In this document: positions 1 through 64,000 of the stretch, one piece after another
Layout of the letters: each line of letters opens with the position of its first letter
How positions within the stretch are numbered: position 1 is the first letter of the stretch
The notes under the pieces: model-generated
What the model was told of the DNA's origin: nothing
Databases searched by the model: none
What the model saw: only the letters and a program-made list of their open reading frames with translations
Translations under genes and position numbers: made by a program
From: Bacteroidia bacterium
GTDB lineage: Bacteria > Bacteroidota > Bacteroidia > Cytophagales > Flammeovirgaceae
NCBI GenBank assembly: GCA_030425505.1
Contig: JAUIAB010000006.1
Span: 1-64,000, forward strand
DNA: 64,000 nucleotides
Reading direction: 5' to 3'

Positions 1-114
1 ACCAATTTTATTACTAATCTTATCTCTGGACTAATCGCTTATTCCTTTTTCCCTAAAAAGCCTGCTATCAAGTACAAAACTAACCTTTCCAATCAATTAG
101 CTTTACTTTTATAA
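1..114 (+). pseudogene. IS982-family transposase, C-terminal end (cut by window edge)
   Basis: Frame 1 is open from the first base to a TAA at 112-114 and gives 37 residues that include NLISGLIAYSFFPKKPAIK. The pattern N-L-(I/V)-x-G-L-I-A-Y followed by KKP is, from memory of the family, the typical C-terminus of IS982-type DDE transposases in Bacteroidota. Only the tail is inside the window, so it cannot be told whether the whole transposase gene is intact. It lies on the plus strand, convergent with metK. Family assignment rests on a short stretch but the match is distinctive. Confidence 0.65.
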
Positions 115-180
115 TCGAACTCAGGTTTATAATAAGTGAATGAGAAGCTATAAAAAATAATACTGAATTAAACCTTATAA

Positions 181-232
181 CTTAGAGATACTCAGGAGTA
201 ATACAAGTCTTTTACCTCTGAGTATCTCTAAG
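181..232. repeat. Inverted repeat / hairpin of IS-end-like sequence
   Basis: Two perfect 15-nt arms (181-195 and 218-232, beginning cttagagatactcag) are separated by 22 nt. The right part, tacctctgagtatctct at 214-230, differs at only two positions from the right end of the MITE-like element at 741-757 of the 61-kb block (61741-61757). It follows the IS982-type transposase stop by about 100 bp, so it probably marks the right end of that insertion sequence. A role as transcription terminator is also possible, but there is no following T-run. Confidence 0.5.
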
Positions 233-312
233 CTATGTTTCAAAGCTTATTCTTTACCGTGTTAAACTCTTAAAAAATCAAAAGCTTTCTTTTAGCTATT
301 ATTACGCTCTAA

Positions 313-333
313 ACTATAGAAGTTTACTATAGT
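313..333. terminator. Possible weak hairpin downstream of metK
   Basis: Arms actatag (313-319) and ctatagt (327-333) can form a 7-bp stem with a 7-nt loop, about 40 bp beyond the metK stop on the minus strand. The stem is AT-rich and no clear U-tract follows, so the terminator role is only a guess. The remainder of 233-373 shows nothing else that can be supported. Confidence 0.2.
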
Positions 334-373
334 ATGTTAGTGTTACCTTCAAAGCCCCAGACATCAATAAGTC

Positions 374-1657
374 TCAAGAAACCATTTCATGAACACCCTG
401 TAATTTAAAAGCATCCTTAATCTTTTCCACATAATTAATCTTTTCCCAGGTAAACGTTTCAACCTCCTTTTCAACACCACCACCATTATTTTTGAAATGA
501 AGAGTTTTCTTTTCTGATGCTCTACCCATGTGTCCATAAGAGGCAGTATCCAAATAAATTGGAGATTTGAGCTGCAATCTATCAATAATAGCTGCTGGTC
601 TCATATCAAAAATCTCATTAATCACTTTAGCAACTTCACCATCAGATAAGTTAGTGTTTGAGTTACCAAAAGTGTTTACATATAACCCCACGGGCTTCTC
701 AACACCAATAGCGTAGGATACTTGTACTAGAATCTCTTTAGCTAACCCCGCAGCGACCAAATTTTTGGCGATATGTCTTGTAGCATAAGCAGCAGAACGA
801 TCTACCTTAGAAGGGTCTTTACCTGAAAAAGCACCTCCTCCATGGGCACCCTTACCTCCGTAAGTGTCTACGATAATCTTTCTGCCAGTTAATCCAGTAT
901 CTCCATGAGGCCCTCCTACAACAAATTTACCTGTAGGGTTAATCAAAAACTTAGTCTCATTAGAAAGTAAAGACCTGTTTTTCTCCGAAAACCCATCAAA
1001 AACCTTTGGAATAAGCTTCTTTTTTATATCCTCTTCAATCTTTTTCAGTACAATAGTATCATCACTGTGAAATTCATCATGTTGCGTAGATAAAACGATA
1101 GTATCTATCCTCAATGGATTATTATCATCATCATACTCTATAGTAACCTGGGCTTTTGCATCGGGTCTTAAATAAGTTATCTCCTTACTTTCTTTTCTAA
1201 TCTCTGCAAGAGTTTTTAGGAGAGAGTGAGATATTTGAAGAGGAAGAGGCATATAAGACTCCGTCTCATTAGTTGCATAGCCAAACATCATTCCTTGATC
1301 TCCAGCACCTTGCTCTTTAAATAAACCAGTGCCTTCCTCTACACCTTGACTTATGTCTGGTGACTGCTCGTGAATCGCTGAAATAATCCCACAAGAATTA
1401 CCATCAAACTGATATTCTGATTTTGTATATCCAATATCATTAATTACTTCTCTTGCGATCTTTTGAACATCTATGTAAGAGTTCGTCTTGACTTCGCCAC
1501 TCAAAACAACAAGCCCTGTAGTTACTAGTGTTTCACAGGCAACTTTAGCATTAGGATCAAAAGCTAAAAAGTTATCCAACAAGGCGTCAGAAATTTGATC
1601 CGCAATTTTGTCAGGATGTCCTTCTGAGACAGATTCAGATGTAAATAAATAAGCCAT
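374..1657 (-). CDS. metK: S-adenosylmethionine synthetase
   Basis: Methionine adenosyltransferase makes S-adenosylmethionine from methionine and ATP in the cytoplasm. The 427-aa product has the usual three-domain layout: SEGHPDK with the active-site His near residue 14, the ATP-binding [12 protein letters not shown] at 117-128, and the glycine-rich GGGAFSGKD near 273-281. The length is slightly above the common 380-400 aa. It is divergent from the PiT-like permease with 130 bp between them. No SAM-responsive riboswitch could be recognised upstream. Identification is secure. Confidence 0.97.
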
Positions 1658-1787
1658 CTTCGAAGTTAATAAATGATCAATGTATAAAGAACAATTTGTG
1701 AATAGTAAAAAATAAATCTCATTTAGCTAAAATAAATCGAAATCAAAAAATATCTTCACAATCAAATTCAAAAATTGATTAGCTACA

Positions 1788-2735
1788 ATGGATGTAGTCT
1801 TTATGGTTTTAGGGTTTTTACTAGCAGCATATTCCGTAGTTGGTAATGATGTTATTCAAACCCTGGGGACTTTTTTAAGCTCCAATAAGGATAAAAAGTG
1901 GTGGGTGCTTTGGTTGTATACAGGAACAATTCTTTCAGCTGTACTTGTTTATGGATGGTATTCATACAATGGAGATGTCTCATATGGTAGGTTGAACAAA
2001 GTAGGGGAGTTGCCTCAGCCATTCGAGTGGTGGTATGTGCTTCCTCCACTAGTCTTAATGTTGATAACAAGAGTTGGCATTCCAGTTAGTACTACCTTTT
2101 TAATAATAAGTGTCTTTAAAATAAAGCTGATTGAAAGTATGCTAATAAAATCAGCTATGGGATATTTGGTAGCTTTTATTGGAGCAATCGTTATATACTT
2201 TTTAATTAGTAAAGCAATAGAAAAGAAGTTTTTAAATAAACCCGCCTTAGAGTCAAATAAAAACCTCTGGACAGTATTTCAGTGGCTATCTACAGGTTTT
2301 CTATGGAGCATGTGGCTTATTCAAGACCTGTCAAACATCTATGTTTATTTACCAAGAAACTTAAGCTATGTTGGTCTTTTATTAAGCTTAGTAGTGATAC
2401 TTGGTTTGCAGGCGTACATATTTTATAACAAAGGAGGTAAAATACAGAAAATTGTAAATGAAAAAACAAATACACACGACATACGATCAGCTACAATAAT
2501 AGACTTTATATATGGGCTTATACTTTTCTTTTTTAAAGAACTAAGTAGCATACCTATGAGTACAACCTGGGTATTTATAGGACTATTAGCTGGACGTGAA
2601 TTAGCATTAAACCAGGCTTTGAAGATAAAATCTTTGCAAAGTGTTGTCAAAATGACAGTAAAAGACTTGGGAAAAGTTACTCTCGGACTTGTGGTAAGCG
2701 TAGGGCTAGTGTTTTTAATAAGGTTACTTCAATAA
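1788..2735 (+). CDS. PiT-family (phosphate permease-like) membrane protein
   Basis: This is a multi-pass inner-membrane protein of 315 aa. Two segments resemble the repeated signature of PiT inorganic phosphate/sulfate permeases: GNDVIQTLGTFLSS near residue 19 and RVGIPVSTTFLIISVFK near 95, with a second-half echo, SSIPMSTTWVFIGLLAGREL, near 254. PiT proteins move phosphate (sometimes sulfate) with a cation. This one is shorter than classic PiT proteins, lacks the large central loop, and carries a YGRLNKVGELP periplasmic-type segment, so the substrate is uncertain. The gene stands 45-50 bp before htrA in the same direction and may be cotranscribed with it. Confidence 0.7.
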   Translation: MDVVFMVLGFLLAAYSVVGNDVIQTLGTFLSSNKDKKWWVLWLYTGTILSAVLVYGWYSYNGDVSYGRLNKVGELPQPFEWWYVLPPLVLMLITRVGIPVSTTFLIISVFKIKLIESMLIKSAMGYLVAFIGAIVIYFLISKAIEKKFLNKPALESNKNLWTVFQWLSTGFLWSMWLIQDLSNIYVYLPRNLSYVGLLLSLVVILGLQAYIFYNKGGKIQKIVNEKTNTHDIRSATIIDFIYGLILFFFKELSSIPMSTTWVFIGLLAGRELALNQALKIKSLQSVVKMTVKDLGKVTLGLVVSVGLVFLIRLLQ

Positions 2736-2785
2736 GGCACAATGATTGATAAAAAGGCTATTAGTTAAAAAAGTCTTTTTTGAAA

Positions 2786-4249
2786 ATGGTGAAACAATCA
2801 AATATTCTTAAAACACTTCTGTTTTCTTTAGTAGGAATAATATCTGGCTTTTTGGGAGCGAGTATGTATAGTTACTTTAATAGTACTAAACCAAACTATA
2901 TTTCCCAACCAAAACAAAATTCTCAGGAGTCCTACTACAATGTTTCAAACAAAAATGTAGTTAAAAGTAGCCGTAGTGCATTAGAAAAAATTGACTTTAC
3001 AATTGCTTCATCAAAAAGTACTAACTCAGTAGTATACGTTAGAACTTACGCAGAAACCCAGTACCAAAGGTACTCTTGGATGGACATGTTCTTTAGAGGA
3101 AGAGCATCAGATCAGGTAGCTGTAGGTTCTGGATCAGGAGTAATATTCTCAGAAGATGGATACATAGTAACCAATAACCATGTAATAGAAGATGCTGATA
3201 AAATAGAAGTAGTATACAACAAGAAGTCATTTCCAGCACAAATAATAGGGATAGATCCCTCTACCGATTTAGCACTTTTAAAAATAGATGCCAGTAACCT
3301 TCCGTTTATAAAAGTAGCTAGCTCAAAAGAACTACAAGTAGGGGAGTGGGTACTTGCAGTAGGAAACCCTTTCAATCTAAACTCGACAGTAACCGCAGGT
3401 ATCGTAAGTGCAAAAGGAAGGCGCATTAACATATTAGAAGATATATTTCCAATAGAATCTTTTATTCAAACAGATGCAGCGATTAATCCTGGTAATAGTG
3501 GAGGAGCTCTAGTGAATATCAACGGAGATCTAATAGGAATCAACACTGCTATACTATCAAAAACAGGATCCTATGCTGGTTATGGTTTTGCAGTTCCTTC
3601 CGATATAGTAGTAAAAGTAATTCACGACCTTAAAAACTATGGAGAAGTGCAGAAAGCATTCCTTGGAGTAGACATAGTAGATATTGATGAAAACCTATCT
3701 TCCAAACTTGGTTTAAAAGACTTGGAAGGAGTAGTCATCACATTTATAGAGAAGGATGGAGCAGCTGAAAAAAATGATATAGAGAAGGGAGATGTAATAA
3801 CCTCAATTAATGATGCAAAAATCAAAGGTAAGGCAGATTATGATGAGCAAATGAGCTTTTATAGTCCTGGAGATAAAATCCAAGTTACAATTAAAAGAGA
3901 CAACAAAATATTTGTAAAAAGCCTGACCCTTACGAACATAGAGGGAACGACAGGAATCATAAAAAGAGAAGTATTTAATGCCTCTAGTTTGGGTGCTATA
4001 TTAGAGGCAGTGCCAAAAGTAGAGAGAGCCAGGCTGGGAATAGAAGCAGGTATAAGAATAAAAGATATAAATAGGGGCTTAATAAGTCGGATGGGACTAG
4101 ACGAAGGAGATATTATTGAGTCAATTAATAACTACAGTATATCCAGTCCGGAAGAGTTTTCTGAAATTCTTGAAAAAATAAGAGGAAGGGTTGTTTTAAA
4201 AGTTATTGACAAAAACAACGTTAGAAGATATTACTCCTATTATTTCTAA
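2786..4249 (+). CDS. htrA: HtrA/Do-family periplasmic serine protease
   Basis: This is an envelope quality-control protease and chaperone of the DegP/DegQ type. An N-terminal membrane anchor or uncleaved signal (residues about 8-30) is followed by a trypsin-like domain with the triad visible as NNHV (His about 132), STDLALLK (Asp about 161) and NPGNSGG (Ser about 238). Two PDZ domains cover roughly 285-380 and 400-487; the second is degenerate. The ATG at 2786 was chosen; an in-frame TTG lies two codons upstream at 2780. The 3' end overlaps the convergent pseudouridine synthase gene by 4 nt. It is likely tied to envelope stress, but no operator is visible. Confidence 0.93.
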   Translation: MVKQSNILKTLLFSLVGIISGFLGASMYSYFNSTKPNYISQPKQNSQESYYNVSNKNVVKSSRSALEKIDFTIASSKSTNSVVYVRTYAETQYQRYSWMDMFFRGRASDQVAVGSGSGVIFSEDGYIVTNNHVIEDADKIEVVYNKKSFPAQIIGIDPSTDLALLKIDASNLPFIKVASSKELQVGEWVLAVGNPFNLNSTVTAGIVSAKGRRINILEDIFPIESFIQTDAAINPGNSGGALVNINGDLIGINTAILSKTGSYAGYGFAVPSDIVVKVIHDLKNYGEVQKAFLGVDIVDIDENLSSKLGLKDLEGVVITFIEKDGAAEKNDIEKGDVITSINDAKIKGKADYDEQMSFYSPGDKIQVTIKRDNKIFVKSLTLTNIEGTTGIIKREVFNASSLGAILEAVPKVERARLGIEAGIRIKDINRGLISRMGLDEGDIIESINNYSISSPEEFSEILEKIRGRVVLKVIDKNNVRRYYSYYF

Positions 4250-4959
4250 TACTTAAGCAACTGACTTTCTAAAGCTTTAATATCCTTGGGGTAAGGTGCT
4301 TCATAGCTTACCCTGCTTCCTTTTACAGACAAAAAAGAAATTTTAAAGGAATGCAAAGCCACTCTATTGATCAGAGGCTTTTCATCTGTATTCTTTTTTA
4401 GATTAAACCCCTTTTTTAAACTTGACAAATAAAGAGCATTACCTCCGTAATCAAGGTCATTAATAATAGGAGCATTTAAAAAAGATAAATGAGCTCTAAT
4501 TTGGTGAAGTCGACCTGTTAAAAGCTGACATTCTACTAGTGTGTTTTTTTTATAGAACTTTAAGCTATTAAAGACTGTAACTGCTTTTTTTCCCTTTGTA
4601 AAATTAATTACAGCAAGTCCTTTATTAGTAGTTGCTAAAGGCTTAGATAAAGTTAGATTAGAAAAAGAATGAATACCATCCGTGAAAGCATGATAAAACT
4701 TTTCAACACTTCTATTTTCAAACTGTTTGCCTAAGTTAGACATAGCTTCAGTATTTTTTGCAATAACTAAAATTCCAGAAGTTTCTTTATCCAGTCTGTG
4801 GCATAATGTAGCTTTTTTGAAATAACTTCTTGCCAAGTCCAAAACACAAGCTTCAGGAGAGTTTCTAACCTCTAAGGAAGCTAAATAAGGCGGCTTGTTA
4901 ATAACTATATAATCTTTATCCTCAAAGAGGATTAGACTTTCAAAATCAATCTTTTTCAA
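4246..4959 (-). CDS. RluA-family RNA pseudouridine synthase
   Basis: The enzyme isomerises specific uridines in rRNA or tRNA to pseudouridine. The 237-aa protein has the family motif HRLDKETSG at 54-62 with the catalytic Asp at 57, followed by the GRLHQIRAHL motif near 150 and PIINDLDYGG near 164. It starts directly with the catalytic domain and has no S4 RNA-binding domain, which resembles the short RluA/TruC branch rather than RluC/RluD. The exact target base cannot be deduced. Its start overlaps the end of the upstream histidine kinase gene by 14 nt, so the two are translationally linked. Confidence 0.88.
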   Translation of the reverse strand: MKKIDFESLILFEDKDYIVINKPPYLASLEVRNSPEACVLDLARSYFKKATLCHRLDKETSGILVIAKNTEAMSNLGKQFENRSVEKFYHAFTDGIHSFSNLTLSKPLATTNKGLAVINFTKGKKAVTVFNSLKFYKKNTLVECQLLTGRLHQIRAHLSFLNAPIINDLDYGGNALYLSSLKKGFNLKKNTDEKPLINRVALHSFKISFLSVKGSRVSYEAPYPKDIKALESQLLKY

Positions 4960-6010
4960 AACTAGTTGCTATATCTCTTTTTAATTCAAAGGAAAACTTA
5001 GTGCCTTTCTCTACATTACTTTCTACAAAAATTTTACTATCATGATTTTCAATAATTTCTTTTACAATTGCTAAACCAAGTCCCGAACCTCCCTGTTTTT
5101 TTGATCTGCTTTTCTCTACCCTATAAAATCGGTCAAAAACTCTATCAATATCTCCAGGAGGAATACCCAAACCGTTATCTTCTACAACCACAGTAATAGT
5201 TTCTTTATTAATAACAAAATAAACCTTAACCCAACCATTTTCATGGTTGTATTTTATAGAATTAGTTACAAGATTAATCAAAACCTGATTAATCTTATTA
5301 TAATCGGCAAAGACCATAAAATCTGGTTCTGCTTCCTTGCTGTCTTCATAAATTAACTGAACATCTCGCTTGGCAGCTCTATCTTCCAGCTGATCTAAAA
5401 CATCCTTTGCTAAAATGCTAATATTAAATGATTCAAAATTCATTTGTATTGCACCAGTTTCCATCTGAGAAAGAGTTAAAAGATCTTGTACAAGAGCATT
5501 TAAACCGTTCAGACTTTTGGCAGCTTTTTTCAAAAACTTTTTTCTAACCTTAGGGTCATCAATTGCACCATCCAAAAGAGTAAGAATATAACCTTCCGCC
5601 GCAAAAATGGGAGTTTTTAACTCATGAGAAATATCAGCTAAAAACTCTTTTCTATAACTTTCCAATTCTTTCAACTTTAAAATTTCTTTCTCTTTTCTTT
5701 GAGTATATCCAATAAGCTTAGCGTTAATATCTCTGATTGGTTTAAGAGTAAGAGTATTTTTCCTCAGCGGTACGCTTTGTGTTTCATCATTTCTTATTTT
5801 GTCAAGAGCTAGCTTCAAATTTGCAACCCCTCTAAAAACTAAAAACTCTATAGAAATATAGATAAGCAAAAAAGAAGTAGAAAAAGAAATAAAACCTGAA
5901 ACAATTAGTCCTTTAGTAGATAACTCTTTGAGTAAGGCTAAAAAAGTAATAGTTGCTATTGAGACAAGAATTGCAATTAAAAGAGCAACTCCTCTTGAGT
6001 TAATATACAT
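4946..6010 (-). CDS. Membrane sensor histidine kinase (PhoR-like)
   Basis: This two-component sensor has two N-terminal membrane helices (about 7-27 and 34-58) with only a very short loop between them, so it may sense the membrane or an internal signal. HisKA follows with the phospho-acceptor in ISHELKTP (His 129), and then a HATPase domain with N box near 230, VVVEDNGLGIPP near 270 and GGSGLGLAIVKE near 308. No receiver or response-regulator gene is adjacent, so the partner lies elsewhere. It is upstream of and overlaps the RluA-type synthase gene, an unusual operon partner. Confidence 0.9.
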   Translation of the reverse strand: MYINSRGVALLIAILVSIATITFLALLKELSTKGLIVSGFISFSTSFLLIYISIEFLVFRGVANLKLALDKIRNDETQSVPLRKNTLTLKPIRDINAKLIGYTQRKEKEILKLKELESYRKEFLADISHELKTPIFAAEGYILTLLDGAIDDPKVRKKFLKKAAKSLNGLNALVQDLLTLSQMETGAIQMNFESFNISILAKDVLDQLEDRAAKRDVQLIYEDSKEAEPDFMVFADYNKINQVLINLVTNSIKYNHENGWVKVYFVINKETITVVVEDNGLGIPPGDIDRVFDRFYRVEKSRSKKQGGSGLGLAIVKEIIENHDSKIFVESNVEKGTKFSFELKRDIATSFEKD

Positions 6011-6146
6011 TTTAAATAAAACTTAAGTAGAAAGTTGACTAGTTCTCAGTTATTTTTGTAAAAAAACAAAAAAAAATCTGCGTTTTCCTAAAAATAGTCG
6101 TCTATAGATATAAGGGATGGTCTATTTAAATAGATAATACGGGTTA

Positions 6147-6719
6147 ATGCTAGGTTTTGTTCAAACATTGCAGAGCGAGGAGATACATATTAATCGAATC
6201 GTAGAAGGTTGTAAAAAGGGAGATCCCAAATCCCAAGAACAACTTTATAGGCATTTTTATGCCAAATCCCTGAAAATTAGTTTTAGGTACGCTAAAAATG
6301 AAGAAGACGCTGTAGAAATATTAAACGATGCATTTCTTAAAGTGTTTTCCAATATAGAAGCAGTAAATAAAATATCTTCCATTTGGTCTTGGATAAGATC
6401 CATTGTTATTCATACAGCCATTGACAGATACAAAAAAGTTAATGCAAAAATGGAAATGGTTCCTTTAGAAAAAGTAGATAATGAGGAGTCCGATATAGAA
6501 GCGCTTAAAAGGCTAGAAAGCGAAGAAATTCTCAAGCTTGTGCAGTCACTTCCAGCAACGCAGAGGTTGGTGTTTAACCTTTATGTTGTTGAAGGGTACT
6601 CGCATAAAGAAATAGCAAATAAGCTTAAGATTACAGATGGTAGCTCAAGGAGCTATTTATCAGAAGCAAATGGAAAGCTAAGGCAAATGATTATGAAGAA
6701 AAGTAAGGTCAGTTATTAG
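6147..6719 (+). CDS. ECF-type RNA polymerase sigma factor
   Basis: This 190-aa sigma-70 family protein belongs to the extracytoplasmic-function group. Region 2 lies at about 25-90 (EQLYRHFYAKSLKISFRY, then DAFLKVF and the WSWIRSIVIHTAIDRYKK helix), a short acidic linker follows, and region 4 has the helix-turn-helix HKEIANKLKITDGSSRSYL at about 153-171. The downstream gene begins 11 bp after the stop and encodes a one-pass membrane protein, the usual arrangement for an ECF sigma factor and its regulator. A TATTTTTG at 6051-6058 could be a -7 box, but a well-spaced -33 element is lacking. Confidence 0.92.
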   Translation: MLGFVQTLQSEEIHINRIVEGCKKGDPKSQEQLYRHFYAKSLKISFRYAKNEEDAVEILNDAFLKVFSNIEAVNKISSIWSWIRSIVIHTAIDRYKKVNAKMEMVPLEKVDNEESDIEALKRLESEEILKLVQSLPATQRLVFNLYVVEGYSHKEIANKLKITDGSSRSYLSEANGKLRQMIMKKSKVSY

Positions 6720-6730
6720 ACAAAAGAAAA

Positions 6731-8350
6731 ATGAGCGATCAAGAGTTTTATAAAATAATAAAGAAAGGATTAGATGGCGTTGAGCCCAGCTATAATCCTG
6801 ATCATTGGATAATGATGCAGGAAAAGCTTAATCCTTCTTTTTATCAGGATTTGAATAACCGTTTAAAGAACTTTTCTAGGCCATTAGTTACGCTTTTGGC
6901 TAGTATAGCAATTATAGGAACAGGAGCATTATACATTTATTTAAATAAATCTATTGATAATGTCAAAAAGTTATCTAGTGCATTGGTTACAAATAAGAAT
7001 GTAGAGTTTGATACAGAAAATAGACTAAACTCTAGTAAAGATTTAGAAAATGTAAAAAGTTTAGAAGAAGAAAGCCAAAACATAATATCTGAAGAAGAAT
7101 TAACATTGGGTTTTGAATATGTAACAGATAAAGTTTTTGATGAAATACTGGAAAGCTCTGAGTACGAAGAGCTTCCACTATATCTTACATTAGATAAAGA
7201 GCCAGAATCTGTAGAGATACCACTATCTTATGGAAGAGCCACTTTTAATTCCCAGTTTTTACCAGAATTAGATATTGAAAATATTGAAGAAATTGTCCTT
7301 GTATACTCCAAACATCCAGAAGAGATAAACTTTGATAAGCTAAATCAAAGAAGGCTGGACTATCTGTATAAATTTTACCCTGCTTTAAAAGATAAAAACA
7401 TAAAGATTCGTTTTGTTTCTCAAACAAATGCTACAACAAAAGAAAAGGCAGAGGAGTTATTCCATGGCTTTGTAATTCATTATAAGCAAAGCAAAGATAT
7501 TTATGGTTTAGGAAGCCTGGAGGAAGGTTTAGTGAGCGATCAAATTTTGCCATTAGCATTATCAAAAATACAATTTGACCCGATAGCAAACCCTCTTCGA
7601 TCAAAAATTATAAACGAGATAAAGTCGTACATATTAAACAGCAATACCTGGGAGGACTCTACGACATACAAAGCGTTAGAAGTAAATAAAATGAACTGGA
7701 AATCATCTGTAGTAGTATTTGATTGGACTTCGAGTATGTTTATGCATGGTGCTCAGGCAACAAGGTGGATAATTGACAATAAAGATAATCACAAAATCAA
7801 ACAATTTATCTTCTTCAATGATTGTGACCCTAATGGAATACCAATTAAAGAAAGTGAACTTTCAGGTGGGATGTATGAAGTATCAACAGATAACGTAGAA
7901 AAAATATTAACTACAATGGTTGATGCTGCTATAAAAGGAGTAAACAATAAGGACTATGATGAAAATGACTTTGAGGCAGTTAAATTTGCCGTTGAGCAAT
8001 ACCCTGATGTAGAGGAAGTTATATTAGTAGCAGACAATAAAAGTGCAGTTAGAGACAAATACCTAATAGAGAATATAAATAAGCCGATAAGAGTAATCCT
8101 TTGTGGAATTACATATACAAAAGATGGAGCAACAACAACAGAAAAATACTTGCCAATACAAAATGACTATGTCAAGTTAGTAAGCAAAACTGGCGGTTCT
8201 ATCCACATAATTGAAAATGATGCAATTGATCTAACCAAAGGGATAGATGGAGCAATGTTAAATATTAGTGGAAAAGTGTATCAGTACAGAAAAGGAAGGT
8301 GGAGAAAAGTGAGAAAATCGCTATGGGAGAAAGAGGAAGGCACTGAATAA
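6731..8350 (+). CDS. Putative anti-sigma membrane protein with VWA-like domain
   Basis: I do not recognise a named family for the whole 539-aa protein. The first 50 residues contain PSYNPDHWIMMQEKL, similar to the cytoplasmic start found in many Bacteroidota anti-sigma-like proteins. One membrane helix follows at about 52-72, then a long acidic region. The C-terminal part from about residue 320 looks like a von Willebrand A-type fold, with a MIDAS-like VVVFDWTSSM (Asp 331) and later EEVILVADN. No signal peptidase site is seen. It follows the ECF sigma gene by 11 bp, so the inference is that it holds or releases the sigma factor in response to an envelope signal; this is untested. Confidence 0.6.
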   Translation: MSDQEFYKIIKKGLDGVEPSYNPDHWIMMQEKLNPSFYQDLNNRLKNFSRPLVTLLASIAIIGTGALYIYLNKSIDNVKKLSSALVTNKNVEFDTENRLNSSKDLENVKSLEEESQNIISEEELTLGFEYVTDKVFDEILESSEYEELPLYLTLDKEPESVEIPLSYGRATFNSQFLPELDIENIEEIVLVYSKHPEEINFDKLNQRRLDYLYKFYPALKDKNIKIRFVSQTNATTKEKAEELFHGFVIHYKQSKDIYGLGSLEEGLVSDQILPLALSKIQFDPIANPLRSKIINEIKSYILNSNTWEDSTTYKALEVNKMNWKSSVVVFDWTSSMFMHGAQATRWIIDNKDNHKIKQFIFFNDCDPNGIPIKESELSGGMYEVSTDNVEKILTTMVDAAIKGVNNKDYDENDFEAVKFAVEQYPDVEEVILVADNKSAVRDKYLIENINKPIRVILCGITYTKDGATTTEKYLPIQNDYVKLVSKTGGSIHIIENDAIDLTKGIDGAMLNISGKVYQYRKGRWRKVRKSLWEKEEGTE

Positions 8351-8389
8351 AAAGTAGGTTAGTATATTTAGTTTATAAATTTTTTGTAA

Positions 8390-9109
8390 TTGAAATTAGA
8401 TATTCTTGTTTTTGCAGCTCATCCTGATGATGCAGAGCTAAGCTGCAGTGGAACAATACTAGCTCATATAGAAAAAGGACTTAAAGTAGGAATTATTGAT
8501 CTGACAGAAGGCGAACTAGGAACTAGGGGAAGTGCTGAACAAAGAAAAAAAGAAACAAAAAAAGCTTCTAAGCTACTTCAAATAACAGTAAGAGAAAACC
8601 TTGGTTTTAGAGATGGCTTTTTTGTAAATGACGAAAAACATCAATTGGATATAATTCGGAAAATACGAAAATATAAGCCTAAAATAGTTTTAGCTAATGC
8701 AGTAGATGATAGACACCCTGACCACTCAAGAGCATCCTTACTAGTAAAGGAGGCTTGTTTTCTAAGTGGTTTAAAAAAAATTGAGGTTGAAGAAGAAGGT
8801 AAAAAACTAGAGCACTGGAGACCCCAAAACCTTCTTTATTACATCCAAAGTAAGTATATAAACCCAAGTTTTGTTATTGATATAAGTAAGTATTGGGATC
8901 AAAAAATTGAGGTAATAAAGGCTTATGAATCACAGTTTTATAACCCTAAAAGCTTACAGAAAGAACAAACATTTATTTCTACACCTCAGTTTTTAAACTT
9001 TTTGGAAGCTAGAGCTAGAGAGTTAGGGCAATTGTGTGAAGTTGAATATGCAGAAGGGTTTGTAACAGATAGGTATTTTATGCTTGATAGTTTAAATAGC
9101 CTTATGTAA
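8390..9109 (+). CDS. bshB1: Bacillithiol biosynthesis deacetylase BshB1
   Basis: This is a zinc-dependent GlcNAc-malate deacetylase of the LmbE/PIG-L family, the second step in making the low-molecular-weight thiol bacillithiol. The zinc motif AHPDDAE appears at about residues 10-16 and the partner motif DDRHPDHSRA near 107-116. The 239-aa length fits BshB1. The start is TTG at 8390: it gives the usual MKLDIL beginning, and the next in-frame start would remove the metal site. bshA and bshC are not in the window. Confidence in the subfamily is good; other LmbE deacetylases are the alternative. Confidence 0.88.
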   Translation: MKLDILVFAAHPDDAELSCSGTILAHIEKGLKVGIIDLTEGELGTRGSAEQRKKETKKASKLLQITVRENLGFRDGFFVNDEKHQLDIIRKIRKYKPKIVLANAVDDRHPDHSRASLLVKEACFLSGLKKIEVEEEGKKLEHWRPQNLLYYIQSKYINPSFVIDISKYWDQKIEVIKAYESQFYNPKSLQKEQTFISTPQFLNFLEARARELGQLCEVEYAEGFVTDRYFMLDSLNSLM

Positions 9110-9154
9110 AACTTTTACACATACAAAAATGTTTATCAATTAAACTTCATAGTA

Positions 9155-9382
9155 ATGAAAAATAGAAGATTCCTTTACCTATTTGAGCAAAAAGCTTTTG
9201 GTGTTTGTGAAAAAATTGGAGAAAAACTGGGAATTTCTTCTAACATTATTAGACTCTACTTTATCTATACTACCTTTCTCACATTCGGTTCTCCAATATT
9301 CTTTTATCTGGTTTTAGCATTTTGGATGAATGTGAAAAAGTATCTGCGACTAGGGTCTTTCAAAAGAAGGCTAACCCTTTAA
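9155..9382 (+). CDS. PspC-domain small membrane protein
   Basis: This 75-aa protein has the PspC fold pattern: a short amphipathic start (FGVCEKIGEKLGISSNIIRLYF, given here as one motif near residues 16-37 in part) followed by one or two membrane helices (about 38-58). PspC proteins sense or stabilise the membrane under stress. It is shorter than the E. coli protein and has no other phage-shock gene beside it. The 3' end overlaps the convergent glycosyltransferase gene by 12 nt. Confidence 0.75.
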   Translation: MKNRRFLYLFEQKAFGVCEKIGEKLGISSNIIRLYFIYTTFLTFGSPIFFYLVLAFWMNVKKYLRLGSFKRRLTL

Positions 9383-10393
9383 CTGTTCAAATCGTTTAAT
9401 CTTCTTTACAAAATACAGCCATACAATGGATGATCGAAAGAGAGTATTACTGAGAAGCGACCTTCTTTTACCTTTTTTTAATCTATTTAATAAAACAGAA
9501 GGCAAGCGTAGATAAAAGCTAAAATGAGCTTTAATGACACTTGTCATATGTTTAGCTTTACCCGAGAATAAAAAATAGAAGCCAGCAAGCCCATCTAAGA
9601 TAAGCCTCACAAAAAGGATAGGAAAAAGATATAGGTCAGGAGTGTTTTTTGCGAGTAAAAGCAAATTATTTCTAAAGTTCAAAAAAGTTTTGAATGGACT
9701 TAATCTATCAAGAGTACCTCCTCCAACATGGAAAACTTTACTTTGAGGTATAGCATGAACTTTAAAGCCTTCATTTTTTAACCTCCAGCAAAGATCAATC
9801 TCTTCCATATGAGCAAAAAATGAGCTGTCTAAACCTCCTATTTTATGAAACAAATCTGCATTAATGCACAAGCATGCTCCGCTAGCCCAAAAAACTTCCA
9901 TAGAAGAGTCATACTGACCTTTGTCTTCTTCAATGGTACCAAACAGTCTGCCTCTGCAAAAGGGATAACCAAAAAGATCTAAAAAACCTCCAGCAGCTCC
10001 TGCATAGTCAAATAAACCTTTATCTTGATAAGAAAGAATTTTAGGCTGACAAGCAGCATGATCTTTGGATGATTTTAGGTGGTTTATCAATGGAGGTAGC
10101 CAACCCTTTGAAACTTCTACATCGGAGTTTAATAAAACGTAGTATTCTGCCTTAATCAATTTTAAAGCAAAATTATACCCACCACAAAACCCCAGGTTTT
10201 TACTAGTTTCAATAAGAGAAACAGTAGGGTAACTCTTTTTTAAAAAAGAGACAGATGCATCTGTAGAGCCATTGTCTACTACATAAATGGCTGCTTCAGG
10301 GGTATTAGATATAACAGAAGGAAGAAACTGCTCAAGGAATGAAACACCATTGTAATTTAAAATAACAACAGCAGTTTCATGAAGTTCAGACAA
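9371..10393 (-). CDS. Family 2 glycosyltransferase
   Basis: This GT-A fold glycosyltransferase of 340 aa resembles the WbbL/rhamnosyltransferase group. An N-terminal nucleotide-sugar binding part (VVILNYNGVSFLEQFLPS, YVVDNGSTD near 33-42) is followed by a LLNSDVEV metal motif near 89-95 and an HMEEIDLCWR motif near 195, typical of this group. A hydrophobic segment near 255-280 probably holds it to the inner face of the membrane. It is the last gene after clpP-clpX-ybaB with a 12-bp gap, so it is probably cotranscribed. The sugar and acceptor are unknown. Confidence 0.85.
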   Translation of the reverse strand: MSELHETAVVILNYNGVSFLEQFLPSVISNTPEAAIYVVDNGSTDASVSFLKKSYPTVSLIETSKNLGFCGGYNFALKLIKAEYYVLLNSDVEVSKGWLPPLINHLKSSKDHAACQPKILSYQDKGLFDYAGAAGGFLDLFGYPFCRGRLFGTIEEDKGQYDSSMEVFWASGACLCINADLFHKIGGLDSSFFAHMEEIDLCWRLKNEGFKVHAIPQSKVFHVGGGTLDRLSPFKTFLNFRNNLLLLAKNTPDLYLFPILFVRLILDGLAGFYFLFSGKAKHMTSVIKAHFSFYLRLPSVLLNRLKKGKRRSLLSNTLFRSSIVWLYFVKKIKRFEQLKG

Positions 10394-10405
10394 AACTAAA
10401 TGTGG

Positions 10406-10729
10406 TTAACCCCCAAAGTTCATACCTGGTATATTAGGCAAGATACCTTGTGTTGATTTTTTTAATTCCTCATTAGCTAGTTCTTCGGCATTAGAAAGTG
10501 CTTTATTTGCAGCAGCAACAATAAGATCATTTAGCATATCTAAATCACCATCATTCAAAAGAGATTTATCAATCTCTACTTTTATTAATTGTTTTTTGCC
10601 ATTAGCAGTAGCCTTGACAAGACCTGCACCAGCATCTCCTTCTACAGTAATATTGCCTAAATTTTCTTTAGCTTCTTTAAGCTTAGCTTCTACTTCCTTA
10701 ATATTTCCAAACATCTTCATCAAATCCAT
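10406..10729 (-). CDS. YbaB/EbfC nucleoid-associated protein
   Basis: This is a small (107 aa) DNA-binding protein of the YbaB/EbfC family, which dimerises and coats the nucleoid. Visible features are the N-terminal helix MDLMKMFGNIKEVEAKLKEA, the central beta segment VEGDAGAGLVKATANGKKQL (near 29-48), the DxxMLNDLIVAAANKA helix and the glycine-rich end. Elsewhere the gene sits with dnaX-recR; here it follows clpX by 11 bp, so it is read from the clpP promoter. Confidence 0.88.
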   Translation of the reverse strand: MDLMKMFGNIKEVEAKLKEAKENLGNITVEGDAGAGLVKATANGKKQLIKVEIDKSLLNDGDLDMLNDLIVAAANKALSNAEELANEELKKSTQGILPNIPGMNFGG

Positions 10730-10740
10730 AGCAAAGTGGT

Positions 10741-11964
10741 TTATGCAACCTTTAATTTTCTGTTATCAAACTTATCTTCAAACTGCTCGACAGCGTAACT
10801 TTTATCAATTACCAACTTGTTATCAGAAGCATTGGTGGACAGATTATACATAGCATCCAACATAATTGCTTCACAAATAGACCTCAAGCCTCTGGCGCCA
10901 ACCTTATGCTCTAATGCTTTTTCAACAATAAAACTAATCGCATCATCAGTAAACTGTAATTCAATTCCTTCTAGCTTCATTAACTTTTCAAACTGCTTGA
11001 AGAGAGAGTTTTTAGGCTCAAGCAAAATTCTTTTAAGAGCAGTTGAGTCTAAAGGGTCTAAGTGAACTATAGCAGGTAATCTTCCTACAAGCTCAGGAAT
11101 TAGTCCAAACTTCCGTAAGTCAGAAGCATTAATGTATTGAAGAAGGTTTTCCTCATCAAAAGAATCTAAATTAATACTTCCTGAAAAGCCAATAGGCTGC
11201 GTATTTAACCTGGATGCAATGGTTCTATTAATGCCATCAAAAGCTCCTCCACATATAAAAAGGATATTTTCAGTATTAATAGCAAGCATTTTTTGTTCAG
11301 GATGTTTTCTCCCACCCTGTGGGGGAACATTGACAACAGTGCCTTCCAAAAGTTTTAGCATAGCTTGCTGAACACCCTCGCCACTAACATCTCTTGTTAT
11401 AGATGGATTATCTGTTTTTCGAGAAATCTTATCAATTTCATCAATATAAATAATACCTCTTTCAGCAGCTTCAATGTTATAATCAGCAGCCTGCAGTAAT
11501 CTTGTAAGTATGGTTTCTACATCTTCTCCAACATAGCCTGCTTCTGTAATGACAGTAGCATCAGCAATACAGAAAGGAACTTGTAAAATCCTAGCGAGAG
11601 ATTTTGCTAAAAGTGTTTTTCCCGTTCCAGTTTCTCCAATTAAAATGACATTGGACTTTTCAATAGTAACGTCATCAGAGGTGTTTTTTTGGCTGATTCT
11701 CTTGTAGTGATTATAAACAGCTACCGACAATACTTTTTTAGCCTTTTCCTGACCAATCACATATTCATCTAAGTGATTTTTGATTTCAGTTGGTTTTTTG
11801 AGAGAAATTTTAGGAGTAGGCTTTTGCTTAGGTTTATTTTCATCTTCCCATATTTTAGATACTTGCTCAATACAATTATTACAAATATGAGCTGCCAAAC
11901 CAGAGACCATTAATTCTACCTCCTCCTTCTTGCTCCCACAAAACGAACATGTTATTTCTTTCAT
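10741..11964 (-). CDS. clpX: ATP-dependent Clp protease ATPase subunit ClpX
   Basis: This hexameric AAA+ unfoldase feeds tagged proteins to ClpP. Its N-terminal C4 zinc-binding domain uses Cys 6, 9, 28 and 31. The Walker A motif GETGTGKT is at 110-117, Walker B DEIDKI is near 172-177, and sensor and arginine-finger regions follow. The 407-aa length is normal. It lies 12 bp behind clpP in the same direction, so enzyme and unfoldase are made together. Confidence 0.97.
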   Translation of the reverse strand: MKEITCSFCGSKKEEVELMVSGLAAHICNNCIEQVSKIWEDENKPKQKPTPKISLKKPTEIKNHLDEYVIGQEKAKKVLSVAVYNHYKRISQKNTSDDVTIEKSNVILIGETGTGKTLLAKSLARILQVPFCIADATVITEAGYVGEDVETILTRLLQAADYNIEAAERGIIYIDEIDKISRKTDNPSITRDVSGEGVQQAMLKLLEGTVVNVPPQGGRKHPEQKMLAINTENILFICGGAFDGINRTIASRLNTQPIGFSGSINLDSFDEENLLQYINASDLRKFGLIPELVGRLPAIVHLDPLDSTALKRILLEPKNSLFKQFEKLMKLEGIELQFTDDAISFIVEKALEHKVGARGLRSICEAIMLDAMYNLSTNASDNKLVIDKSYAVEQFEDKFDNRKLKVA

Positions 11965-11976
11965 AAAAGAGAAAAA

Positions 11977-12648
11977 CTATTTTCTTCTTAAAACTTCATC
12001 AATCAAGCCATATTCTTTAGCTTCTTCCGCTTTCATCCAATAATCTCTATCAGAATCTTTCCAAACCTTATCATGCTTTTGACCAGAGTGTTCTGCAATA
12101 ATATCATAAAGCTCCTTCTTCAACTTTTGAATCTCCCTTGCGGTAATTTCTATATCAGATGCCTGACCCTGAACGCCACCTAATGGTTGGTGAATCATTA
12201 CTCTAGCGTGAGGTAAAGCTGCTCTTTTTCCTTTAGCCCCAGCACATAAAAGAACTGCTCCCATAGAGGCAGCTAATCCCGTACATATAGTGCTTACGTC
12301 TGGTTTTACAAACTGCATAGTATCATAAATTCCAAGGCCAGCATAAACAGAGCCTCCAGGGCTATTTATATACAATAAGATATCTTTTTTTGCGTCAGTA
12401 GACTCTAAAAATAGAAGTTGCGCTGTGACAATATTAGCTACCTGATCATCAATTCCAAGTCCTAAAAAAATGATTCTATCCATCATAAGCCTGGAGAAAA
12501 CATCCATAGCTACGGCATTTAGTTGTCTTTCCTCGATGATATTAGGGGTAAGGCTAGTAATATTTGTTTTTACATAGCTTTCAACTAAGGAGCTGCTTAA
12601 TCTTTTATCTTTAGTAGCATAATGCTGAAACTCTTTACCTAGATCCAT
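11977..12648 (-). CDS. clpP: ATP-dependent Clp protease proteolytic subunit ClpP
   Basis: This tetradecameric serine peptidase degrades proteins unfolded by ClpX. The triad can be seen as GLAASMG (Ser 128), MIHQP (His 153) and DRDYWM (Asp 202). The 223-aa length is typical, including a short N-terminal extension that is probably removed by autoprocessing. It is the first gene of the clpP-clpX-ybaB-glycosyltransferase operon. No trigger-factor gene (tig), a common upstream neighbour in other bacteria, is present. Confidence 0.96.
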
Positions 12649-12893
12649 AAGATTTTTTCAAATAAAATTTAAAATAATAAATACAACATTGCTTTAAGTG
12701 AAAAGCATAGAATACAATAACCTACCTAAAACAACTAATTAAATAATTAGCAAATTCTTTGCAATAATAGAGTTTTTGAGTCACTTTGTCAGTCTTTAAG
12801 TGAAGTATCTAAAACAATAACGAAAATTAGCTTTTCAGGATTCAAAATAAAGAAGGTTAGCTTAAAGAGATAGGTCATATATAAAATTCAGTA
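12649..12893. other. Divergent intergenic region between clpP and fmt
   Basis: These 245 bp must hold the promoters of the clpP operon (minus) and fmt (plus). The sequence is strongly AT-rich. I found no TAnnTTTG box with a well-placed TTG on either strand, no palindromic operator of the CIRCE or CtsR type, and no RNA gene. Confidence 0.4.
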
Positions 12894-13832
12894 ATGAGCA
12901 AAAAAGAAAACTTTAGGATAATATTTATGGGAACTCCAGATTTTGCAGTTTCCACACTAAATAAATTGATAGAATCAGGTTTTAATATAGTTGCTGTTAT
13001 TACTGCTCCAGACAAACCTTCTGGTAGAGGACTTAAAGTAAAGTACTCACCTGTAAAAGAAGTCGCATTGAAACATGCAATTCCTGTACTTCAACCAACT
13101 AACCTTAAGAGTAGTGAGTTTTTGGATAAGCTAAAATTTTTTGATACTGACTTGCAAGTAGTGGTAGCATTTAGGATGCTTCCAGAAGTAGTATGGAGTA
13201 TGCCAAAAAGAGGTTCTATTAACTTGCACGCTTCTTTGTTGCCAAATTATAGAGGAGCAGCACCTATCAACTGGGCAATAATTAATGGGGAGAAAGAAAC
13301 TGGTGTAACTACATTTTTTATACAAAAAGAGATTGATACAGGTGATATTCTACTTCAAGAAAAAATTAAAATTGAAAATAACGATTCAGCAGGAGACCTC
13401 CATGATAAACTAATGGTAGCAGGAAGCAATCTTGTAGTAAAAACCGTAAAAAAAATTGTAGAAGGAAATATTGAAGGGAAAAAACAAGGACAAACAGGCG
13501 AGATATTAAAAAAAGCCCCTAAAATATTCAAGAGCGATTGCGAAATAGATGTCACTGAAACCTCGGAAAACATTAGAAACTTTGTCAGAGGTTTGTCCCC
13601 TTATCCTGGAGCATGGATTAAGTTCAGAGATAAACAGATAAAAATTTTTGAAATAGAAATTGACAAAAGCGCAAGAGTTGATTTTTATAATGAGCTTTTT
13701 GCAACTGAGTCTGATATCCTGTGGATTAAATCAAGTGACTACCCTCTTAGAGTAGCTTCTTTACAGTTAGAAGGTAAAAAAAGAATGGCAATCGAAGAGT
13801 TTCTTAGAGGAAATAAAAAACTATTAGAATAA
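12894..13832 (+). CDS. fmt: Methionyl-tRNA formyltransferase
   Basis: The enzyme adds a formyl group from 10-formyl-tetrahydrofolate to Met-tRNA for initiation. The 312-aa protein has the start IIFMGTPDFAVS, the catalytic region NLHASLLPNYRGAAPINW (Asn 110, His 112) and the IDTGD motif (Asp 148), then a C-terminal OB-like tRNA-binding domain from about 205. The def gene, a frequent neighbour elsewhere, is absent. The next gene starts 3 bp after the stop, so the two are cotranscribed. Confidence 0.95.
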   Translation: MSKKENFRIIFMGTPDFAVSTLNKLIESGFNIVAVITAPDKPSGRGLKVKYSPVKEVALKHAIPVLQPTNLKSSEFLDKLKFFDTDLQVVVAFRMLPEVVWSMPKRGSINLHASLLPNYRGAAPINWAIINGEKETGVTTFFIQKEIDTGDILLQEKIKIENNDSAGDLHDKLMVAGSNLVVKTVKKIVEGNIEGKKQGQTGEILKKAPKIFKSDCEIDVTETSENIRNFVRGLSPYPGAWIKFRDKQIKIFEIEIDKSARVDFYNELFATESDILWIKSSDYPLRVASLQLEGKKRMAIEEFLRGNKKLLE

Positions 13833-13835
13833 AAT

Positions 13836-14780
13836 ATGGAAGTATTAATTATTGATCATTTCCATGAGACTTTAGTGCCATTGCTCAAGGAGATTGGGGT
13901 AGAGCCATTATATGAGCCAACTATTACATCCGGGGAAGTTGAAAAGGCTATAACTAATGTAGATGGCATTATTCTAAGAAGCAAAACTCCTATAACAGAA
14001 GCGTTAATTAAAAATGCTCCAAAATTGAAGTTCATAGCAAGGGGAGGAGCAGGCTTGGATCAAATAGATATACACTGCCTTAAAAACAGGAATATACGAT
14101 TAATATCAACGCCCGAGGGAAATAGAAATGCAGTTGCTGAACATGCTATGGGATTACTGCTTTCTCTACTAAATAAAATTCCACAGTCAAACCAAGAAGT
14201 TAAAAATTTCATTTGGGATAGAGAAAAAAATAGAGGAGAAGAGCTAAGTGGCAAAACAGTAGGCATTATTGGCTATGGAAACATGGGGCAAAGTTTTGCT
14301 AAAAAATTAAAAAGCTTTGACTGTGTAGTAATAGCATATGACAAGTACAAGCAAGGTTTTGCAGATGGTTTTGTAAAAGAAGTAACACTGGAAGAAATAC
14401 AAGCAAAGTCAGATATACTTAGCTTACATACACCTTTAACTCAAGAAACAAAAGGAATGATAGATGAATCATTTATGTCTTCCTTAAAAAAAAATATTTA
14501 CCTAATTAACACCTCAAGGGGGGAGGTTCTCCCAACAGAAGTAGTGCTGAATATGCTCAAGGCTGGGAAAATAAAAGGAGCTGCACTAGATGTTTTAGAA
14601 AATGAAAACATACGAGAATTAGAAGGGAAAGATAAAGACAATCTTGAAAAACTAGCAAGCTGGGAAAATATAATATTAACACCACATATAGCTGGTCTAA
14701 CATATGAATCCAATATAAAAATTAATGAAGCAATAGTATCTAAGATAAAAGCCCTATTAGATGAAACAGCCCATGCCTGA
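13836..14780 (+). CDS. D-isomer 2-hydroxyacid dehydrogenase (SerA-like)
   Basis: This 314-aa NAD-dependent dehydrogenase resembles D-3-phosphoglycerate dehydrogenase without its regulatory domain. The substrate lobe is at 1-95 and about 285-314, and the Rossmann fold has GIIGYGNMG near 144. The catalytic Arg is in NTSRGEV (near 227), Glu near 256 and His in LTPHIAG (near 282). The absence of a C-terminal ACT domain means serine feedback would not act directly. It may be SerA or a general 2-hydroxyacid dehydrogenase. Its last codons and stop lie inside the 83-bp repeat that precedes gldB. Confidence 0.85.
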   Translation: MEVLIIDHFHETLVPLLKEIGVEPLYEPTITSGEVEKAITNVDGIILRSKTPITEALIKNAPKLKFIARGGAGLDQIDIHCLKNRNIRLISTPEGNRNAVAEHAMGLLLSLLNKIPQSNQEVKNFIWDREKNRGEELSGKTVGIIGYGNMGQSFAKKLKSFDCVVIAYDKYKQGFADGFVKEVTLEEIQAKSDILSLHTPLTQETKGMIDESFMSSLKKNIYLINTSRGEVLPTEVVLNMLKAGKIKGAALDVLENENIRELEGKDKDNLEKLASWENIILTPHIAGLTYESNIKINEAIVSKIKALLDETAHA

Positions 14781-14854
14781 TTTAAAATTGAGGCACACTC
14801 AAAGCAATAATTAAGGTATATGCAAAAAAAACTAGGCAGGTCACAAATTTTAAA
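14772..14854 (+). repeat. 83-bp leader repeat, copy 1 (upstream of gldB)
   Basis: This copy runs from catgcctga to ttttaaa in the sense of gldB and ends 3 bp before its ATG at 14858. Its reverse complement matches the copies at 31757-31839 (66 of 83 positions by hand alignment) and 45518-45598. Best conserved are ttaaaattgaggcacac near the 5' end and taggcaggtcacaaattt near the 3' end. The element overlaps the final codons of the upstream dehydrogenase gene. Function unknown; a promoter/leader or a mobile short repeat are both possible. Confidence 0.8.
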
Positions 14855-14857
14855 CAT

Positions 14858-15892
14858 ATGAAACTATTTGAGGATAAAATAAAAATAAGTGTATTACTAA
14901 TCACAATATGTTTTTTGATTAATGGCTGCAATTCTAAAGAAGAGAACAACATAGATGTTTCTCATATAAACGTGGAAGTTGATACTCGAAGGTTGGAAAA
15001 AGAAGTGTTTAGTTTGAGTAGTAAAGAAGAAATAAAAAAATTCTTAAGAAAAAACCCAACTATTTCACAGCAGTACTTTAACCTTGGTAAGCGATTTAAT
15101 GAAGAAGAAGTAACTCGAAATATAAACCAACTTATTTCTTTGCCATACAACGATACTCTTTATAATGAAATTGCAGAAAAAATCTTTGTTGACTTTTCAA
15201 AATATGAAGAAGAAATAAAAAAAGGTTTTCAATATTTAAAACACTACTACCCAGAGTATAAGATACCTAAAATATGTACCATGATTTCTGGTTTTTCCAA
15301 TTTCGGGTTTGGGGGAGACATAATATTTACGGATAGTTTAATTGTAATAGGTCTAGATTACTTTGGGGGTAACAAACTAAGGTATAGACCGCCTGAAGTT
15401 CCTACTTACATATTAGATCGATACCAGCCCGAGTATATTTCTACAACAATATTTACTTTGCTATCTTCTAAATTCAATAATTACGATAATAAAGACAATG
15501 TTCTGTTGTCTGATATAATTTATTATGGCAAAGCTTACTTTTTCACAAAAAAACTTCTTCCGTTTAAAGCAGATAGTTTAATAGTTGGGTATTCAGGGCA
15601 AGAAATGGCAGATGTAAGCTACAATGAAAAAAAGATATGGAGTCACTTTGTAGATAATAAGTTGTTTTTTGAGACGAATGATTTTATAAAAAATAAATAT
15701 GTAGGTGAAAGACCTAAAGTATTAGAAATATCTAGCTATTGTCCAGGGAGAATTGGCAGGTGGCTAGGGTGGAAAATTATTGATGCATATGCAAAAAATA
15801 ATACTGGAAAAGAACTAAAAGGCATAATGAAAAACCCTAGTGCAAGAAAACTCTTTCAAGAATCTAAGTACAAACCTGGCTTTAAAGAGTAA
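14858..15892 (+). CDS. gldB: Gliding motility lipoprotein GldB
   Basis: GldB is an inner-membrane or periplasmic lipoprotein needed for gliding and stability of the type IX secretion/gliding apparatus in Flavobacterium johnsoniae. The 344-aa product has a lipobox, LINGC, with Cys 24. The family's Zn-protease-like fold region is recognisable as YYPEYKIPKICTMISGFSNF and IIFTDSLIVIGLDYFGG (residues about 130-170), and SSYCPGRIGRWLGWKI near 290. No gldC follows, unlike F. johnsoniae where gldB and gldC are adjacent. Translation starts 3 bp after the 83-bp leader repeat. Confidence 0.88.
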   Translation: MKLFEDKIKISVLLITICFLINGCNSKEENNIDVSHINVEVDTRRLEKEVFSLSSKEEIKKFLRKNPTISQQYFNLGKRFNEEEVTRNINQLISLPYNDTLYNEIAEKIFVDFSKYEEEIKKGFQYLKHYYPEYKIPKICTMISGFSNFGFGGDIIFTDSLIVIGLDYFGGNKLRYRPPEVPTYILDRYQPEYISTTIFTLLSSKFNNYDNKDNVLLSDIIYYGKAYFFTKKLLPFKADSLIVGYSGQEMADVSYNEKKIWSHFVDNKLFFETNDFIKNKYVGERPKVLEISSYCPGRIGRWLGWKIIDAYAKNNTGKELKGIMKNPSARKLFQESKYKPGFKE

Positions 15893-15921
15893 AAAAAAAT
15901 ATTTTAGTTTTTTTAAGTTTT

Positions 15922-15948
15922 TTGGGAGATTATTTTAATATAAATTTG
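15922..15948 (+). promoter_or_regulatory. Candidate sigma-A type promoter upstream of the M23 peptidase gene
   Basis: A TTG at 15922-15924 and a TAAATTTG (fits TAnnTTTG) at 15941-15948 are 16 bp apart, one base short of the 17-23 bp usual in Flavobacterium promoters. The -7 box lies about 50 bp before the ATG at 15996. Chance occurrence in AT-rich DNA is possible. Confidence 0.3.
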
Positions 15949-15995
15949 TCGATTGATTGAATTAGAATAAAGTAAATCCGCATCCTTTCTTCTAA

Positions 15996-16982
15996 ATGGC
16001 TAAGATTAAATACTATTACAATACTGAAACTTGCAAGTACGAGAGAATAAAACCCTCCAGAGTTGACCTATGGGTTAATGCAATAGGCTTTTTGTTTGCG
16101 TGCGCAGTAGTGGGCTTTATATTTTCTTTAATTCACAGTAAGTATTTTCCTTCTCAAAAAGAGCTTGATTTAATAAAGGAAAACGGTGATTTGAAGTTTG
16201 CTTATGAACTCATTGACAAGGATTTGACAGAAGTTAAGTCAATGCTTAATGTGCTACAAGTACGGGATGATGAAATATATCGAGTGATATATGAGCAAGA
16301 CCCAATTCCAATGAATATCAGAGAAGCAGGAGCAGGAGGTAGTAAAAAATACTTGGAGCTTATTAATGGCAAACTGTCAAGAAATGAAGTCGTAACAGAT
16401 ATGCTAGGCAAAATAGATAAACTGAAAAGGCAAATGCTAGTTCAGACCTATTCTTATGATAGTATATTAAATTTAGCAGCAAATAGCACTGAACTTTGGG
16501 CTAGCATGCCGGCAATACAACCAATTTCTAACAAAAATCTCAGAAGGTTTGCTTCAGGCTATGGGTATAGGATGCATCCAATACTAAAAGTGAAAAAGTT
16601 TCATTATGGATGTGACTTTTCTGCTCCCAGAGGGACGCCAATATATGCAACAGGAGATGGTAAAATAGTAAGAGCTAAGAAATCTAGAGGAGGATATGGA
16701 ATGTGTATTGAAATTGAGCATGGCTTTGGTTATAAAACTCGTTATGCACATATGTCTAAATTTGATGTAAAGATGGGAGATACAGTAAAAAGAGGACAAA
16801 AAATTGGGGAAGTAGGAAATACAGGTCTTTCTGTAGCACCTCACTTGCATTATGAAATATTCCATAATGGTAAAAGGGTTAATCCGATTAATTACTTTCA
16901 CAATGATCTGACCGCAGATCAATATGATAAATTACTGAAAATCTCTGATAAGCATACACAGTCTCTTGGTGGAGGGTACTAA
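15996..16982 (+). CDS. M23-family metallopeptidase (LytM type)
   Basis: This is a membrane-anchored peptidoglycan endopeptidase or EnvC/NlpD-like activator. The 328-aa protein has a short cytoplasmic start, one membrane helix at about 26-48, a coiled-coil stretch to about 100, and a C-terminal LytM domain. Zinc ligands are complete: HYGCDFSAP (His and Asp near 206-210) and HLHYE near 288, with an intervening RYAHMS. This completeness suggests an active enzyme rather than a degenerate activator. It is followed 50 bp later by a MerR gene. It is common in Bacteroidota, close to alaS in some genomes; here alaS is not present. Confidence 0.9.
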   Translation: MAKIKYYYNTETCKYERIKPSRVDLWVNAIGFLFACAVVGFIFSLIHSKYFPSQKELDLIKENGDLKFAYELIDKDLTEVKSMLNVLQVRDDEIYRVIYEQDPIPMNIREAGAGGSKKYLELINGKLSRNEVVTDMLGKIDKLKRQMLVQTYSYDSILNLAANSTELWASMPAIQPISNKNLRRFASGYGYRMHPILKVKKFHYGCDFSAPRGTPIYATGDGKIVRAKKSRGGYGMCIEIEHGFGYKTRYAHMSKFDVKMGDTVKRGQKIGEVGNTGLSVAPHLHYEIFHNGKRVNPINYFHNDLTADQYDKLLKISDKHTQSLGGGY

Positions 16983-17032
16983 GAACTGTATATAATCAAT
17001 GATATGTTCAAACTAATATTCTGCTTAAAGCT

Positions 17033-17374
17033 ATGGGTATAGAGAAGAAGTACTACTCTATAGGAGAAGTGGCGGATCTTTTTGAAGTTAACACATCCTT
17101 AATACGGTTTTGGGAAGGACATTTTGTAGAGTTGAAACCTCAAAAAAAGAAAGGGGGAGTAAGAAAATATACTAAAGAAGATATTGATACGTTTAAACAG
17201 ATTTTTAATCTTGTTAAGGTAAAAGGGTATACCATAAAAGGAGCTCAACACATCTTGCAAGAAAATAAAAAAATGATAAACGAAGAAAAACAGAAAGAAA
17301 AGCTCTTAAATGAATTACTTCAGGTTAAAGAGTTTTTAGGAGAAATAAAGACCAGTATTGTAGAAAGTAAATAA
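17033..17374 (+). CDS. MerR-family transcriptional regulator
   Basis: This 113-aa protein has a MerR winged-helix DNA-binding domain (YSIGEVADLFEVNTSLIRFW at residues 7-26, then KYTKEDIDTFKQI) and a short coiled-coil tail. It lacks a separate effector domain or metal-binding cysteines, so the inducer cannot be guessed. It begins 50 bp after the peptidase gene and ends 17 bp before ald, suggesting one transcription unit. Whether it regulates ald is an inference from position only. Confidence 0.87.
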   Translation: MGIEKKYYSIGEVADLFEVNTSLIRFWEGHFVELKPQKKKGGVRKYTKEDIDTFKQIFNLVKVKGYTIKGAQHILQENKKMINEEKQKEKLLNELLQVKEFLGEIKTSIVESK

Positions 17375-17391
17375 AATAAAGATTAGGACAG

Positions 17392-18504
17392 ATGATAGTA
17401 GGTATACCTAAAGAAATAAAAAATAACGAAAATAGAGTGGCATGTACACCAGCAGGTGTGAAAGAGTTTGTGAAAAGAGGGCATAGTATAATAGTACAGT
17501 CTGACGCAGGAGATGGTAGTGGGTTTACGCCAGATATGTATGCAGAGGCTGGCGCCAAAATGGTGGATACTATTGAAGAAGTTTATTCTTCATCAGAGAT
17601 GATAGTAAAGGTAAAAGAGCCCATTGAATACGAGTATAAACTTATCCGAGAAGATCAGCTTGTATTTACTTTTTTCCATTTTGCATCTTCGGAGGAGCTT
17701 ACTAAGGCGATGATAGAGAGTAAGTCCGTATGTATAGCTTACGAAACTGTAGAGAAGAATGATAGAAGCTTGCCTCTATTGATTCCTATGTCAGAGGTGG
17801 CAGGAAGAATGTCTATTCAAGAAGGAGCTAAATATCTGGAAAAACCTATGAAAGGTAGGGGCATTCTACTAGGTGGAGTACCAGGAGTTAGACCTGCTAA
17901 GGTTCTTATCTTAGGTGGAGGAGTAGTAGGGGCTAATGCTGCAAAAATGGCAGCAGGTATGGGTGCAGATGTAACTATTATGGATATTAGCCTTCCGAGG
18001 CTTAGGTACTTGGATGATATTATGCCTGCAAATGTTAATACTTTCATGTCTAATGAATATCATATACGTGAATTAATAGCTACGCATGATCTTATTGTTG
18101 GAGCAGTTTTAATTCCTGGAGCAAAAGCACCAAACCTCATTACGAGAGATATGCTTAAAGAAATGCTTCCTGGAACAGTCTTGGTAGATGTTGCTGTAGA
18201 TCAGGGAGGGTGTATTGAGACATGTAAGCCTACCACTCACCAAGATCCTATCTACCTGATAGATGATATCGTTCATTATTGTGTTGCGAATATGCCAGGT
18301 GCAGTTCCTTATACTTCAACACTAGCATTAACTAATGCTACTTTGCCTTATGCTATTAAGTTAGCTAATATGGGTTGGAAAGAAGCTTGTAGAAAAGATA
18401 AAGAGTTAATGAAAGGATTAAACATCATTAAAGGTAATGTGGTTTATGAAGCTGTAGCTGAGACTTTTGGTCTTGAATACAAACCTGTTTCAGACTTTTT
18501 ATAG
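17392..18504 (+). CDS. ald: Alanine dehydrogenase
   Basis: The enzyme catalyses NAD-dependent interconversion of L-alanine and pyruvate plus ammonia. The 370-aa protein begins [20 protein letters not shown], the family signature, followed by the substrate Lys in MIVKVKEP (near 72) and the nucleotide-binding fold [20 protein letters not shown] near 172-191. Length is normal. The short gap to MerR and to the aldo/keto reductase (7 bp) suggests an operon. Pyridine nucleotide transhydrogenase alpha subunits are related, but the length and end favour Ald. Confidence 0.95.
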
Positions 18505-18511
18505 ATAAATA

Positions 18512-19504
18512 ATGCAATATAGGAGATTAGGAAAATCAGGTCTGCAAGTTAGTGCCCTGTCTTTTGGTGCGTGGCTTACCTTTGCAAAGCAGATTGATAA
18601 TGGTGTTGCAGAAAAACTAATGCATACCGCTTATGATGCTGGAGTCAACTTCTTTGATAATGCTGAAATATACAGTAAAGGAGAAGCAGAGCTGGTTATG
18701 GGTAAGATTCTGAAAAATAGTAAATGGGAGAGAAGCTCCTTCTTGGTCTCAAGTAAAGTGTTTTGGGGTGGAGATAAGCCAAATCAGAAGGGATTAAGCA
18801 GGAAGCATGTAGTAGAAGGATGCCATGCAGCTTTAAAGCGTTTGCAAGTAGATTATTTAGATTTATTTTTCTGTCATCGCCCTGATGCAAACACTCCGAT
18901 GGAAGAAACAGTTGCTGCAATGACGGATTTAATTCGACAAGGAAAAGTTTTATATTGGGGTACTTCAGAGTGGTCTGCGCAAGAAATAATGGAAGCATAT
19001 TCTGTTGCTAGGCAATATAATTTGACTCCTCCAACTATGGAGCAGCCTCAATACAATATGTTTCATAGAGATAAAGTCGAGTTGGAATTTGAAAAGCTTT
19101 ATGAAGAAATAGGTCTTGGGACTACTACTTGGTCTCCTCTAGCTTCTGGTTTTCTAACAGGAAAGTACAATGATCAAAAAACAGGAAAAGGTACTCGGGC
19201 AGATATAGAAGGGCTTGAGTGGTTGAAAGAAAAGCTAGTTGGAGAAGAAGCAATAGAGAAGGTAAAAAAAGTAGAAAAGCTGATGGGTTTAGCTAAAGAA
19301 ATAGGAGTGTCTATGCCTAGATTAGCTCTAGCCTGGTGTCTGAAAAATAAGCATGTAAGTACTGTTATTCTTGGAGCATCTAAGGTTTCTCAGTTAGAAG
19401 AAAATCTGAAGGCTATAGATGATATCTCTAAGATTACGGAAGAAGTAAATGAAAAAATAGAAAACATTTTGCATAACAAACCTCAAAAGGTAGTTTGGGC
19501 ATGA
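18512..19504 (+). CDS. Aldo/keto reductase (Kv-beta-like)
   Basis: This 330-aa TIM-barrel NADPH-dependent oxidoreductase is most like the YghZ/Kv-beta branch (GLGKSGLQVSALSFGAW-like start with RRLGKSGLQVS at 4-14). The catalytic tetrad is visible as FFDNAEIY (Asp and Tyr near 50-55), SSKVFWGG (Lys near 82) and CHRPD (His near 120). The C-terminal NADPH-binding region has VILGASKVSQLEENL near 290. The physiological substrate is not known; such proteins often reduce methylglyoxal and similar aldehydes. It starts 7 bp after ald. Confidence 0.9.
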   Translation: MQYRRLGKSGLQVSALSFGAWLTFAKQIDNGVAEKLMHTAYDAGVNFFDNAEIYSKGEAELVMGKILKNSKWERSSFLVSSKVFWGGDKPNQKGLSRKHVVEGCHAALKRLQVDYLDLFFCHRPDANTPMEETVAAMTDLIRQGKVLYWGTSEWSAQEIMEAYSVARQYNLTPPTMEQPQYNMFHRDKVELEFEKLYEEIGLGTTTWSPLASGFLTGKYNDQKTGKGTRADIEGLEWLKEKLVGEEAIEKVKKVEKLMGLAKEIGVSMPRLALAWCLKNKHVSTVILGASKVSQLEENLKAIDDISKITEEVNEKIENILHNKPQKVVWA

Positions 19505-19549
19505 GAGTAGTTTTTGTCTTAATTAAATCTAATATTCAAAATATAAATT

Positions 19550-20170
19550 ATGCAAACTTTTAAAATTAACCTTTTTTTGTTAGCAATACTTTTTGCTTCA
19601 ATAGGAAACCTTAATGCGCAAACAGAACAGGGAAAGCTTCTTATCGGAGGTCAAACAGGTTTTAGTTTTTCATCATCAAATCTTGAAGTAAAAGCTGATG
19701 GAAATAGTTTTGACTTATCTAAAACAACTAGTTTAGAGTTTTCCCCTCAAATAGGATACTTTGTTATTGATAATCTATCTTTGGGAATACGGCTGCCGAT
19801 CCAATATTCTCGTTCCAAAGCTGAAAGACAAGACCTTGAAATTAAAAATTTGTCATTATCTGTAGGTCCATTTGTTCGTTACTATTTTAATACAGCGACC
19901 AATTTGAAACCTTATTTTAATGGCGAAGTAAGTTTTGGGAGTTCTAAAGCAGAAGAGACCACTGGTAATTCTACCAGTGAATCATCGAGTAGTCTACTTT
20001 CTTATGGTTTAGGAGCGGGTCTAGGAGTTTTTCTCAACGATCAGATATCATTTGATGTAGGATTAGGGTATTCAAGTGTAACTTCTAAAACTACAGAAGA
20101 GAACCCTGACAACGTAAGGCTTGTTGCTTCTGGTGTAGGAATAGCTTTAGGGTTTACCTTTGTTCTCTAG
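19550..20170 (+). CDS. Outer-membrane beta-barrel protein
   Basis: This 206-aa protein has a signal peptide (residues 1-23, ending NLNAQ) followed by alternating beta strands typical of an eight-stranded porin-like barrel (OmpW/OmpX/PorT-like fold), with the final strand GIALGFTFVL ending in an aromatic-hydrophobic pattern. No enzymatic motif is present. It probably sits in the outer membrane; its role is unknown. It stands alone, 45 bp after the reductase gene. Confidence 0.78.
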   Translation: MQTFKINLFLLAILFASIGNLNAQTEQGKLLIGGQTGFSFSSSNLEVKADGNSFDLSKTTSLEFSPQIGYFVIDNLSLGIRLPIQYSRSKAERQDLEIKNLSLSVGPFVRYYFNTATNLKPYFNGEVSFGSSKAEETTGNSTSESSSSLLSYGLGAGLGVFLNDQISFDVGLGYSSVTSKTTEENPDNVRLVASGVGIALGFTFVL

Positions 20171-20303
20171 TCTATTATCTTAAAGAGAAGAAAGTTTTAA
20201 ACTGCTTTTTTAAGAAGCTTTTTCAAATGGATATTTAATCGAAAACTTAATAAAGCTAAATATTAAGAGTAGAAGAAGAACAAATAGTATTATCTCCTTG
20301 TTA

Positions 20304-20336
20304 TTGACTAGCAAAGAGTAATATTTAGTATATTTG
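20304..20336 (+). promoter_or_regulatory. Probable primary-sigma promoter of rpoD
   Basis: TTG at 20304-20306 and TATATTTG (perfect TAnnTTTG) at 20329-20336 are separated by 22 bp, inside the 17-23 bp range known for Bacteroidota promoters. The -7 element is 45 bp before the rpoD ATG at 20381. It is the best-formed promoter of this type that I could see in the window. Confidence 0.5.
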
Positions 20337-20380
20337 CAAATTGAATTTTAGAGTATAACATTTAACTAGGATAGATCAGA

Positions 20381-21250
20381 ATGCGGCAGTTAAAAATTTC
20401 TCAAACTATAACCAACAGACGTGAAAGCCAGTCACTTGAAAAATATTTTCAGGAAATTAGTAAAGTTGAACTGCTTACTCTTGAAGAAGAAGTTGAGCTA
20501 GCGAGAAGGATTAAGAAGGGAGATAAGCAAGCATTAGACAAGTTGACAAAAGCGAATCTTAGATTTGTCGTTTCTGTAGCTAAACAATATCAGAACAGAA
20601 GCTTGTCGTTAAATGACTTAATTAATGAGGGGAATGTAGGATTGGTTAAAGCAGCACAAAAATTTGATGAAACAAGAGGGTTCAAATTTATCTCCTATGC
20701 AGTATGGTGGATCAGACAATCTATCATGCAGGCTTTAGCAGAGCAGTCTAGAATAGTTAGGCTTCCTTTGAATAGAACTGGAGCTCTGAGTAAGATCAAC
20801 AAAGCATTTGCTGAGTTGGAGCAAGTATATGAAAGAGAGCCAACACCTGAGGAACTGGCAAAAGTTTTGGATATGGATCCAGATGAAGTAACTAGTACCT
20901 TAAACGCTGGTGCTAAGCAAGTTTCAATGGATGCTCCTTTTGTGGATGGAGAAAGCAACTCATTGCTAGATGTTATTGAAGATAAAAGTATTCAAAGAAC
21001 AGACCAGGGAGTTAATTATACTGACTCTTTAAGGAAAGAAACCCTAAGAACACTATCTACTCTTACAGAAAGAGAGCAACAAGTAATTATGATGTTTTTT
21101 GGGATTACTGGAGAACACCCAATGTCACTCGAGCAAATAGGTGAAACACTAGGACTAACAAGAGAAAGAGTTCGTCAGATCAAAGAAAAGGCTATTAAAA
21201 AGCTAAGGTCTTCAAAAAGAAGTAAATTATTAGCTGAATATCTAGGATAA
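20381..21250 (+). CDS. rpoD: RNA polymerase primary sigma factor (short Bacteroidota type)
   Basis: This is the housekeeping sigma factor. At 289 aa it lacks the long region 1.1 of proteobacterial sigma-70, as is usual in Bacteroidota. Region 1.2/2 spans about 14-120 with [20 protein letters not shown] near 107, region 3 is at about 125-200, and region 4 has the helix-turn-helix [20 protein letters not shown] at about 249-268. A primary-type promoter precedes it and a strong hairpin terminator follows. Identification is secure. Confidence 0.95.
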
Positions 21251-21277
21251 AGAATATTTTACGATATATTAAATTAT

Positions 21278-21307
21278 AAGGTTTGGTCTCAAGACTAAAC
21301 CTTTTTT
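21278..21307 (+). terminator. Rho-independent terminator of rpoD
   Basis: Arms aaggtttggtct (21278-21289) and agactaaacctt (21292-21303) form a 12-bp stem with one G-T pair and a 2-nt loop (in practice a larger loop after fraying), followed by a run of T residues to 21307. It lies about 30 bp after the rpoD stop. Confidence 0.8.
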
Positions 21308-21399
21308 GTTTAAGAATGATTTCTTGCAGTCTATGCTAGAGATACAGCAATAAATAAGTAAATGGTAGCTATTTTTGTTTAGATAATAACGAAAAGAAA

Positions 21400-22830
21400 G
21401 TGAAAAGAACACCAATAAAGAAGATTTTTTCTAGTGGGAAATTGGGAGAAAGGATCTTAGTAAAAGGATGGGTTAGAACATTTAGAAATAATCAATTTAT
21501 ATCCATAAATGATGGTTCTACTATAAATAATATACAGGCAGTAATTGACTCCAGTCAAACTTCTGAGGATATTAAAGCCAAGTTAAACCCGGGTGCTTCA
21601 GTTAGTGTACTTGGAGCGTTAGTAGAGTCTTTGGGAAAAGGTCAGTCTTTTGAGGTGCAAGTTGAAAAACTAGATATTTTAGGAGAGTCAGACCCTCAAG
21701 TTTATCCTTTGCAGCCTAAAAAACATTCTTTGGAGTTCTTAAGAGAGAAAAGCCATCTTCGACCTAGGACAAATACTATTGGTTCTGTCTTGAGAATTAG
21801 AAATGAGGTGGCTTATGGGATACACCAATTTTTTTATGAAAGAGGTTTCTATTATTTGAATACTCCAATTATTACAGGCTCTGATGCGGAGGGTGCTGGT
21901 GAAACGTTTAGAGTTACCAATTTTGATATAGAAAACTTGCCTCTTGATGAAGAAAAAAAGGTGGATTTCAAGCAAGACTTTTTTGGGAAACCAGTGAATT
22001 TGACAGTATCTGGTCAGTTGGAAGCTGAGGCTGGAGCAATGTCTTTAGGAAATGTTTACACTTTTGGGCCAACGTTTAGAGCAGAAAACTCTAATACCTC
22101 AAGACATTTAGCAGAATTTTGGATGATTGAGCCTGAAATGGCATTTGTTGAGCTGGAAGAAAACATTGAAGTTGCTGAGGAAATGCTCAAATATTTAATA
22201 AAGCGAGTTGTTGAAAACTGTAATGATGATCTTGAGTTTTTAGATAAGAGATTAGCTGATGAAGAAAAAACTAAGCCAGAAAAGGATAGGAGCGAATTAG
22301 GCTTGGTAGAAAAATTAAAATTTGTTCTTGAAAATGAGTTTGAAAAAATCTCCTATTCAGAGGCTATAGATATTCTAAAAAACTCAAAGCCAAACAAAAA
22401 AAAGAAATTTAAATTTCCAGTAGAGTGGGGTATAGACCTTCAGTCAGAGCATGAAAGGTTTTTGGTAGAAAAACACTTTAAAAAGCCTATTGTAGTATAT
22501 GACTACCCGAAAGGGATAAAGGCGTTTTACATGAAGCAAAATGATGATGGCAAAACGGTTAGAGCTATGGATGTTCTTTTTCCTGGAATTGGAGAAATTA
22601 TTGGAGGTTCACAGCGAGAAGAGGGTTTGGATAAGCTCAAGACAAGAATGCAAGAAATGAATGTTCTTCAAGAGGATTTGTGGTGGTATCTTGAGTTAAG
22701 AAAGTTTGGTACTGCTCCTCACAGTGGTTTTGGATTGGGGTTTGAGCGTTTTGTTCAATTTGTAACTGGCATGGGAAATATTAGAGATGTGTGTTTATTC
22801 CCTCGGTTTCCTCAGCATGCAGAGTTCTAA
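21400..22830 (+). CDS. asnS: Asparagine--tRNA ligase
   Basis: This class II aminoacyl-tRNA synthetase charges tRNA-Asn. The N-terminal OB-fold anticodon domain (about 15-100, GWVRTFRNNQFISINDGS) is followed by the class II core: motif 1 around 130-160, motif 2 FRAENSNTSRHLAEFWMIEPE near 226, motif 3 GFGLGFERFVQF near 445-456. Length 476 aa is normal. The start is GTG at 21400, giving a plausible KRTPIKKIF beginning; no in-frame ATG lies nearby. The 3' end overlaps the convergent DUF4097-like gene by 4 nt. A direct AsnS makes the tRNA-dependent Asn route unnecessary. Confidence 0.96.
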   Translation: MKRTPIKKIFSSGKLGERILVKGWVRTFRNNQFISINDGSTINNIQAVIDSSQTSEDIKAKLNPGASVSVLGALVESLGKGQSFEVQVEKLDILGESDPQVYPLQPKKHSLEFLREKSHLRPRTNTIGSVLRIRNEVAYGIHQFFYERGFYYLNTPIITGSDAEGAGETFRVTNFDIENLPLDEEKKVDFKQDFFGKPVNLTVSGQLEAEAGAMSLGNVYTFGPTFRAENSNTSRHLAEFWMIEPEMAFVELEENIEVAEEMLKYLIKRVVENCNDDLEFLDKRLADEEKTKPEKDRSELGLVEKLKFVLENEFEKISYSEAIDILKNSKPNKKKKFKFPVEWGIDLQSEHERFLVEKHFKKPIVVYDYPKGIKAFYMKQNDDGKTVRAMDVLFPGIGEIIGGSQREEGLDKLKTRMQEMNVLQEDLWWYLELRKFGTAPHSGFGLGFERFVQFVTGMGNIRDVCLFPRFPQHAEF

Positions 22831-24083
22831 TTGGAGCTGTATAAATAAATATCGCCATTTACTGTGCTAAGGTTAATTTTATTATTTCCTGAATGTAATA
22901 GTGCATCTCCAGAAATTTTTCTAACTAATTGATTGTTTTCCCAGATCCACGAATTAGAATGTTCAAGGTCTATATCAAAATCGGAAAAAACCTTATAACC
23001 TTTAGCCTGATCTTTAGAGTAGGATATATCTAAGTTCGCTTTAAAAGAAAAATTTTTAGGGATTTTTAGTTTTACGTCACCGTTTGTAGATTTTAAAACT
23101 ATTTTCCAGGAAGAACAATTTGGGGAGTGCTTTGAAAAGTCAGGAATAGTTAGATCAATGTTACCATTATATGTTATTGCACTTACATTTCCACAAAAGT
23201 TCTTGATGTTGATATCTCCATAAAGTGTTTTTGCATGAAGGTTTTTTTCGCCATAGTTTAGGTTAATATCTCCTTGAAGGGTATTTAAAATAGCCCCTTC
23301 GGGAGCATACCTTAAATCAATATCTCCTTCTAACTTTGAAATTTGAATCGCTTTGTTTTTCAAATGAATATCTTCCTCTAGTGCCTCTCGGATAATTTTT
23401 CCAGCTGATGTTTCTGCCTGTAGATATTCATTGGAATTGATTATTCTCACATCTCCGCCATAGGTTTTTAGCATTCCTTTTGCAGCTACTTTTTCTACTA
23501 AGATATTTCCTCCATATGTTTTAAAATCAATTTCACCATCTAGATTGGCAAAGCTCAAATCTCCACCAAGAGTTTTTCCTGTTACTCTTCCCTTTAGATT
23601 GGTAATTAAAACATCCCCTCCAGTAGAATTTATGTCCAAATAAAAGTTTAGTGGGACTTTGATATCAATTTTGAGTGATTCTTTTAAATATTTACAAACA
23701 GAGGTCTTTCGCTTTACTGTCAAAATGTTTGCAGTACTGTCGATAGATTCCAGAAAGATTACTTTATCCTTTAATGAACCAGAGCCTGTTACTTTAAAAT
23801 AGATAAAATCTTTTTCCCAACCTTCAACTTCTATCATTCCTCCAGTTTTAGAAAGTATATTAAGTTTCTGATGGGAAGATGGTTTGATCTTTTTTTCAAT
23901 AAGCTCAATTTGCTGACCAGTACCCGCAAGAGGTATTATCCATAAAATAGCATATATTATTTTTAAAAAACTTATTTTGACCACTGATAAATTTAATTCG
24001 CTTAGTATTATACTAGTATGTAAAGTTAACAAAAAACTGTGCTGCCTTAGTTTCAAGTCCTTAATTATTTGCGAAAACGACAT
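22827..24083 (-). CDS. DUF4097-like beta-helix envelope protein
   Basis: The product (up to 418 aa) consists mainly of short repeated strands such as GDVLITNLKGRVTGKTLGGD, AKTLYGDINIKN and NGDVKLKIPKN, typical of the DUF4097/DUF2807 right-handed beta-helix family of secreted or surface proteins with unknown role. The ATG at 24083 gives an odd 33-residue extension before a normal signal peptide. An in-frame GTG at 23984 would start right at that signal (VKISFLKIIYAILWIIPLAG) and seems the likelier start. It overlaps asnS (convergent) by 4 nt and is divergent from dnaK. Confidence 0.75.
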   Translation of the reverse strand: MSFSQIIKDLKLRQHSFLLTLHTSIILSELNLSVVKISFLKIIYAILWIIPLAGTGQQIELIEKKIKPSSHQKLNILSKTGGMIEVEGWEKDFIYFKVTGSGSLKDKVIFLESIDSTANILTVKRKTSVCKYLKESLKIDIKVPLNFYLDINSTGGDVLITNLKGRVTGKTLGGDLSFANLDGEIDFKTYGGNILVEKVAAKGMLKTYGGDVRIINSNEYLQAETSAGKIIREALEEDIHLKNKAIQISKLEGDIDLRYAPEGAILNTLQGDINLNYGEKNLHAKTLYGDINIKNFCGNVSAITYNGNIDLTIPDFSKHSPNCSSWKIVLKSTNGDVKLKIPKNFSFKANLDISYSKDQAKGYKVFSDFDIDLEHSNSWIWENNQLVRKISGDALLHSGNNKINLSTVNGDIYLYSSN

Positions 24084-24161
24084 AATGTCATACTTTATTA
24101 ACTGGCATAACCATTGTCAAAGTTTAAGAGCATACTATAACTAAAAAGAAAAAATTATATC

Positions 24162-26111
24162 ATGGGAAAAATAATAGGAATTGATTTAGGTACTACAAAC
24201 TCTTGCGTTGCAGTGATGGAAGGCAACGAACCCGTTGTTATTCCTAATAGTGAGGGAAGAAGAACAACACCATCTATCGTTGCTTTTTTGGAAGATGGAA
24301 AAGGGGAGAGAAAGGTAGGTGATCCTGCTAAAAGACAAGCAATTACAAACCCTAGAAATACGATTTCTTCTATTAAGAGGTTTATGGGTAAGAAATTCTC
24401 TGAAGTAAGTAAGGAAATAGAGTCTTCTTCTTATCAAATCGAAAAAGGAAGTAACGATACACCAAGGGTTAAAATAGGAGATAGAACGTATACTCCTCAG
24501 GAAATTTCTGCAATGGTGCTTCAGAAAATGAAGCAAACAGCAGAGGACTATCTTGGAACAGAGGTTAAAGAAGCTGTAGTCACGGTGCCTGCTTACTTTA
24601 ATGATGCAGAAAGACAAGCTACAAAAGAAGCTGGTGAGATAGCAGGTTTAGAAATTAAAAGAATTATTAATGAGCCAACGGCAGCATCTTTAGCATATGG
24701 TCTCGACAAAAAGGGCAAAGATTCTAAAGTAGCAGTTTATGACTTAGGTGGTGGCACATTTGATATTTCTATCCTTGAGCTAGGTGATGACGTAGTAGAA
24801 GTAAAATCTACTAACGGAGATACACACCTTGGTGGAGATGATTTTGATAGGGTTATAATAGACTGGTTAGCTGAAGAATTTAAAAAAGATCATCCTAAAG
24901 TTGATCTTAGGAAAGACCCGATGGCCTTGCAAAGACTAAAGGAAGCAGCAGAAAAAGCTAAAATAGAACTTTCTAGTTCTACGAGCACTGAAATTAACCT
25001 GCCTTACATTATGCCGATAGATGGTGTTCCACAACATCTTGTTAAAACTCTATCTAGAGCAAATTTTGAAAAGCTAGCAGATGACCTGATAAGAAGGAGC
25101 TTAGAGCCTTGTAAGAAAGCATTAAGCGATGCTGGCATGAAAGCTTCTGATATTGATGAAGTATTGCTTGTTGGAGGCTCTACCAGGATACCTAAAATTC
25201 AGGAAGAAGTAGAAAAGTTCTTTGGAAAAAAGCCTTCTAAAGGGGTGAACCCAGATGAAGTTGTAGCACTGGGTGCTGCAATACAGGGAGGTGTGCTGAC
25301 AGGAGAAGTAAAAGATATATTATTATTAGATGTAACTCCACTCTCACTAGGTATTGAGACGATGGGAGGAGTATTTACAAAATTAATAGAGTCTAATACT
25401 ACTATCCCTGCGACTAAATCTCAGACATTTACTACTGCTGCTGATAATCAGCCGACGGTTGATATTCATGTTTTGCAGGGAGAGAGATCAATGGCAAATG
25501 ATAATAAGACAATTGGAAGATTCCATTTGGATGGAATTCCACCAGCACCAAGAGGTGTTCCTCAAATTGAAGTTTCTTTTGATATCGATGCCAATGGTAT
25601 ATTAAGTGTGACAGCTAAAGATAAAGGAACGGGTAAAGAGCAAAAAATACGTATTGAAGCTTCTTCTGGGTTGACAGATGAGGAAATCCAAAAGATGAAA
25701 GATGAAGCTAAAGCAAATGCTGACTCTGACAAAGAGGCTAAAGAGAGGATAGATAAGCTAAACACTGCTGACTCATTGATATTTAGCACAGAAAAGCAGT
25801 TGAAAGAGTTTGGAGATAAGCTTTCTGATGGAAATAAGCAGGCAATAGAGTCTTCTCTTGCTGATTTGAAAAAAGCACATGAGGGTCAAGATATTGCTGC
25901 TATTGATACTGCTAGTGAAGCATTGAGCAAAGCATGGCAAGCAGCTTCGCAGGAAATGTACCAGGCTGGTGCTACAGCAGATGGTCAGGCTACAGGTAAC
26001 CCTGGAGATTCAGCTAATGCTGGTGCTGAAGGTAACGCATCTTCTGATTCAGAAGAATCAGATGTTACTGATGTAGAATACGAAGAAGTAGATAATAAGG
26101 ATAGTAAGTAA
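24162..26111 (+). CDS. dnaK: Molecular chaperone DnaK (Hsp70)
   Basis: This ATP-dependent chaperone folds and protects proteins. The 649-aa protein has all Hsp70 signatures: [14 protein letters not shown] at 5-18, [13 protein letters not shown] near 193, and [14 protein letters not shown] near 335. The substrate-binding domain follows from about 390 and a Gly/Ala/Ser-rich tail precedes the acidic end [10 protein letters not shown]. grpE and dnaJ are not adjacent. No CIRCE operator or heat-shock box could be seen in the 78 bp upstream. A strong terminator follows. Confidence 0.98.
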
Positions 26112-26135
26112 TTTTTAAATTACTACTTTCATAAT

Positions 26136-26174
26136 AAAGCTTCCATAGATAGAATTCTGTGGAAGCTTTTTTTT
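26136..26174 (+). terminator. Rho-independent terminator of dnaK
   Basis: A 13-bp stem, aaagcttccatag (26136-26148) with ctgtggaagcttt (26157-26169, one T-G pair), has an 8-nt loop and is followed by eight T residues. It lies 25 bp after the dnaK stop and just before the convergent leucine-rich-repeat gene, whose stop is at 26195. Confidence 0.88.
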
Positions 26175-26194
26175 ATTGTGAGTATTATCGATTT

Positions 26195-27436
26195 CTATTC
26201 TATTCTGAATTGGTCTGAACTCCAGACCTTATTCCAGTGTCCAGGACTAAATAATCCTCCACGACCATATTTGGATTTTTCTTTCAACTTTTTTGAAAGA
26301 GCAATAACATCAGGATTTTTTTGGTCAATTTCTGTTTCTGAAATATTGATCCTATCGATATTATCTAAGTTGACTAATTCTTTTAAGCTATCGAAAGAAA
26401 TAGATGTTTTTCTAAGATCTAGCTTTTCTAAACTAGATAAATTCTTTAGACTAGAAAAGTCATTTATTTGAGCCTCATCTAATCTAAGTTCTTGTAGGTT
26501 TTTAAGAGAAGAAATATCAAAATTGTCTTTGAAAGAGCATCTGAAGAGATCTAATTTTTCAAGAGATGTAAGTTTATTGAGGCTTGCAGATTCTACATTT
26601 TTTGATTCTGTTAGGTCTAACTCTTTTATGCTCTTAAGACTATATACTGGAGTGATATCTTTTATTTTAGTATCCCAAAACCAGATGAGTTCTAGCTTGT
26701 CTAAGTTCTCAATGCCCTCTAAAGACTTTAGTTTGGTTTTTTCTACATATAGTGTTTTTAGTTTCTTGTTCTCTTGAATTGGCTTAAGGGTTGTTATTTT
26801 AGTGTTTCTAAGCTTTAATTCTTCGAGTTCTTTACAGTGACTAATAGCACTGAGGTCTTCAATGGGTGTATTGTTTAAGTCTAAAGATTTTAAGGAGTTA
26901 CAATTTTTAAGAGGAGAGATATCTTTAAGAAGCTTGTTACCGTGGAGATCTAATGTGTTAAGTTTGCTAAGATGGCTTAATGAACCTAAGTCTTCAATTT
27001 TTGCCTCGCTAGCAGATAGTTTTTCTAAGCCTTTTAGAGTCTCTATTCCCTTCAGGCTTTTTAAACTAGAGCCCCTATTACCAAGATGAAGTTCCTTTAA
27101 ACTAGTAAAGTGGCTTAAAAAATCAATATTATCTATAGATCTGGAGACAATGCGAAGAACTTCCAGATTAAGTTTCACCTGAGTTAGAGCAGCAAAATCA
27201 TTTGAAATGTAAAGCTCTCGAATATTGGATAGTTCATTAAGTTGGTTTATATCTTTTAGCTTCGCCTTTCCTAAATCTAGCCGTTTAAGTGTAGATAAGT
27301 TTTTAAGAGGGATTATATCTTTAATAGTGCCCGTCTTAAATTGAGAAAATCTTAGTTCTTCTAGATCAGGATACTGCCTAACTAGCTCATTTAAATCAGG
27401 ATATTCTTTAACTTCAATGGTTAGGTAGGTTTTCAT
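26195..27436 (-). CDS. Leucine-rich-repeat protein (SDS22-like), cytoplasmic
   Basis: This 413-aa protein is made almost wholly of leucine-rich repeats of about 22 residues, with the pattern L-x-x-L-x-x-L-x-L-x-x-(T/N)-x-(I/L)-x-D-(I/L)-x-x-L (for example SLKSLDLNNTPIEDLSAISH near 175). The repeats resemble the SDS22/internalin type. There is no signal peptide, lipobox or membrane helix, so it probably works in the cytoplasm as a protein-binding scaffold. No catalytic domain is attached. The partner is unknown. It is convergent with dnaK and its neighbour downstream on the other side is the stress operon. Confidence 0.8.
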   Translation of the reverse strand: MKTYLTIEVKEYPDLNELVRQYPDLEELRFSQFKTGTIKDIIPLKNLSTLKRLDLGKAKLKDINQLNELSNIRELYISNDFAALTQVKLNLEVLRIVSRSIDNIDFLSHFTSLKELHLGNRGSSLKSLKGIETLKGLEKLSASEAKIEDLGSLSHLSKLNTLDLHGNKLLKDISPLKNCNSLKSLDLNNTPIEDLSAISHCKELEELKLRNTKITTLKPIQENKKLKTLYVEKTKLKSLEGIENLDKLELIWFWDTKIKDITPVYSLKSIKELDLTESKNVESASLNKLTSLEKLDLFRCSFKDNFDISSLKNLQELRLDEAQINDFSSLKNLSSLEKLDLRKTSISFDSLKELVNLDNIDRINISETEIDQKNPDVIALSKKLKEKSKYGRGGLFSPGHWNKVWSSDQFRIE

Positions 27437-27551
27437 AAGTGATCTTTTATAATACTTACTGCTAAAATAACAATAAGTACACTGTAAAATAAAATTGTAA
27501 AAGTAAGTTTTTGACTTTAAATAGTAGCTACACTTAATTTTTGTATCAGTT

Positions 27552-27586
27552 AAAAAAAAGCTGGATAGTATACTACTATCCAGCTT
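27552..27586 (-). terminator. Rho-independent terminator of the dps-mscS-lipoprotein operon
   Basis: On the minus strand a perfect 13-bp stem (27558-27570 with 27574-27586, arm sequence aagctggatagta) and a 3-nt loop are followed by eight T residues (the A-run 27552-27559 on the plus strand). It is 25 bp after the stop of the lipoprotein gene. Confidence 0.88.
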
Positions 27587-27610
27587 GCAATAGGTGATGC
27601 TTCTAACTAG

Positions 27611-28270
27611 CTAGTTTTTATCTTTATCAAATAAATCTTTGACGTCTTCTTTTGCTTTATTAAAGCTGTTTTTTACATCTTTTCTAACATTATGGTATTT
27701 ATCTACTGTTTTGTCCCACACTTTTTCAGAAGTGTTTCCAATGTCTTTCAATAAATCATTTATCTTTTTCTTTTCATCTTCAAGATTATTAACCTTTTTA
27801 TCAATTTCTGCTGATACATCTTCTGTAGCATCTTCTGTTTCTTCTTTCCATCTTTCAATTTGATCTTCTATTTTATCAAGGTCTCTTTTTACAGAGTTTT
27901 TAATTTTTGTTCTAAAAAATTGGTCAACTTCACTTTCCAACGTATTCCAGTTTTCCTGAGTTGAGCTTTTGACCTTGTCCAAATATTTTTCAAGCTCTTT
28001 TTTTTCATCTTCAAGAGCATCTACTTCTTCCTGCAATTTATCCTTTAGTTCATCGCTTGAATTATCAAGGTCTCTCTTAATTTGTTGAAGCTCGTTATCT
28101 AATTCTTTTGATTCTTTTTCAAGCGTGCCTATTAGTTTTTTCTTTTTTTGTTCAAACTTTTTTTTTAATTCTGCTTCCTCTTTGTTGTCAGAGCAGTTAA
28201 AAAGTAAGAGGGCAGATGTGCATAATAACAATGCAATTGTCAGTTTTAATTTAAATTGTTGCTTTTCCAT
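27611..28270 (-). CDS. Coiled-coil lipoprotein of unknown function
   Basis: A signal peptide with lipobox LLFNC (Cys 26) is followed by about 190 residues of highly charged heptad repeats rich in Glu, Lys, Asp and Leu, predicting a long coiled coil. The repeating pattern x-D-K-x-E-x-x-I/L also resembles YtxH- and apolipoprotein-like helices. It is likely attached to the inner or outer membrane facing the periplasm. I do not recognise a named family. It follows the 126-aa gene by 12 bp and ends the probable stress operon. Confidence 0.7.
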   Translation of the reverse strand: MEKQQFKLKLTIALLLCTSALLLFNCSDNKEEAELKKKFEQKKKKLIGTLEKESKELDNELQQIKRDLDNSSDELKDKLQEEVDALEDEKKELEKYLDKVKSSTQENWNTLESEVDQFFRTKIKNSVKRDLDKIEDQIERWKEETEDATEDVSAEIDKKVNNLEDEKKKINDLLKDIGNTSEKVWDKTVDKYHNVRKDVKNSFNKAKEDVKDLFDKDKN

Positions 28271-28282
28271 AATTTTTAAATT

Positions 28283-28663
28283 TTAGTTAAATGTCATACC
28301 TTTTTTTATAAAATCATAAGGGTTTTTTATGATATAAGATTTTTCAATTGCTAGAATGATTGGTGTTAAAATTGCTTTTGGGTTGTATTTTAAATAAGTT
28401 AAAATATCTTCATTCTCGCAATTAGATAAGTCTTCAAATATTTTTTTTTTCAGTTTTTTATCATTAATTAAAAATTTAGGTTGAATAGATAGTTTATCAC
28501 ATATATCCATAAGCATAGTTTCTGTTAACCTACTATAATTAATATCTATCTCTTTAACTTTAAGCTTGTCAATAGATTTTAAGTAGATTAAAGCTTTCCT
28601 TTCATCCATATCAAATGAATCAAAAATATAAGTTGCTTCTCCAGCTTTTGGTTTTATATGCAT
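28283..28663 (-). CDS. Hypothetical protein, 126 aa
   Basis: I do not recognise this protein. It is a soluble, lysine- and isoleucine-rich 126-aa product with no signal peptide or membrane helix. It starts with MHIKPKAGEATYIFDSFDMD and ends KNPYDFIKKGMTFN. Codon use and base composition match its neighbours. It sits 4 bp after mscS and 12 bp before the lipoprotein gene, so it is probably translated from the same mRNA and shares their stress context. Confidence 0.6.
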   Translation of the reverse strand: MHIKPKAGEATYIFDSFDMDERKALIYLKSIDKLKVKEIDINYSRLTETMLMDICDKLSIQPKFLINDKKLKKKIFEDLSNCENEDILTYLKYNPKAILTPIILAIEKSYIIKNPYDFIKKGMTFN

Positions 28664-28667
28664 AATG

Positions 28668-29591
28668 CTATGATGGTTTTGAGTTTTCAGAAACTACAAA
28701 TTTTGATTTTTCTATTTGTTGATGTAATTCTTTCCCACCTTTGATTCCAAAGTCTAATGTTCTTATAGGGAAAGGAATCGTAATATTATTGTCATCAAAT
28801 GTTTTCTTTATAGCAATTATTGCTTCACTTCTAGCTTCTAAATACCCAGGATGATCAGGATAGTCAATCCAAAACATTACTTTGAAGTTTATTGAACTGC
28901 TTCCAAACTCTGTATAATAGAAGTTAATATCTTTTTCTTTAAGCAAAAATGAAAAGCTATTTACGGTATCTAGAGTTATTTTTTTTACTTTTTCTAGATC
29001 ATCGCCATACGATATACCTACTTCTAAATCAATTCTTCTCTCATGAGTTTGAGTAAAGTTTGTAAGAATATTTTGATAAATTTCTTTATTAGGTATAAGA
29101 ACATGAAGTCCCTGAAATGTTCTTACTGTTGTTATTCTAAGGTCTATGGAATCTACTTTTCCAAGATAGTCTTGAAATTGTATTATATCTCCTACTTTTA
29201 TAGGTTGCTTAATTATAAGAAAGACACCAGAAAAAAAGTTGGCTATAATATCTTGAAAAGCAAAACCTAGTGCTAAACCGATAATACCAGCACCTGCTAG
29301 TAGAGATGTTACTGTTTGGTCTAACTTAAGAATATTCAATGATATAATAATCCCTATTATCAATATACTAAACCGTACAAGTGTTGCTACGAGACTGTTT
29401 AGTACTTTTTGATTGGAAAATCTGTTTAATACTTTTTTTGCGAGAGATCTGAAAAATTTAGAGAGAATTGCAAACAGAATTAATACAAAAATCGCTACAA
29501 CAAAATTAGGAAGCATAGCTGTTAGTGTTGATAGCCACCCTTCTAATTTCTCTACTAGAATGCTTATAGCCTTATTTACATTGAAATCCAT
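28668..29591 (-). CDS. Small-conductance mechanosensitive channel (MscS family)
   Basis: This 307-aa inner-membrane channel opens on hypo-osmotic shock. It has about three membrane helices at 20-125, the glycine/alanine-rich pore helix LLAGAGIIGLALGFAFQDIIANFFSG near 86-111, the MscS beta domain (IKQPIKVGDIIQFQDYLGKV near 128) and a C-terminal alpha/beta domain ending about 290. The layout is that of E. coli MscS rather than the large MscK type. It follows dps by 35 bp. Confidence 0.93.
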   Translation of the reverse strand: MDFNVNKAISILVEKLEGWLSTLTAMLPNFVVAIFVLILFAILSKFFRSLAKKVLNRFSNQKVLNSLVATLVRFSILIIGIIISLNILKLDQTVTSLLAGAGIIGLALGFAFQDIIANFFSGVFLIIKQPIKVGDIIQFQDYLGKVDSIDLRITTVRTFQGLHVLIPNKEIYQNILTNFTQTHERRIDLEVGISYGDDLEKVKKITLDTVNSFSFLLKEKDINFYYTEFGSSSINFKVMFWIDYPDHPGYLEARSEAIIAIKKTFDDNNITIPFPIRTLDFGIKGGKELHQQIEKSKFVVSENSKPS

Positions 29592-29626
29592 GAACTTAAT
29601 TATTTATTTTAAATAATGTAAGTATC

Positions 29627-30160
29627 TTACTTTTTCTCGGAAAAAGCGGTGAACATCCAGTGATTTTTTTCAATTTGTTTTATAAAACCTTTAACCATGT
29701 CTTCAGTTCCGCTATCTCCTGTTTCGATGGCTACATCTAAAACATCAAACATTTCTTCTAGAAGCATTCTGTAGTCACTTAGCAGCTCAGAAACCATCTG
29801 GTCTGACTCTAAGTTTGAAGGAGATTCTTTGATATTTGAAGCTTTAAGGTATTCTCTCATTGTACTTAATGGAGTTTTACCAAATACTCTTATCCTTTCG
29901 GCTAAAACATCAATTGCTTCTACAGCATAATTATATTGCTCTTCTAATTTCTCATGTATATCGAAAAAATCTGCTCCTTTAACATTCCAGTGGAAATTTC
30001 TAAGCTTCTGGTAGTGAACATTAAAACTTGCTAAGAGACCATTCATCTTTTCAACAATTTCCGATGTTTGCTCAGTACTGTAACCTAACTTACCATATGT
30101 TTTTCTTGAAACCTTAGTTTTATCTAAGTCTAGTTCTTTTACATTATTATCCATAATCAT
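29627..30160 (-). CDS. dps: Dps-family DNA-binding/ferritin-like protein
   Basis: Dps dodecamers oxidise and store iron and protect DNA under starvation and oxidative stress. The 177-aa protein has the ferroxidase site in QKLRNFHWNVKGADFFDIHEKLEE (near 56-79: His, His, Asp and Glu ligands), followed by ELAERIR-like helix VLAERIRVFGKTP. The N-terminal 30 residues are lysine-rich and could bind DNA. Two methionines (MIM) open the protein; the second is equally possible. It is the first gene of the likely dps-mscS-126 aa-lipoprotein operon. Confidence 0.93.
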   Translation of the reverse strand: MIMDNNVKELDLDKTKVSRKTYGKLGYSTEQTSEIVEKMNGLLASFNVHYQKLRNFHWNVKGADFFDIHEKLEEQYNYAVEAIDVLAERIRVFGKTPLSTMREYLKASNIKESPSNLESDQMVSELLSDYRMLLEEMFDVLDVAIETGDSGTEDMVKGFIKQIEKNHWMFTAFSEKK

Positions 30161-30337
30161 TAAAGTTTACTGTACATATTTACATATATCGTTCCATGCA
30201 ATTCCTAGCTATAAATAGCATAAAAAACGAAAGTTTTATGTAGAAACGAGGGTACTTAGTGTGTGTTTATTCTACACTTTTATGGAAAGAATTAATATTA
30301 GTCGAATTATATGGATTACTAAAAAGTACAATAAAAC

Positions 30338-31753
30338 TTAATGAAAGGCTGTGTCAAAATAGATAGAAAACTCTGTCCCTTTATCTTTTATGCTTTTTAC
30401 AGCGATATCTGCTTTATGAGTATTAATAATGTTTTGAACAGTTGTTAGCCCTAATCCCATTCCATCTTTTTTGTTTGTGTAGAATGCATCAAATAACTTC
30501 TCAAGTTCTTTTTTAGGAATCCCACTTCCATTGTCTTTAATTTTAGCAATTATTTTTTCATTTTTCTTCAATGTTTCAATGGTTATTGTACCATTTGAAT
30601 GAGTTATTGCTTCAATAGCATTAAGTATTAAGTTCAAAAACGCAATTTTTATATAGTCTTTATCAACATTTATGGGAGGAAGGTTATTCTTAAATTTTTT
30701 GACCAGCTTTATTTCACGAAGCTGCATTCTATCTTCTGTTGCAAGAAGAGTTTCTTCAAGAATTTGATTTATCGAATATTTCTCCAGTTTTAAGTCTTTT
30801 GGCTTAGATGATTCGAGTAAGTCTGTTATCAGGGTATCAATTCTTAATGTATTTCTTTTAAGAATGTTTATATAGTCTTTCGTTTCAGGTATGGTTTCAA
30901 TTAACTCTTCTAGTTGTTCTAAAGAAAGAGATATGTTAGTTAAAGGATTTCTAATTTCATGAGCTATGCTGCGTGCTAATTTTCCTGTAGTGGATAGTCG
31001 TTCTGTTTTTAAAAGCTGACTTCTAAGATCTTTCTCTTTTGTTATATCTTTAACTATTCCTTGATAAATTCTTTTTTGATTGTCATCAATAATTTCAAAA
31101 AAGCTTATTAATACAGTTATTGGTTTTTTTTGCTTGTTTAAAAGAATTACTTCTTTACTTTCAACGTTTCTATTTGTTTGAAGCTCTTTTTTTAGTTTTT
31201 CAAACGAAAGCTTATTTTTAAAAAATTGTTTAAAGTTTTTAGTGCCTTTAGAGTGAAAAAAATGTTCTTGGAATTCGCTATTTGAGTCGATAATATTTAG
31301 ATTTTTATCTACTATAATTACTGGTATTATAGATTTTTCAAAAAGCTTATTGTATTGATCCTTTTTTACTGCTACTTCAGCGTCTATTTCAGCCTGACTG
31401 GCATTAGGGGTTAGATATAGGGTTAGATCTGAGTTTGTATAAATTACTTTTATTTGAAAGTTGCCATTATTTATTCTTGTATTTATTATGAATTCAAATC
31501 TGTTCTCTTTAAAGATTTTTTTATTTAGTATTTCTAAAACTATATATTTAAATATTTCATCTATTCTTCTGCCAATAGTAAGCTTTTGATCAATAAGAAA
31601 GGTTTTTTTGAATAAGCTATTGGCTTTAGCTAGAAGGAGGTGATTGATAGTAGTTGTTTCTTTTATCGGAGAGTCAAATACAGCTACGCAAATAGGAAGG
31701 TTATCTATTACACTTTCTAGTTTAGGTTCGGATAATTCGGTAATGTTTTTCAT
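30338..31753 (-). CDS. PAS-domain sensor histidine kinase (NtrB-like)
   Basis: This is a soluble sensor kinase with two PAS-like regions (about 10-110 and 130-240), HisKA with the phospho-acceptor in SIAHEIRNP (His 265 from this start) and a HATPase domain (IKDNGSGIPKKEL, then GMGLGLTTVQN). The gene product lacks membrane helices. The ATG at 31753 is preferred: a longer frame to 31804 would read 17 codons out of the 83-bp leader repeat. It lies downstream of an NtrC-type regulator and a receiver gene, so these form a signalling set. Confidence 0.9.
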   Translation of the reverse strand: MKNITELSEPKLESVIDNLPICVAVFDSPIKETTTINHLLLAKANSLFKKTFLIDQKLTIGRRIDEIFKYIVLEILNKKIFKENRFEFIINTRINNGNFQIKVIYTNSDLTLYLTPNASQAEIDAEVAVKKDQYNKLFEKSIIPVIIVDKNLNIIDSNSEFQEHFFHSKGTKNFKQFFKNKLSFEKLKKELQTNRNVESKEVILLNKQKKPITVLISFFEIIDDNQKRIYQGIVKDITKEKDLRSQLLKTERLSTTGKLARSIAHEIRNPLTNISLSLEQLEELIETIPETKDYINILKRNTLRIDTLITDLLESSKPKDLKLEKYSINQILEETLLATEDRMQLREIKLVKKFKNNLPPINVDKDYIKIAFLNLILNAIEAITHSNGTITIETLKKNEKIIAKIKDNGSGIPKKELEKLFDAFYTNKKDGMGLGLTTVQNIINTHKADIAVKSIKDKGTEFSIYFDTAFH

Positions 31754-31756
31754 GTA

Positions 31757-31839
31757 TTTAAAATTTGTGACTGACTTAATTTGTTTGACACACATCTTAA
31801 TCATTGCTTTTTGTGTGCCTTAACTTTAAATCAGACATG
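31757..31839 (-). repeat. 83-bp leader repeat, copy 2 (upstream of the PAS kinase)
   Basis: On the minus strand this sequence runs from 31839 to 31757 and ends 3 bp before the kinase ATG at 31751-31753. It is 83 bp long like copy 1, with 66 of 83 positions equal by hand alignment, and includes aaggcacac and gtcacaaattttaaa. It occupies the gap between the NtrC-type gene (stop at 31861) and the kinase gene. Confidence 0.8.
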
Positions 31840-31860
31840 GTCTATTCCATCTGTTAGTTT

Positions 31861-33258
31861 TTAATCTTCTTCGCTACCAATACCATAAGCTGAAATTTTA
31901 TTGTAAAGTGTTTTTCTATCAACTTTTAAGTTTCGTGCTGTTTTAGCCTTATTAAAATTTGTTTTTTGTAGCATCTTAAGAATTGCCTTTTTTTCTGCAT
32001 ATTCTGCTACTTCTTTAAGTGAATCTAAATGATAAATAAGAGTATCATCTTCTACAAAGCCATTGTCATTAGTGATTGGATTTAGTATTTCTTGATGTAA
32101 GTGGTTTAAATGTATTTTTTGCTTATCACAAACTAGAGTAGCTCTTTTAATGATATTCTTCAACTCTCGAAGGTTTCCATACCAAGAGTATTCTTTTATT
32201 TTTTTAAGGGCATTTGGTTCAAACCCTTCTACTTGTTTATTGAGTTCTTCATTTGCAAGTTCTAAAAATAATAAGGCAAATGGCTCTATATCATCTTTTC
32301 TTTCACGAAGCGGGGTTAAATTAATATTAAATTCATTTAATCTGTGATAAATATCCTCTCTAAATGCATTATTTATTACTGCTTGTTTTAAGCTTTCATT
32401 TGTTGCAACTATAATTCTTATATCTACAGAGATGTTTTTATTTCCTCCTACTCTTTTTACCTGCCTTTCTTGTAATACTCTGAGCAATTTAATTTGATTC
32501 TCATAACTTAAGTTTCCTATTTCATCCAGAAATAGTGTTCCGCCATCTGCCTCTTCGAAGCTTCCTTTTTTATCGGTAACCGCACCAGTAAATGATCCTT
32601 TTACATGACCAAAGAGCTCACTTCCAGCTAGCTCTTTAGGTAATGCACCACAGTCAATAGCTATAAAGGGTTTGTCTGATCGATTACTTTTTTGATGGAT
32701 TGCTCTTGCAACATACTCTTTACCTGTCCCTGTTTCGCCAGTAATAATTACTGACATGTCTGTTGGTGCAATAAGTTCTATATGCTTATGTACCAACTTT
32801 GACTCTGAGCTCTTTCCTACTAAATAGTCAGCTTGAGCTTTGTTTTTTCTTTTACTCTCTTTCGAGGGAGCTTTTTTATCTGAAATGCGTGTTTCTGTTT
32901 TGCTATTTAGTGCTTTTTTTACAGTCAAAAGTATTTCATCAGGATAAAGAGGCTTTGTAACATAGTCATAAGCACCTTTTTTTAATGCTTTAACTGCTAT
33001 TCTGACGTCAGAGTAGCCAGTAATAATTATTGTTTGAAGTAGTTTATTCTGCACTTTTATTTTTTCAAGAATTTCTAATCCAGAAAAATCAGGCAATCTA
33101 AAATCACATAGAAGCAAATCGGCAGCATTACTATCAAACCATTGGAGAAAGCTTTTACCGTCATGAAAAGAGCTTACCTCAAACTCATTTTTCTTAAGGA
33201 ATTTTTCTAGTAGCAAGCAGGTATCCCTATCATCATCTACAATTACTATTTTCTTCAT
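31861..33258 (-). CDS. Sigma-54-dependent response regulator (NtrC type)
   Basis: This three-domain transcription activator of 465 aa has a receiver domain (1-120, phospho-acceptor Asp 52 in CDFRLPD), a sigma-54 AAA+ domain with Walker A GETGTGKE near 171 and the sigma-54 contact loop GSFTGA near 218 (a variant of GAFTGA), and a Fis-type helix-turn-helix at the end (ARNLKVDRKTLYNKI near 440). It therefore works with RpoN, whose gene is not in the window. It follows the receiver gene directly (stop and start adjacent) and precedes the PAS kinase. Confidence 0.94.
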   Translation of the reverse strand: MKKIVIVDDDRDTCLLLEKFLKKNEFEVSSFHDGKSFLQWFDSNAADLLLCDFRLPDFSGLEILEKIKVQNKLLQTIIITGYSDVRIAVKALKKGAYDYVTKPLYPDEILLTVKKALNSKTETRISDKKAPSKESKRKNKAQADYLVGKSSESKLVHKHIELIAPTDMSVIITGETGTGKEYVARAIHQKSNRSDKPFIAIDCGALPKELAGSELFGHVKGSFTGAVTDKKGSFEEADGGTLFLDEIGNLSYENQIKLLRVLQERQVKRVGGNKNISVDIRIIVATNESLKQAVINNAFREDIYHRLNEFNINLTPLRERKDDIEPFALLFLELANEELNKQVEGFEPNALKKIKEYSWYGNLRELKNIIKRATLVCDKQKIHLNHLHQEILNPITNDNGFVEDDTLIYHLDSLKEVAEYAEKKAILKMLQKTNFNKAKTARNLKVDRKTLYNKISAYGIGSEED

Positions 33259-33609
33259 TTATAAAGCTGTTTTAATGGCTTCTATGATTTGCTGTCGTTT
33301 GAAAGGCTTAGAAATAAAATGATCTACTTTTAATTTTTTTGCTTTTTCTTTTTCAGCTCTGGAATCATAAGCACTAACTATTATTATTTTACTATTAATT
33401 TTCCTGTTTTTAATGGTTTTGATAATATCAAACCCTGAGCCATCTGAGAGGTGTAAATCTACTATTATTGCATTATATTCTTTATGCTCTATTTTCTTTT
33501 TTGCTTCACATACTGAGTTTGCAGTTTCGCATATTAACTTTTGTGTTTCAAGAATTTTTTGTAGTAAAATGCAAATTTCTAATTCATCATCAATTATTAA
33601 GACATTCAT
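33259..33609 (-). CDS. Single-domain response regulator
   Basis: This 116-aa receiver domain alone has acidic pocket IIDDE (7-9), phospho-acceptor Asp 51 (VDLHLSDGSG) and the conserved Lys in ISKPFKRQ near 101. With no output domain it may act as a phosphate sink or relay for the kinase, or bind a partner protein. It is the first gene of the set, adjacent to the NtrC-type gene with no spacer. Confidence 0.92.
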   Translation of the reverse strand: MNVLIIDDELEICILLQKILETQKLICETANSVCEAKKKIEHKEYNAIIVDLHLSDGSGFDIIKTIKNRKINSKIIIVSAYDSRAEKEKAKKLKVDHFISKPFKRQQIIEAIKTAL

Positions 33610-33738
33610 GTTTTAATAAGTGGATCTTTGATTCTCCCTATATCTTACAAATAAATTTGGTTTATTAAAAACTTGTGGAGTAAAAATTATTATGGTTTTA
33701 ACAAAGTAGATTAATATTTTCAAAGTATTATTATAGAA

Positions 33739-34191
33739 TCAAACCTTGTTTTTTGTATCAATCACTATTGTCACAGGACCGTCATTTATTAGTTCTACTT
33801 GCATATTTGCTCCAAACTCACCTGTCACAATTTCTTTTTTCAATATTTGAGAAAGAGTTTGAATAGTCTCTTTATAAATAGGAATAGCGGTATCTGGTTT
33901 TGCTGCATTTATAAAAGAAGGTCTATTTCCTTTTTTAGTGCTTGCATGAAGAGTGAACTGGCTAATTAATAGTATTTCGCCATCAATATCATTCATAGAT
34001 AAGTTCATTTTTCCGTCATCGTCATTAAAAATTCTTAGCCCTATTATCTTTTTACATAGCCAAGATATATCTTCATGTTTATCTTGATTAGCAATCCCAA
34101 GTAGGATTACTAGGCCTTTTTTAATCTCTCTACTCTCTTTATTATTAATTGTTACACTAGCTTTTGATACTCGTTGTATTACTGCTATCAT
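33739..34191 (-). CDS. dtd: D-aminoacyl-tRNA deacylase
   Basis: Dtd removes D-amino acids (and glycine from tRNA-Ala) mischarged onto tRNA. The 150-aa protein begins MIAVIQRVSKASVTI and has the two active-site motifs SQFTLHA near 78 and NDGPVT near 138. Length matches the family exactly. It overlaps the end of lnt by 4 nt (ATGA type), so they are translationally coupled. Confidence 0.96.
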   Translation of the reverse strand: MIAVIQRVSKASVTINNKESREIKKGLVILLGIANQDKHEDISWLCKKIIGLRIFNDDDGKMNLSMNDIDGEILLISQFTLHASTKKGNRPSFINAAKPDTAIPIYKETIQTLSQILKKEIVTGEFGANMQVELINDGPVTIVIDTKNKV

Positions 34192-35798
34192 TGCTTTCTT
34201 TTTCTAAAAATCAGACTTTTTACAAGCACTCCTAAAAATAACGCTATTGTTATAAACGAGCTTATTCTTCCTATGTAATCTCCGTGTTTAGTATAAAATG
34301 TAACATGATCATTTTGAAAAATCACTTCCCTCAGGGCAGCTTGTTCATCGTATTTAGTCTTCTTAATTCCATCTCCCTTTTGGTTAATAAAGCAAGATAT
34401 TCCCGTATTCGCTGATCTGGCAATAGACTTCCTGGTTTCAACAGCTCTTAAGCTTGCAAAAGCGAGGTGTTGTTTGTACCCAGGCGTTTCTCCCCACCAA
34501 CCATCATTGGTTATTATTGCTAGAGCATTTGCACCCTTTTTTACGTATTCTCCAACAAACTCCCCATAGACTGACTCATAGCAAATCACCGGCGCCATAC
34601 CAACTCCTTTGCTGTTATTGAATACATCTCTTTCTCTTTGAGTACCCAAGCCACCAGAGGATCCTCCAAAGTTTAGTAATAGAGGTTTGAATATTATTGG
34701 GAAAGGCACTTTTTCTGCTCCTATGACTAGTTTCGATTTGTGGTAAACTTCTTTTTCTCCTTTTTCATTGATATACAATGCCGCATTGAATATATCGTAG
34801 TAGCCCATAGATTCTTGATATCGAGATGTCACTGTTTTTGGGGCATTACCATAAAGTTGATAGCTGGTTATCCCCGTTATTAGCGGTATAGGACTTGTTT
34901 GTTTGTCTACCAATTGGATGTTTGGATCCATAGCTATGGCATCTTCATTTACATGTTTGTGAAGAGCAGTTTCAGGCCAAAGAATAAAAGAAGTGCTATC
35001 TGTTACTTCTTTTTTTGTAAGGCTTATTAATCTTTCTATCTGGTTAGGATATGGTACATGTGTTAGTTGGTTTCTTTCTCCTGTCTTTGAGTTGTAGTTG
35101 AATTTTTCTTTATAGCAGTCTAAGTTTGGTTGAACTACTACAACTTCTATTGGAGTTCCTTTTTCTTCATAGTTGTAATAGGTAAATAAAGAAAATGCTA
35201 TTGGTATAACTATTAAAACAGAAAGTGAAAAAAGCTGTTTTTTCTTTTTTAAAATTATTGAAAAGAGCAAAATATTAACTACTAAAATCCAAAGACTTCC
35301 CCCAAATGTACCAGTATACTCATACCACTGCACTAATGAAGGAGTATAGGCAAAGGCATTCCCCAAATTCAGCCATATCCAGGAGAAGTCCCAGTGTAAA
35401 TGAAGGTACTCAAAAGCTAACCAGGCTAGTAAGAATACCCAATAACCATATTGATCTGTAGTTCTCTTTCGGATGAAAAGATAAATAGCCACAGGTAACA
35501 ACATCAGCAAAGAGTTCATGCCCCAAGCTGCTAATGTTGCCCAACCTGATGCATTCCAAAGCCACCAGTAAGCTACTATATTCCAAAAAATAAAAAATAA
35601 GTAGCTGGAAGCTATTATTTTAAGTGTTTTTCTTGAAGAGTTAGATTGTATTATTTTTTCAAATGAGTAGAATAATGGAACAAATCCAATAAAAGTAAAA
35701 AATGTGGTGTATGGATACCAGCCTAATCCAAGTACTGCTCCTCCTAAGATCGAAAGAAATAAAGGCGTATTAAACCATCTGTTTTCACTTTTATTCAT
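34188..35798 (-). CDS. lnt: Apolipoprotein N-acyltransferase
   Basis: Lnt adds the third acyl chain to the N-terminal cysteine of lipoproteins at the inner membrane. The 536-aa protein has six to eight N-terminal membrane helices (about 10-215), then a nitrilase-like periplasmic domain with the Glu-Lys-Cys triad: WPETALH near 274, KSKLVIGAE near 344 and VICYESVYGE near 400, and a final membrane helix near 512-530. Several lipoproteins encoded in the window (GldB, the BtuG-like protein) would be substrates. Confidence 0.93.
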   Translation of the reverse strand: MNKSENRWFNTPLFLSILGGAVLGLGWYPYTTFFTFIGFVPLFYSFEKIIQSNSSRKTLKIIASSYLFFIFWNIVAYWWLWNASGWATLAAWGMNSLLMLLPVAIYLFIRKRTTDQYGYWVFLLAWLAFEYLHLHWDFSWIWLNLGNAFAYTPSLVQWYEYTGTFGGSLWILVVNILLFSIILKKKKQLFSLSVLIVIPIAFSLFTYYNYEEKGTPIEVVVVQPNLDCYKEKFNYNSKTGERNQLTHVPYPNQIERLISLTKKEVTDSTSFILWPETALHKHVNEDAIAMDPNIQLVDKQTSPIPLITGITSYQLYGNAPKTVTSRYQESMGYYDIFNAALYINEKGEKEVYHKSKLVIGAEKVPFPIIFKPLLLNFGGSSGGLGTQRERDVFNNSKGVGMAPVICYESVYGEFVGEYVKKGANALAIITNDGWWGETPGYKQHLAFASLRAVETRKSIARSANTGISCFINQKGDGIKKTKYDEQAALREVIFQNDHVTFYTKHGDYIGRISSFITIALFLGVLVKSLIFRKRKQ

Positions 35799-35807
35799 TA
35801 ATATCTT

Positions 35808-36320
35808 TTAGTTTTTGAATATTAACATAAACAAAAATGTTAGAACAATTCCCCAGATTAACATACTTAACCCTTGGTCTAAAGCAATATCCTGAGCGGA
35901 TAGCTTTTGTAAGCTAGAAAAAACTTTTTCTATTTCTTCTTTCCCAATACTTTCCTGAAGCTGCTCAGCAGCCTTTTCTAGTCTATCAATAGAAGCTTTT
36001 TTGTGTTTTAAAACAATACTCTCACCTTGATTGCTACCCTGAAGATATGCTCCAAGCATTAAACTATGTATGCCTGAAGTTACTAAGGTTAATAGGAGCC
36101 CTATTAATAAGCCTTGCTGAGGTCTTAGCTTATGTTGATTGTATTTATCTCTAAATACTTTAAAAGTGAAAATGAATGAAATGGCATAAAGTGGTAAATA
36201 CAAGTATCTATATCTGCCAAATGGATTCTCACCTAATTGATCAAGAATCAAAAAAAAGCAAAAAACAATTGTTGCTGTTATGCTACTAACTATAAGGAGA
36301 CTGACTACTTTTCTTTTCAA
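35808..36320 (-). CDS. DUF4199-family membrane protein
   Basis: This 170-aa protein has four likely membrane helices (about 7-27, 40-56, 73-95 and 150-168) with an amphipathic charged helix, KKASIDRLEKAAEQLQESI, between the third and fourth. The layout and length fit DUF4199, a Bacteroidota family without known function. It precedes lnt by 9 bp and is probably cotranscribed with lnt-dtd. It is divergent from comEC. Confidence 0.75.
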   Translation of the reverse strand: MKRKVVSLLIVSSITATIVFCFFLILDQLGENPFGRYRYLYLPLYAISFIFTFKVFRDKYNQHKLRPQQGLLIGLLLTLVTSGIHSLMLGAYLQGSNQGESIVLKHKKASIDRLEKAAEQLQESIGKEEIEKVFSSLQKLSAQDIALDQGLSMLIWGIVLTFLFMLIFKN

Positions 36321-36429
36321 CGTCTAGTTTTTTATGCGAATATAAAGATCATCTACTCATATTTATTTTGTCATGAAGTAATTATATATATAACTTGAAA
36401 TTATATCTTGTGCTTCATACAAACTAATA

Positions 36430-38541
36430 ATGCACTCACTATCAAAGTATCCCCTATCACGGGTTTTACTAGTATTTATTATTGGCATTCTTGTATATAG
36501 GTATTCTTATCTAGAAGGATTGGAGTATGTTTGTGGGGTATCCGTTGCTTTCTTTTTCCTTACTTCTCTTTTTTTAACAAGGGTCAGGAAGCTTTTTGCT
36601 AAAACTGTTCTCGGTTTCAATATCCTTTTTCTTTTTTTCTGCTTAGGTTATTTAAGCTCTTACTATTTCGATGAAAGTAACTCTACTAATCATCTTTTAT
36701 ACCACTCTGACTACACATACTACAAAGCAAAAATCATAAAACCTGTTTCTAAAACAGCCAAGGGTTATAAAACGACACTTGAAGTTCAATCTGTCAGATC
36801 TAAAGACTCTATCTGGTATGACGCTCAGGGTAAAGTTTATGCTTACTTTTCAGCAAAAAGAGGAGAGGGTCTAAATTTATCTTATGGAGATTACATTTTG
36901 ATAAAAGGTCAGGCTGAGGTGCTTCAAAAAACCTCTAACCCTCATCAGTTTGACTTTAAAACCTATTCTTCGTTGAAGAATATTTTCCATAATCATTTTA
37001 TAAAAACAAAAGATTTTCAGGTAATTGATGACCTTACTAAAGACTTCAGTCTGTATAAACTCGCATATGCTATAAATCAGCACTGTCAGGAAGTTTTTGA
37101 TACCTATATTGACGACGAGCAGTCTCGCCAGGTAATTTCTGCTTTGGTTTTGGGGGTTAAAGAAGATTTGGATTTAGAAATTAGAGATGCTTATTCCAAT
37201 GCTGGTGCTATGCATGTATTAGCTGTTTCAGGTTTACATGTAGGGATTTTAGTGGAGTTAATTTCTTTACTTTTTGTACGCTTGCCTCAAAAAAGAACAG
37301 TTGTAGTTTTTAGTAGCCTGTTAAAGCTAAGTTTTTTGTGGGGTTTTGCTATGGTTACGGGTCTATCTCCCTCTGTAACAAGGGCTTGTATGATGTTTTC
37401 GCTGTTTGAAGTAGGGACGTTATTAGGCAAAAAGACTAGTGTCTATAATATTATCTTTAGCTCAGCTTTTATTTTACTTGCTACCAATCCTTTTTTGATT
37501 TACGATGTTGGATTTCAGCTGTCTTATGTCGCTGTTATAGGGATCGTGTATTTTCAGCCTAAATTTTCTAATCTAATCTTTGTAGAAAAAGGGTTTCTAC
37601 TAAAAAAAACATGGGATCTAACTGCTGTGGCATTTGCTGCTCAGTTGAGTACCTTTCCAATTACTATCTTGTATTTCAATAATTTCCCCACCTATTTCTG
37701 GTTATCCAACTTTTTGGTAATACCCTCTGCAACTATTGCAGTTTCTACAGGTCTTTTACTTTTAGCATCATCAAGAATAACTTCAGTGGCAGGCTTTATC
37801 GGAAATCTTTTGAGCCAGTTATTGTCATTAGTGAACTTCCTTGTTAAAGGAATACAGTTTTTGCCTTTTTACCAGCTAGATAATTTATCGATTTCACAGC
37901 TGGAATGCATAATGATTTACACTATCATAGTTCTTATTTCTGTATTTTTTTATTTGCGAAATATTCAACTCTTCAAGTTAGGGGTTTTATTAGCTTTAGT
38001 GTTTTCTTCAAGCCTTTTAACTAAAGAAGTTCAAAGTTTAGGTCAATGCTCGATTCGAATATACCAGATTCCTAAACATCAGAACTTTGTGTTTATGAAA
38101 GGAAACAACGCTTCGGTAGTAGCGGACTCTATTTTAGTAAATGATACTCAAAAGATGAATTTCTTTATGCAAAATGACTTTTTGAAAAATAATATTTCAG
38201 AAAAGAAAGTGAATTCATATCCTAATAACTCAAGTAATTTGTTCGAAGGCTCAAGCTTTACTCAAATAGATGGAAACCTGTTATTTGTATCTAATGGTAC
38301 TAGCTTTTATATATATCGAAATAAAAAAAGTAGTTTGCCAGATCTAAAAATAGACTATTTGGTACTAGAACATAATATTATTGATAGCTTATCACAAATG
38401 GATATCAAAAACTTCAACACAGTTATTATCGGCTCTTCTTATTCCAGAAAAGCTGAAACTTGTTTAAGAGCTTCTTTAGATGAAAAAAAGGTTTCTTATC
38501 ATTCTGTTCTCAATGATGGAGCTTTTTTGCTCGACCTTTGA
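36430..38541 (+). CDS. comEC: ComEC/Rec2-type DNA uptake channel protein
   Basis: This 703-aa polytopic inner-membrane protein is thought to carry single-stranded DNA into the cytoplasm during transformation. It has an N-terminal membrane pair, the DUF4131/OB-like periplasmic region (about 95-200), and the competence domain with the signature MHVLAVSGLHVGILVELI near 258-275 and about eight more helices to 515. The C-terminal part (520-703) replaces the metallo-beta-lactamase domain of ComEC with a sequence lacking the HxHxDH motif, so nuclease activity is unlikely there. Confidence 0.88.
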   Translation: MHSLSKYPLSRVLLVFIIGILVYRYSYLEGLEYVCGVSVAFFFLTSLFLTRVRKLFAKTVLGFNILFLFFCLGYLSSYYFDESNSTNHLLYHSDYTYYKAKIIKPVSKTAKGYKTTLEVQSVRSKDSIWYDAQGKVYAYFSAKRGEGLNLSYGDYILIKGQAEVLQKTSNPHQFDFKTYSSLKNIFHNHFIKTKDFQVIDDLTKDFSLYKLAYAINQHCQEVFDTYIDDEQSRQVISALVLGVKEDLDLEIRDAYSNAGAMHVLAVSGLHVGILVELISLLFVRLPQKRTVVVFSSLLKLSFLWGFAMVTGLSPSVTRACMMFSLFEVGTLLGKKTSVYNIIFSSAFILLATNPFLIYDVGFQLSYVAVIGIVYFQPKFSNLIFVEKGFLLKKTWDLTAVAFAAQLSTFPITILYFNNFPTYFWLSNFLVIPSATIAVSTGLLLLASSRITSVAGFIGNLLSQLLSLVNFLVKGIQFLPFYQLDNLSISQLECIMIYTIIVLISVFFYLRNIQLFKLGVLLALVFSSSLLTKEVQSLGQCSIRIYQIPKHQNFVFMKGNNASVVADSILVNDTQKMNFFMQNDFLKNNISEKKVNSYPNNSSNLFEGSSFTQIDGNLLFVSNGTSFYIYRNKKSSLPDLKIDYLVLEHNIIDSLSQMDIKNFNTVIIGSSYSRKAETCLRASLDEKKVSYHSVLNDGAFLLDL

Positions 38542-38568
38542 TGCATTATACTGACCGAGTTGGCTCTT

Positions 38569-40362
38569 TTATTTTGCTTTAATCAAGGCTAAAATCTCTA
38601 TTTCTCTAACAATAATTTTGGCCATATCTTTTGCCAATTTAATATCCCTTTCATTGAACCTTTTCAAACCAGCTATTTCAATAATACCTAATACTTCTCC
38701 CTCATTTACCAAAGGAATAAATAACAGCGACTTAGGTTTTTTCTCTCCTACAAGTCCAGAAGTAATGGAAGGGTAGTTATCTGGAACCTCAGTAATTAAG
38801 CTCACGTTTTTTTCAAACGCAATTTGACCTACTAGACCTTCGCCAACTTTGAATGTAAACTGCCTGAATTTTTTCTTGTTGTAAGCATAGCAGGAAACCA
38901 TTTCCAGATAATCTGATTTTTTTGCGGACTTATGAAGTACATAAAAAGCTCCTTGCAAAGCCCCAAGCTGCTTAATAGCATACTTTAAAACAGTATCACT
39001 AAATTCTTCAAATGAAGTAAAAAGCTTTAGTTGGAGAGCTAAGCCAGCTAAGCTTTCCTGAATCCATTTCTCATCGGCATTGCTTTTCTCTTTGCTTATG
39101 ATATTTTCTCTTAAAACTAAAAGAGCATTCCCAAGGAGATCCTCATTATTCTGAGCTTCAAATGAAGAGTCCCACTGACCGTTATTCAGTGAGTTGATGA
39201 AACCTAACTCACTTTTACTTTTATCAATAAACCTATTGATGCTATTGCTAAGAGAAGCAATCTCTTTACTCAAATTCCCCTGTTCTACTTTTTTAGGTAA
39301 AGCTCCACTTGAAATAGTTTTGAGCTTTTTGGAAATCAATTTTAGGGGTTGTAAAATATAGTTTAAAAACAATATAGCAGCAAGTAAGGCAACTATGAGT
39401 ACTATCGTTTCTACTTGTATATACTGCTTTATAAAGCCCTCTAAGGAAGAGTAAACTTCATCTTCATCTACCTTTATGGTTAGCCCCCAATTAACATTAG
39501 GCACTTTATCCCATAATGCCAGGGTGGTTTTTCCTCTGTAGTCTGTGTCAAGTGCATAATCACTTTTTGCTCCTATAGCTGCCTTTTGCACAGAAATCTG
39601 AACTGGGTCATTGGTTAGTATAATCTGTGTCAAAGGGGCATTATCAGTATGCCTTTGTGTATTGATGATTTTTATTTTTCCTTCATTAGGGTTAGAAAAT
39701 GAAGGGTCAAAAAAACTTAAAAGAATTTCTCCAGTTACACCAAGCTGATTGTAATCTTCTACAATAGGAAAAATATTTTTAGTTACATCATATAAAACTA
39801 GGAGATAGCCTTTGTGTGCATCATTACTATCTATAATAGGAGATATGATAAACATCTGAACAGAGTTTCTAATTCTATAAGGCTCGCCAAAAAAGGTTTC
39901 TTTACCCTCTACCTGTTTTAAAGTTCTGGTAATTTTTCTGTATGAATACCCAATCTTTACTCCGCTTCTATCGCTTGCATAGAGAATCACACCTTCTGGG
40001 TTAGTTAATAGAATATTATCGTAATAGTATATGCTTTGATCAGGTAATAGCCTTTTATCCATTTGTTGGATAAGCTCTTCTATACCTTCACTATTTTGAA
40101 TAACCTGTTGAGCTTCTGATACATAATCAATAATATCATCTCCTGATTTTATGAAATCAACATTGTTTTCTATTGTTTGAAAAACAGAAGCAAGTCGATC
40201 TACCTTTAACTCACATATTCTTTGAAATTCTTCTACATACCTCTCTTTAAGGAACTCCTTAGTTTGGTTAAAGGTCAAATAACCAATTAAAGAAATAACG
40301 AATAATACAGTTATTATATTAAAAATCAGTATTTTATAACTAATACTAAGCTTTGAAAACAT
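38569..40362 (-). CDS. Membrane sensor with Cache, HAMP and GAF domains
   Basis: This 597-aa receptor-like protein has membrane helices at about 9-29 and 318-338 bounding a large periplasmic Cache-like domain (about 30-315; VILYASDRSGVKIGYSYRKI near 126). A HAMP-type linker (about 337-390) and a C-terminal GAF domain (about 440-595; VGEGLVGQIAFEKN near 512, SLLFIPLVNEGEVLGIIEIA near 549) follow. No kinase, cyclase or methyl-accepting signature is seen, so the output must come from a partner. It begins 1 bp after the neighbouring GAF protein gene, in a group with cheB and cheR. Confidence 0.82.
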   Translation of the reverse strand: MFSKLSISYKILIFNIITVLFVISLIGYLTFNQTKEFLKERYVEEFQRICELKVDRLASVFQTIENNVDFIKSGDDIIDYVSEAQQVIQNSEGIEELIQQMDKRLLPDQSIYYYDNILLTNPEGVILYASDRSGVKIGYSYRKITRTLKQVEGKETFFGEPYRIRNSVQMFIISPIIDSNDAHKGYLLVLYDVTKNIFPIVEDYNQLGVTGEILLSFFDPSFSNPNEGKIKIINTQRHTDNAPLTQIILTNDPVQISVQKAAIGAKSDYALDTDYRGKTTLALWDKVPNVNWGLTIKVDEDEVYSSLEGFIKQYIQVETIVLIVALLAAILFLNYILQPLKLISKKLKTISSGALPKKVEQGNLSKEIASLSNSINRFIDKSKSELGFINSLNNGQWDSSFEAQNNEDLLGNALLVLRENIISKEKSNADEKWIQESLAGLALQLKLFTSFEEFSDTVLKYAIKQLGALQGAFYVLHKSAKKSDYLEMVSCYAYNKKKFRQFTFKVGEGLVGQIAFEKNVSLITEVPDNYPSITSGLVGEKKPKSLLFIPLVNEGEVLGIIEIAGLKRFNERDIKLAKDMAKIIVREIEILALIKAK

Positions 40363-40363
40363 A

Positions 40364-41215
40364 CTAGTCTAAATTATTATTTTCTTTTTTAGAGAAGGAA
40401 AACTCCATTTCTGCAATGTGATTGCAACACTTTCTTAAAAAAATCAGCTCTTCTTCCTTAAAATTTTCAAATCGAGCAATTTCTAATACACCAAAAACTT
40501 CCCCTTGTGTTTTTACAGGAACAAAAGCTATTTGAGAAGGTTTTGATTTCCCTAAACCTGACATTGCTTGGATTTCCTCGTGATCTATTTCCTCAGTTGT
40601 GAATATGATTCCATCTTTAGCAGCTTGCCCAACTAAGCCTTCACCATATTTGAAGGTAAGATTTTCATCTTCAGGAATGTAAGCATAAGCTGCCCGCAAA
40701 GTATACGATTTATCTTCTCCCAAAATGTTATTTAGTCGATAATAGGAAGCTAGAACCGCATTTACCTTTTGAGATAAGTACGATATTATTTTTTGGAAAT
40801 CTATACTTTGGGAGTCTCCTTCTTTTATAAACGAAAGAAACTCATTTGCGGAATAAATCGCCTGATTTTCTTTATCATTATTTTGAAATGGATTCCTGTC
40901 AATTATTCTTGGTACAAGAACCTCCTCTTTTTGGGTAACAGAAAACTTACTATTAACAAGCAAAAAAAGTAGTAATACCGTCAAAACTATATCTATAGAT
41001 AGGATAATGTTTACTGGGTTAAGTACCTCGTTTACTTTTTCTAGTTCGCTATTTTCAATAATTCCCATTTCTTTTAAAATTTCTTCAGGAAGCGTATTGA
41101 TTTTAAAAGTTAGATAGCTTGTAAAAGCTACTATCAGTATGAAGAAGAAAATGGCAAGATTTCTATATGTCTTTTTCATCAGTCCAATATTAAATAAATT
41201 ACTTAATTGGATCAA
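40364..41215 (-). CDS. Membrane-anchored GAF-domain protein
   Basis: This 283-aa protein has two membrane helices (about 16-35 and 70-88) and a C-terminal GAF domain (about 135-275) closely similar in pattern to that of the following gene (YGEGLVGQAAKDG, IAFVPVKTQGEVFGVLEIARF). The bound ligand is not known. The duplicated GAF module in two adjacent genes suggests they form a complex or arose by duplication. Start chosen at the first ATG; an alternative lies at residue 13. Confidence 0.8.
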   Translation of the reverse strand: MIQLSNLFNIGLMKKTYRNLAIFFFILIVAFTSYLTFKINTLPEEILKEMGIIENSELEKVNEVLNPVNIILSIDIVLTVLLLFLLVNSKFSVTQKEEVLVPRIIDRNPFQNNDKENQAIYSANEFLSFIKEGDSQSIDFQKIISYLSQKVNAVLASYYRLNNILGEDKSYTLRAAYAYIPEDENLTFKYGEGLVGQAAKDGIIFTTEEIDHEEIQAMSGLGKSKPSQIAFVPVKTQGEVFGVLEIARFENFKEEELIFLRKCCNHIAEMEFSFSKKENNNLD

Positions 41216-41345
41216 TTATAATATACCATATTTATCAAGTAAGTTATTTAAAATTAGAGCTTTGCCCAGGAAATGTCATTAAATAGAAGTTTTTACGTTC
41301 TTAAATTGATATATGAGTGTACGGTAAGGGTATTTGCTGGAAGTT

Positions 41346-41954
41346 TTATAGCAAAAATCTTTTAAGCACTTTCTTTTTTTTAGAACAAAGGCTGTTTAAA
41401 AAAGAACAGATTTCTTTTGAACTCAAAACAAGGTCAATAGGCGTAACGCTAAGAGCAGACTTTGGCATTGTGGGTACAGTACTTTCATTAGGGTTTTGAA
41501 TAATAGTTAGCCCATTATTTTCCTTAATTTTCTTCATCCCTAAAGCACCATCCTGATTTGCTCCAGAGTAAAGAATTCCTACAACTTTATCTTTTAGAGC
41601 ATAAGCAGCAGACTCAAACATCAAATCTATTGATGGTCGGGAGTAATTTACTGGTTCTTCTGTTGACAAATGAATTGTTTTTTTTTCGTCAATAAGAAGG
41701 TGATAATTAGAAGGAGCCAAATAAATTTTATTTTGTAAAATTTTTTCTTTGTCATAGGGTTCAAGAACAGTATGGGAGATCCCAATCGAAAGAGCTTCAG
41801 CAAAACCCTTTTTAACATTCTTAGGCCTGTGTAAGCATAAAACTATTGAATACGTAAATTCAGTTGGTAATTTTTCTAATAACAGCTTTATTGGCTGGAA
41901 GCTACCAGCAGACCCACCTATTAATACAATCTCATACTCTTCTTGCATTTCCAC
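41346..41954 (-). CDS. cheB: CheB-type methylesterase domain protein (no receiver)
   Basis: This 202-aa protein corresponds to the catalytic domain of chemotaxis methylesterase CheB. The triad can be seen as GGSAGS (Ser 15), CLHRP (His 42) and GANQDGA (Asp 135). The N-terminal receiver domain is missing, so activity is not controlled by phosphorylation in the usual way. It follows cheR by one base and precedes two GAF sensor genes. The window holds no MCP, CheA or CheW gene, so the methylated partner is unknown. Confidence 0.9.
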   Translation of the reverse strand: MEMQEEYEIVLIGGSAGSFQPIKLLLEKLPTEFTYSIVLCLHRPKNVKKGFAEALSIGISHTVLEPYDKEKILQNKIYLAPSNYHLLIDEKKTIHLSTEEPVNYSRPSIDLMFESAAYALKDKVVGILYSGANQDGALGMKKIKENNGLTIIQNPNESTVPTMPKSALSVTPIDLVLSSKEICSFLNSLCSKKKKVLKRFLL

Positions 41955-41955
41955 T

Positions 41956-42804
41956 TTATAGCGTAGTTTTTCTATAAATTTTCTCCTCGTAATTCTCTAC
42001 ATCAAACTTGTTAGCAATTCCGCTCCACATAATAGACTCTTTCGTTCCTATAGCCATATATCCATTTATATATAAACTTTTATGCATTTTTTGAAGAACT
42101 TTATCTTGTAAAATCTCATCAAAATAAATCATGACGTTTCTGCAAAGTACCAGATCAAAATTGGATAATGGATCTTCACTTACAAGATTATGCTTTATAA
42201 AAGAAACCTTTTCAAGGTATTCTTGTTTCATTTTTAAGCCCTTTTTAGACTTTTCAAAATAATAATCGAGTCTACGAGTACTATCTGGATCAAAAGTGTT
42301 AAAGTTCAAGTAATTATGATCCAGGTTTCTATAGCTTATTATCCCTTCTTTTGCATTTTTTAGTATCTCCTCATCTATATCAGTGGCTACAATTTTAGTT
42401 TTTTCTAAAAGACCAAGCTTATCTAACACAATTAGCATGGAAAACACCTCTTCACCAGAAGAGCAGCCTGCATGCCAGATCTTGATCACTTCAGATTGGC
42501 TAGAAATTTTAGGTAAAACTGTAGTATAAACCTCTTCCCAAAAAGAAGGATCTCTAAACATCTCGGTTACATTTACAGTGACCTCTGATAGAAACTCTGA
42601 GAAGAAAGATTTTTCTTTTTTTAATAAATTCTTTAAGTCAAAAAGACTGTTCAAAGAAAAAAGCTCCAAAATTCTAGAAAGCCTTCTTCGAAACGATGGA
42701 ATTGCATAATTCCTGAAATCATAACCGAATGAGTCAAAAATAAATTCTGTAAATAAATTTATTTCTAAAGTAGTTAAATCCATTAAAGTATTGTTAAGTA
42801 GCAC
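41956..42804 (-). CDS. cheR: CheR-type protein-glutamate methyltransferase
   Basis: This SAM-dependent methyltransferase of 282 aa has the N-terminal all-alpha domain (about 1-80) and the catalytic domain with VTEMFRDPSFW near 76, the SAM-binding WHAGCSSGEE near 109 and FDLVLCRNVMIYF near 213-225. In classic chemotaxis it methylates glutamates of receptors. Here it forms a pair with a receiver-less CheB and neighbouring GAF sensors, more like the alternative Che-type modules of Bacteroidota than a flagellar system. Confidence 0.93.
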   Translation of the reverse strand: MLLNNTLMDLTTLEINLFTEFIFDSFGYDFRNYAIPSFRRRLSRILELFSLNSLFDLKNLLKKEKSFFSEFLSEVTVNVTEMFRDPSFWEEVYTTVLPKISSQSEVIKIWHAGCSSGEEVFSMLIVLDKLGLLEKTKIVATDIDEEILKNAKEGIISYRNLDHNYLNFNTFDPDSTRRLDYYFEKSKKGLKMKQEYLEKVSFIKHNLVSEDPLSNFDLVLCRNVMIYFDEILQDKVLQKMHKSLYINGYMAIGTKESIMWSGIANKFDVENYEEKIYRKTTL

Positions 42805-42900
42805 TTTTTATGTTTTATTTCACTTAATGTTGATAAACGTAAGGTTGGCAATACCTGTTATCTTTGTGTAAGGTTTTAAATAGATTAAATACTAATAAAT

Positions 42901-43605
42901 ATGCTTAGGATAAAAAAATATTGGTTATTAGCAGTTTCGTTTTTGTTTATAACATCCATATCTATTTTTAAGAGTAATGAAGCAAAAGGACAGACTAGCT
43001 TCGATTTACCAGGTCACTTTGTTTTTGATTTTGGTTTAGCTGTCTGGAATGATTACCCAGAAGAAATGCAGCTCAGCACTTGGGGATCAAGAGGGGTAAA
43101 TATGGCTTACTTTTATGAAATCCAACTAGGCTCTGAGAAGTTTACCCTTAATCCTGGGCTAGGGTTATGGCTTCAAAGCTATAATTTTAAACAAAATGCG
43201 ATATTGGGGGAAGCAAACGGTAGGCTAACATATGCTTTAGACCCTACTCTGTCCTACAAAAAAACGAAGCTTGCAGCTAACTATTTAACACTTCCACTAG
43301 AGTTTAGGTTTAGAACAAACCCTGGTAGAAATGCTTTCCGAGTTGGGTTTGGAGGTAGAGTAAACTACCTATATAGTTCTCATACTAAAGTAAAGTTCAA
43401 AGATGCAGACGGAAACATGGTAAAAGCAAAAACGAAAGACGATTTTTTACTTGAAAAGCTTCAATACGGTATAACTGGTCGAATTGGATTTAGCTCTATT
43501 AACTTGTTTGCTTATTACAACTTAAATAATGTTTTTGAAGAGTCAGCTTTGCCAGAAAATAACCCAACAACACTTGTAATTGGAATAACATTAAAAGGAC
43601 TTTAA
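42901..43605 (+). CDS. Outer-membrane beta-barrel protein (PorT/OmpX-like)
   Basis: This 234-aa protein has a signal peptide (about 1-30, ending NEAKGQTS) and then a series of amphipathic beta strands with the typical LNPGLGLWLQSYNFK and LTLPLEFRFRTNPG elements (near 80 and 130) of PorT/beta-barrel proteins of Bacteroidota. No active-site motif. A TATCTTTG at 42859-42866 could be the -7 promoter box, but no TTG is correctly spaced. It converges on the YihY gene with a gap of 2 bp. Confidence 0.78.
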   Translation: MLRIKKYWLLAVSFLFITSISIFKSNEAKGQTSFDLPGHFVFDFGLAVWNDYPEEMQLSTWGSRGVNMAYFYEIQLGSEKFTLNPGLGLWLQSYNFKQNAILGEANGRLTYALDPTLSYKKTKLAANYLTLPLEFRFRTNPGRNAFRVGFGGRVNYLYSSHTKVKFKDADGNMVKAKTKDDFLLEKLQYGITGRIGFSSINLFAYYNLNNVFEESALPENNPTTLVIGITLKGL

Positions 43606-43607
43606 GC

Positions 43608-44870
43608 TTAAGGTTCCAGTTTGACTTTATTGAACTTACTCCAATTACTAGAAAATACTTTTTCCAAATTTTCTTTAATAAGGGAGAGGTTTTCATTTTT
43701 AAGTTTTTCAATATAAGGCACTCCTTCTGCAAATATTCTATCTAGTATTAGAGAGGGAGTAAGGTCTTTTAATGGAACTGCTGGATGAAAATAATCCTCC
43801 ATATCATCATCTTTAAGCACTTTTACCAAAAGTTTTGCATCTACTGACTTGTTTAGTATAGCATCAATAGATTTAATAGAGAATGGAAGCTCTTTTTGAA
43901 GCTGGATTTTATTTATTGGAGAATGATTATTCGCAAAATAATTCTTGATATAAAGTAAGGTAAATACAGTCACAGATAACCTTTCCATCAGGCTCATTTT
44001 CTCCAAATCTATATCCTTAAAGTTGATCGTTTTGTAGTGGATTGAATAGCACATTTCTGCGCCGAAAAGAACAATCGTCCAACCTAAGCGAACCCATATC
44101 ATCATAAGGGGTAAAATGGCAAAACTTCCATAAACAGCATTGTATCTGGAGATTCCTATTTGAAAGTATACATATACCCACTCAGTAAAGTTGTAAGCAA
44201 GAGCAACGAAAAAACCTGCAATCAATGCTGACTTTATCTTCACAGATGTATTAGGAATGGCCCAATACAATATTGTAATTGAAAGCCAAATAACTAAGAA
44301 AGGAATTACGTCTATAGCTGTATTTAAAAAACTACTTGCTGCTTCCGACCACTCAGATACAATACTTAAGTTGCTGGCAATAAATAACTTGAAGCTGCTA
44401 GAAAATAAAATAAAAATGGGGACTGTAAAAACAATGGTTATGTAGTCAGTAAGTTTTCTTATCATCGGTCTGGATTTTTTTATTCCCCAAACCTGATTAA
44501 AAGAAAGTTCAACCTGATATAGTAGACCTAGAACTGATATAAAAAGAAAAATAATACTAGCTAATACCAGAGCTTCCTCACCCGTAAACTTCAATAGTGC
44601 TTGAGCGAAACCATAAATTAAATCAAATACTTCCTGGTATGCACCAAACGTTTCTTTTAACTCTTTTCGAAGCAAGTTTTCCAATCCAAACCCTTTAGAA
44701 AGAGCTAGACCTAACGACAAAATTGGAACAATAGAAAGTATAGAATAATAAGATAAAGAAGCGGTAAAAAGATGACACTTGTCTCTCTTAAAATAATTAG
44801 TAGAAAATAAAAGAACGCTAAATGCAGATCTAAAAAAAAGACGTACTGACGTATATGCTTTTTTTATCAT
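43608..44870 (-). CDS. YihY/BrkB-family membrane protein
   Basis: This inner-membrane protein of 420 aa has six helices over about 35-275 and the family pattern FTASLSYYSILSIVPILSLG near 36 and AVYGSFAILPLMMIWVRLGW near 237. The former 'ribonuclease BN' label for this family is incorrect; the true function is unknown. The C-terminal 130 residues look like a soluble winged-helix region (LQKELPFSIKSIDAILNK near 330), a known addition in Bacteroidota. Confidence 0.9.
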   Translation of the reverse strand: MIKKAYTSVRLFFRSAFSVLLFSTNYFKRDKCHLFTASLSYYSILSIVPILSLGLALSKGFGLENLLRKELKETFGAYQEVFDLIYGFAQALLKFTGEEALVLASIIFLFISVLGLLYQVELSFNQVWGIKKSRPMIRKLTDYITIVFTVPIFILFSSSFKLFIASNLSIVSEWSEAASSFLNTAIDVIPFLVIWLSITILYWAIPNTSVKIKSALIAGFFVALAYNFTEWVYVYFQIGISRYNAVYGSFAILPLMMIWVRLGWTIVLFGAEMCYSIHYKTINFKDIDLEKMSLMERLSVTVFTLLYIKNYFANNHSPINKIQLQKELPFSIKSIDAILNKSVDAKLLVKVLKDDDMEDYFHPAVPLKDLTPSLILDRIFAEGVPYIEKLKNENLSLIKENLEKVFSSNWSKFNKVKLEP

Positions 44871-44935
44871 GATCTTTACTAGCCTATTTCTTACTAAATC
44901 ACACCAATTTAGGGAAGCTTAGATGTATTAGAAAC

Positions 44936-45514
44936 TTATTTTTGTGCTTCTTTAAGTTGAAACTGAGGATTTTTGAGCTTCACCCATTCAAAAATACCAA
45001 ACATTAACGTTCCGTAAATAAGTGTACCAAAAAGGAAATTCCTTTCAAAAGGAATCGCAGCGACTAAGCATGTCCAAAATCCTGCTAAAGTTTTAGGGTA
45101 CATAGTTCCGCTCATCCAAACACCAAAGTCAGTTACTATCCAATGTATGGCAACTACCAAAATACTGGATAGAAAAAAGTTAGTAATAGAGAGTTTTTTT
45201 CTGAGCAGTCTTCCTACCAATACCATTAAAATAAAAGCCCCATATACCCAGTAAAAACCTGAGTAGAACAGAGAGTAATTAGCATTAAAAAAGCTAAGCA
45301 AAGCATCGCTTATAAGAAGAGAAAGCAATGGAAAGAGAAAAGCCTTTGAGTTTTGCTGAAAATACGCTCCTCCAAATAATGCCATTGCTCCAATAGGGGT
45401 GAAGTTTGCCAGTAACACGTCTTTACCAGCTAAAAATACTCTACTTATAGCTACAATCGCTATAAAAGATAAAAGAAGAATAAATCTTGGGTTAATATAG
45501 TCTTTGTTAATCAT
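44936..45514 (-). CDS. DUF6580-like small integral membrane protein
   Basis: This 192-aa protein has five or six membrane helices and the sequence NFTPIGAMALFGGAYFQ near 37, typical of the DUF6580 'putative transport protein' family, similar in layout to the S components of ECF-type vitamin transporters. The substrate cannot be told and no energising component is near. The ATG is 3 bp from the 81-bp leader repeat, as with gldB and the PAS kinase. Confidence 0.7.
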   Translation of the reverse strand: MINKDYINPRFILLLSFIAIVAISRVFLAGKDVLLANFTPIGAMALFGGAYFQQNSKAFLFPLLSLLISDALLSFFNANYSLFYSGFYWVYGAFILMVLVGRLLRKKLSITNFFLSSILVVAIHWIVTDFGVWMSGTMYPKTLAGFWTCLVAAIPFERNFLFGTLIYGTLMFGIFEWVKLKNPQFQLKEAQK

Positions 45515-45517
45515 CTA

Positions 45518-45598
45518 TTTAAAGTTTGTGACCTGCCTAATTTGTTTGACGTACAGCTAAATCTTCCTTCTGTGTGCCTCAATTTTAAATTAGACATG
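45518..45598 (-). repeat. 81-bp leader repeat, copy 3 (upstream of the DUF6580-like gene)
   Basis: On the minus strand the element runs 45598 to 45518 and stops 3 bp before the ATG at 45512-45514. It is two bases shorter than the other copies but keeps the best-conserved blocks: aattgaggcacac, aaacaaattaggcaggtcacaaa and tttaaa. The orientation relative to the gene is the same as in copies 1 and 2. Confidence 0.8.
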
Positions 45599-45915
45599 TC
45601 TGTTTCATCATAAATCAAATACTGCTTCAACTACCAAAATTAAAAATAGTTTAAGAATATAACCCGAATAATTCGGTACTTATTTAATAGAAATGGGTAA
45701 TTTACTGATTATAAGGTAATTGATTATTCAGGACGTGGGTTAATTGATGCCCCAAACTCGGGAATAAAACATTGCATAATTTGAATAATAAGTATCTTAT
45801 AATCAATAATTTAACATAAAAACTAGACCTCATCATGAATAATCGAATAATGTAAGTTTTCTGGAGCGTTAAAAGACTATGCAGATCAAATAGTATTATA
45901 ATTACGAAAAAAAGA
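45599..45915. other. Gene-free stretch between leader repeat and pssA, with inverted repeat
   Basis: This AT-rich region of about 317 bp has no convincing ORF. It contains arms tgattataaggta (45706-45718) and tatcttataatca (45793-45805), an inverted pair with one mismatch in 13 spaced by 74 bp, and a small palindrome ccgaa-taa-ttcgg at 45664-45676. It could be the remains of a mobile element. The region should also hold a signal for termination of the pssA-operon read or a promoter, but none is clear. Confidence 0.45.
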
Positions 45916-46602
45916 TCATTTAATAAACAGAGAGCTCATCAAATAAAGAGCTAGTATGATAGGGATGCTACTCCATAAGAAAAATAAGATAAGCAACCCT
46001 GAGACCCCAAGAAAAGAAAGTTTTAAAATAGTATTCGTATTCAAAAAAGATTGATCTTTAGATAGCTTCAATGCAAAAAGGGGCATATTAGATACGAGTA
46101 ATATAGAAAAGCCAATAGCTGAGGCACATAGAAAAATAGGATTGGTTATCACATTTTCAAAAAAACCTTTAGAATTAAGGATTAACGGAAAGGAAGCAAA
46201 GAAAATAGCATTAGCAGGAGTTGGCAGCCCTTTAAAAGAAGTAGACTGATCTTCTGAAACGTTGAATTTAGCCAACCGTAAAGCAGAGCATAATGGAATG
46301 ATCAATGCAAGAAAAGAAAAGAAATGCATTTTTTCGTCTAATACAGAATCAAGCAAACTAAAAGCAATCAGACCAGGCAAAATGCCAAAAGTCACCATAT
46401 CTGCCAATGAATCCAGCTCTTTGCCAATAGAAGATTGTACATTTAGCGCTCTTGCTGTTAAACCATCAAAAAAGTCAAAAAAAGCACCTGAAAATATGCA
46501 AAAACTAATGAGGTGAATCTCTCCTGTCTTAAAAAAGTATAATCCAAGGCAACCAGATAATAAGTTTAAACTAGTAATCGTATTGGGTAAAATACTTTTC
46601 AT
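45916..46602 (-). CDS. pssA: CDP-diacylglycerol--serine O-phosphatidyltransferase
   Basis: The enzyme makes phosphatidylserine, the precursor of phosphatidylethanolamine, at the inner membrane. The 228-aa protein carries the CDP-alcohol phosphatidyltransferase motif DG-x2-AR-x8-G-x3-D-x3-D as DGLTAR...GKELDSLAD near 45-67 and has about six membrane helices. psd (decarboxylase) is not adjacent. It follows the MBL hydrolase gene by 6 bp, forming a three-gene operon with it and the saccharopine dehydrogenase-like gene. Confidence 0.93.
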   Translation of the reverse strand: MKSILPNTITSLNLLSGCLGLYFFKTGEIHLISFCIFSGAFFDFFDGLTARALNVQSSIGKELDSLADMVTFGILPGLIAFSLLDSVLDEKMHFFSFLALIIPLCSALRLAKFNVSEDQSTSFKGLPTPANAIFFASFPLILNSKGFFENVITNPIFLCASAIGFSILLVSNMPLFALKLSKDQSFLNTNTILKLSFLGVSGLLILFFLWSSIPIILALYLMSSLFIK

Positions 46603-46608
46603 TATAGA

Positions 46609-47250
46609 CTATCGAACGAATGGATTATATTGCTTTTCATGATGGATAGTTGTTGTTTCTCCATGCCCACAATAAATAATAGTATCTGGGGGTAGTTGGT
46701 ACATTACTTCTTTTATGCTTTTCTCCAGAGTTTCGTGGTTGCCACCAGGTAAATCTGTTCTACCAATACTTTCTTTGAATAACACATCTCCACTAAAACA
46801 CACTTTTTCACTTTCGTGGTAAAAGGCTACATGTCCTTCAGAATGCCCAGGTACAAACAATACTTTGAACTTCGTTTTCCCAAAAGAGATTACTTCATTT
46901 TGCTTGATCAAATGATCTGGCTCAGATGCTTCGTAATTATTTACACCATACATAGGCGCATAAAGAGGAACAGAATTTAACCCTGCAACTTCTCCTTCAG
47001 GAATAGCCAGCATTCCATTAAAAGTGCTTTTTGCAAAACTATTGCCTAAAACATGATCAATATGACAGTGCGTGTTAAGAATATATTTAATATTCAAATC
47101 AAGCGACTCTACGTATTTCTGTAGTTGTTTTCTTTCTTCCTGGCTTTCACATCCGGGGTCGATAATAACACCTTCTTTTGTTTCATCATGAACTACGTAC
47201 GTATTCTCTGCAAAAGCATTAAAAGTAAACTCTCGAATGGTTAAAGACAT
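46609..47250 (-). CDS. MBL-fold metallo-hydrolase (glyoxalase II-like)
   Basis: This 213-aa metallo-beta-lactamase fold enzyme has the di-zinc motif THCHIDHVLG near 59-68, VPGHSEGHVAFY near 131-142, and the later Asp and His ligands FSGDVLF and YCGHGETT. It resembles YcbL/hydroxyacylglutathione hydrolase-like enzymes that hydrolyse thioesters; the real substrate is unknown. It is 4 bp behind the saccharopine dehydrogenase-like gene in the same direction. Confidence 0.88.
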   Translation of the reverse strand: MSLTIREFTFNAFAENTYVVHDETKEGVIIDPGCESQEERKQLQKYVESLDLNIKYILNTHCHIDHVLGNSFAKSTFNGMLAIPEGEVAGLNSVPLYAPMYGVNNYEASEPDHLIKQNEVISFGKTKFKVLFVPGHSEGHVAFYHESEKVCFSGDVLFKESIGRTDLPGGNHETLEKSIKEVMYQLPPDTIIYCGHGETTTIHHEKQYNPFVR

Positions 47251-47254
47251 AGTA

Positions 47255-48583
47255 TCAAGCGTTAATAGTTTTTTCAGACTCTATAAAATTAATGCCAAAG
47301 GTTTTTAGTTCTTTAAGAATTGGCTCGTAAATATTTTTTATTACTGGAATAACCACCCCTTTTCCGAAACTATTGCCTTCTAAAAATCTTTTTGCAGCTA
47401 TTCCAATTGGTAATCCCACTGTTTTAGCCATTGCAGTGCTTAAAGAATCATCTCCAGTTATTGCTAGATAAGACAAGAGCCTTTTCGAAGCACCGTTCAA
47501 TATGTAATCAAACTTGTGCCACATTACAATCATATCTTTTTCTTTTTTTGATATTGTCCACTTCTTTTTTAAGATATGCTCTAATATTTGTGCAGGAGTT
47601 CCAGAGTCCAGACCAACTAATTCATCACTAAATATTCCAGACCATCGGAGTTTATACATTTCGATAGACTCAATTTCAAACCCCATATAGTGAGCAAGCT
47701 TCAATTCAACAGAATCACTAGGATTGTAGTACAGAAATGAATTAATGAAGTCGCGATGTGTCATTTTGCTAACATTCCTCATTTCGTAGGAATCTTCTGT
47801 AGCTCCTAGTTGTACAAAAGTGTCCCACGCCTTGCAGAATCCGACTCTTCGCAGTGTACCTCTATATAATGTCTTAATATTATCGAGCTGGTATAGATCT
47901 TTATATTTTAAAGAATCTCTATTGGCATATCCTTCAAAATAACCATGTCCAGGGATATGAATAACTTCAGTTCTTCTGAACAATCGATGATAGGGGATGT
48001 ATTTATACTTTCCTTCCTGTATAAACTGCGAATTCCCGCTACCAGCGAGTACAACGTTTCTTGGATTCCAAGTAAACTTATACTCCCAAGGGTTGTCTTC
48101 ATGGTTAGGTGCAAGTAGCCCACCAGTAAATGTCTCAAAATGAGTTATTTCACCTCCTTCTCCTCTGATTTTATCCATCACTTGCATAGCAGACATATGA
48201 TCTATTCCCGGATCGAGTCCACACTCCATCAAAACAGTTATGCCCTTTTCAACTGCTTCATCATGAAAAGATTGAATCTCGGGAGAGGCATACGATGCAG
48301 TAATCAAAGATTTTTTGTGTTGCAAGCAAGACTTTAAAACAAGTGAGTGAAAACGAACAGGAACCATGGAAATAACCAAATCAGCCTCTTGAACAAGTTC
48401 ATTTCTATGGTCTTCATCCTGAATATTTACTTTCTCAAAAAGAGTATTATCAGGAATTACAAAATCTGGTTGTTTTAAATCAGCAGTAGTAATTTGGATA
48501 GGCTCACCTAATGAAACCTTTGATAAATAGTGTATCAAAGAATAGGCTGACCTTCCTGCACCAAAAATGAGTACTTTTTTCAC
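47255..48583 (-). CDS. Saccharopine dehydrogenase family protein (Lys9-like)
   Basis: This 442-aa NAD(P)-dependent oxidoreductase has an N-terminal Rossmann fold (VLIFGAGRSAYSLIHYL at 4-20) and a C-terminal catalytic region with LMECGLDPGIDHMSAMQVMD near 115-134, characteristic of saccharopine dehydrogenase (glutamate-forming). In Bacteroidota this may serve lysine breakdown. Partners for that pathway are not in the window. It is the first gene of the operon with the MBL hydrolase and pssA. Confidence 0.88.
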   Translation of the reverse strand: MKKVLIFGAGRSAYSLIHYLSKVSLGEPIQITTADLKQPDFVIPDNTLFEKVNIQDEDHRNELVQEADLVISMVPVRFHSLVLKSCLQHKKSLITASYASPEIQSFHDEAVEKGITVLMECGLDPGIDHMSAMQVMDKIRGEGGEITHFETFTGGLLAPNHEDNPWEYKFTWNPRNVVLAGSGNSQFIQEGKYKYIPYHRLFRRTEVIHIPGHGYFEGYANRDSLKYKDLYQLDNIKTLYRGTLRRVGFCKAWDTFVQLGATEDSYEMRNVSKMTHRDFINSFLYYNPSDSVELKLAHYMGFEIESIEMYKLRWSGIFSDELVGLDSGTPAQILEHILKKKWTISKKEKDMIVMWHKFDYILNGASKRLLSYLAITGDDSLSTAMAKTVGLPIGIAAKRFLEGNSFGKGVVIPVIKNIYEPILKELKTFGINFIESEKTINA

Positions 48584-48662
48584 AAATTAGAAATTTTAAA
48601 ATCTAAACGTTAAGACAAATAAAGGTTGAATAAGTAAATCTTCAAAAAAAGACGATATAAAC

Positions 48663-50366
48663 TTAAACAGTACAATTTTGCAACATGTCCAGATAAGCTT
48701 TAGAACTAACATTTGCATTTGACTCCACCTCAATAACCATGGAGTTATTTTGTTTGCTCACAAATTCTGGCAACAACAGGTCAAATGCTTCAGAGTCAGT
48801 AATATTTTGATACTTAAAGTTAGTATCTGCTAAGGTGTTTTTGCCATTTAGGGTTTGCTTAGAGGAAAAGAAAAGGTCATTTTCTGGTAAACTTCTTGGG
48901 TCTTCAATTACTTTGAAAATTCCCCCTCCATGATCATTTAGTAGTAGAATTCTTAAATTGTTGGATAGGTAGTTATTCCAAAGAGCATTTCTATCGTACA
49001 AAAATGCCATATCGCCAATAATTACAAAATGAAGCATATCTGGATTGGCAATGGCATGACCAACCGCTGTACTTAGGCAACCGTCTATTCCACTTGTACC
49101 TCTATTAGCAAAAACTTTTACTCTTTTACTTTTTGCTAGTCCAATACTATTGGCATAGCGAACAGACATGCTATTTGCTAAGTGCAGTGAGCAGTTGTCG
49201 GGCATACTTTGAAGAAGCTTGAAAACCGCATCTATTTCTGTAAACTCCTCTTTCCTTTTAAGAAAGAAAAGGTTTAGTTTTTCTTTGACCTTATGATCAA
49301 AATCGACACGTTGTTTACTAAAACCTTCTGCTTTAGAAGTCCACTTCTTTATTTTTAGCTCATTGAAGAAATACTCTGGTGATACCTGAATATGATCTGT
49401 GCAGCTCTGAAAAACATCTGCAATAGTACCTTTTTCCTGAATATGCCAATGCTTTTTGGGTTTGTTTTTCCTTATATAAAGTTTAAGCTTTTTAGAAAGA
49501 AAATTATCTCCATAAGTAATTAAAAGGTCTGGCTTCAAACTTTCAATTTGATCACCCCAAAGTTCATGGTTTTGTAAAGAGTTTTCACAGTTGTGAAAAT
49601 TGGAAGTAATATCTGCAACAACTGGGATTCTTAAACTGCCCACAGCTTCTACAAGAGTATCACTCCAGCTGCCTTGACCTGCAACAATTAAGATTTTATC
49701 CTTTTTATCTAAGCCCTTAATTATTTCGTCCCATTGTGGTTCGTCTAAAATAGCCTTTGAAGGCCATAGTTTAATGACTTTAGATTCACTTTCTTTAACT
49801 AAAAGATCATTTTTAGGATAAAATGGTTCTCGAATTGGGAAGTTAATATGCACAGGGGCAAGGGGAAAAGTACTAGCTTCAATAGCTGCCTCACATACTA
49901 TCCTCTCTAAATACCAAACTTTATCTTCATGCAAATAATCATCTGGTGCTTGAAAAGATTTTTTGCAAAACTTTTGAAATATACCTGCCTGATCTATTGC
50001 TTGTCCATCTTGTTGACCAATCCATTCTGCTGGGCGATCTGCTGTGAGTACAATCAGTGGAATCTTTTGATAATGCGCTTCGGCTAGTGCTGGAGCATAA
50101 TTCAAAACCGCAGTACCAGAAGTGCAAACTAAAACGCAAGCGCTCCTTTTTCCCTGGCTAATTCCTAAACCAATATAGGCAGCGGATCTTTCATCACTTA
50201 CTGCATAACTATTAAATGATTTATTTCTGCTAAAAGCTAATGTAAGTGGAGCACAGCGAGAACCTGGAGATAGCACAACATTACTAATACCATAATGAGA
50301 TAAAATATCAGGCACTTTCCATAGTGCTTGATAGGGGTAGTTAGATGAAGAATCTTTTACAGGCAA
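48663..50366 (-). CDS. menD: SEPHCHC synthase (menaquinone biosynthesis)
   Basis: MenD joins isochorismate and 2-oxoglutarate with thiamine diphosphate, an early step of menaquinone synthesis. The 567-aa protein has the N-terminal pyrophosphate-side domain (LSPGSRCAPLTLAFSRN near 33-49, CTSGTAVLNYAPALAEA near 80), a central domain, and the ThDP/Mg domain near 450 with GDMAFLYDRNALW. Other men genes are absent locally. Its promoter may lie inside the start of the divergent SIMPL gene. Confidence 0.95.
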   Translation of the reverse strand: MPVKDSSSNYPYQALWKVPDILSHYGISNVVLSPGSRCAPLTLAFSRNKSFNSYAVSDERSAAYIGLGISQGKRSACVLVCTSGTAVLNYAPALAEAHYQKIPLIVLTADRPAEWIGQQDGQAIDQAGIFQKFCKKSFQAPDDYLHEDKVWYLERIVCEAAIEASTFPLAPVHINFPIREPFYPKNDLLVKESESKVIKLWPSKAILDEPQWDEIIKGLDKKDKILIVAGQGSWSDTLVEAVGSLRIPVVADITSNFHNCENSLQNHELWGDQIESLKPDLLITYGDNFLSKKLKLYIRKNKPKKHWHIQEKGTIADVFQSCTDHIQVSPEYFFNELKIKKWTSKAEGFSKQRVDFDHKVKEKLNLFFLKRKEEFTEIDAVFKLLQSMPDNCSLHLANSMSVRYANSIGLAKSKRVKVFANRGTSGIDGCLSTAVGHAIANPDMLHFVIIGDMAFLYDRNALWNNYLSNNLRILLLNDHGGGIFKVIEDPRSLPENDLFFSSKQTLNGKNTLADTNFKYQNITDSEAFDLLLPEFVSKQNNSMVIEVESNANVSSKAYLDMLQNCTV

Positions 50367-50487
50367 AACTCAGACTCAAAAATTAAACTATTAAAGGTAA
50401 TGATGAAAAACTTTGTAAGGAAGTATAGTTCAAAGGGTATGTCTTTGTAACTTTGATAATTAAACTAGTGAGACAATATTTTTTTGC

Positions 50488-50516
50488 CAAAATTATAAAC
50501 TCTAATGGGCGATCAA
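50488..50516 (-). promoter_or_regulatory. Candidate promoter for menD
   Basis: On the minus strand TTG (plus strand CAA 50514-50516) and TAATTTTG (plus strand CAAAATTA 50488-50495) are 18 bp apart, matching TTG-N17-23-TAnnTTTG. It would give a leader of roughly 115 nt before menD and overlaps the first codons of the divergent gene at 50505. Confidence 0.33.
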
Positions 50517-51092
50517 GATTCTATTGAAGTAACAGGTTTTGCTAATTATGATGTAATTCCAGATGAGATATACTTATCGGTATACTTTAAACTAGAGGAG
50601 GGGGATAATATTCAGGAATTTGAATTTAACTTATCCAATGAAATCAGAGAGAACGGAGCAGAAATAATCATTTTTAATATTGAAGCGTACGATGGCGGAG
50701 AGTTTTCAGGTCTTTCAAAACAGATTGGATGCAAAATAAAAGTAGATACCCTTGACGCAGTGATAGGGTTAATCAATAGTCTGAAAGATTACGGTATCTC
50801 TAACTTAGTAATTACCAATTTTGGGTACTCTAAGGCAGAACAAGTATTCTCCAAAATAGCTAAAGAAGCTTTTGAAGATGCAAAGAAAAAGGCTGGCATT
50901 TATACCTCATTTTCCGACAGAAAGCTTGGAAAAGTTATAAGAATAATTGATCAATCTGAGCCAGTTCAGCAAGGTCTCTTCTATAGTGAAAAGTTCAACT
51001 TCAATCTTTCTAACCTTTTAGCTAACCCAAATAAAATTTCGCCTACAGTTTCTCTAACCTCAAGACTTATTGTTTGTTTTGAACTATTGTAA
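50505..51092 (+). CDS. SIMPL-domain (DUF541) protein
   Basis: This 195-aa protein belongs to the SIMPL/YggE family (ITVTGFANYDVIPDEIYLSVYFK-type start at about 6-29, then TNFGYSKAEQVFSKIAKEAFEDAKKKAG near 105-132). Family members are mostly periplasmic and form barrel-like oligomers; a role in oxidative stress has been suggested for E. coli YggE. Oddly, no signal peptide is visible here, so the protein seems to be cytoplasmic or uses an upstream start not seen. Confidence 0.8.
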   Translation: MGDQDSIEVTGFANYDVIPDEIYLSVYFKLEEGDNIQEFEFNLSNEIRENGAEIIIFNIEAYDGGEFSGLSKQIGCKIKVDTLDAVIGLINSLKDYGISNLVITNFGYSKAEQVFSKIAKEAFEDAKKKAGIYTSFSDRKLGKVIRIIDQSEPVQQGLFYSEKFNFNLSNLLANPNKISPTVSLTSRLIVCFELL

Positions 51093-51176
51093 CGAATAAC
51101 GAAAAAAGAAGACTTCATAGAAACCTTCTTTTAAGTAGTTTCAAATCAATATGATTTGTCCAACCGTGTACTATTT

Positions 51177-51692
51177 TTAAAACCTTTTCCCAACATTTAT
51201 TCCTACCCTGGGATAAGACGCACTAATTTTATCTCTATTGCTAAAATTTCTGCCTGCACCCGCATAGATTTCACCAACCCAATTGCTTTTGTTTAATAGT
51301 TTTACACCAATAGCAATTCCTAAGCCTGCTCCCATTTTGGTGTGGTTTCTAGTATCACTATTGTTTAATAAAAGATGGTTGTATTCTTCTTCTGAATAAA
51401 TTGCACCATTTCCTTCAATAAAAAAACCAGCAGCTTCTTTTTTTCCAAAATACAATCGGTAGTATGGTGTAACTATAAACTTTAGATAAGCGTCGTCTTC
51501 TGTGCTAAAAGATGCTGAAATCCCAAAAGCAGTTTCTCCATTTAATATCCTCTCAAAAGTAATTTCAGGCATGCCAGCTAAGAGATATGGCACATTTACT
51601 TTAATTTCATTTTTTGGCTTACTCTCTTCTGCTTGAGAATAAGACTTTGATAAGAACAATGTCAAACAAATAATTGTCAATAACTTTTTCAT
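51177..51692 (-). CDS. Predicted outer-membrane beta-barrel protein
   Basis: This 171-aa protein has a clear signal peptide (1-19, ending SKSYSQ) and then strands such as YLLAGMPEITFERIL, FIVTPYYRLYFG and the final ASYPRVGINVGKRF, compatible with a small outer-membrane barrel. It follows a 153-aa envelope gene by 6 bp. No family name can be given. Confidence 0.7.
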   Translation of the reverse strand: MKKLLTIICLTLFLSKSYSQAEESKPKNEIKVNVPYLLAGMPEITFERILNGETAFGISASFSTEDDAYLKFIVTPYYRLYFGKKEAAGFFIEGNGAIYSEEEYNHLLLNNSDTRNHTKMGAGLGIAIGVKLLNKSNWVGEIYAGAGRNFSNRDKISASYPRVGINVGKRF

Positions 51693-51698
51693 GGTTGG

Positions 51699-52160
51699 TT
51701 AAATTTTTGATCTTTTAAAAACAAAACGAGTGATAAAGATTCCGTTTAAATCTTTTCCTCCAGAACTACTTTCAACCCCACTTGTTACGTGAATTAATTC
51801 CCATCCATCTTCCGCCATTTGATCAAGTTTTGAAGATATTTGCGCATCGTTAGAAGCAATGTTTTGGAAATTAATACCTGTTAAGCTGTAGAAGTTCAGT
51901 AGCTTAGCTTCTGAGAACTTATCTACTCTTGTATCTTTTCTCTTGATTGCTGCCTGACCATTCTTCTTACCATTAGTTCTTTCTGTAGTAAAATCCTCTA
52001 CATCTACGTCTGTCTTGTTTTCGATTATTCTTGACCTTCCAAGTCCAAGTGGTACAATAGATTCAACTACGGTAATTACTTTGTAAGATGGCTTTTCATT
52101 AGCTCTAGAAAAAAGCACTGTTCCTAAAAAAATGGAAAACGCTAAAAATAAATTTTTCAT
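51699..52160 (-). CDS. Secreted protein with DUF4177-like segment
   Basis: This 153-aa protein has a signal peptide (about 1-20) and a C-terminal segment, LDQMAEDGWELIHVTSG followed by ITRFVFKR, similar to the 'GWEL' core of DUF4177-type proteins. It lacks a lipobox or membrane helix. The function is unknown. It is upstream of and probably cotranscribed with the 171-aa outer-membrane protein gene. It is divergent from the riboswitch-btuB region. Confidence 0.6.
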   Translation of the reverse strand: MKNLFLAFSIFLGTVLFSRANEKPSYKVITVVESIVPLGLGRSRIIENKTDVDVEDFTTERTNGKKNGQAAIKRKDTRVDKFSEAKLLNFYSLTGINFQNIASNDAQISSKLDQMAEDGWELIHVTSGVESSSGGKDLNGIFITRFVFKRSKI

Positions 52161-52329
52161 AATTTTTAAACTTTTTAATCTTCCCTTTTACGACAAAGGG
52201 TTTTTGACTATAGACATTTATTTAGTAAAAGAATTTTTAAGACACTGATAACGAGATTATTAAAATTTTGTTAGGGTTTGTGTTATTAAATCCTGTGTAG
52301 ATAATCCAAAAAGTTTATTTCTTTGCAGA

Positions 52330-52540
52330 ATTGGTAACCTTCTCTTTTTCGAGAGAAAGTTTTAAAAGGGAATGCTGTGAAATACAGTAGCTGTCCCCGC
52401 AACTGTGAGTTAGAAGTCATCTGTTATCAACACCATTGCCACTGTCATTTCTAGTGATGGGAAGGCGATAGCAGATTAACAAGCCAGGAGACCTGCCAAT
52501 ATGGTTTTTTTAGGTTGCTTTCGGGTGAAAAGCAACGTGA
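52330..52540 (+). promoter_or_regulatory. Cobalamin (B12) riboswitch
   Basis: The core has the class signature: a ggaatgctgtgaaa block at 52369-52382, the conserved ctgtccccgcaactgtgag at 52391-52409, gaaggcg at 52461-52467 and the B12 box agccaggagacctgcc at 52482-52497. After it an 8-bp hairpin (52514-52521 with 52529-52536) has loop cgggtga whose CGGG could pair with CCCG at 52396-52399, the L5-L13 kissing interaction. The hairpin stands just before the btuB start, so B12 would likely block translation. Confidence 0.92.
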
Positions 52541-52559
52541 TCTTATAAATAAGTAACCT

Positions 52560-54524
52560 TTGTTAGGCTTTAGAAAAAGGCTTTTATTATTTGTATTACT
52601 AATTGTATCGTTTGGTGCAGAATCTTCTATATTCTCTCATCAACAAGATACAAGCAAAGCAACTGTATTAGAAGAAGTTAAAATCAAAGATAAATACATA
52701 AAAAATCTAACAGTTGGTCATAAAACCTATGTGGTAGATACCTTAAGTCTTCAACTAGCAAACTCAAGTAATTTAACCAGTATGCTTGGAAATTTAGGGT
52801 ATGGAAACCTCAGATCGTATGGGCTTGGAGGGGTAGCAACTGCTTCTTTTAGAGGAACGGTCGCAAGTCATACCGCCATTTTGTGGAACGGAATAAACCT
52901 ACAAAATTCCTTATCAGGATTACAAGATCTAAGCTTAGTGCCTGTAAGCTTTGTTGATAATATCCAGCTGCAAATGGGAGGCTCTGCTAGCTTATACGGC
53001 AGTGGAGCTATGGGAGGGATTATTCATCTGGATAACAAATCAACTTTTAGTAGAGGATTAAGCCTGAGAACCTTTCAGGGTATAGGCTCATTCGGAAAAT
53101 ACTACCAAGACTATTCTGTTGAATGGAGTGGCGCTAAATTCATCAGTAAAACTAAATTTTTCTGCAACAAAGCAACAAATGACTTTCCATACACAAACAA
53201 CTACAAATTTCCATCAGTAGAAGAACGAAGAGAACGTTCAACCGTGAATCAATATGGGGTTTTACAACAAAACTATTGGAAGGTAAATAACCAAAATATT
53301 GTTGGGATTAATCTTTGGTACCAGGATAATAATGTTGAAGTACCGAACCCCATTAGCGTACCCAAAAAGACCGAAGCTAAGCAAAAGGATGAATTTTATA
53401 GAGTACTACTCAACTGGAAACATACTGGATCTTTTTTCGATTTATCCTACAAATCATTCTACACCAACCATGACCTTGATTTTTCTGATCTTTCCGATAG
53501 CGTCAACTCCAGTAACTACTTCCTTTCAACTATTAACAAAATAGACCTAAATGTGCCTCTGAAAAATCATTTTGATATAACCTTTGGTCTTAATCATACT
53601 TATGAAAAAGCTATAGTTGATGACTTTGGGTCTCAAGAGCCAACAAGAAATAGAATAGTTACAAAAGGAGCGTTAAGGTATGAGTCAAAAAATGAGAAAA
53701 TAATAAGTGCAGTTAGCGTAATAAAAGAATTTATTAATGGTTCTTCTAATCCCTTAGGTGCTTCACTGGGCTTTCAGTTTCAGCTCTCTGCTTTAAAGTT
53801 TTTTGGGAATACTTCCAGAAATTATAGAATCCCCACATTCAACGACCTGTACTGGAGGGGGAACTATGCTAAAGGAAACCCTAATTTGAGTAGTGAAACC
53901 TCCTGGAATCAAGAAATAGGAGTGTCGTATCATAAAAAACTAGATCTAAAAGGGCAAAAAGTACAGTTTAATTCAAGCATAACGGGCTTCAATATAGATG
54001 TCGATAATTGGATACTTTGGGCGGAAGATGAGCAATCCATTTGGTCTCCTGAAAATATAAAACGTGTATGGTCAAGAGGATTAGAATTAGATCTATCAGT
54101 TAGTACCTCATTCCGTTCTGTTTATTTCAATCTGCAAGGTATGTATACCTTTTCGAAAGTAACTAATCGTGAAATCAAAGAAAGCCAAAACAGCAATGAA
54201 ATAGGAAAGCAACTAATCTATACGCCACTTCATCAAGCAGGAGGAAGACTTAGAATAGCTTGGAAGAAAATGAGACTTCTAACATCTTACAACTTCACAG
54301 GAAAGCAATATACCGATGGCTCAAATAGTGAAGTAACAGCAATAAAACCTTTCCATGTAGTTAATTTTTTTCTTACAAGAAGCATTAGAATTCAGCGTTT
54401 TTCTGGAAGAATTCAGTTTGAAATCAATAACATATTTAACGAAAGATATGAGAGAAGAAGGGCATACCCAATGCCAGGTAGAAACTATCAGTTAGGACTG
54501 AATATAGAATTTAATAAGAGCTAA
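52560..54524 (+). CDS. btuB: TonB-dependent vitamin B12 receptor BtuB
   Basis: This outer-membrane receptor imports corrinoids with energy from TonB. The 654-aa protein has a signal peptide (about 1-22) and a plug domain with SYGLGGVATASFRGT near 83, followed by SASLYGSGAMGGIIHL near 143 and a 22-strand barrel ending in the family C-terminus QLGLNIEFNKS. The start is TTG at 52560: it gives the signal peptide, while the next ATG lies inside the plug. The riboswitch in front supports the B12 substrate. It is followed by a surface lipoprotein gene. Confidence 0.9.
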   Translation: MLGFRKRLLLFVLLIVSFGAESSIFSHQQDTSKATVLEEVKIKDKYIKNLTVGHKTYVVDTLSLQLANSSNLTSMLGNLGYGNLRSYGLGGVATASFRGTVASHTAILWNGINLQNSLSGLQDLSLVPVSFVDNIQLQMGGSASLYGSGAMGGIIHLDNKSTFSRGLSLRTFQGIGSFGKYYQDYSVEWSGAKFISKTKFFCNKATNDFPYTNNYKFPSVEERRERSTVNQYGVLQQNYWKVNNQNIVGINLWYQDNNVEVPNPISVPKKTEAKQKDEFYRVLLNWKHTGSFFDLSYKSFYTNHDLDFSDLSDSVNSSNYFLSTINKIDLNVPLKNHFDITFGLNHTYEKAIVDDFGSQEPTRNRIVTKGALRYESKNEKIISAVSVIKEFINGSSNPLGASLGFQFQLSALKFFGNTSRNYRIPTFNDLYWRGNYAKGNPNLSSETSWNQEIGVSYHKKLDLKGQKVQFNSSITGFNIDVDNWILWAEDEQSIWSPENIKRVWSRGLELDLSVSTSFRSVYFNLQGMYTFSKVTNREIKESQNSNEIGKQLIYTPLHQAGGRLRIAWKKMRLLTSYNFTGKQYTDGSNSEVTAIKPFHVVNFFLTRSIRIQRFSGRIQFEINNIFNERYERRRAYPMPGRNYQLGLNIEFNKS

Positions 54525-54548
54525 AATTTAAATAAACCAATAAAGAAG

Positions 54549-55625
54549 ATGAGTAATAGAATAAAACAAATTTTAATTATCCTTTCAATTTTTGCATTTC
54601 AGGCTTGTGATAGTGATGATAACGAACAAGTTATACCTACTGGATCGGAGGGATTTTTTATAACTAATGAAGGAGCTTTTGGAGGCAGCAATGCATCCCT
54701 TTCCTTTTACAATAGAAATACAAATACAGTTAACAATAATTTATTTTTCAGTGCTAATGAAAGACCTTTGGGCGATCAGGTACAGTCCATGGCTTTACAC
54801 GAAGGTAAAGGCTACATAGCAGTTCAAAACTCTGCAAAAATTGAAATAATTGATGCTTCAGACTTCACTTCTATCAATACTATTAGCGATAATATTTTTA
54901 GCCCCAGATACTTTTTAGGCATCACTTCAGGTAAAGGGTATCTGACCGATTGGGGATCAGATGGATTTCAAGGATCAGTCAAAGTAATAGATTTAAATAC
55001 TAATAGTGTGATAAAATCAATCTCTACTGGTCAGGGAGCTAATCAGTTACTAATACATAATAACCTGGCTTATGTTGCAAATAATGGGGGTCGCGGTAGA
55101 GATAGTACTATTTCAGTCATTGATACTAATGCAGACGCCATTGTAAGCACAATAGTAGTAGGCAACAACCCCAATAGCTTACAGCTAGATGCTGAAGGAA
55201 ACATATGGGTAACAGCATCTGGTTACTTAGCATTTGACGAAAACTTTGCCATCATAGAAGAGGAAAGTATCCCTGGGTCTATCAGTAAAATAACAGATGG
55301 TCAGGAAGTTTTAAGACTATATGTTGATAAAGTCAATTACAATATTCCAAATAAACTATCCATAAACAAAGAAAGGAGCACTATCTACTATACCTACGAT
55401 GGGGGTGTATATTCACTAAGTACAAGCGCTAGCTCTTTGCCTTCATCACCACTGATTTCGAAAAACTACTATGGGTTAGCGATTGACCCTATAACAGATA
55501 ATATAATTGGTTTTGAGTCACCCAACTTCTCTTCATCAGGTGCTATGGACGTTTATTCTTCTCAAGGTAATTTAATCGAGTCTTATGAAGTGGGTATTGG
55601 CCCTAATGGTTGTGCTTTTAAATAG
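54549..55625 (+). CDS. BtuG-like beta-propeller surface lipoprotein
   Basis: This 358-aa protein has a lipobox (FQACD, Cys 20) and then a YncE/DUF5074-type beta-propeller with repeats such as LAYVANNGGRGRDSTISVIDT near 170 and NPNSLQLDAEGNIWVTASG near 213. BtuG of Bacteroides, a surface lipoprotein of this fold, binds corrinoids and hands them to BtuB. The position 24 bp after btuB behind a cobalamin riboswitch strongly suggests the same job here. It could be another DUF5074 protein, but context argues against it. Confidence 0.82.
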   Translation: MSNRIKQILIILSIFAFQACDSDDNEQVIPTGSEGFFITNEGAFGGSNASLSFYNRNTNTVNNNLFFSANERPLGDQVQSMALHEGKGYIAVQNSAKIEIIDASDFTSINTISDNIFSPRYFLGITSGKGYLTDWGSDGFQGSVKVIDLNTNSVIKSISTGQGANQLLIHNNLAYVANNGGRGRDSTISVIDTNADAIVSTIVVGNNPNSLQLDAEGNIWVTASGYLAFDENFAIIEEESIPGSISKITDGQEVLRLYVDKVNYNIPNKLSINKERSTIYYTYDGGVYSLSTSASSLPSSPLISKNYYGLAIDPITDNIIGFESPNFSSSGAMDVYSSQGNLIESYEVGIGPNGCAFK

Positions 55626-55654
55626 TTTAGCACATAGAATAAATATGGTTTCAA

Positions 55655-56131
55655 ATGAAGGTCAGTGTGTTAGAGTTTTTAAAAAGTGGCAAATTTGGTA
55701 AAGTAAAAATTGATCATAAAAAAGAAGAAGTCTTAAAAACTCTGCCAAAACCAGATATAGTAGATTATCCTCCTTATCAGGAAAGAAAGTGCTGTATACT
55801 AACCTATGGAAGTATAGAACTCCATTTTATAGAAGATGTCCTTTGCCTAATACATGCTGACAACTTTATATATTTGGATGGAGGAGAGGTATTAAAAATT
55901 GATTTTTGGGTATTAGACGGGAATGCATCGGAAATAAAATTAGAGGAAATGATTGAAAACTTATCAAAAGAGAAAGTAAAGTTCTCACTTTTGAAAAATA
56001 AAGAACTAAATAATACAATTATAAAAACGGAAGGAAATGTAGAATTACTTTTTGAGCAAAAAAGTAATTCTACAGACTACTTTCTAGAAGCAATATCCTT
56101 ACAAAGCAAAAAGCACATATGGGATGAGTAA
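55655..56131 (+). CDS. Hypothetical protein, 158 aa
   Basis: I do not recognise this protein. It is soluble, has no signal peptide, and begins MKVSVLEFLKSGKFGKVKI, with two cysteines in ERKCCILTYGSIELHFIEDV near 48-67 and strands alternating with short helices. The ELHF and FIEDVLCLIHAD pattern recalls small immunity-type or SMI1-like proteins only loosely. It follows the BtuG-like gene by 29 bp and may share its mRNA. It converges on fabH with a 6-bp gap. Confidence 0.55.
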   Translation: MKVSVLEFLKSGKFGKVKIDHKKEEVLKTLPKPDIVDYPPYQERKCCILTYGSIELHFIEDVLCLIHADNFIYLDGGEVLKIDFWVLDGNASEIKLEEMIENLSKEKVKFSLLKNKELNNTIIKTEGNVELLFEQKSNSTDYFLEAISLQSKKHIWDE

Positions 56132-56137
56132 ATAACT

Positions 56138-57145
56138 CTACCATCTAATCAAAGCGCTAGCCCATGTAAACCCACTTCCAAAAGCAGCCAAGCAAACAAT
56201 ATCTCCATCCTTTATCTTACCTTCTTTATATGCTTCACATAGAGTGATAGGGATAGAAGCAGCAGTTGTATTACCATACTTTTGAATTGTGTTGTGGACT
56301 TGATCATCTCTAAGACCAAACTTTTGCTGTATAAACTGAGATATACGCAAATTTGCCTGATGAGGAATCAGCATATCTATATCCTTTGCAGTCATATTAT
56401 TATGAGACAAAGCTTCATTAATAACCTCAGAAAAACGAACAACTGCATTTTTAAAAACAAGCTGACCATTCATGACAGGGAAAAAACCTCCACCGGGTTC
56501 AACCATATCAGGAGTAAAACGTTCTTTTTTGCTAAAGCCTGGGTCAATACATGCCAGCTCTTCAGCAAACTGACCTTGAGAGTGCAAGTGTGTAGAAAGA
56601 ATGCCTGATTCGCCCTCATAAGCAGTTAAAACCGCAGCTCCAGCACCATCCCCAAAGATGACAGTAATATGTCTTCCATGGTCAGAGAAATCTAAACCAG
56701 TAGAATGTATTTCTGAGCCTACTACGAGCACATTTTTATACATACCAGTCTTTATAAACTGATCTGCAATAGAGATGCCGTATACAAAGCCAGAGCATTG
56801 AGCCCTCACATCTATCGCAGCTATGTTTCTAAAACCCATAGACCTTTGTAACAACACACCTGATCCAGGAAATACATACTCAGAACTAAGTGTAGCATAA
56901 ACGATCAAATCAATATCTTCTGCTGTCATGCCAGCCATTGCAATAGCATCCTCAGAAGCTTTCACTGCCATTTCATAGTTCTTTTCCCCGCCTTCTACGT
57001 CAGCGTATCTTCTTTCTTGTACACCAGTTCTTTCAATGATCCAATCATTATTGGTGGTTAAAACTTTTGAGAGGTCGTCATTGGTAACCGTTTTTTTGGG
57101 AACATAATAGCCAACACCTGTTATTTTCGATTTTATCATAAACAC
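56138..57145 (-). CDS. fabH: 3-oxoacyl-ACP synthase III
   Basis: FabH starts fatty-acid synthesis by joining an acyl-CoA to malonyl-ACP. The 335-aa protein has the catalytic Cys 117 (RAQCSGF), His in LIPHQANLRI near 260 and Asn in KYGNTTAAS near 290. Length is normal. It stands alone rather than in the plsX-fabH-fabD set, so it may be an additional paralogue, such as one for branched or special starter units. Confidence 0.92.
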   Translation of the reverse strand: MFMIKSKITGVGYYVPKKTVTNDDLSKVLTTNNDWIIERTGVQERRYADVEGGEKNYEMAVKASEDAIAMAGMTAEDIDLIVYATLSSEYVFPGSGVLLQRSMGFRNIAAIDVRAQCSGFVYGISIADQFIKTGMYKNVLVVGSEIHSTGLDFSDHGRHITVIFGDGAGAAVLTAYEGESGILSTHLHSQGQFAEELACIDPGFSKKERFTPDMVEPGGGFFPVMNGQLVFKNAVVRFSEVINEALSHNNMTAKDIDMLIPHQANLRISQFIQQKFGLRDDQVHNTIQKYGNTTAASIPITLCEAYKEGKIKDGDIVCLAAFGSGFTWASALIRW

Positions 57146-57267
57146 ACTTGTTTTGTAAAAGCAGTAATGCGAATTTAGAACTTAAATTATAAACTCTCTT
57201 TTTAAGAAACTATCAATTTTAGGCAAAACATATTGCAAAAAATTGATATTGAGTAAAATAATCACAA

Positions 57268-59295
57268 ATGGCATTTGGTACACCTTATCTTCTTACAGGC
57301 TTACTACTAATTGGTATACCAATAGCCGTACACCTTTTTTCATTACAGCGGTCCAAAAAAATAAACTTTGCTTACGTCTTTTTATTAAAAGAAGCACAGA
57401 AAGAGGCAAAAGCAAAATCTAAACTCAAGCACATACTGCTTTTAATAGCGCGAATACTGTTTATAACATTCTTAGTACTAGCATTTTCTGACCCCTTCAT
57501 TCCATCTGAGCAGATTATAGAAACGAATAATCAAAATAAAGTTTCCATATATCTGGATAACTCCTTTAGTATGGAACAAGAAGAGCATAAAGTTAATCTA
57601 CTAGAGAAAGCTAAGCTTTTTGCCAAAGCGATAGTAAAATCATTCCCTCAAAACACGCAATTTCAAGTAGTAACGAATGAGAGAAATGTAAAGTCAAGAG
57701 TATATAATAACAAAGAGGAGGCAATAGAAAAAATAGAGGCAACTCAGTTTTCAAGTGCGGAGACTCCCTTTCAGTGGGTTTATAGAGATCAAATAAGAGG
57801 CATCAATAACTCAAGTTCTGGAAATACCTTTCTTTTTTGGCTATCAGACTATCAAAAAAGCACCTATAGTCAGCTAGATAAATTTTCTTTCAATCCAAGG
57901 ATATCAACTTTTTTTGTTCCTCTAGGACAAGAAATAGAAAAGTCAAACATAAGCATAGATTCAGTTTGGCTAGAAACACCTTATTTGTGGGTGCAGAAAG
58001 TAAACGAGCTACGTTTGCAAATAATTAATCATGGTAAGCAGCAAATTGAAAATAGTTTGGTTAAGCTTATTGTAGAAGACCGTCAGGTTTCTACAAAGAA
58101 GTTAACCATCGAGGGCAACACAAAGAAAACTATAAAACTCAACTTTTCTCTTTCTAGTCCGGGTATTAAAAAATGTAGAATAGAAATAGAAGACAATGGA
58201 TTAAACTTCGATAACAAATTTTATTTTACCTTAGAAAGTGCTCCTCAAATAGATATTGCACATATATACCAAAAAAGGCAGCCCTATATACCTGGGGTTT
58301 TTGCAGATAAAGAGCTTTTCAACTTATCATCGACTTCTTATAAGGCTGTAGACTTTCAAGAGCTTCTTGATGCTGATTTAATTATACTTGAAAACTTGGA
58401 AAAGACTACTCAGGATTTCCAAAGAGAACTTCTTTCTCAACTAAAAAAAGGTAAAAGTATAGTTGTGTTTCCTTCTGATAAAATCGATAAAAATTTATTA
58501 AATCAATTGAAAATCAATCATCAAAAAATAAATACAGATAAAAGTTTTGTTCAATTATCTCCGCCATCTTTAGGAAATATTTTTTTTAAAGATATTTTTG
58601 AAAAAGACCCTCAAAAGGCTGAAATGCCTTCAGCTAATATCATAATAGAAACGGAAGGATACCCCATTATTAAACTGAAAAACGGCAAAATATTTCTTAG
58701 TAAAACGCAAAGAGGTTCAGGTCTCGTATACCTTTTTAGTTCTCCACTAGATCCAGAGTTCACAGACTTACCCATGCATGCCCTTTTTCTTCCTCTTATG
58801 TATAAAATGGCATTTCAAAGTAAAAATAAAGAAGAGAGGTTGTATTATTACCTAAATGAACCTGTTGGAAAAACTAGAATAGATAAGGGATCGGGTAAGA
58901 GTTCTATATATACATTCAGCTCTTCTGAACATGCTATAGTTCCTGCTCAGCAGCAAGTTGAAAACGAACTTTTATTTACGATTAACAATCAATCTTTCCA
59001 CGCGGGACATTACGATGTATGGGCAGATAGTCTAAAGCCAGAAGAAAAAAAGATGGCTTTCAACTACTCAAAGAGAGAATCTCAAATAAATACTTTTAGC
59101 AGTGCTGAATTAGAAAGAATAGCGAAGCAAAACCATATTCAAATATTGAAAAGTGCTGATTTAGAATCATTTACTAGTGAAGTGAAATTAGGATTTATGC
59201 CAAGACAATTATGGCAATACTTTATACTTCTGGCATTAATAATGGTAATTGTTGAAATTCTAGTAACACTTTTATGGAAGACGAGAAAAGGGTGA
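57268..59295 (+). CDS. BatA-like membrane protein with VWA domain
   Basis: This 675-aa protein begins with the BatA/aerotolerance N-terminal segment (LLTGLLLIGIPIAVHLFSLQRSK at 8-30 as a membrane helix, then a second helix near 55-75), followed by a von Willebrand A domain with the MIDAS motif LDNSFSM (Asp 97). The middle has GATase-like or unknown repeats, and a C-terminal membrane helix lies at about 650-672. Bacteroidota carry several such proteins in Bat and related operons of uncertain role. The usual MoxR and BatB-E partners are absent here. Confidence 0.8.
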   Translation: MAFGTPYLLTGLLLIGIPIAVHLFSLQRSKKINFAYVFLLKEAQKEAKAKSKLKHILLLIARILFITFLVLAFSDPFIPSEQIIETNNQNKVSIYLDNSFSMEQEEHKVNLLEKAKLFAKAIVKSFPQNTQFQVVTNERNVKSRVYNNKEEAIEKIEATQFSSAETPFQWVYRDQIRGINNSSSGNTFLFWLSDYQKSTYSQLDKFSFNPRISTFFVPLGQEIEKSNISIDSVWLETPYLWVQKVNELRLQIINHGKQQIENSLVKLIVEDRQVSTKKLTIEGNTKKTIKLNFSLSSPGIKKCRIEIEDNGLNFDNKFYFTLESAPQIDIAHIYQKRQPYIPGVFADKELFNLSSTSYKAVDFQELLDADLIILENLEKTTQDFQRELLSQLKKGKSIVVFPSDKIDKNLLNQLKINHQKINTDKSFVQLSPPSLGNIFFKDIFEKDPQKAEMPSANIIIETEGYPIIKLKNGKIFLSKTQRGSGLVYLFSSPLDPEFTDLPMHALFLPLMYKMAFQSKNKEERLYYYLNEPVGKTRIDKGSGKSSIYTFSSSEHAIVPAQQQVENELLFTINNQSFHAGHYDVWADSLKPEEKKMAFNYSKRESQINTFSSAELERIAKQNHIQILKSADLESFTSEVKLGFMPRQLWQYFILLALIMVIVEILVTLLWKTRKG

Positions 59296-59378
59296 AAGTA
59301 AGCGTTTTGTTTTTTCAATACAGACACACTTTTTTTCTTTAAGTTAAATTTCTTGGATACAAGCTAGAAAAGGAAACT

Positions 59379-60308
59379 ATGCAGAGCAAAATTCATATAA
59401 AAATAGGAACAAGGGAAAGCCCTTTAGCCATGTGGCAAACAAAGTATGTTTCTAATCTTCTAAACGAGCATAATTGCACAACGGAAATTATTCCAGTCAT
59501 TACTAAGGGAGATAAGATACTGGATAGAGAAATAGGGAAAATTGGAAGTAAAGGAGTTTTTACTGAGGAGTTGGAACAAAAACTAAAAAATGGAGAAATA
59601 GATATAGCCATACATAGTGCTAAAGATATGCCAACAACTCTAGAGCAAGGTTTAGAAATTATTGCTTTCACCAAAAGAGAAAAGGTAAATGATGTTTTAC
59701 TTTCTTTGACCCCTCAATTACACCTAAACAAAGAATCAAAAATAGTAGTTGGAACATCCTCTGTTCGCAGAGTGGCTTTTTTGAAGCGATATTATCCCAA
59801 TATAACTTTAAAAGATGTTCGGGGAAACCTTCAAACACGAGTAAAAAAAATGAAGGAAGGAGGCTATGATGCTCTTATGTTGGCATATGCAGGAGTAAAA
59901 AGAATGGACATGGATAAGCATATAAGAAAAACATTTGAAGTCAATACGTTTATTCCAGCAGTAGCTCAAGGGTCTATAGCGGTGGAGAGCTCAATAGGCA
60001 TGGCTAAAGAGTTAAAAAACAAGATAAAGCAAGCTGTTAATTGCTCTATTTCAGAAAAAGAAATTTTATGTGAGAGAAGCTTCTTAAGAAAAATGGAAGG
60101 CGGCTGTAGTATTCCTGTTTTCGCATACGCAAATATACAAAATGAAACCGTAGAAATATCTGGAGGGATTATCAGTTTAGACGGCAAAGAAATAATAGTA
60201 GAAAAAGGCACAGGAAATAGTAAAAAAGTAAAAGAAATAGGGGAGGCTCTAGCTAAAGAAGTACTAGAAAAAGGTGGTAGGGATATTCTTGATAGTCTTC
60301 ATAAATAA
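59379..60308 (+). CDS. hemC: Hydroxymethylbilane synthase (porphobilinogen deaminase)
   Basis: HemC joins four porphobilinogen units into hydroxymethylbilane for haem and related tetrapyrroles. The 309-aa protein has IGTRESPLAMWQ near 7-18, the DxxGNxxTR-type KDVRGNLQTRVKK near 147-159, the IAIHSAKDMPT segment near 79-89 and the cofactor-bearing Cys 243 in MEGGCSIPV. It stands alone, away from other hem genes. The start at the first ATG is well supported by the family start. Confidence 0.95.
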   Translation: MQSKIHIKIGTRESPLAMWQTKYVSNLLNEHNCTTEIIPVITKGDKILDREIGKIGSKGVFTEELEQKLKNGEIDIAIHSAKDMPTTLEQGLEIIAFTKREKVNDVLLSLTPQLHLNKESKIVVGTSSVRRVAFLKRYYPNITLKDVRGNLQTRVKKMKEGGYDALMLAYAGVKRMDMDKHIRKTFEVNTFIPAVAQGSIAVESSIGMAKELKNKIKQAVNCSISEKEILCERSFLRKMEGGCSIPVFAYANIQNETVEISGGIISLDGKEIIVEKGTGNSKKVKEIGEALAKEVLEKGGRDILDSLHK

Positions 60309-60372
60309 AGGAATGCCTCTTCACAATGCATTTCTCTTTTGTAGGAACTATCTCATTAGCACATAAACTCCA

Positions 60373-61104
60373 TTACCTCCACTTTCTTGAAGAAAGAATA
60401 AACTTTGTCAAGAAAAGAAAAACAACAGTAATACTCAAAAAATAGAATAAATCCCTGGAGTCCACCAGTCCTCTACTGATTGAGTTGTAATGATAATCAA
60501 TGCCAAACTTTTGAAGAATAAAAGAAGAAGATGACCAAAGGTCAATTGCAGCGATAGAGGAAAAGCCATCATAGAAAAAGAAGCAAAGAAACACTGACAA
60601 AAGAAAAGCGACAATTTGATTATCAGAAATAGAAGAGGCTGTTATTCCAATGGATGTAAAAACTGAAGCTAAAAAAAGAAGACCCAGGTAAGAACCAATC
60701 ACAGCCGCGGTATCAATATTTCCTTCGGGCTGACCAAGCTTGTAGATTGAAAAATAGTAAATAGTAGTTGGTAAAATTGCTATAAGAACTAGAAAAAGAC
60801 TACCCAGGTACTTGCCTAAAATAATTTCAAACTCAGATAAAGGCTTAGTTAATAATAACTCAAGCGTTTTTTCTTTTTTCTCTTCCGAAAAAGAGCGCAT
60901 AGTAATGGCTGGGATGAGAAAAATAAAAACATAAGGAGCAATCATAAAAAAGGAAGATAAACTAGCAAAACCTCCTTCTAAAACACTAGTCTGAGGGAAT
61001 ACCCAAACAAATAAGCCAAGAATAACCCAGAAAAAAGTTAACGTTATATAGCCAATAAGTGAGTTGAAATAAGCTTTTACTTCTTTAATAAATAATGGAA
61101 ACAT
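60373..61104 (-). CDS. gldF: Gliding motility ABC transporter permease GldF
   Basis: This 243-aa ABC-2 type membrane permease has six helices and the family sequence FPLFIKEVKAYFNSLIGYIT near 2-21 and FSEEKKEKTLELLLTKPLS near 72. In Flavobacterium it forms a transporter with GldA (ATPase) and GldG and is needed for gliding. Here gldG does not follow: only 64 bp separate the stop from the convergent hemC. The upstream side is a 774-bp stretch without a confident gene. Confidence 0.88.
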   Translation of the reverse strand: MFPLFIKEVKAYFNSLIGYITLTFFWVILGLFVWVFPQTSVLEGGFASLSSFFMIAPYVFIFLIPAITMRSFSEEKKEKTLELLLTKPLSEFEIILGKYLGSLFLVLIAILPTTIYYFSIYKLGQPEGNIDTAAVIGSYLGLLFLASVFTSIGITASSISDNQIVAFLLSVFLCFFFYDGFSSIAAIDLWSSSSFILQKFGIDYHYNSISRGLVDSRDLFYFLSITVVFLFLTKFILSSRKWR

Positions 61105-61520
61105 AACTTACAGTTAAGTTACAAAATTACTGACAAATGATTAAATTGATATATTCTGTATTTGTTTAATGAGTTAGTTGAATGCCAGAAGAGAGAGAGA
61201 ATGGATAATCTTTCAGGAAGTATGCATTGCACATTCTTGTTTGAGTCGCAGATTTAATTGCGCCTTTTAGTGAAGCTTTGCCCAAACAAACGATGTTTTG
61301 TTAGTTAAAGCAACTCAAGCTTTAAATATCCCTTGATAGTTTTTATCGTAAGCATAATGATATGCAATAAAAGAGCGTCAAAAATTTGGCGTTCTCGAAG
61401 GTAAAACGCTACAATGAAAAACGTTAGAGCGTTCAAATTTTTAAGATTTTTCTTTGATTCGTTTCTTTTTATCTCTAAAAAGAAATGAATATTAATCAAG
61501 TGGAGCTAATAATCATACAA
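61105..61520. other. Gene-free stretch upstream of gldF
   Basis: A 416-bp stretch has no gene I can support. A 64-codon minus-strand frame at 61305-61499 has no recognisable domain. The DNA is less AT-rich between about 61370 and 61430, and a gcg-rich pattern (gagcgtc, ggcgttc, aaaacgct, gagcgttc) suggests a different origin from the surrounding genes. A minus-strand TAATTTTG (61122-61129 on the plus strand as CAAAATTA) could be the -7 box of gldF. It may contain remnants of an older insertion. Confidence 0.35.
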
Positions 61521-61757
61521 AGAGATATTCAGAGGTATTGTAAATGACCGATACTCAACACGTAAAACAGTTGTATTAAGATGAGAAATGCCCTGATAAT
61601 TAATAAATTGGTAAAAAACGAGGTTATATTGTCTAAAAACAATTCTATAAAACCATTTTTTCACTTATTCCATATTCAAAGCAAAGTATAATAGTGATTG
61701 TTTTTACTCTCTTTTTTTAACTGATTTCTATGCGGGTTCGTACCTCCGAATATCTCT
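61521..61757. mobile_element. Candidate MITE with IS982-like ends
   Basis: This 237-bp element starts with agagatattcagaggta (61521-61537) and ends with tacctccgaatatctct (61741-61757); the ends are inverted copies with one mismatch in 17. Both flanks show ACAA (61517-61520 and 61758-61761), consistent with a target-site duplication. It has no ORF, so it must rely on a transposase in trans. The right end resembles the repeat at 214-230, near the IS982-type transposase. Confidence 0.6.
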
Positions 61758-61809
61758 ACAAAAATAACCTTAGAGCAATAAATAGAGTAGCACAATATAT
61801 TGAGAAAAT

Positions 61810-61840
61810 AAAAAAACCTTTGAAGCACAAACTCCAAAGG
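61810..61840 (-). terminator. Probable terminator of the outer-membrane protein gene at 61879
   Basis: On the minus strand an 8-bp stem with one G-T pair (plus strand cctttgaa 61817-61824 with tccaaagg 61833-61840) has an 8-nt loop and is followed by a T-run (A-run on the plus strand, 61807-61816). It lies about 40 bp after the stop. Confidence 0.6.
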
Positions 61841-61878
61841 CTCTCTTACTAAAAGACTTTATAAAAATATAGAACTAA

Positions 61879-62712
61879 CTAGAACTGCACCCCAACAGAC
61901 ATAGTCCAAGTACTAGTGTTCAAATTAGTATTTGGCTGATCTGCTGCAAAAGAAGTATTAATACCTTGGTTGATATTAGAAAGACCCCATCTATATCGTA
62001 CATCAAATACTAAATCAAATGGCATAGACTCTATTGCATAAGGAACACCTAAGCCAATATTAATTCCAAAATCAAAACCATTGAACTCAGAGTTAACCAT
62101 TTCATAGTCAACCGTATTAATAACATTTACCCCTCCATTGTTATTATTATCCAGCTCAGTTCTAATCTCACGGCGATCAATAGAACCAATATTCCATGCA
62201 AAAGATGGACCTATTACCAAATGTGGATTCAATCTCTCTAATATATTTAAAGGGTTTACAACTAGCACGGGATCTAAATTAAGATAATTTAAAGTATAGG
62301 TGTGGTATGCATTCCAACTTCCTCCTCTTAATTCCGCTATTTCAGCTAAAATATCATTAGGACCGTTTTGTCTATGCAAGACATTAGCATGACCAGTTTG
62401 AAACCAGCCTAGCTCACCCCTTACAGAGAGAGTAGAAGTTAAATGATAAGTGAAAAAGCCAGAAAGAGCAAACCCATTCCTAGAGTTTCTTCTACCTTCA
62501 TTATTACTAGCATCACCAAGTTTAACTTGATTCCACTTAAAAGTCCCGAAAGTTAAACCAACTCTACCACCAAAATTAAATGTACCAGGAGTGTTGCCTG
62601 TTGGCAAGTCTTCTTCTTCATCGACAGACATCTGCTGACCATTAACAGAAAATGCACCTACACCTATGATCATAAGTGCAAAAACCAACGATTTAAATGA
62701 ATATCTTTTCAT
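61879..62712 (-). CDS. Predicted outer-membrane beta-barrel protein
   Basis: This 277-aa protein has a signal peptide (about 1-25) and a short acidic segment DEEEDLPTG, followed by alternating strands (FNFGGRVGLTFGTFKWNQV near 46, TLSVRGELGWFQTG near 93) and the final TMSVGVQF, which ends in an aromatic residue like outer-membrane barrels. The first part of the mature protein resembles PorT-like proteins. Function unknown. It is the outer neighbour of the lipoprotein gene at the window end, which is divergent. Confidence 0.75.
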   Translation of the reverse strand: MKRYSFKSLVFALMIIGVGAFSVNGQQMSVDEEEDLPTGNTPGTFNFGGRVGLTFGTFKWNQVKLGDASNNEGRRNSRNGFALSGFFTYHLTSTLSVRGELGWFQTGHANVLHRQNGPNDILAEIAELRGGSWNAYHTYTLNYLNLDPVLVVNPLNILERLNPHLVIGPSFAWNIGSIDRREIRTELDNNNNGGVNVINTVDYEMVNSEFNGFDFGINIGLGVPYAIESMPFDLVFDVRYRWGLSNINQGINTSFAADQPNTNLNTSTWTMSVGVQF

Positions 62713-63015
62713 TGAATCTTTAAATTATTATTTACAGTTAAGTTTTAAAATCAAAATATATCTTTGGTAATTAAACCAACGGCAAAGTAAATTAAAAAAA
62801 AGAATTGCATGATATTTTCTTTTAAAAAAAAGAGGAATAGTTATGCAAATAATATTTTTAAAAGTTTAATTTGATTAAAAATAAAATTATTAATAGTTTC
62901 CCTGTCAAATTCTTTAAAAAAGCAATAAGCTACTTGTATTAAATCAAATCTTAATCTCTAAATTGCGGGCTGATTTTAGGGAAATAGTATGCAACCAAAA
63001 AAAGTAAATTTTAAC
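62713..63015. other. Divergent intergenic region before the terminal lipoprotein gene
   Basis: About 300 bp of AT-rich DNA (especially 62770-62890) should contain the promoters of the minus-strand barrel gene and the plus-strand lipoprotein gene. TATCTTTG at 62759-62766 fits the -7 box on the plus strand but lacks a TTG at a suitable distance. No gene or strong hairpin is seen. Confidence 0.3.
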
Positions 63016-64000
63016 ATGAAACAAAAGTTCAAAAGGATGATTCGAATGCGATTCTCATTCGTAACGATGTTCGTGCTAGGCGCGATACTCGTATTGAACT
63101 CGTGTAAAGACGAGTTCTCCGATGAAGACTTCTTAAAGCAAAAACTAGCGGCTGAGCAAGCTGCAATGGATGAAGCTAGAAGAAACGATTCACTTAAAGC
63201 AATTGGAAGATTAATTGACTACACAGTAAATGTAGTTTATGGAAACACTTCTTCTTTTGGAAACCAAAGAGTGGTAGGTAGTGTAGCAGGGGCAGTAGTA
63301 ACGGTTGTTCAAGGAGATAGGGTAGAGAGCAGAACTTCAGATGAGTCTGGTTTGGTTACTTTCTCTAGCTTGAGAAGAGGTGGAGCTTCAGTAAATATTA
63401 GGTTAGATGGATTTACTCCAGTTGACTACATAGTTACTTTTGTTGCTCAAAATGATAATAATGCAGATGGAGCTAATGCACCTGCGCAATGGTATGCTTC
63501 AAATAACATTCCAATATTTGAAATACCAGTAGCTGGTGGTGATCCTGAAAAATTTGCTACAGTTAGCGGACAGTTAACTGCTGATATTGATCTTACAGAC
63601 TCTGATATAGAGCCAGTTAGTGGTGTTAGAGTAAGTGCTTCTATGGATATTACAAACGGATTTGTGGCGAACTTCAATAGAGGAAATGATGACTTTGGTC
63701 AAATAACAAGCATCTCTTATGGAGCAGCTACATTTGGTGCATCTTCTGCAGCAGATGGAATGTATGAATTTATGGTTCCTGCATTTGCTTCGGGTCAAGG
63801 CTTGCCATACAATGTTTATTTTGATGATTTTGCAGCTGACCAAACCTATTTTGCTGATGCTCTTGGAGGCGATGCTTCTTTAGAAAGAGTAACAGTAAGA
63901 GCTACTTTCTCTGCTTCCCACACAGATGCACAGGTTGGAAATGCTAATGCTAACTTTCCTAACAATAATGGACTCAGAGGAGATCTTCAAGTAGCAATTA
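63016..64000 (+). CDS. Lipoprotein with carboxypeptidase-regulatory-like repeats, 3' truncated by the window
   Basis: The frame is open from ATG at 63016 to the last base (328 complete codons) with no stop, so the gene runs past the window. It begins with a charged start and a hydrophobic segment ending in the lipobox VLNSC (Cys 31), followed by a short coiled-coil-like stretch and a beta-rich region with NQRVVGSVAGAVVTVVQGD near 79-97, typical of CarboxypepD_reg-like or Ig-like modules. A second module begins at about residue 175 (VSGQLTADIDLTDSDIEP). The function is unknown; such proteins are usually on the outer surface. Confidence 0.75.
   Translation, partial: MKQKFKRMIRMRFSFVTMFVLGAILVLNSCKDEFSDEDFLKQKLAAEQAAMDEARRNDSLKAIGRLIDYTVNVVYGNTSSFGNQRVVGSVAGAVVTVVQGDRVESRTSDESGLVTFSSLRRGGASVNIRLDGFTPVDYIVTFVAQNDNNADGANAPAQWYASNNIPIFEIPVAGGDPEKFATVSGQLTADIDLTDSDIEPVSGVRVSASMDITNGFVANFNRGNDDFGQITSISYGAATFGASSAADGMYEFMVPAFASGQGLPYNVYFDDFAADQTYFADALGGDASLERVTVRATFSASHTDAQVGNANANFPNNNGLRGDLQVAI

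Follow-up and report, generated by a model that had tools for sequence, protein, structure and literature searches.

A gene-less MITE-like element 5' of gldF is one of six copies of a small, apparently orphan repeat family in a Bacteroidia genome

A short stretch with inverted ends in the spacer 5' of gldF raises the question of whether it is a mobile element and, if so, which transposase would have moved it. It lies in the 64,000 nucleotides of DNA analysed here (the window), which are C18:1-64000 of a 2.95-Mb assembly of 41 contigs, 95.7% complete. The original prediction described it as a non-autonomous MITE-like element with IS982-type ends, moved by the IS982-type transposase whose tail lies at the window start. 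The features at the locus are as follows.

61521-61757, no strand: MITE-like element as given, 237 bp
61522-61756: mobile unit if the 6-bp duplication is counted, 235 bp
61521-61537, plus strand: left terminal inverted repeat, AGAGATATTCAGAGGTA
61741-61757, minus strand: right terminal inverted repeat, TACCTCCGAATATCTCT, 16/17 paired with the left
61516-61521: left copy of the putative target duplication, TACAAA
61757-61762: right copy of the putative target duplication, TACAAA

The two arms are separated by 203 bases and pair at 16 of 17 positions, as predicted (17-bp inverted ends with one mismatch), and the ACAA claimed for both flanks is seen at 61517-61520 and 61758-61761; with the frame shifted 1 base inward these flanks become the perfect 6-bp repeat TACAAA. 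The stretch is without a credible gene, the largest overlapping ORF having 53 aa, which bears out the claim that it holds no ORF, and at 237 bp with no transposase gene it falls within the size range of MITEs (50 - 1000 bp). It is the sole inverted repeat of such quality in the window at an arm spacing of 100 - 600. At least one equally good inverted repeat was held by 20 of 40 dinucleotide-preserving shuffles of the window (mean 1.0 per window, overlapping frames being counted separately), so that such a repeat by itself does not count as evidence for an element. These shuffles favour the reading that a chance inverted repeat has acquired chance flanks, but that reading is refuted by the homologous copies, five in number, of which four have both ends, and its probability is negligible.

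The element is taken as real because it belongs to a six-copy family, and not on account of the inverted repeat alone. When the assembly was searched with the window copy and with the copy on contig C27 as queries, the further genomic copies that the original prediction proposed to look for were found, five in number, giving a gene-less family of six.

C18 61521-61757: copy, 237 bp (the window copy)
C27:48639-48895: copy, 257 bp
C35:33699-33955: copy, 257 bp
C26:65106-65348: copy, 243 bp
C4:104304-104537: copy, 234 bp
C14 near 886-1014: copy, truncated, right half missing

The window copy matched the C27 copy with a BLAST E value of 1.6e-8 over the first 139 bases of the window copy only, and the C35, C26, C14 and C4 copies matched C27 with E values from 9e-117 to 5e-24; no match after the six had an E value better than 0.015. 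Identity is 95.4% between C27 and C35, and 57 - 63% between the window copy and each of the other four full copies across the whole six-row alignment. Beyond the inverted ends the copies are no longer similar, their flanks being unrelated. One other candidate, a weak 124-bp pair at C18:70376-70499, had 3 mismatches per end and was left as chance.

All five full copies have terminal ends close to A-GRGATATTCAGARGTA, the consensus of the 16 - 17 bp ends being GRGATATTCAGARGTA. Pairing between the ends, out of 17 positions, is 16 in the window copy, 15 in C27, 15 in C35, 11 in C4 and 10 in C26, and at the third end base the window copy has A:T instead of G:C, both arms having altered together. 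Pairs of the end helix and of an inner stem are kept in 87.2% of cells, compared with 35 - 55% when slid; a pair-count shuffle control gave no support, since 28 of 500 shuffles reached the paired share and 117 of 500 the covariation score. Matches between the 6-bp flanks were complete for the window copy (TACAAA) and for C4 (TAAGTA), 5/6 for C26 and for C35, and 2/6 for C27, in a frame that counts the outermost A and T as target. Of 120 left-right permutations of the flanks, 6 gave a total as high as the 24/30 observed, which is therefore modest evidence, and the frame was picked after looking, so that a 6-bp target duplication is likely in the family but not proven. The absence of a duplication at C27, the truncation of the C14 copy and the low identity of the window copy to the other full copies count against the family reading. 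No empty site was seen, and the relatives listed include no other genome of the same genus. The MITE-like reading of 61521-61757 is nevertheless well supported, and the claim of a non-autonomous element holds: the unit is repeated, has inverted ends and a likely duplicated target, and carries no gene.

The IS982 part of the prediction fared differently. Two features near the window start bear on it.

1-127, plus strand: 3' end of an IS982-type IS truncated at the contig start, with the transposase tail at 1-114 and the IS end at about 127; not part of the MITE-like element
184-229: 46-bp hairpin outside the IS, with arms at 184-200 and 213-229 that resemble the MITE ends

The 37 aa encoded by the tail match 129 plasmid records, and among the 20 matches listed 6 are annotated as IS982 family transposase. 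Contig C12 carries the DNA of this IS at each of its ends, with C18 and C12 diverging just after base 127, and the opposite (left) end of the IS was found in C6 and C40; a Flavobacterium plasmid has the same IS end after the same transposase tail. That the same 127 bases end contig C12 marks this IS as present in several copies and as a cause of breaks in the assembly. A profile search of the assembly with PF13612 (the IS982 transposase domain) gave 0 matches, there being only end fragments at contig ends, which fits a repeat collapsed at contig ends, and the assembly may lack an intact copy.

At all of these places (C18/C12, C6, C40 and the Flavobacterium plasmid) the IS982-type ends are without the 17-bp sequence of the element: in this genome they are AACCTGAGTTCGATTA, present at about 127 as the reverse complement, whereas the element begins with AGAGATATTCAGAGGTA. 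The ends claimed to be of IS982 type are therefore a different inverted repeat, and movement by the transposase at the window start does not follow, since the IS there terminates at about 127 in the reverse complement of AACCTGAGTTCGATTA and not in AGRGATATTCAGARGTA. Derivation from the IS982-type element drew on the arm near the IS tail, which does differ by two bases from the element's right end as had been stated, although it lies at 213-229 and not at 214-230, and it can also draw on the IS982-driven MITEs of about 240 bp known in Cardinium (PMC9769881). However, the arm lies outside the IS, some 86 bases beyond its end, and pairs with a partner of its own at 184-200. With the ends differing, IS982 parentage was rejected and is very improbable. 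The hairpin arms are one and two mismatches away from the MITE ends, no direct repeat or target duplication was seen by eye at its flanks, and upstream of it stands a gene that by eye looks like metK; the hairpin may be a terminator or a family remnant, and its kinship to the family is unproven.

MITE ends usually match those of an autonomous transposon in the same genome, although this is not required and orphans exist. A profile search of the assembly with PF01609 gave seven matches, mostly at contig ends, and the six loci compared represent two IS types, one (C7, C13 and C36) with the end CCCAAATTACGCATTAGGGATTTG and the other (C20, C22 and C33) with the end GAGAGCTTTGCAAAATTC. Both are multi-copy and leave transposase remnants, mostly at contig ends. 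As parents they were rejected, their best match to the MITE ends having 5 mismatches in 17. Thus no autonomous partner was found in the ~96% complete assembly among the families searched, namely the IS982-type and the two PF01609-type elements. The end pattern, with at most 1 mismatch, matched 14 times in 8 of 17 other genomes, but every one of these 14 fell within an open frame of 252 codons or more and was judged chance, and no partner was recognised in these 17 relatives. A search for copies in 146 other relatives, with 5 candidates per genome scored, gave six genomes with matches of 22 - 49 bases only, likewise judged chance. The two-arm pattern was absent from one-per-species genome contigs and from viral contigs, the inner-stem pattern was absent from viral contigs, and BLAST against plasmids and phages gave no relative of the element at the sensitivity used. 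The family is found in the source genome and was not detected in the other genomes searched.

The setting of the copies is fairly uniform. All six lie in spacers between larger ORFs, and by ORF positions five of the six lie between convergent genes, a count made on mechanical ORF lists with shorter ORFs passed over. The window copy is the exception, lying between two minus-strand genes, 5' of gldF. The genes concerned are given below.

60373-61104, minus strand: gldF (TIGR03518)
61879-62712, minus strand: outer-membrane barrel gene (PF13568)
C8:10858-12495: gldG, intact (TIGR03521, 581.7 bits)

The spacer had been described as a place where an adjacent gldG might be expected. In Marinigracilibium, however, the order is an ABC ATPase gene, gldF and then, 3' of gldF, a gldG-like gene identified by eye, so that the gap 5' of gldF is not the site of a lost gldG. 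With gldG intact on C8, the idea that the element is an insert replacing gldG was rejected. The source genome does have gldF apart from gldG, unlike the gldF-gldG order of Marinigracilibium.

The reading preferred here, to which a probability of roughly 0.8 is given, is that 61521-61757 is one copy of a small (234 - 257 bp) non-coding MITE-like transposable element of an orphan family moved in trans. The element would have been moved between gene-poor spacers by a transposase supplied in trans and working on the 16 - 17 bp ends, each landing duplicating about 6 bp (TNNNNA, roughly TANNTA), and copies would have survived in harmless spacers, which together would account for the copies, their ends, their flanks and the absence of a gene. 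The driver would not be the resident IS982 type and has no representative found in the assembly, so that the family looks orphaned, probably through loss of the driver.

An unlikely competitor is that the element is not mobile now and is an intergenic structured repeat, such as a terminator or RNA-stability element, which spread long ago. The position of five copies between convergent genes would suit such a role, as would the C27 copy, whose fold is much more stable than those of its shuffles (z -5.6, 0/200), and the inner stem kept in four of the six copies. The window copy, however, has lost that stem and lies 5' of gldF. A terminator scan of the region of the C35 copy found no terminator-like site, and Rfam gave nothing for the window copy and one weak unrelated match beside C27. 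Long terminal stems are in any case expected of any MITE, the stable folding of the C27 copy and the moderately stable folding of the window copy (z -2.5) are what a long inverted-repeat element should show, and selection against promoter damage would also yield landing downstream of genes. A role of the copies at transcript ends is possible. Equally tentative is a combined version, in which a transposase of an unrecognised type with a 6-bp TANNTA-like target moved a family that prefers, or survives in, convergent-gene spacers, and in which the long hairpin may be a two-way transcript end.

A second repeat, about 97 - 103 bp long, came to light in the same genome, where it was matched at least 41 times, 40 out of 119 candidates having been scored.

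14761-14858, plus strand: dispersed ~97-103 bp repeat
near 31748-31857 and 45505-45598, minus strand: dispersed ~97-103 bp repeat
L173-L192: 20 further stretches with the repeat

Of 23 stretches that were examined, 21 have the end of the repeat at the ATG, mostly as ATGAAA, of an open frame that follows. The distance from that ATG back to the first ATG of the repeat itself could be measured in 22 cases and was 97 bases in 13 of them. A mini-ORF similar to MKQTMSDLKLRHTRSND is present in many copies, and L173 has two repeats in tandem. Neither plasmids nor viral contigs gave a match, and Rfam gave only a weak one to a CRISPR repeat (E 0.41). The repeat resembles an element positioned at start codons, is more unusual than the MITE-like element and deserves separate study.

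The outcome for the MITE-like element is a corrected IS982 assignment and an orphan family for which the ends, the copies and the likely length of the duplication are documented. Its main use is in annotation of the source genome, and the preponderance of convergent-gene spacers is a small testable lead.

The MITE class is well known in Bacteroidota, as two reports indicate (PMC9769881, PMC4596501). MITECca01 of Cardinium cOegib is described in the first of these as about 240 bp long, with 169 copies and intact parental IS982 elements (ISCca4). The present family resembles it in its length of about 240 bp, lack of a transposase gene, inverted ends, mostly intergenic position and restriction to one lineage, but has six copies, no parent that was found and ends that are not those of the local IS982 type (PMC9769881). 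In Porphyromonas gingivalis, MITE-like elements are reported to share ends with resident IS elements; like the present family, MITE239 and the others belong to a Bacteroidota genome, are short and non-coding and have inverted repeats, but the ends of MITE239 (ACGTGAGTTCGAT...) resemble the IS982 ends of the source genome and not those of the 61521-61757 element (PMC4596501). Prokaryotic type II MITEs, as outlined in a review, can fold into stable structures and resemble a parent at most at the ends; the present family is similarly foldable, with parent similarity limited at most to the ends, but differs from type II MITEs generally in that no parent was identified (PMC10969869). In this company the element at 61521-61757 is an orphan member of an ordinary MITE-like kind and not an IS982 derivative.
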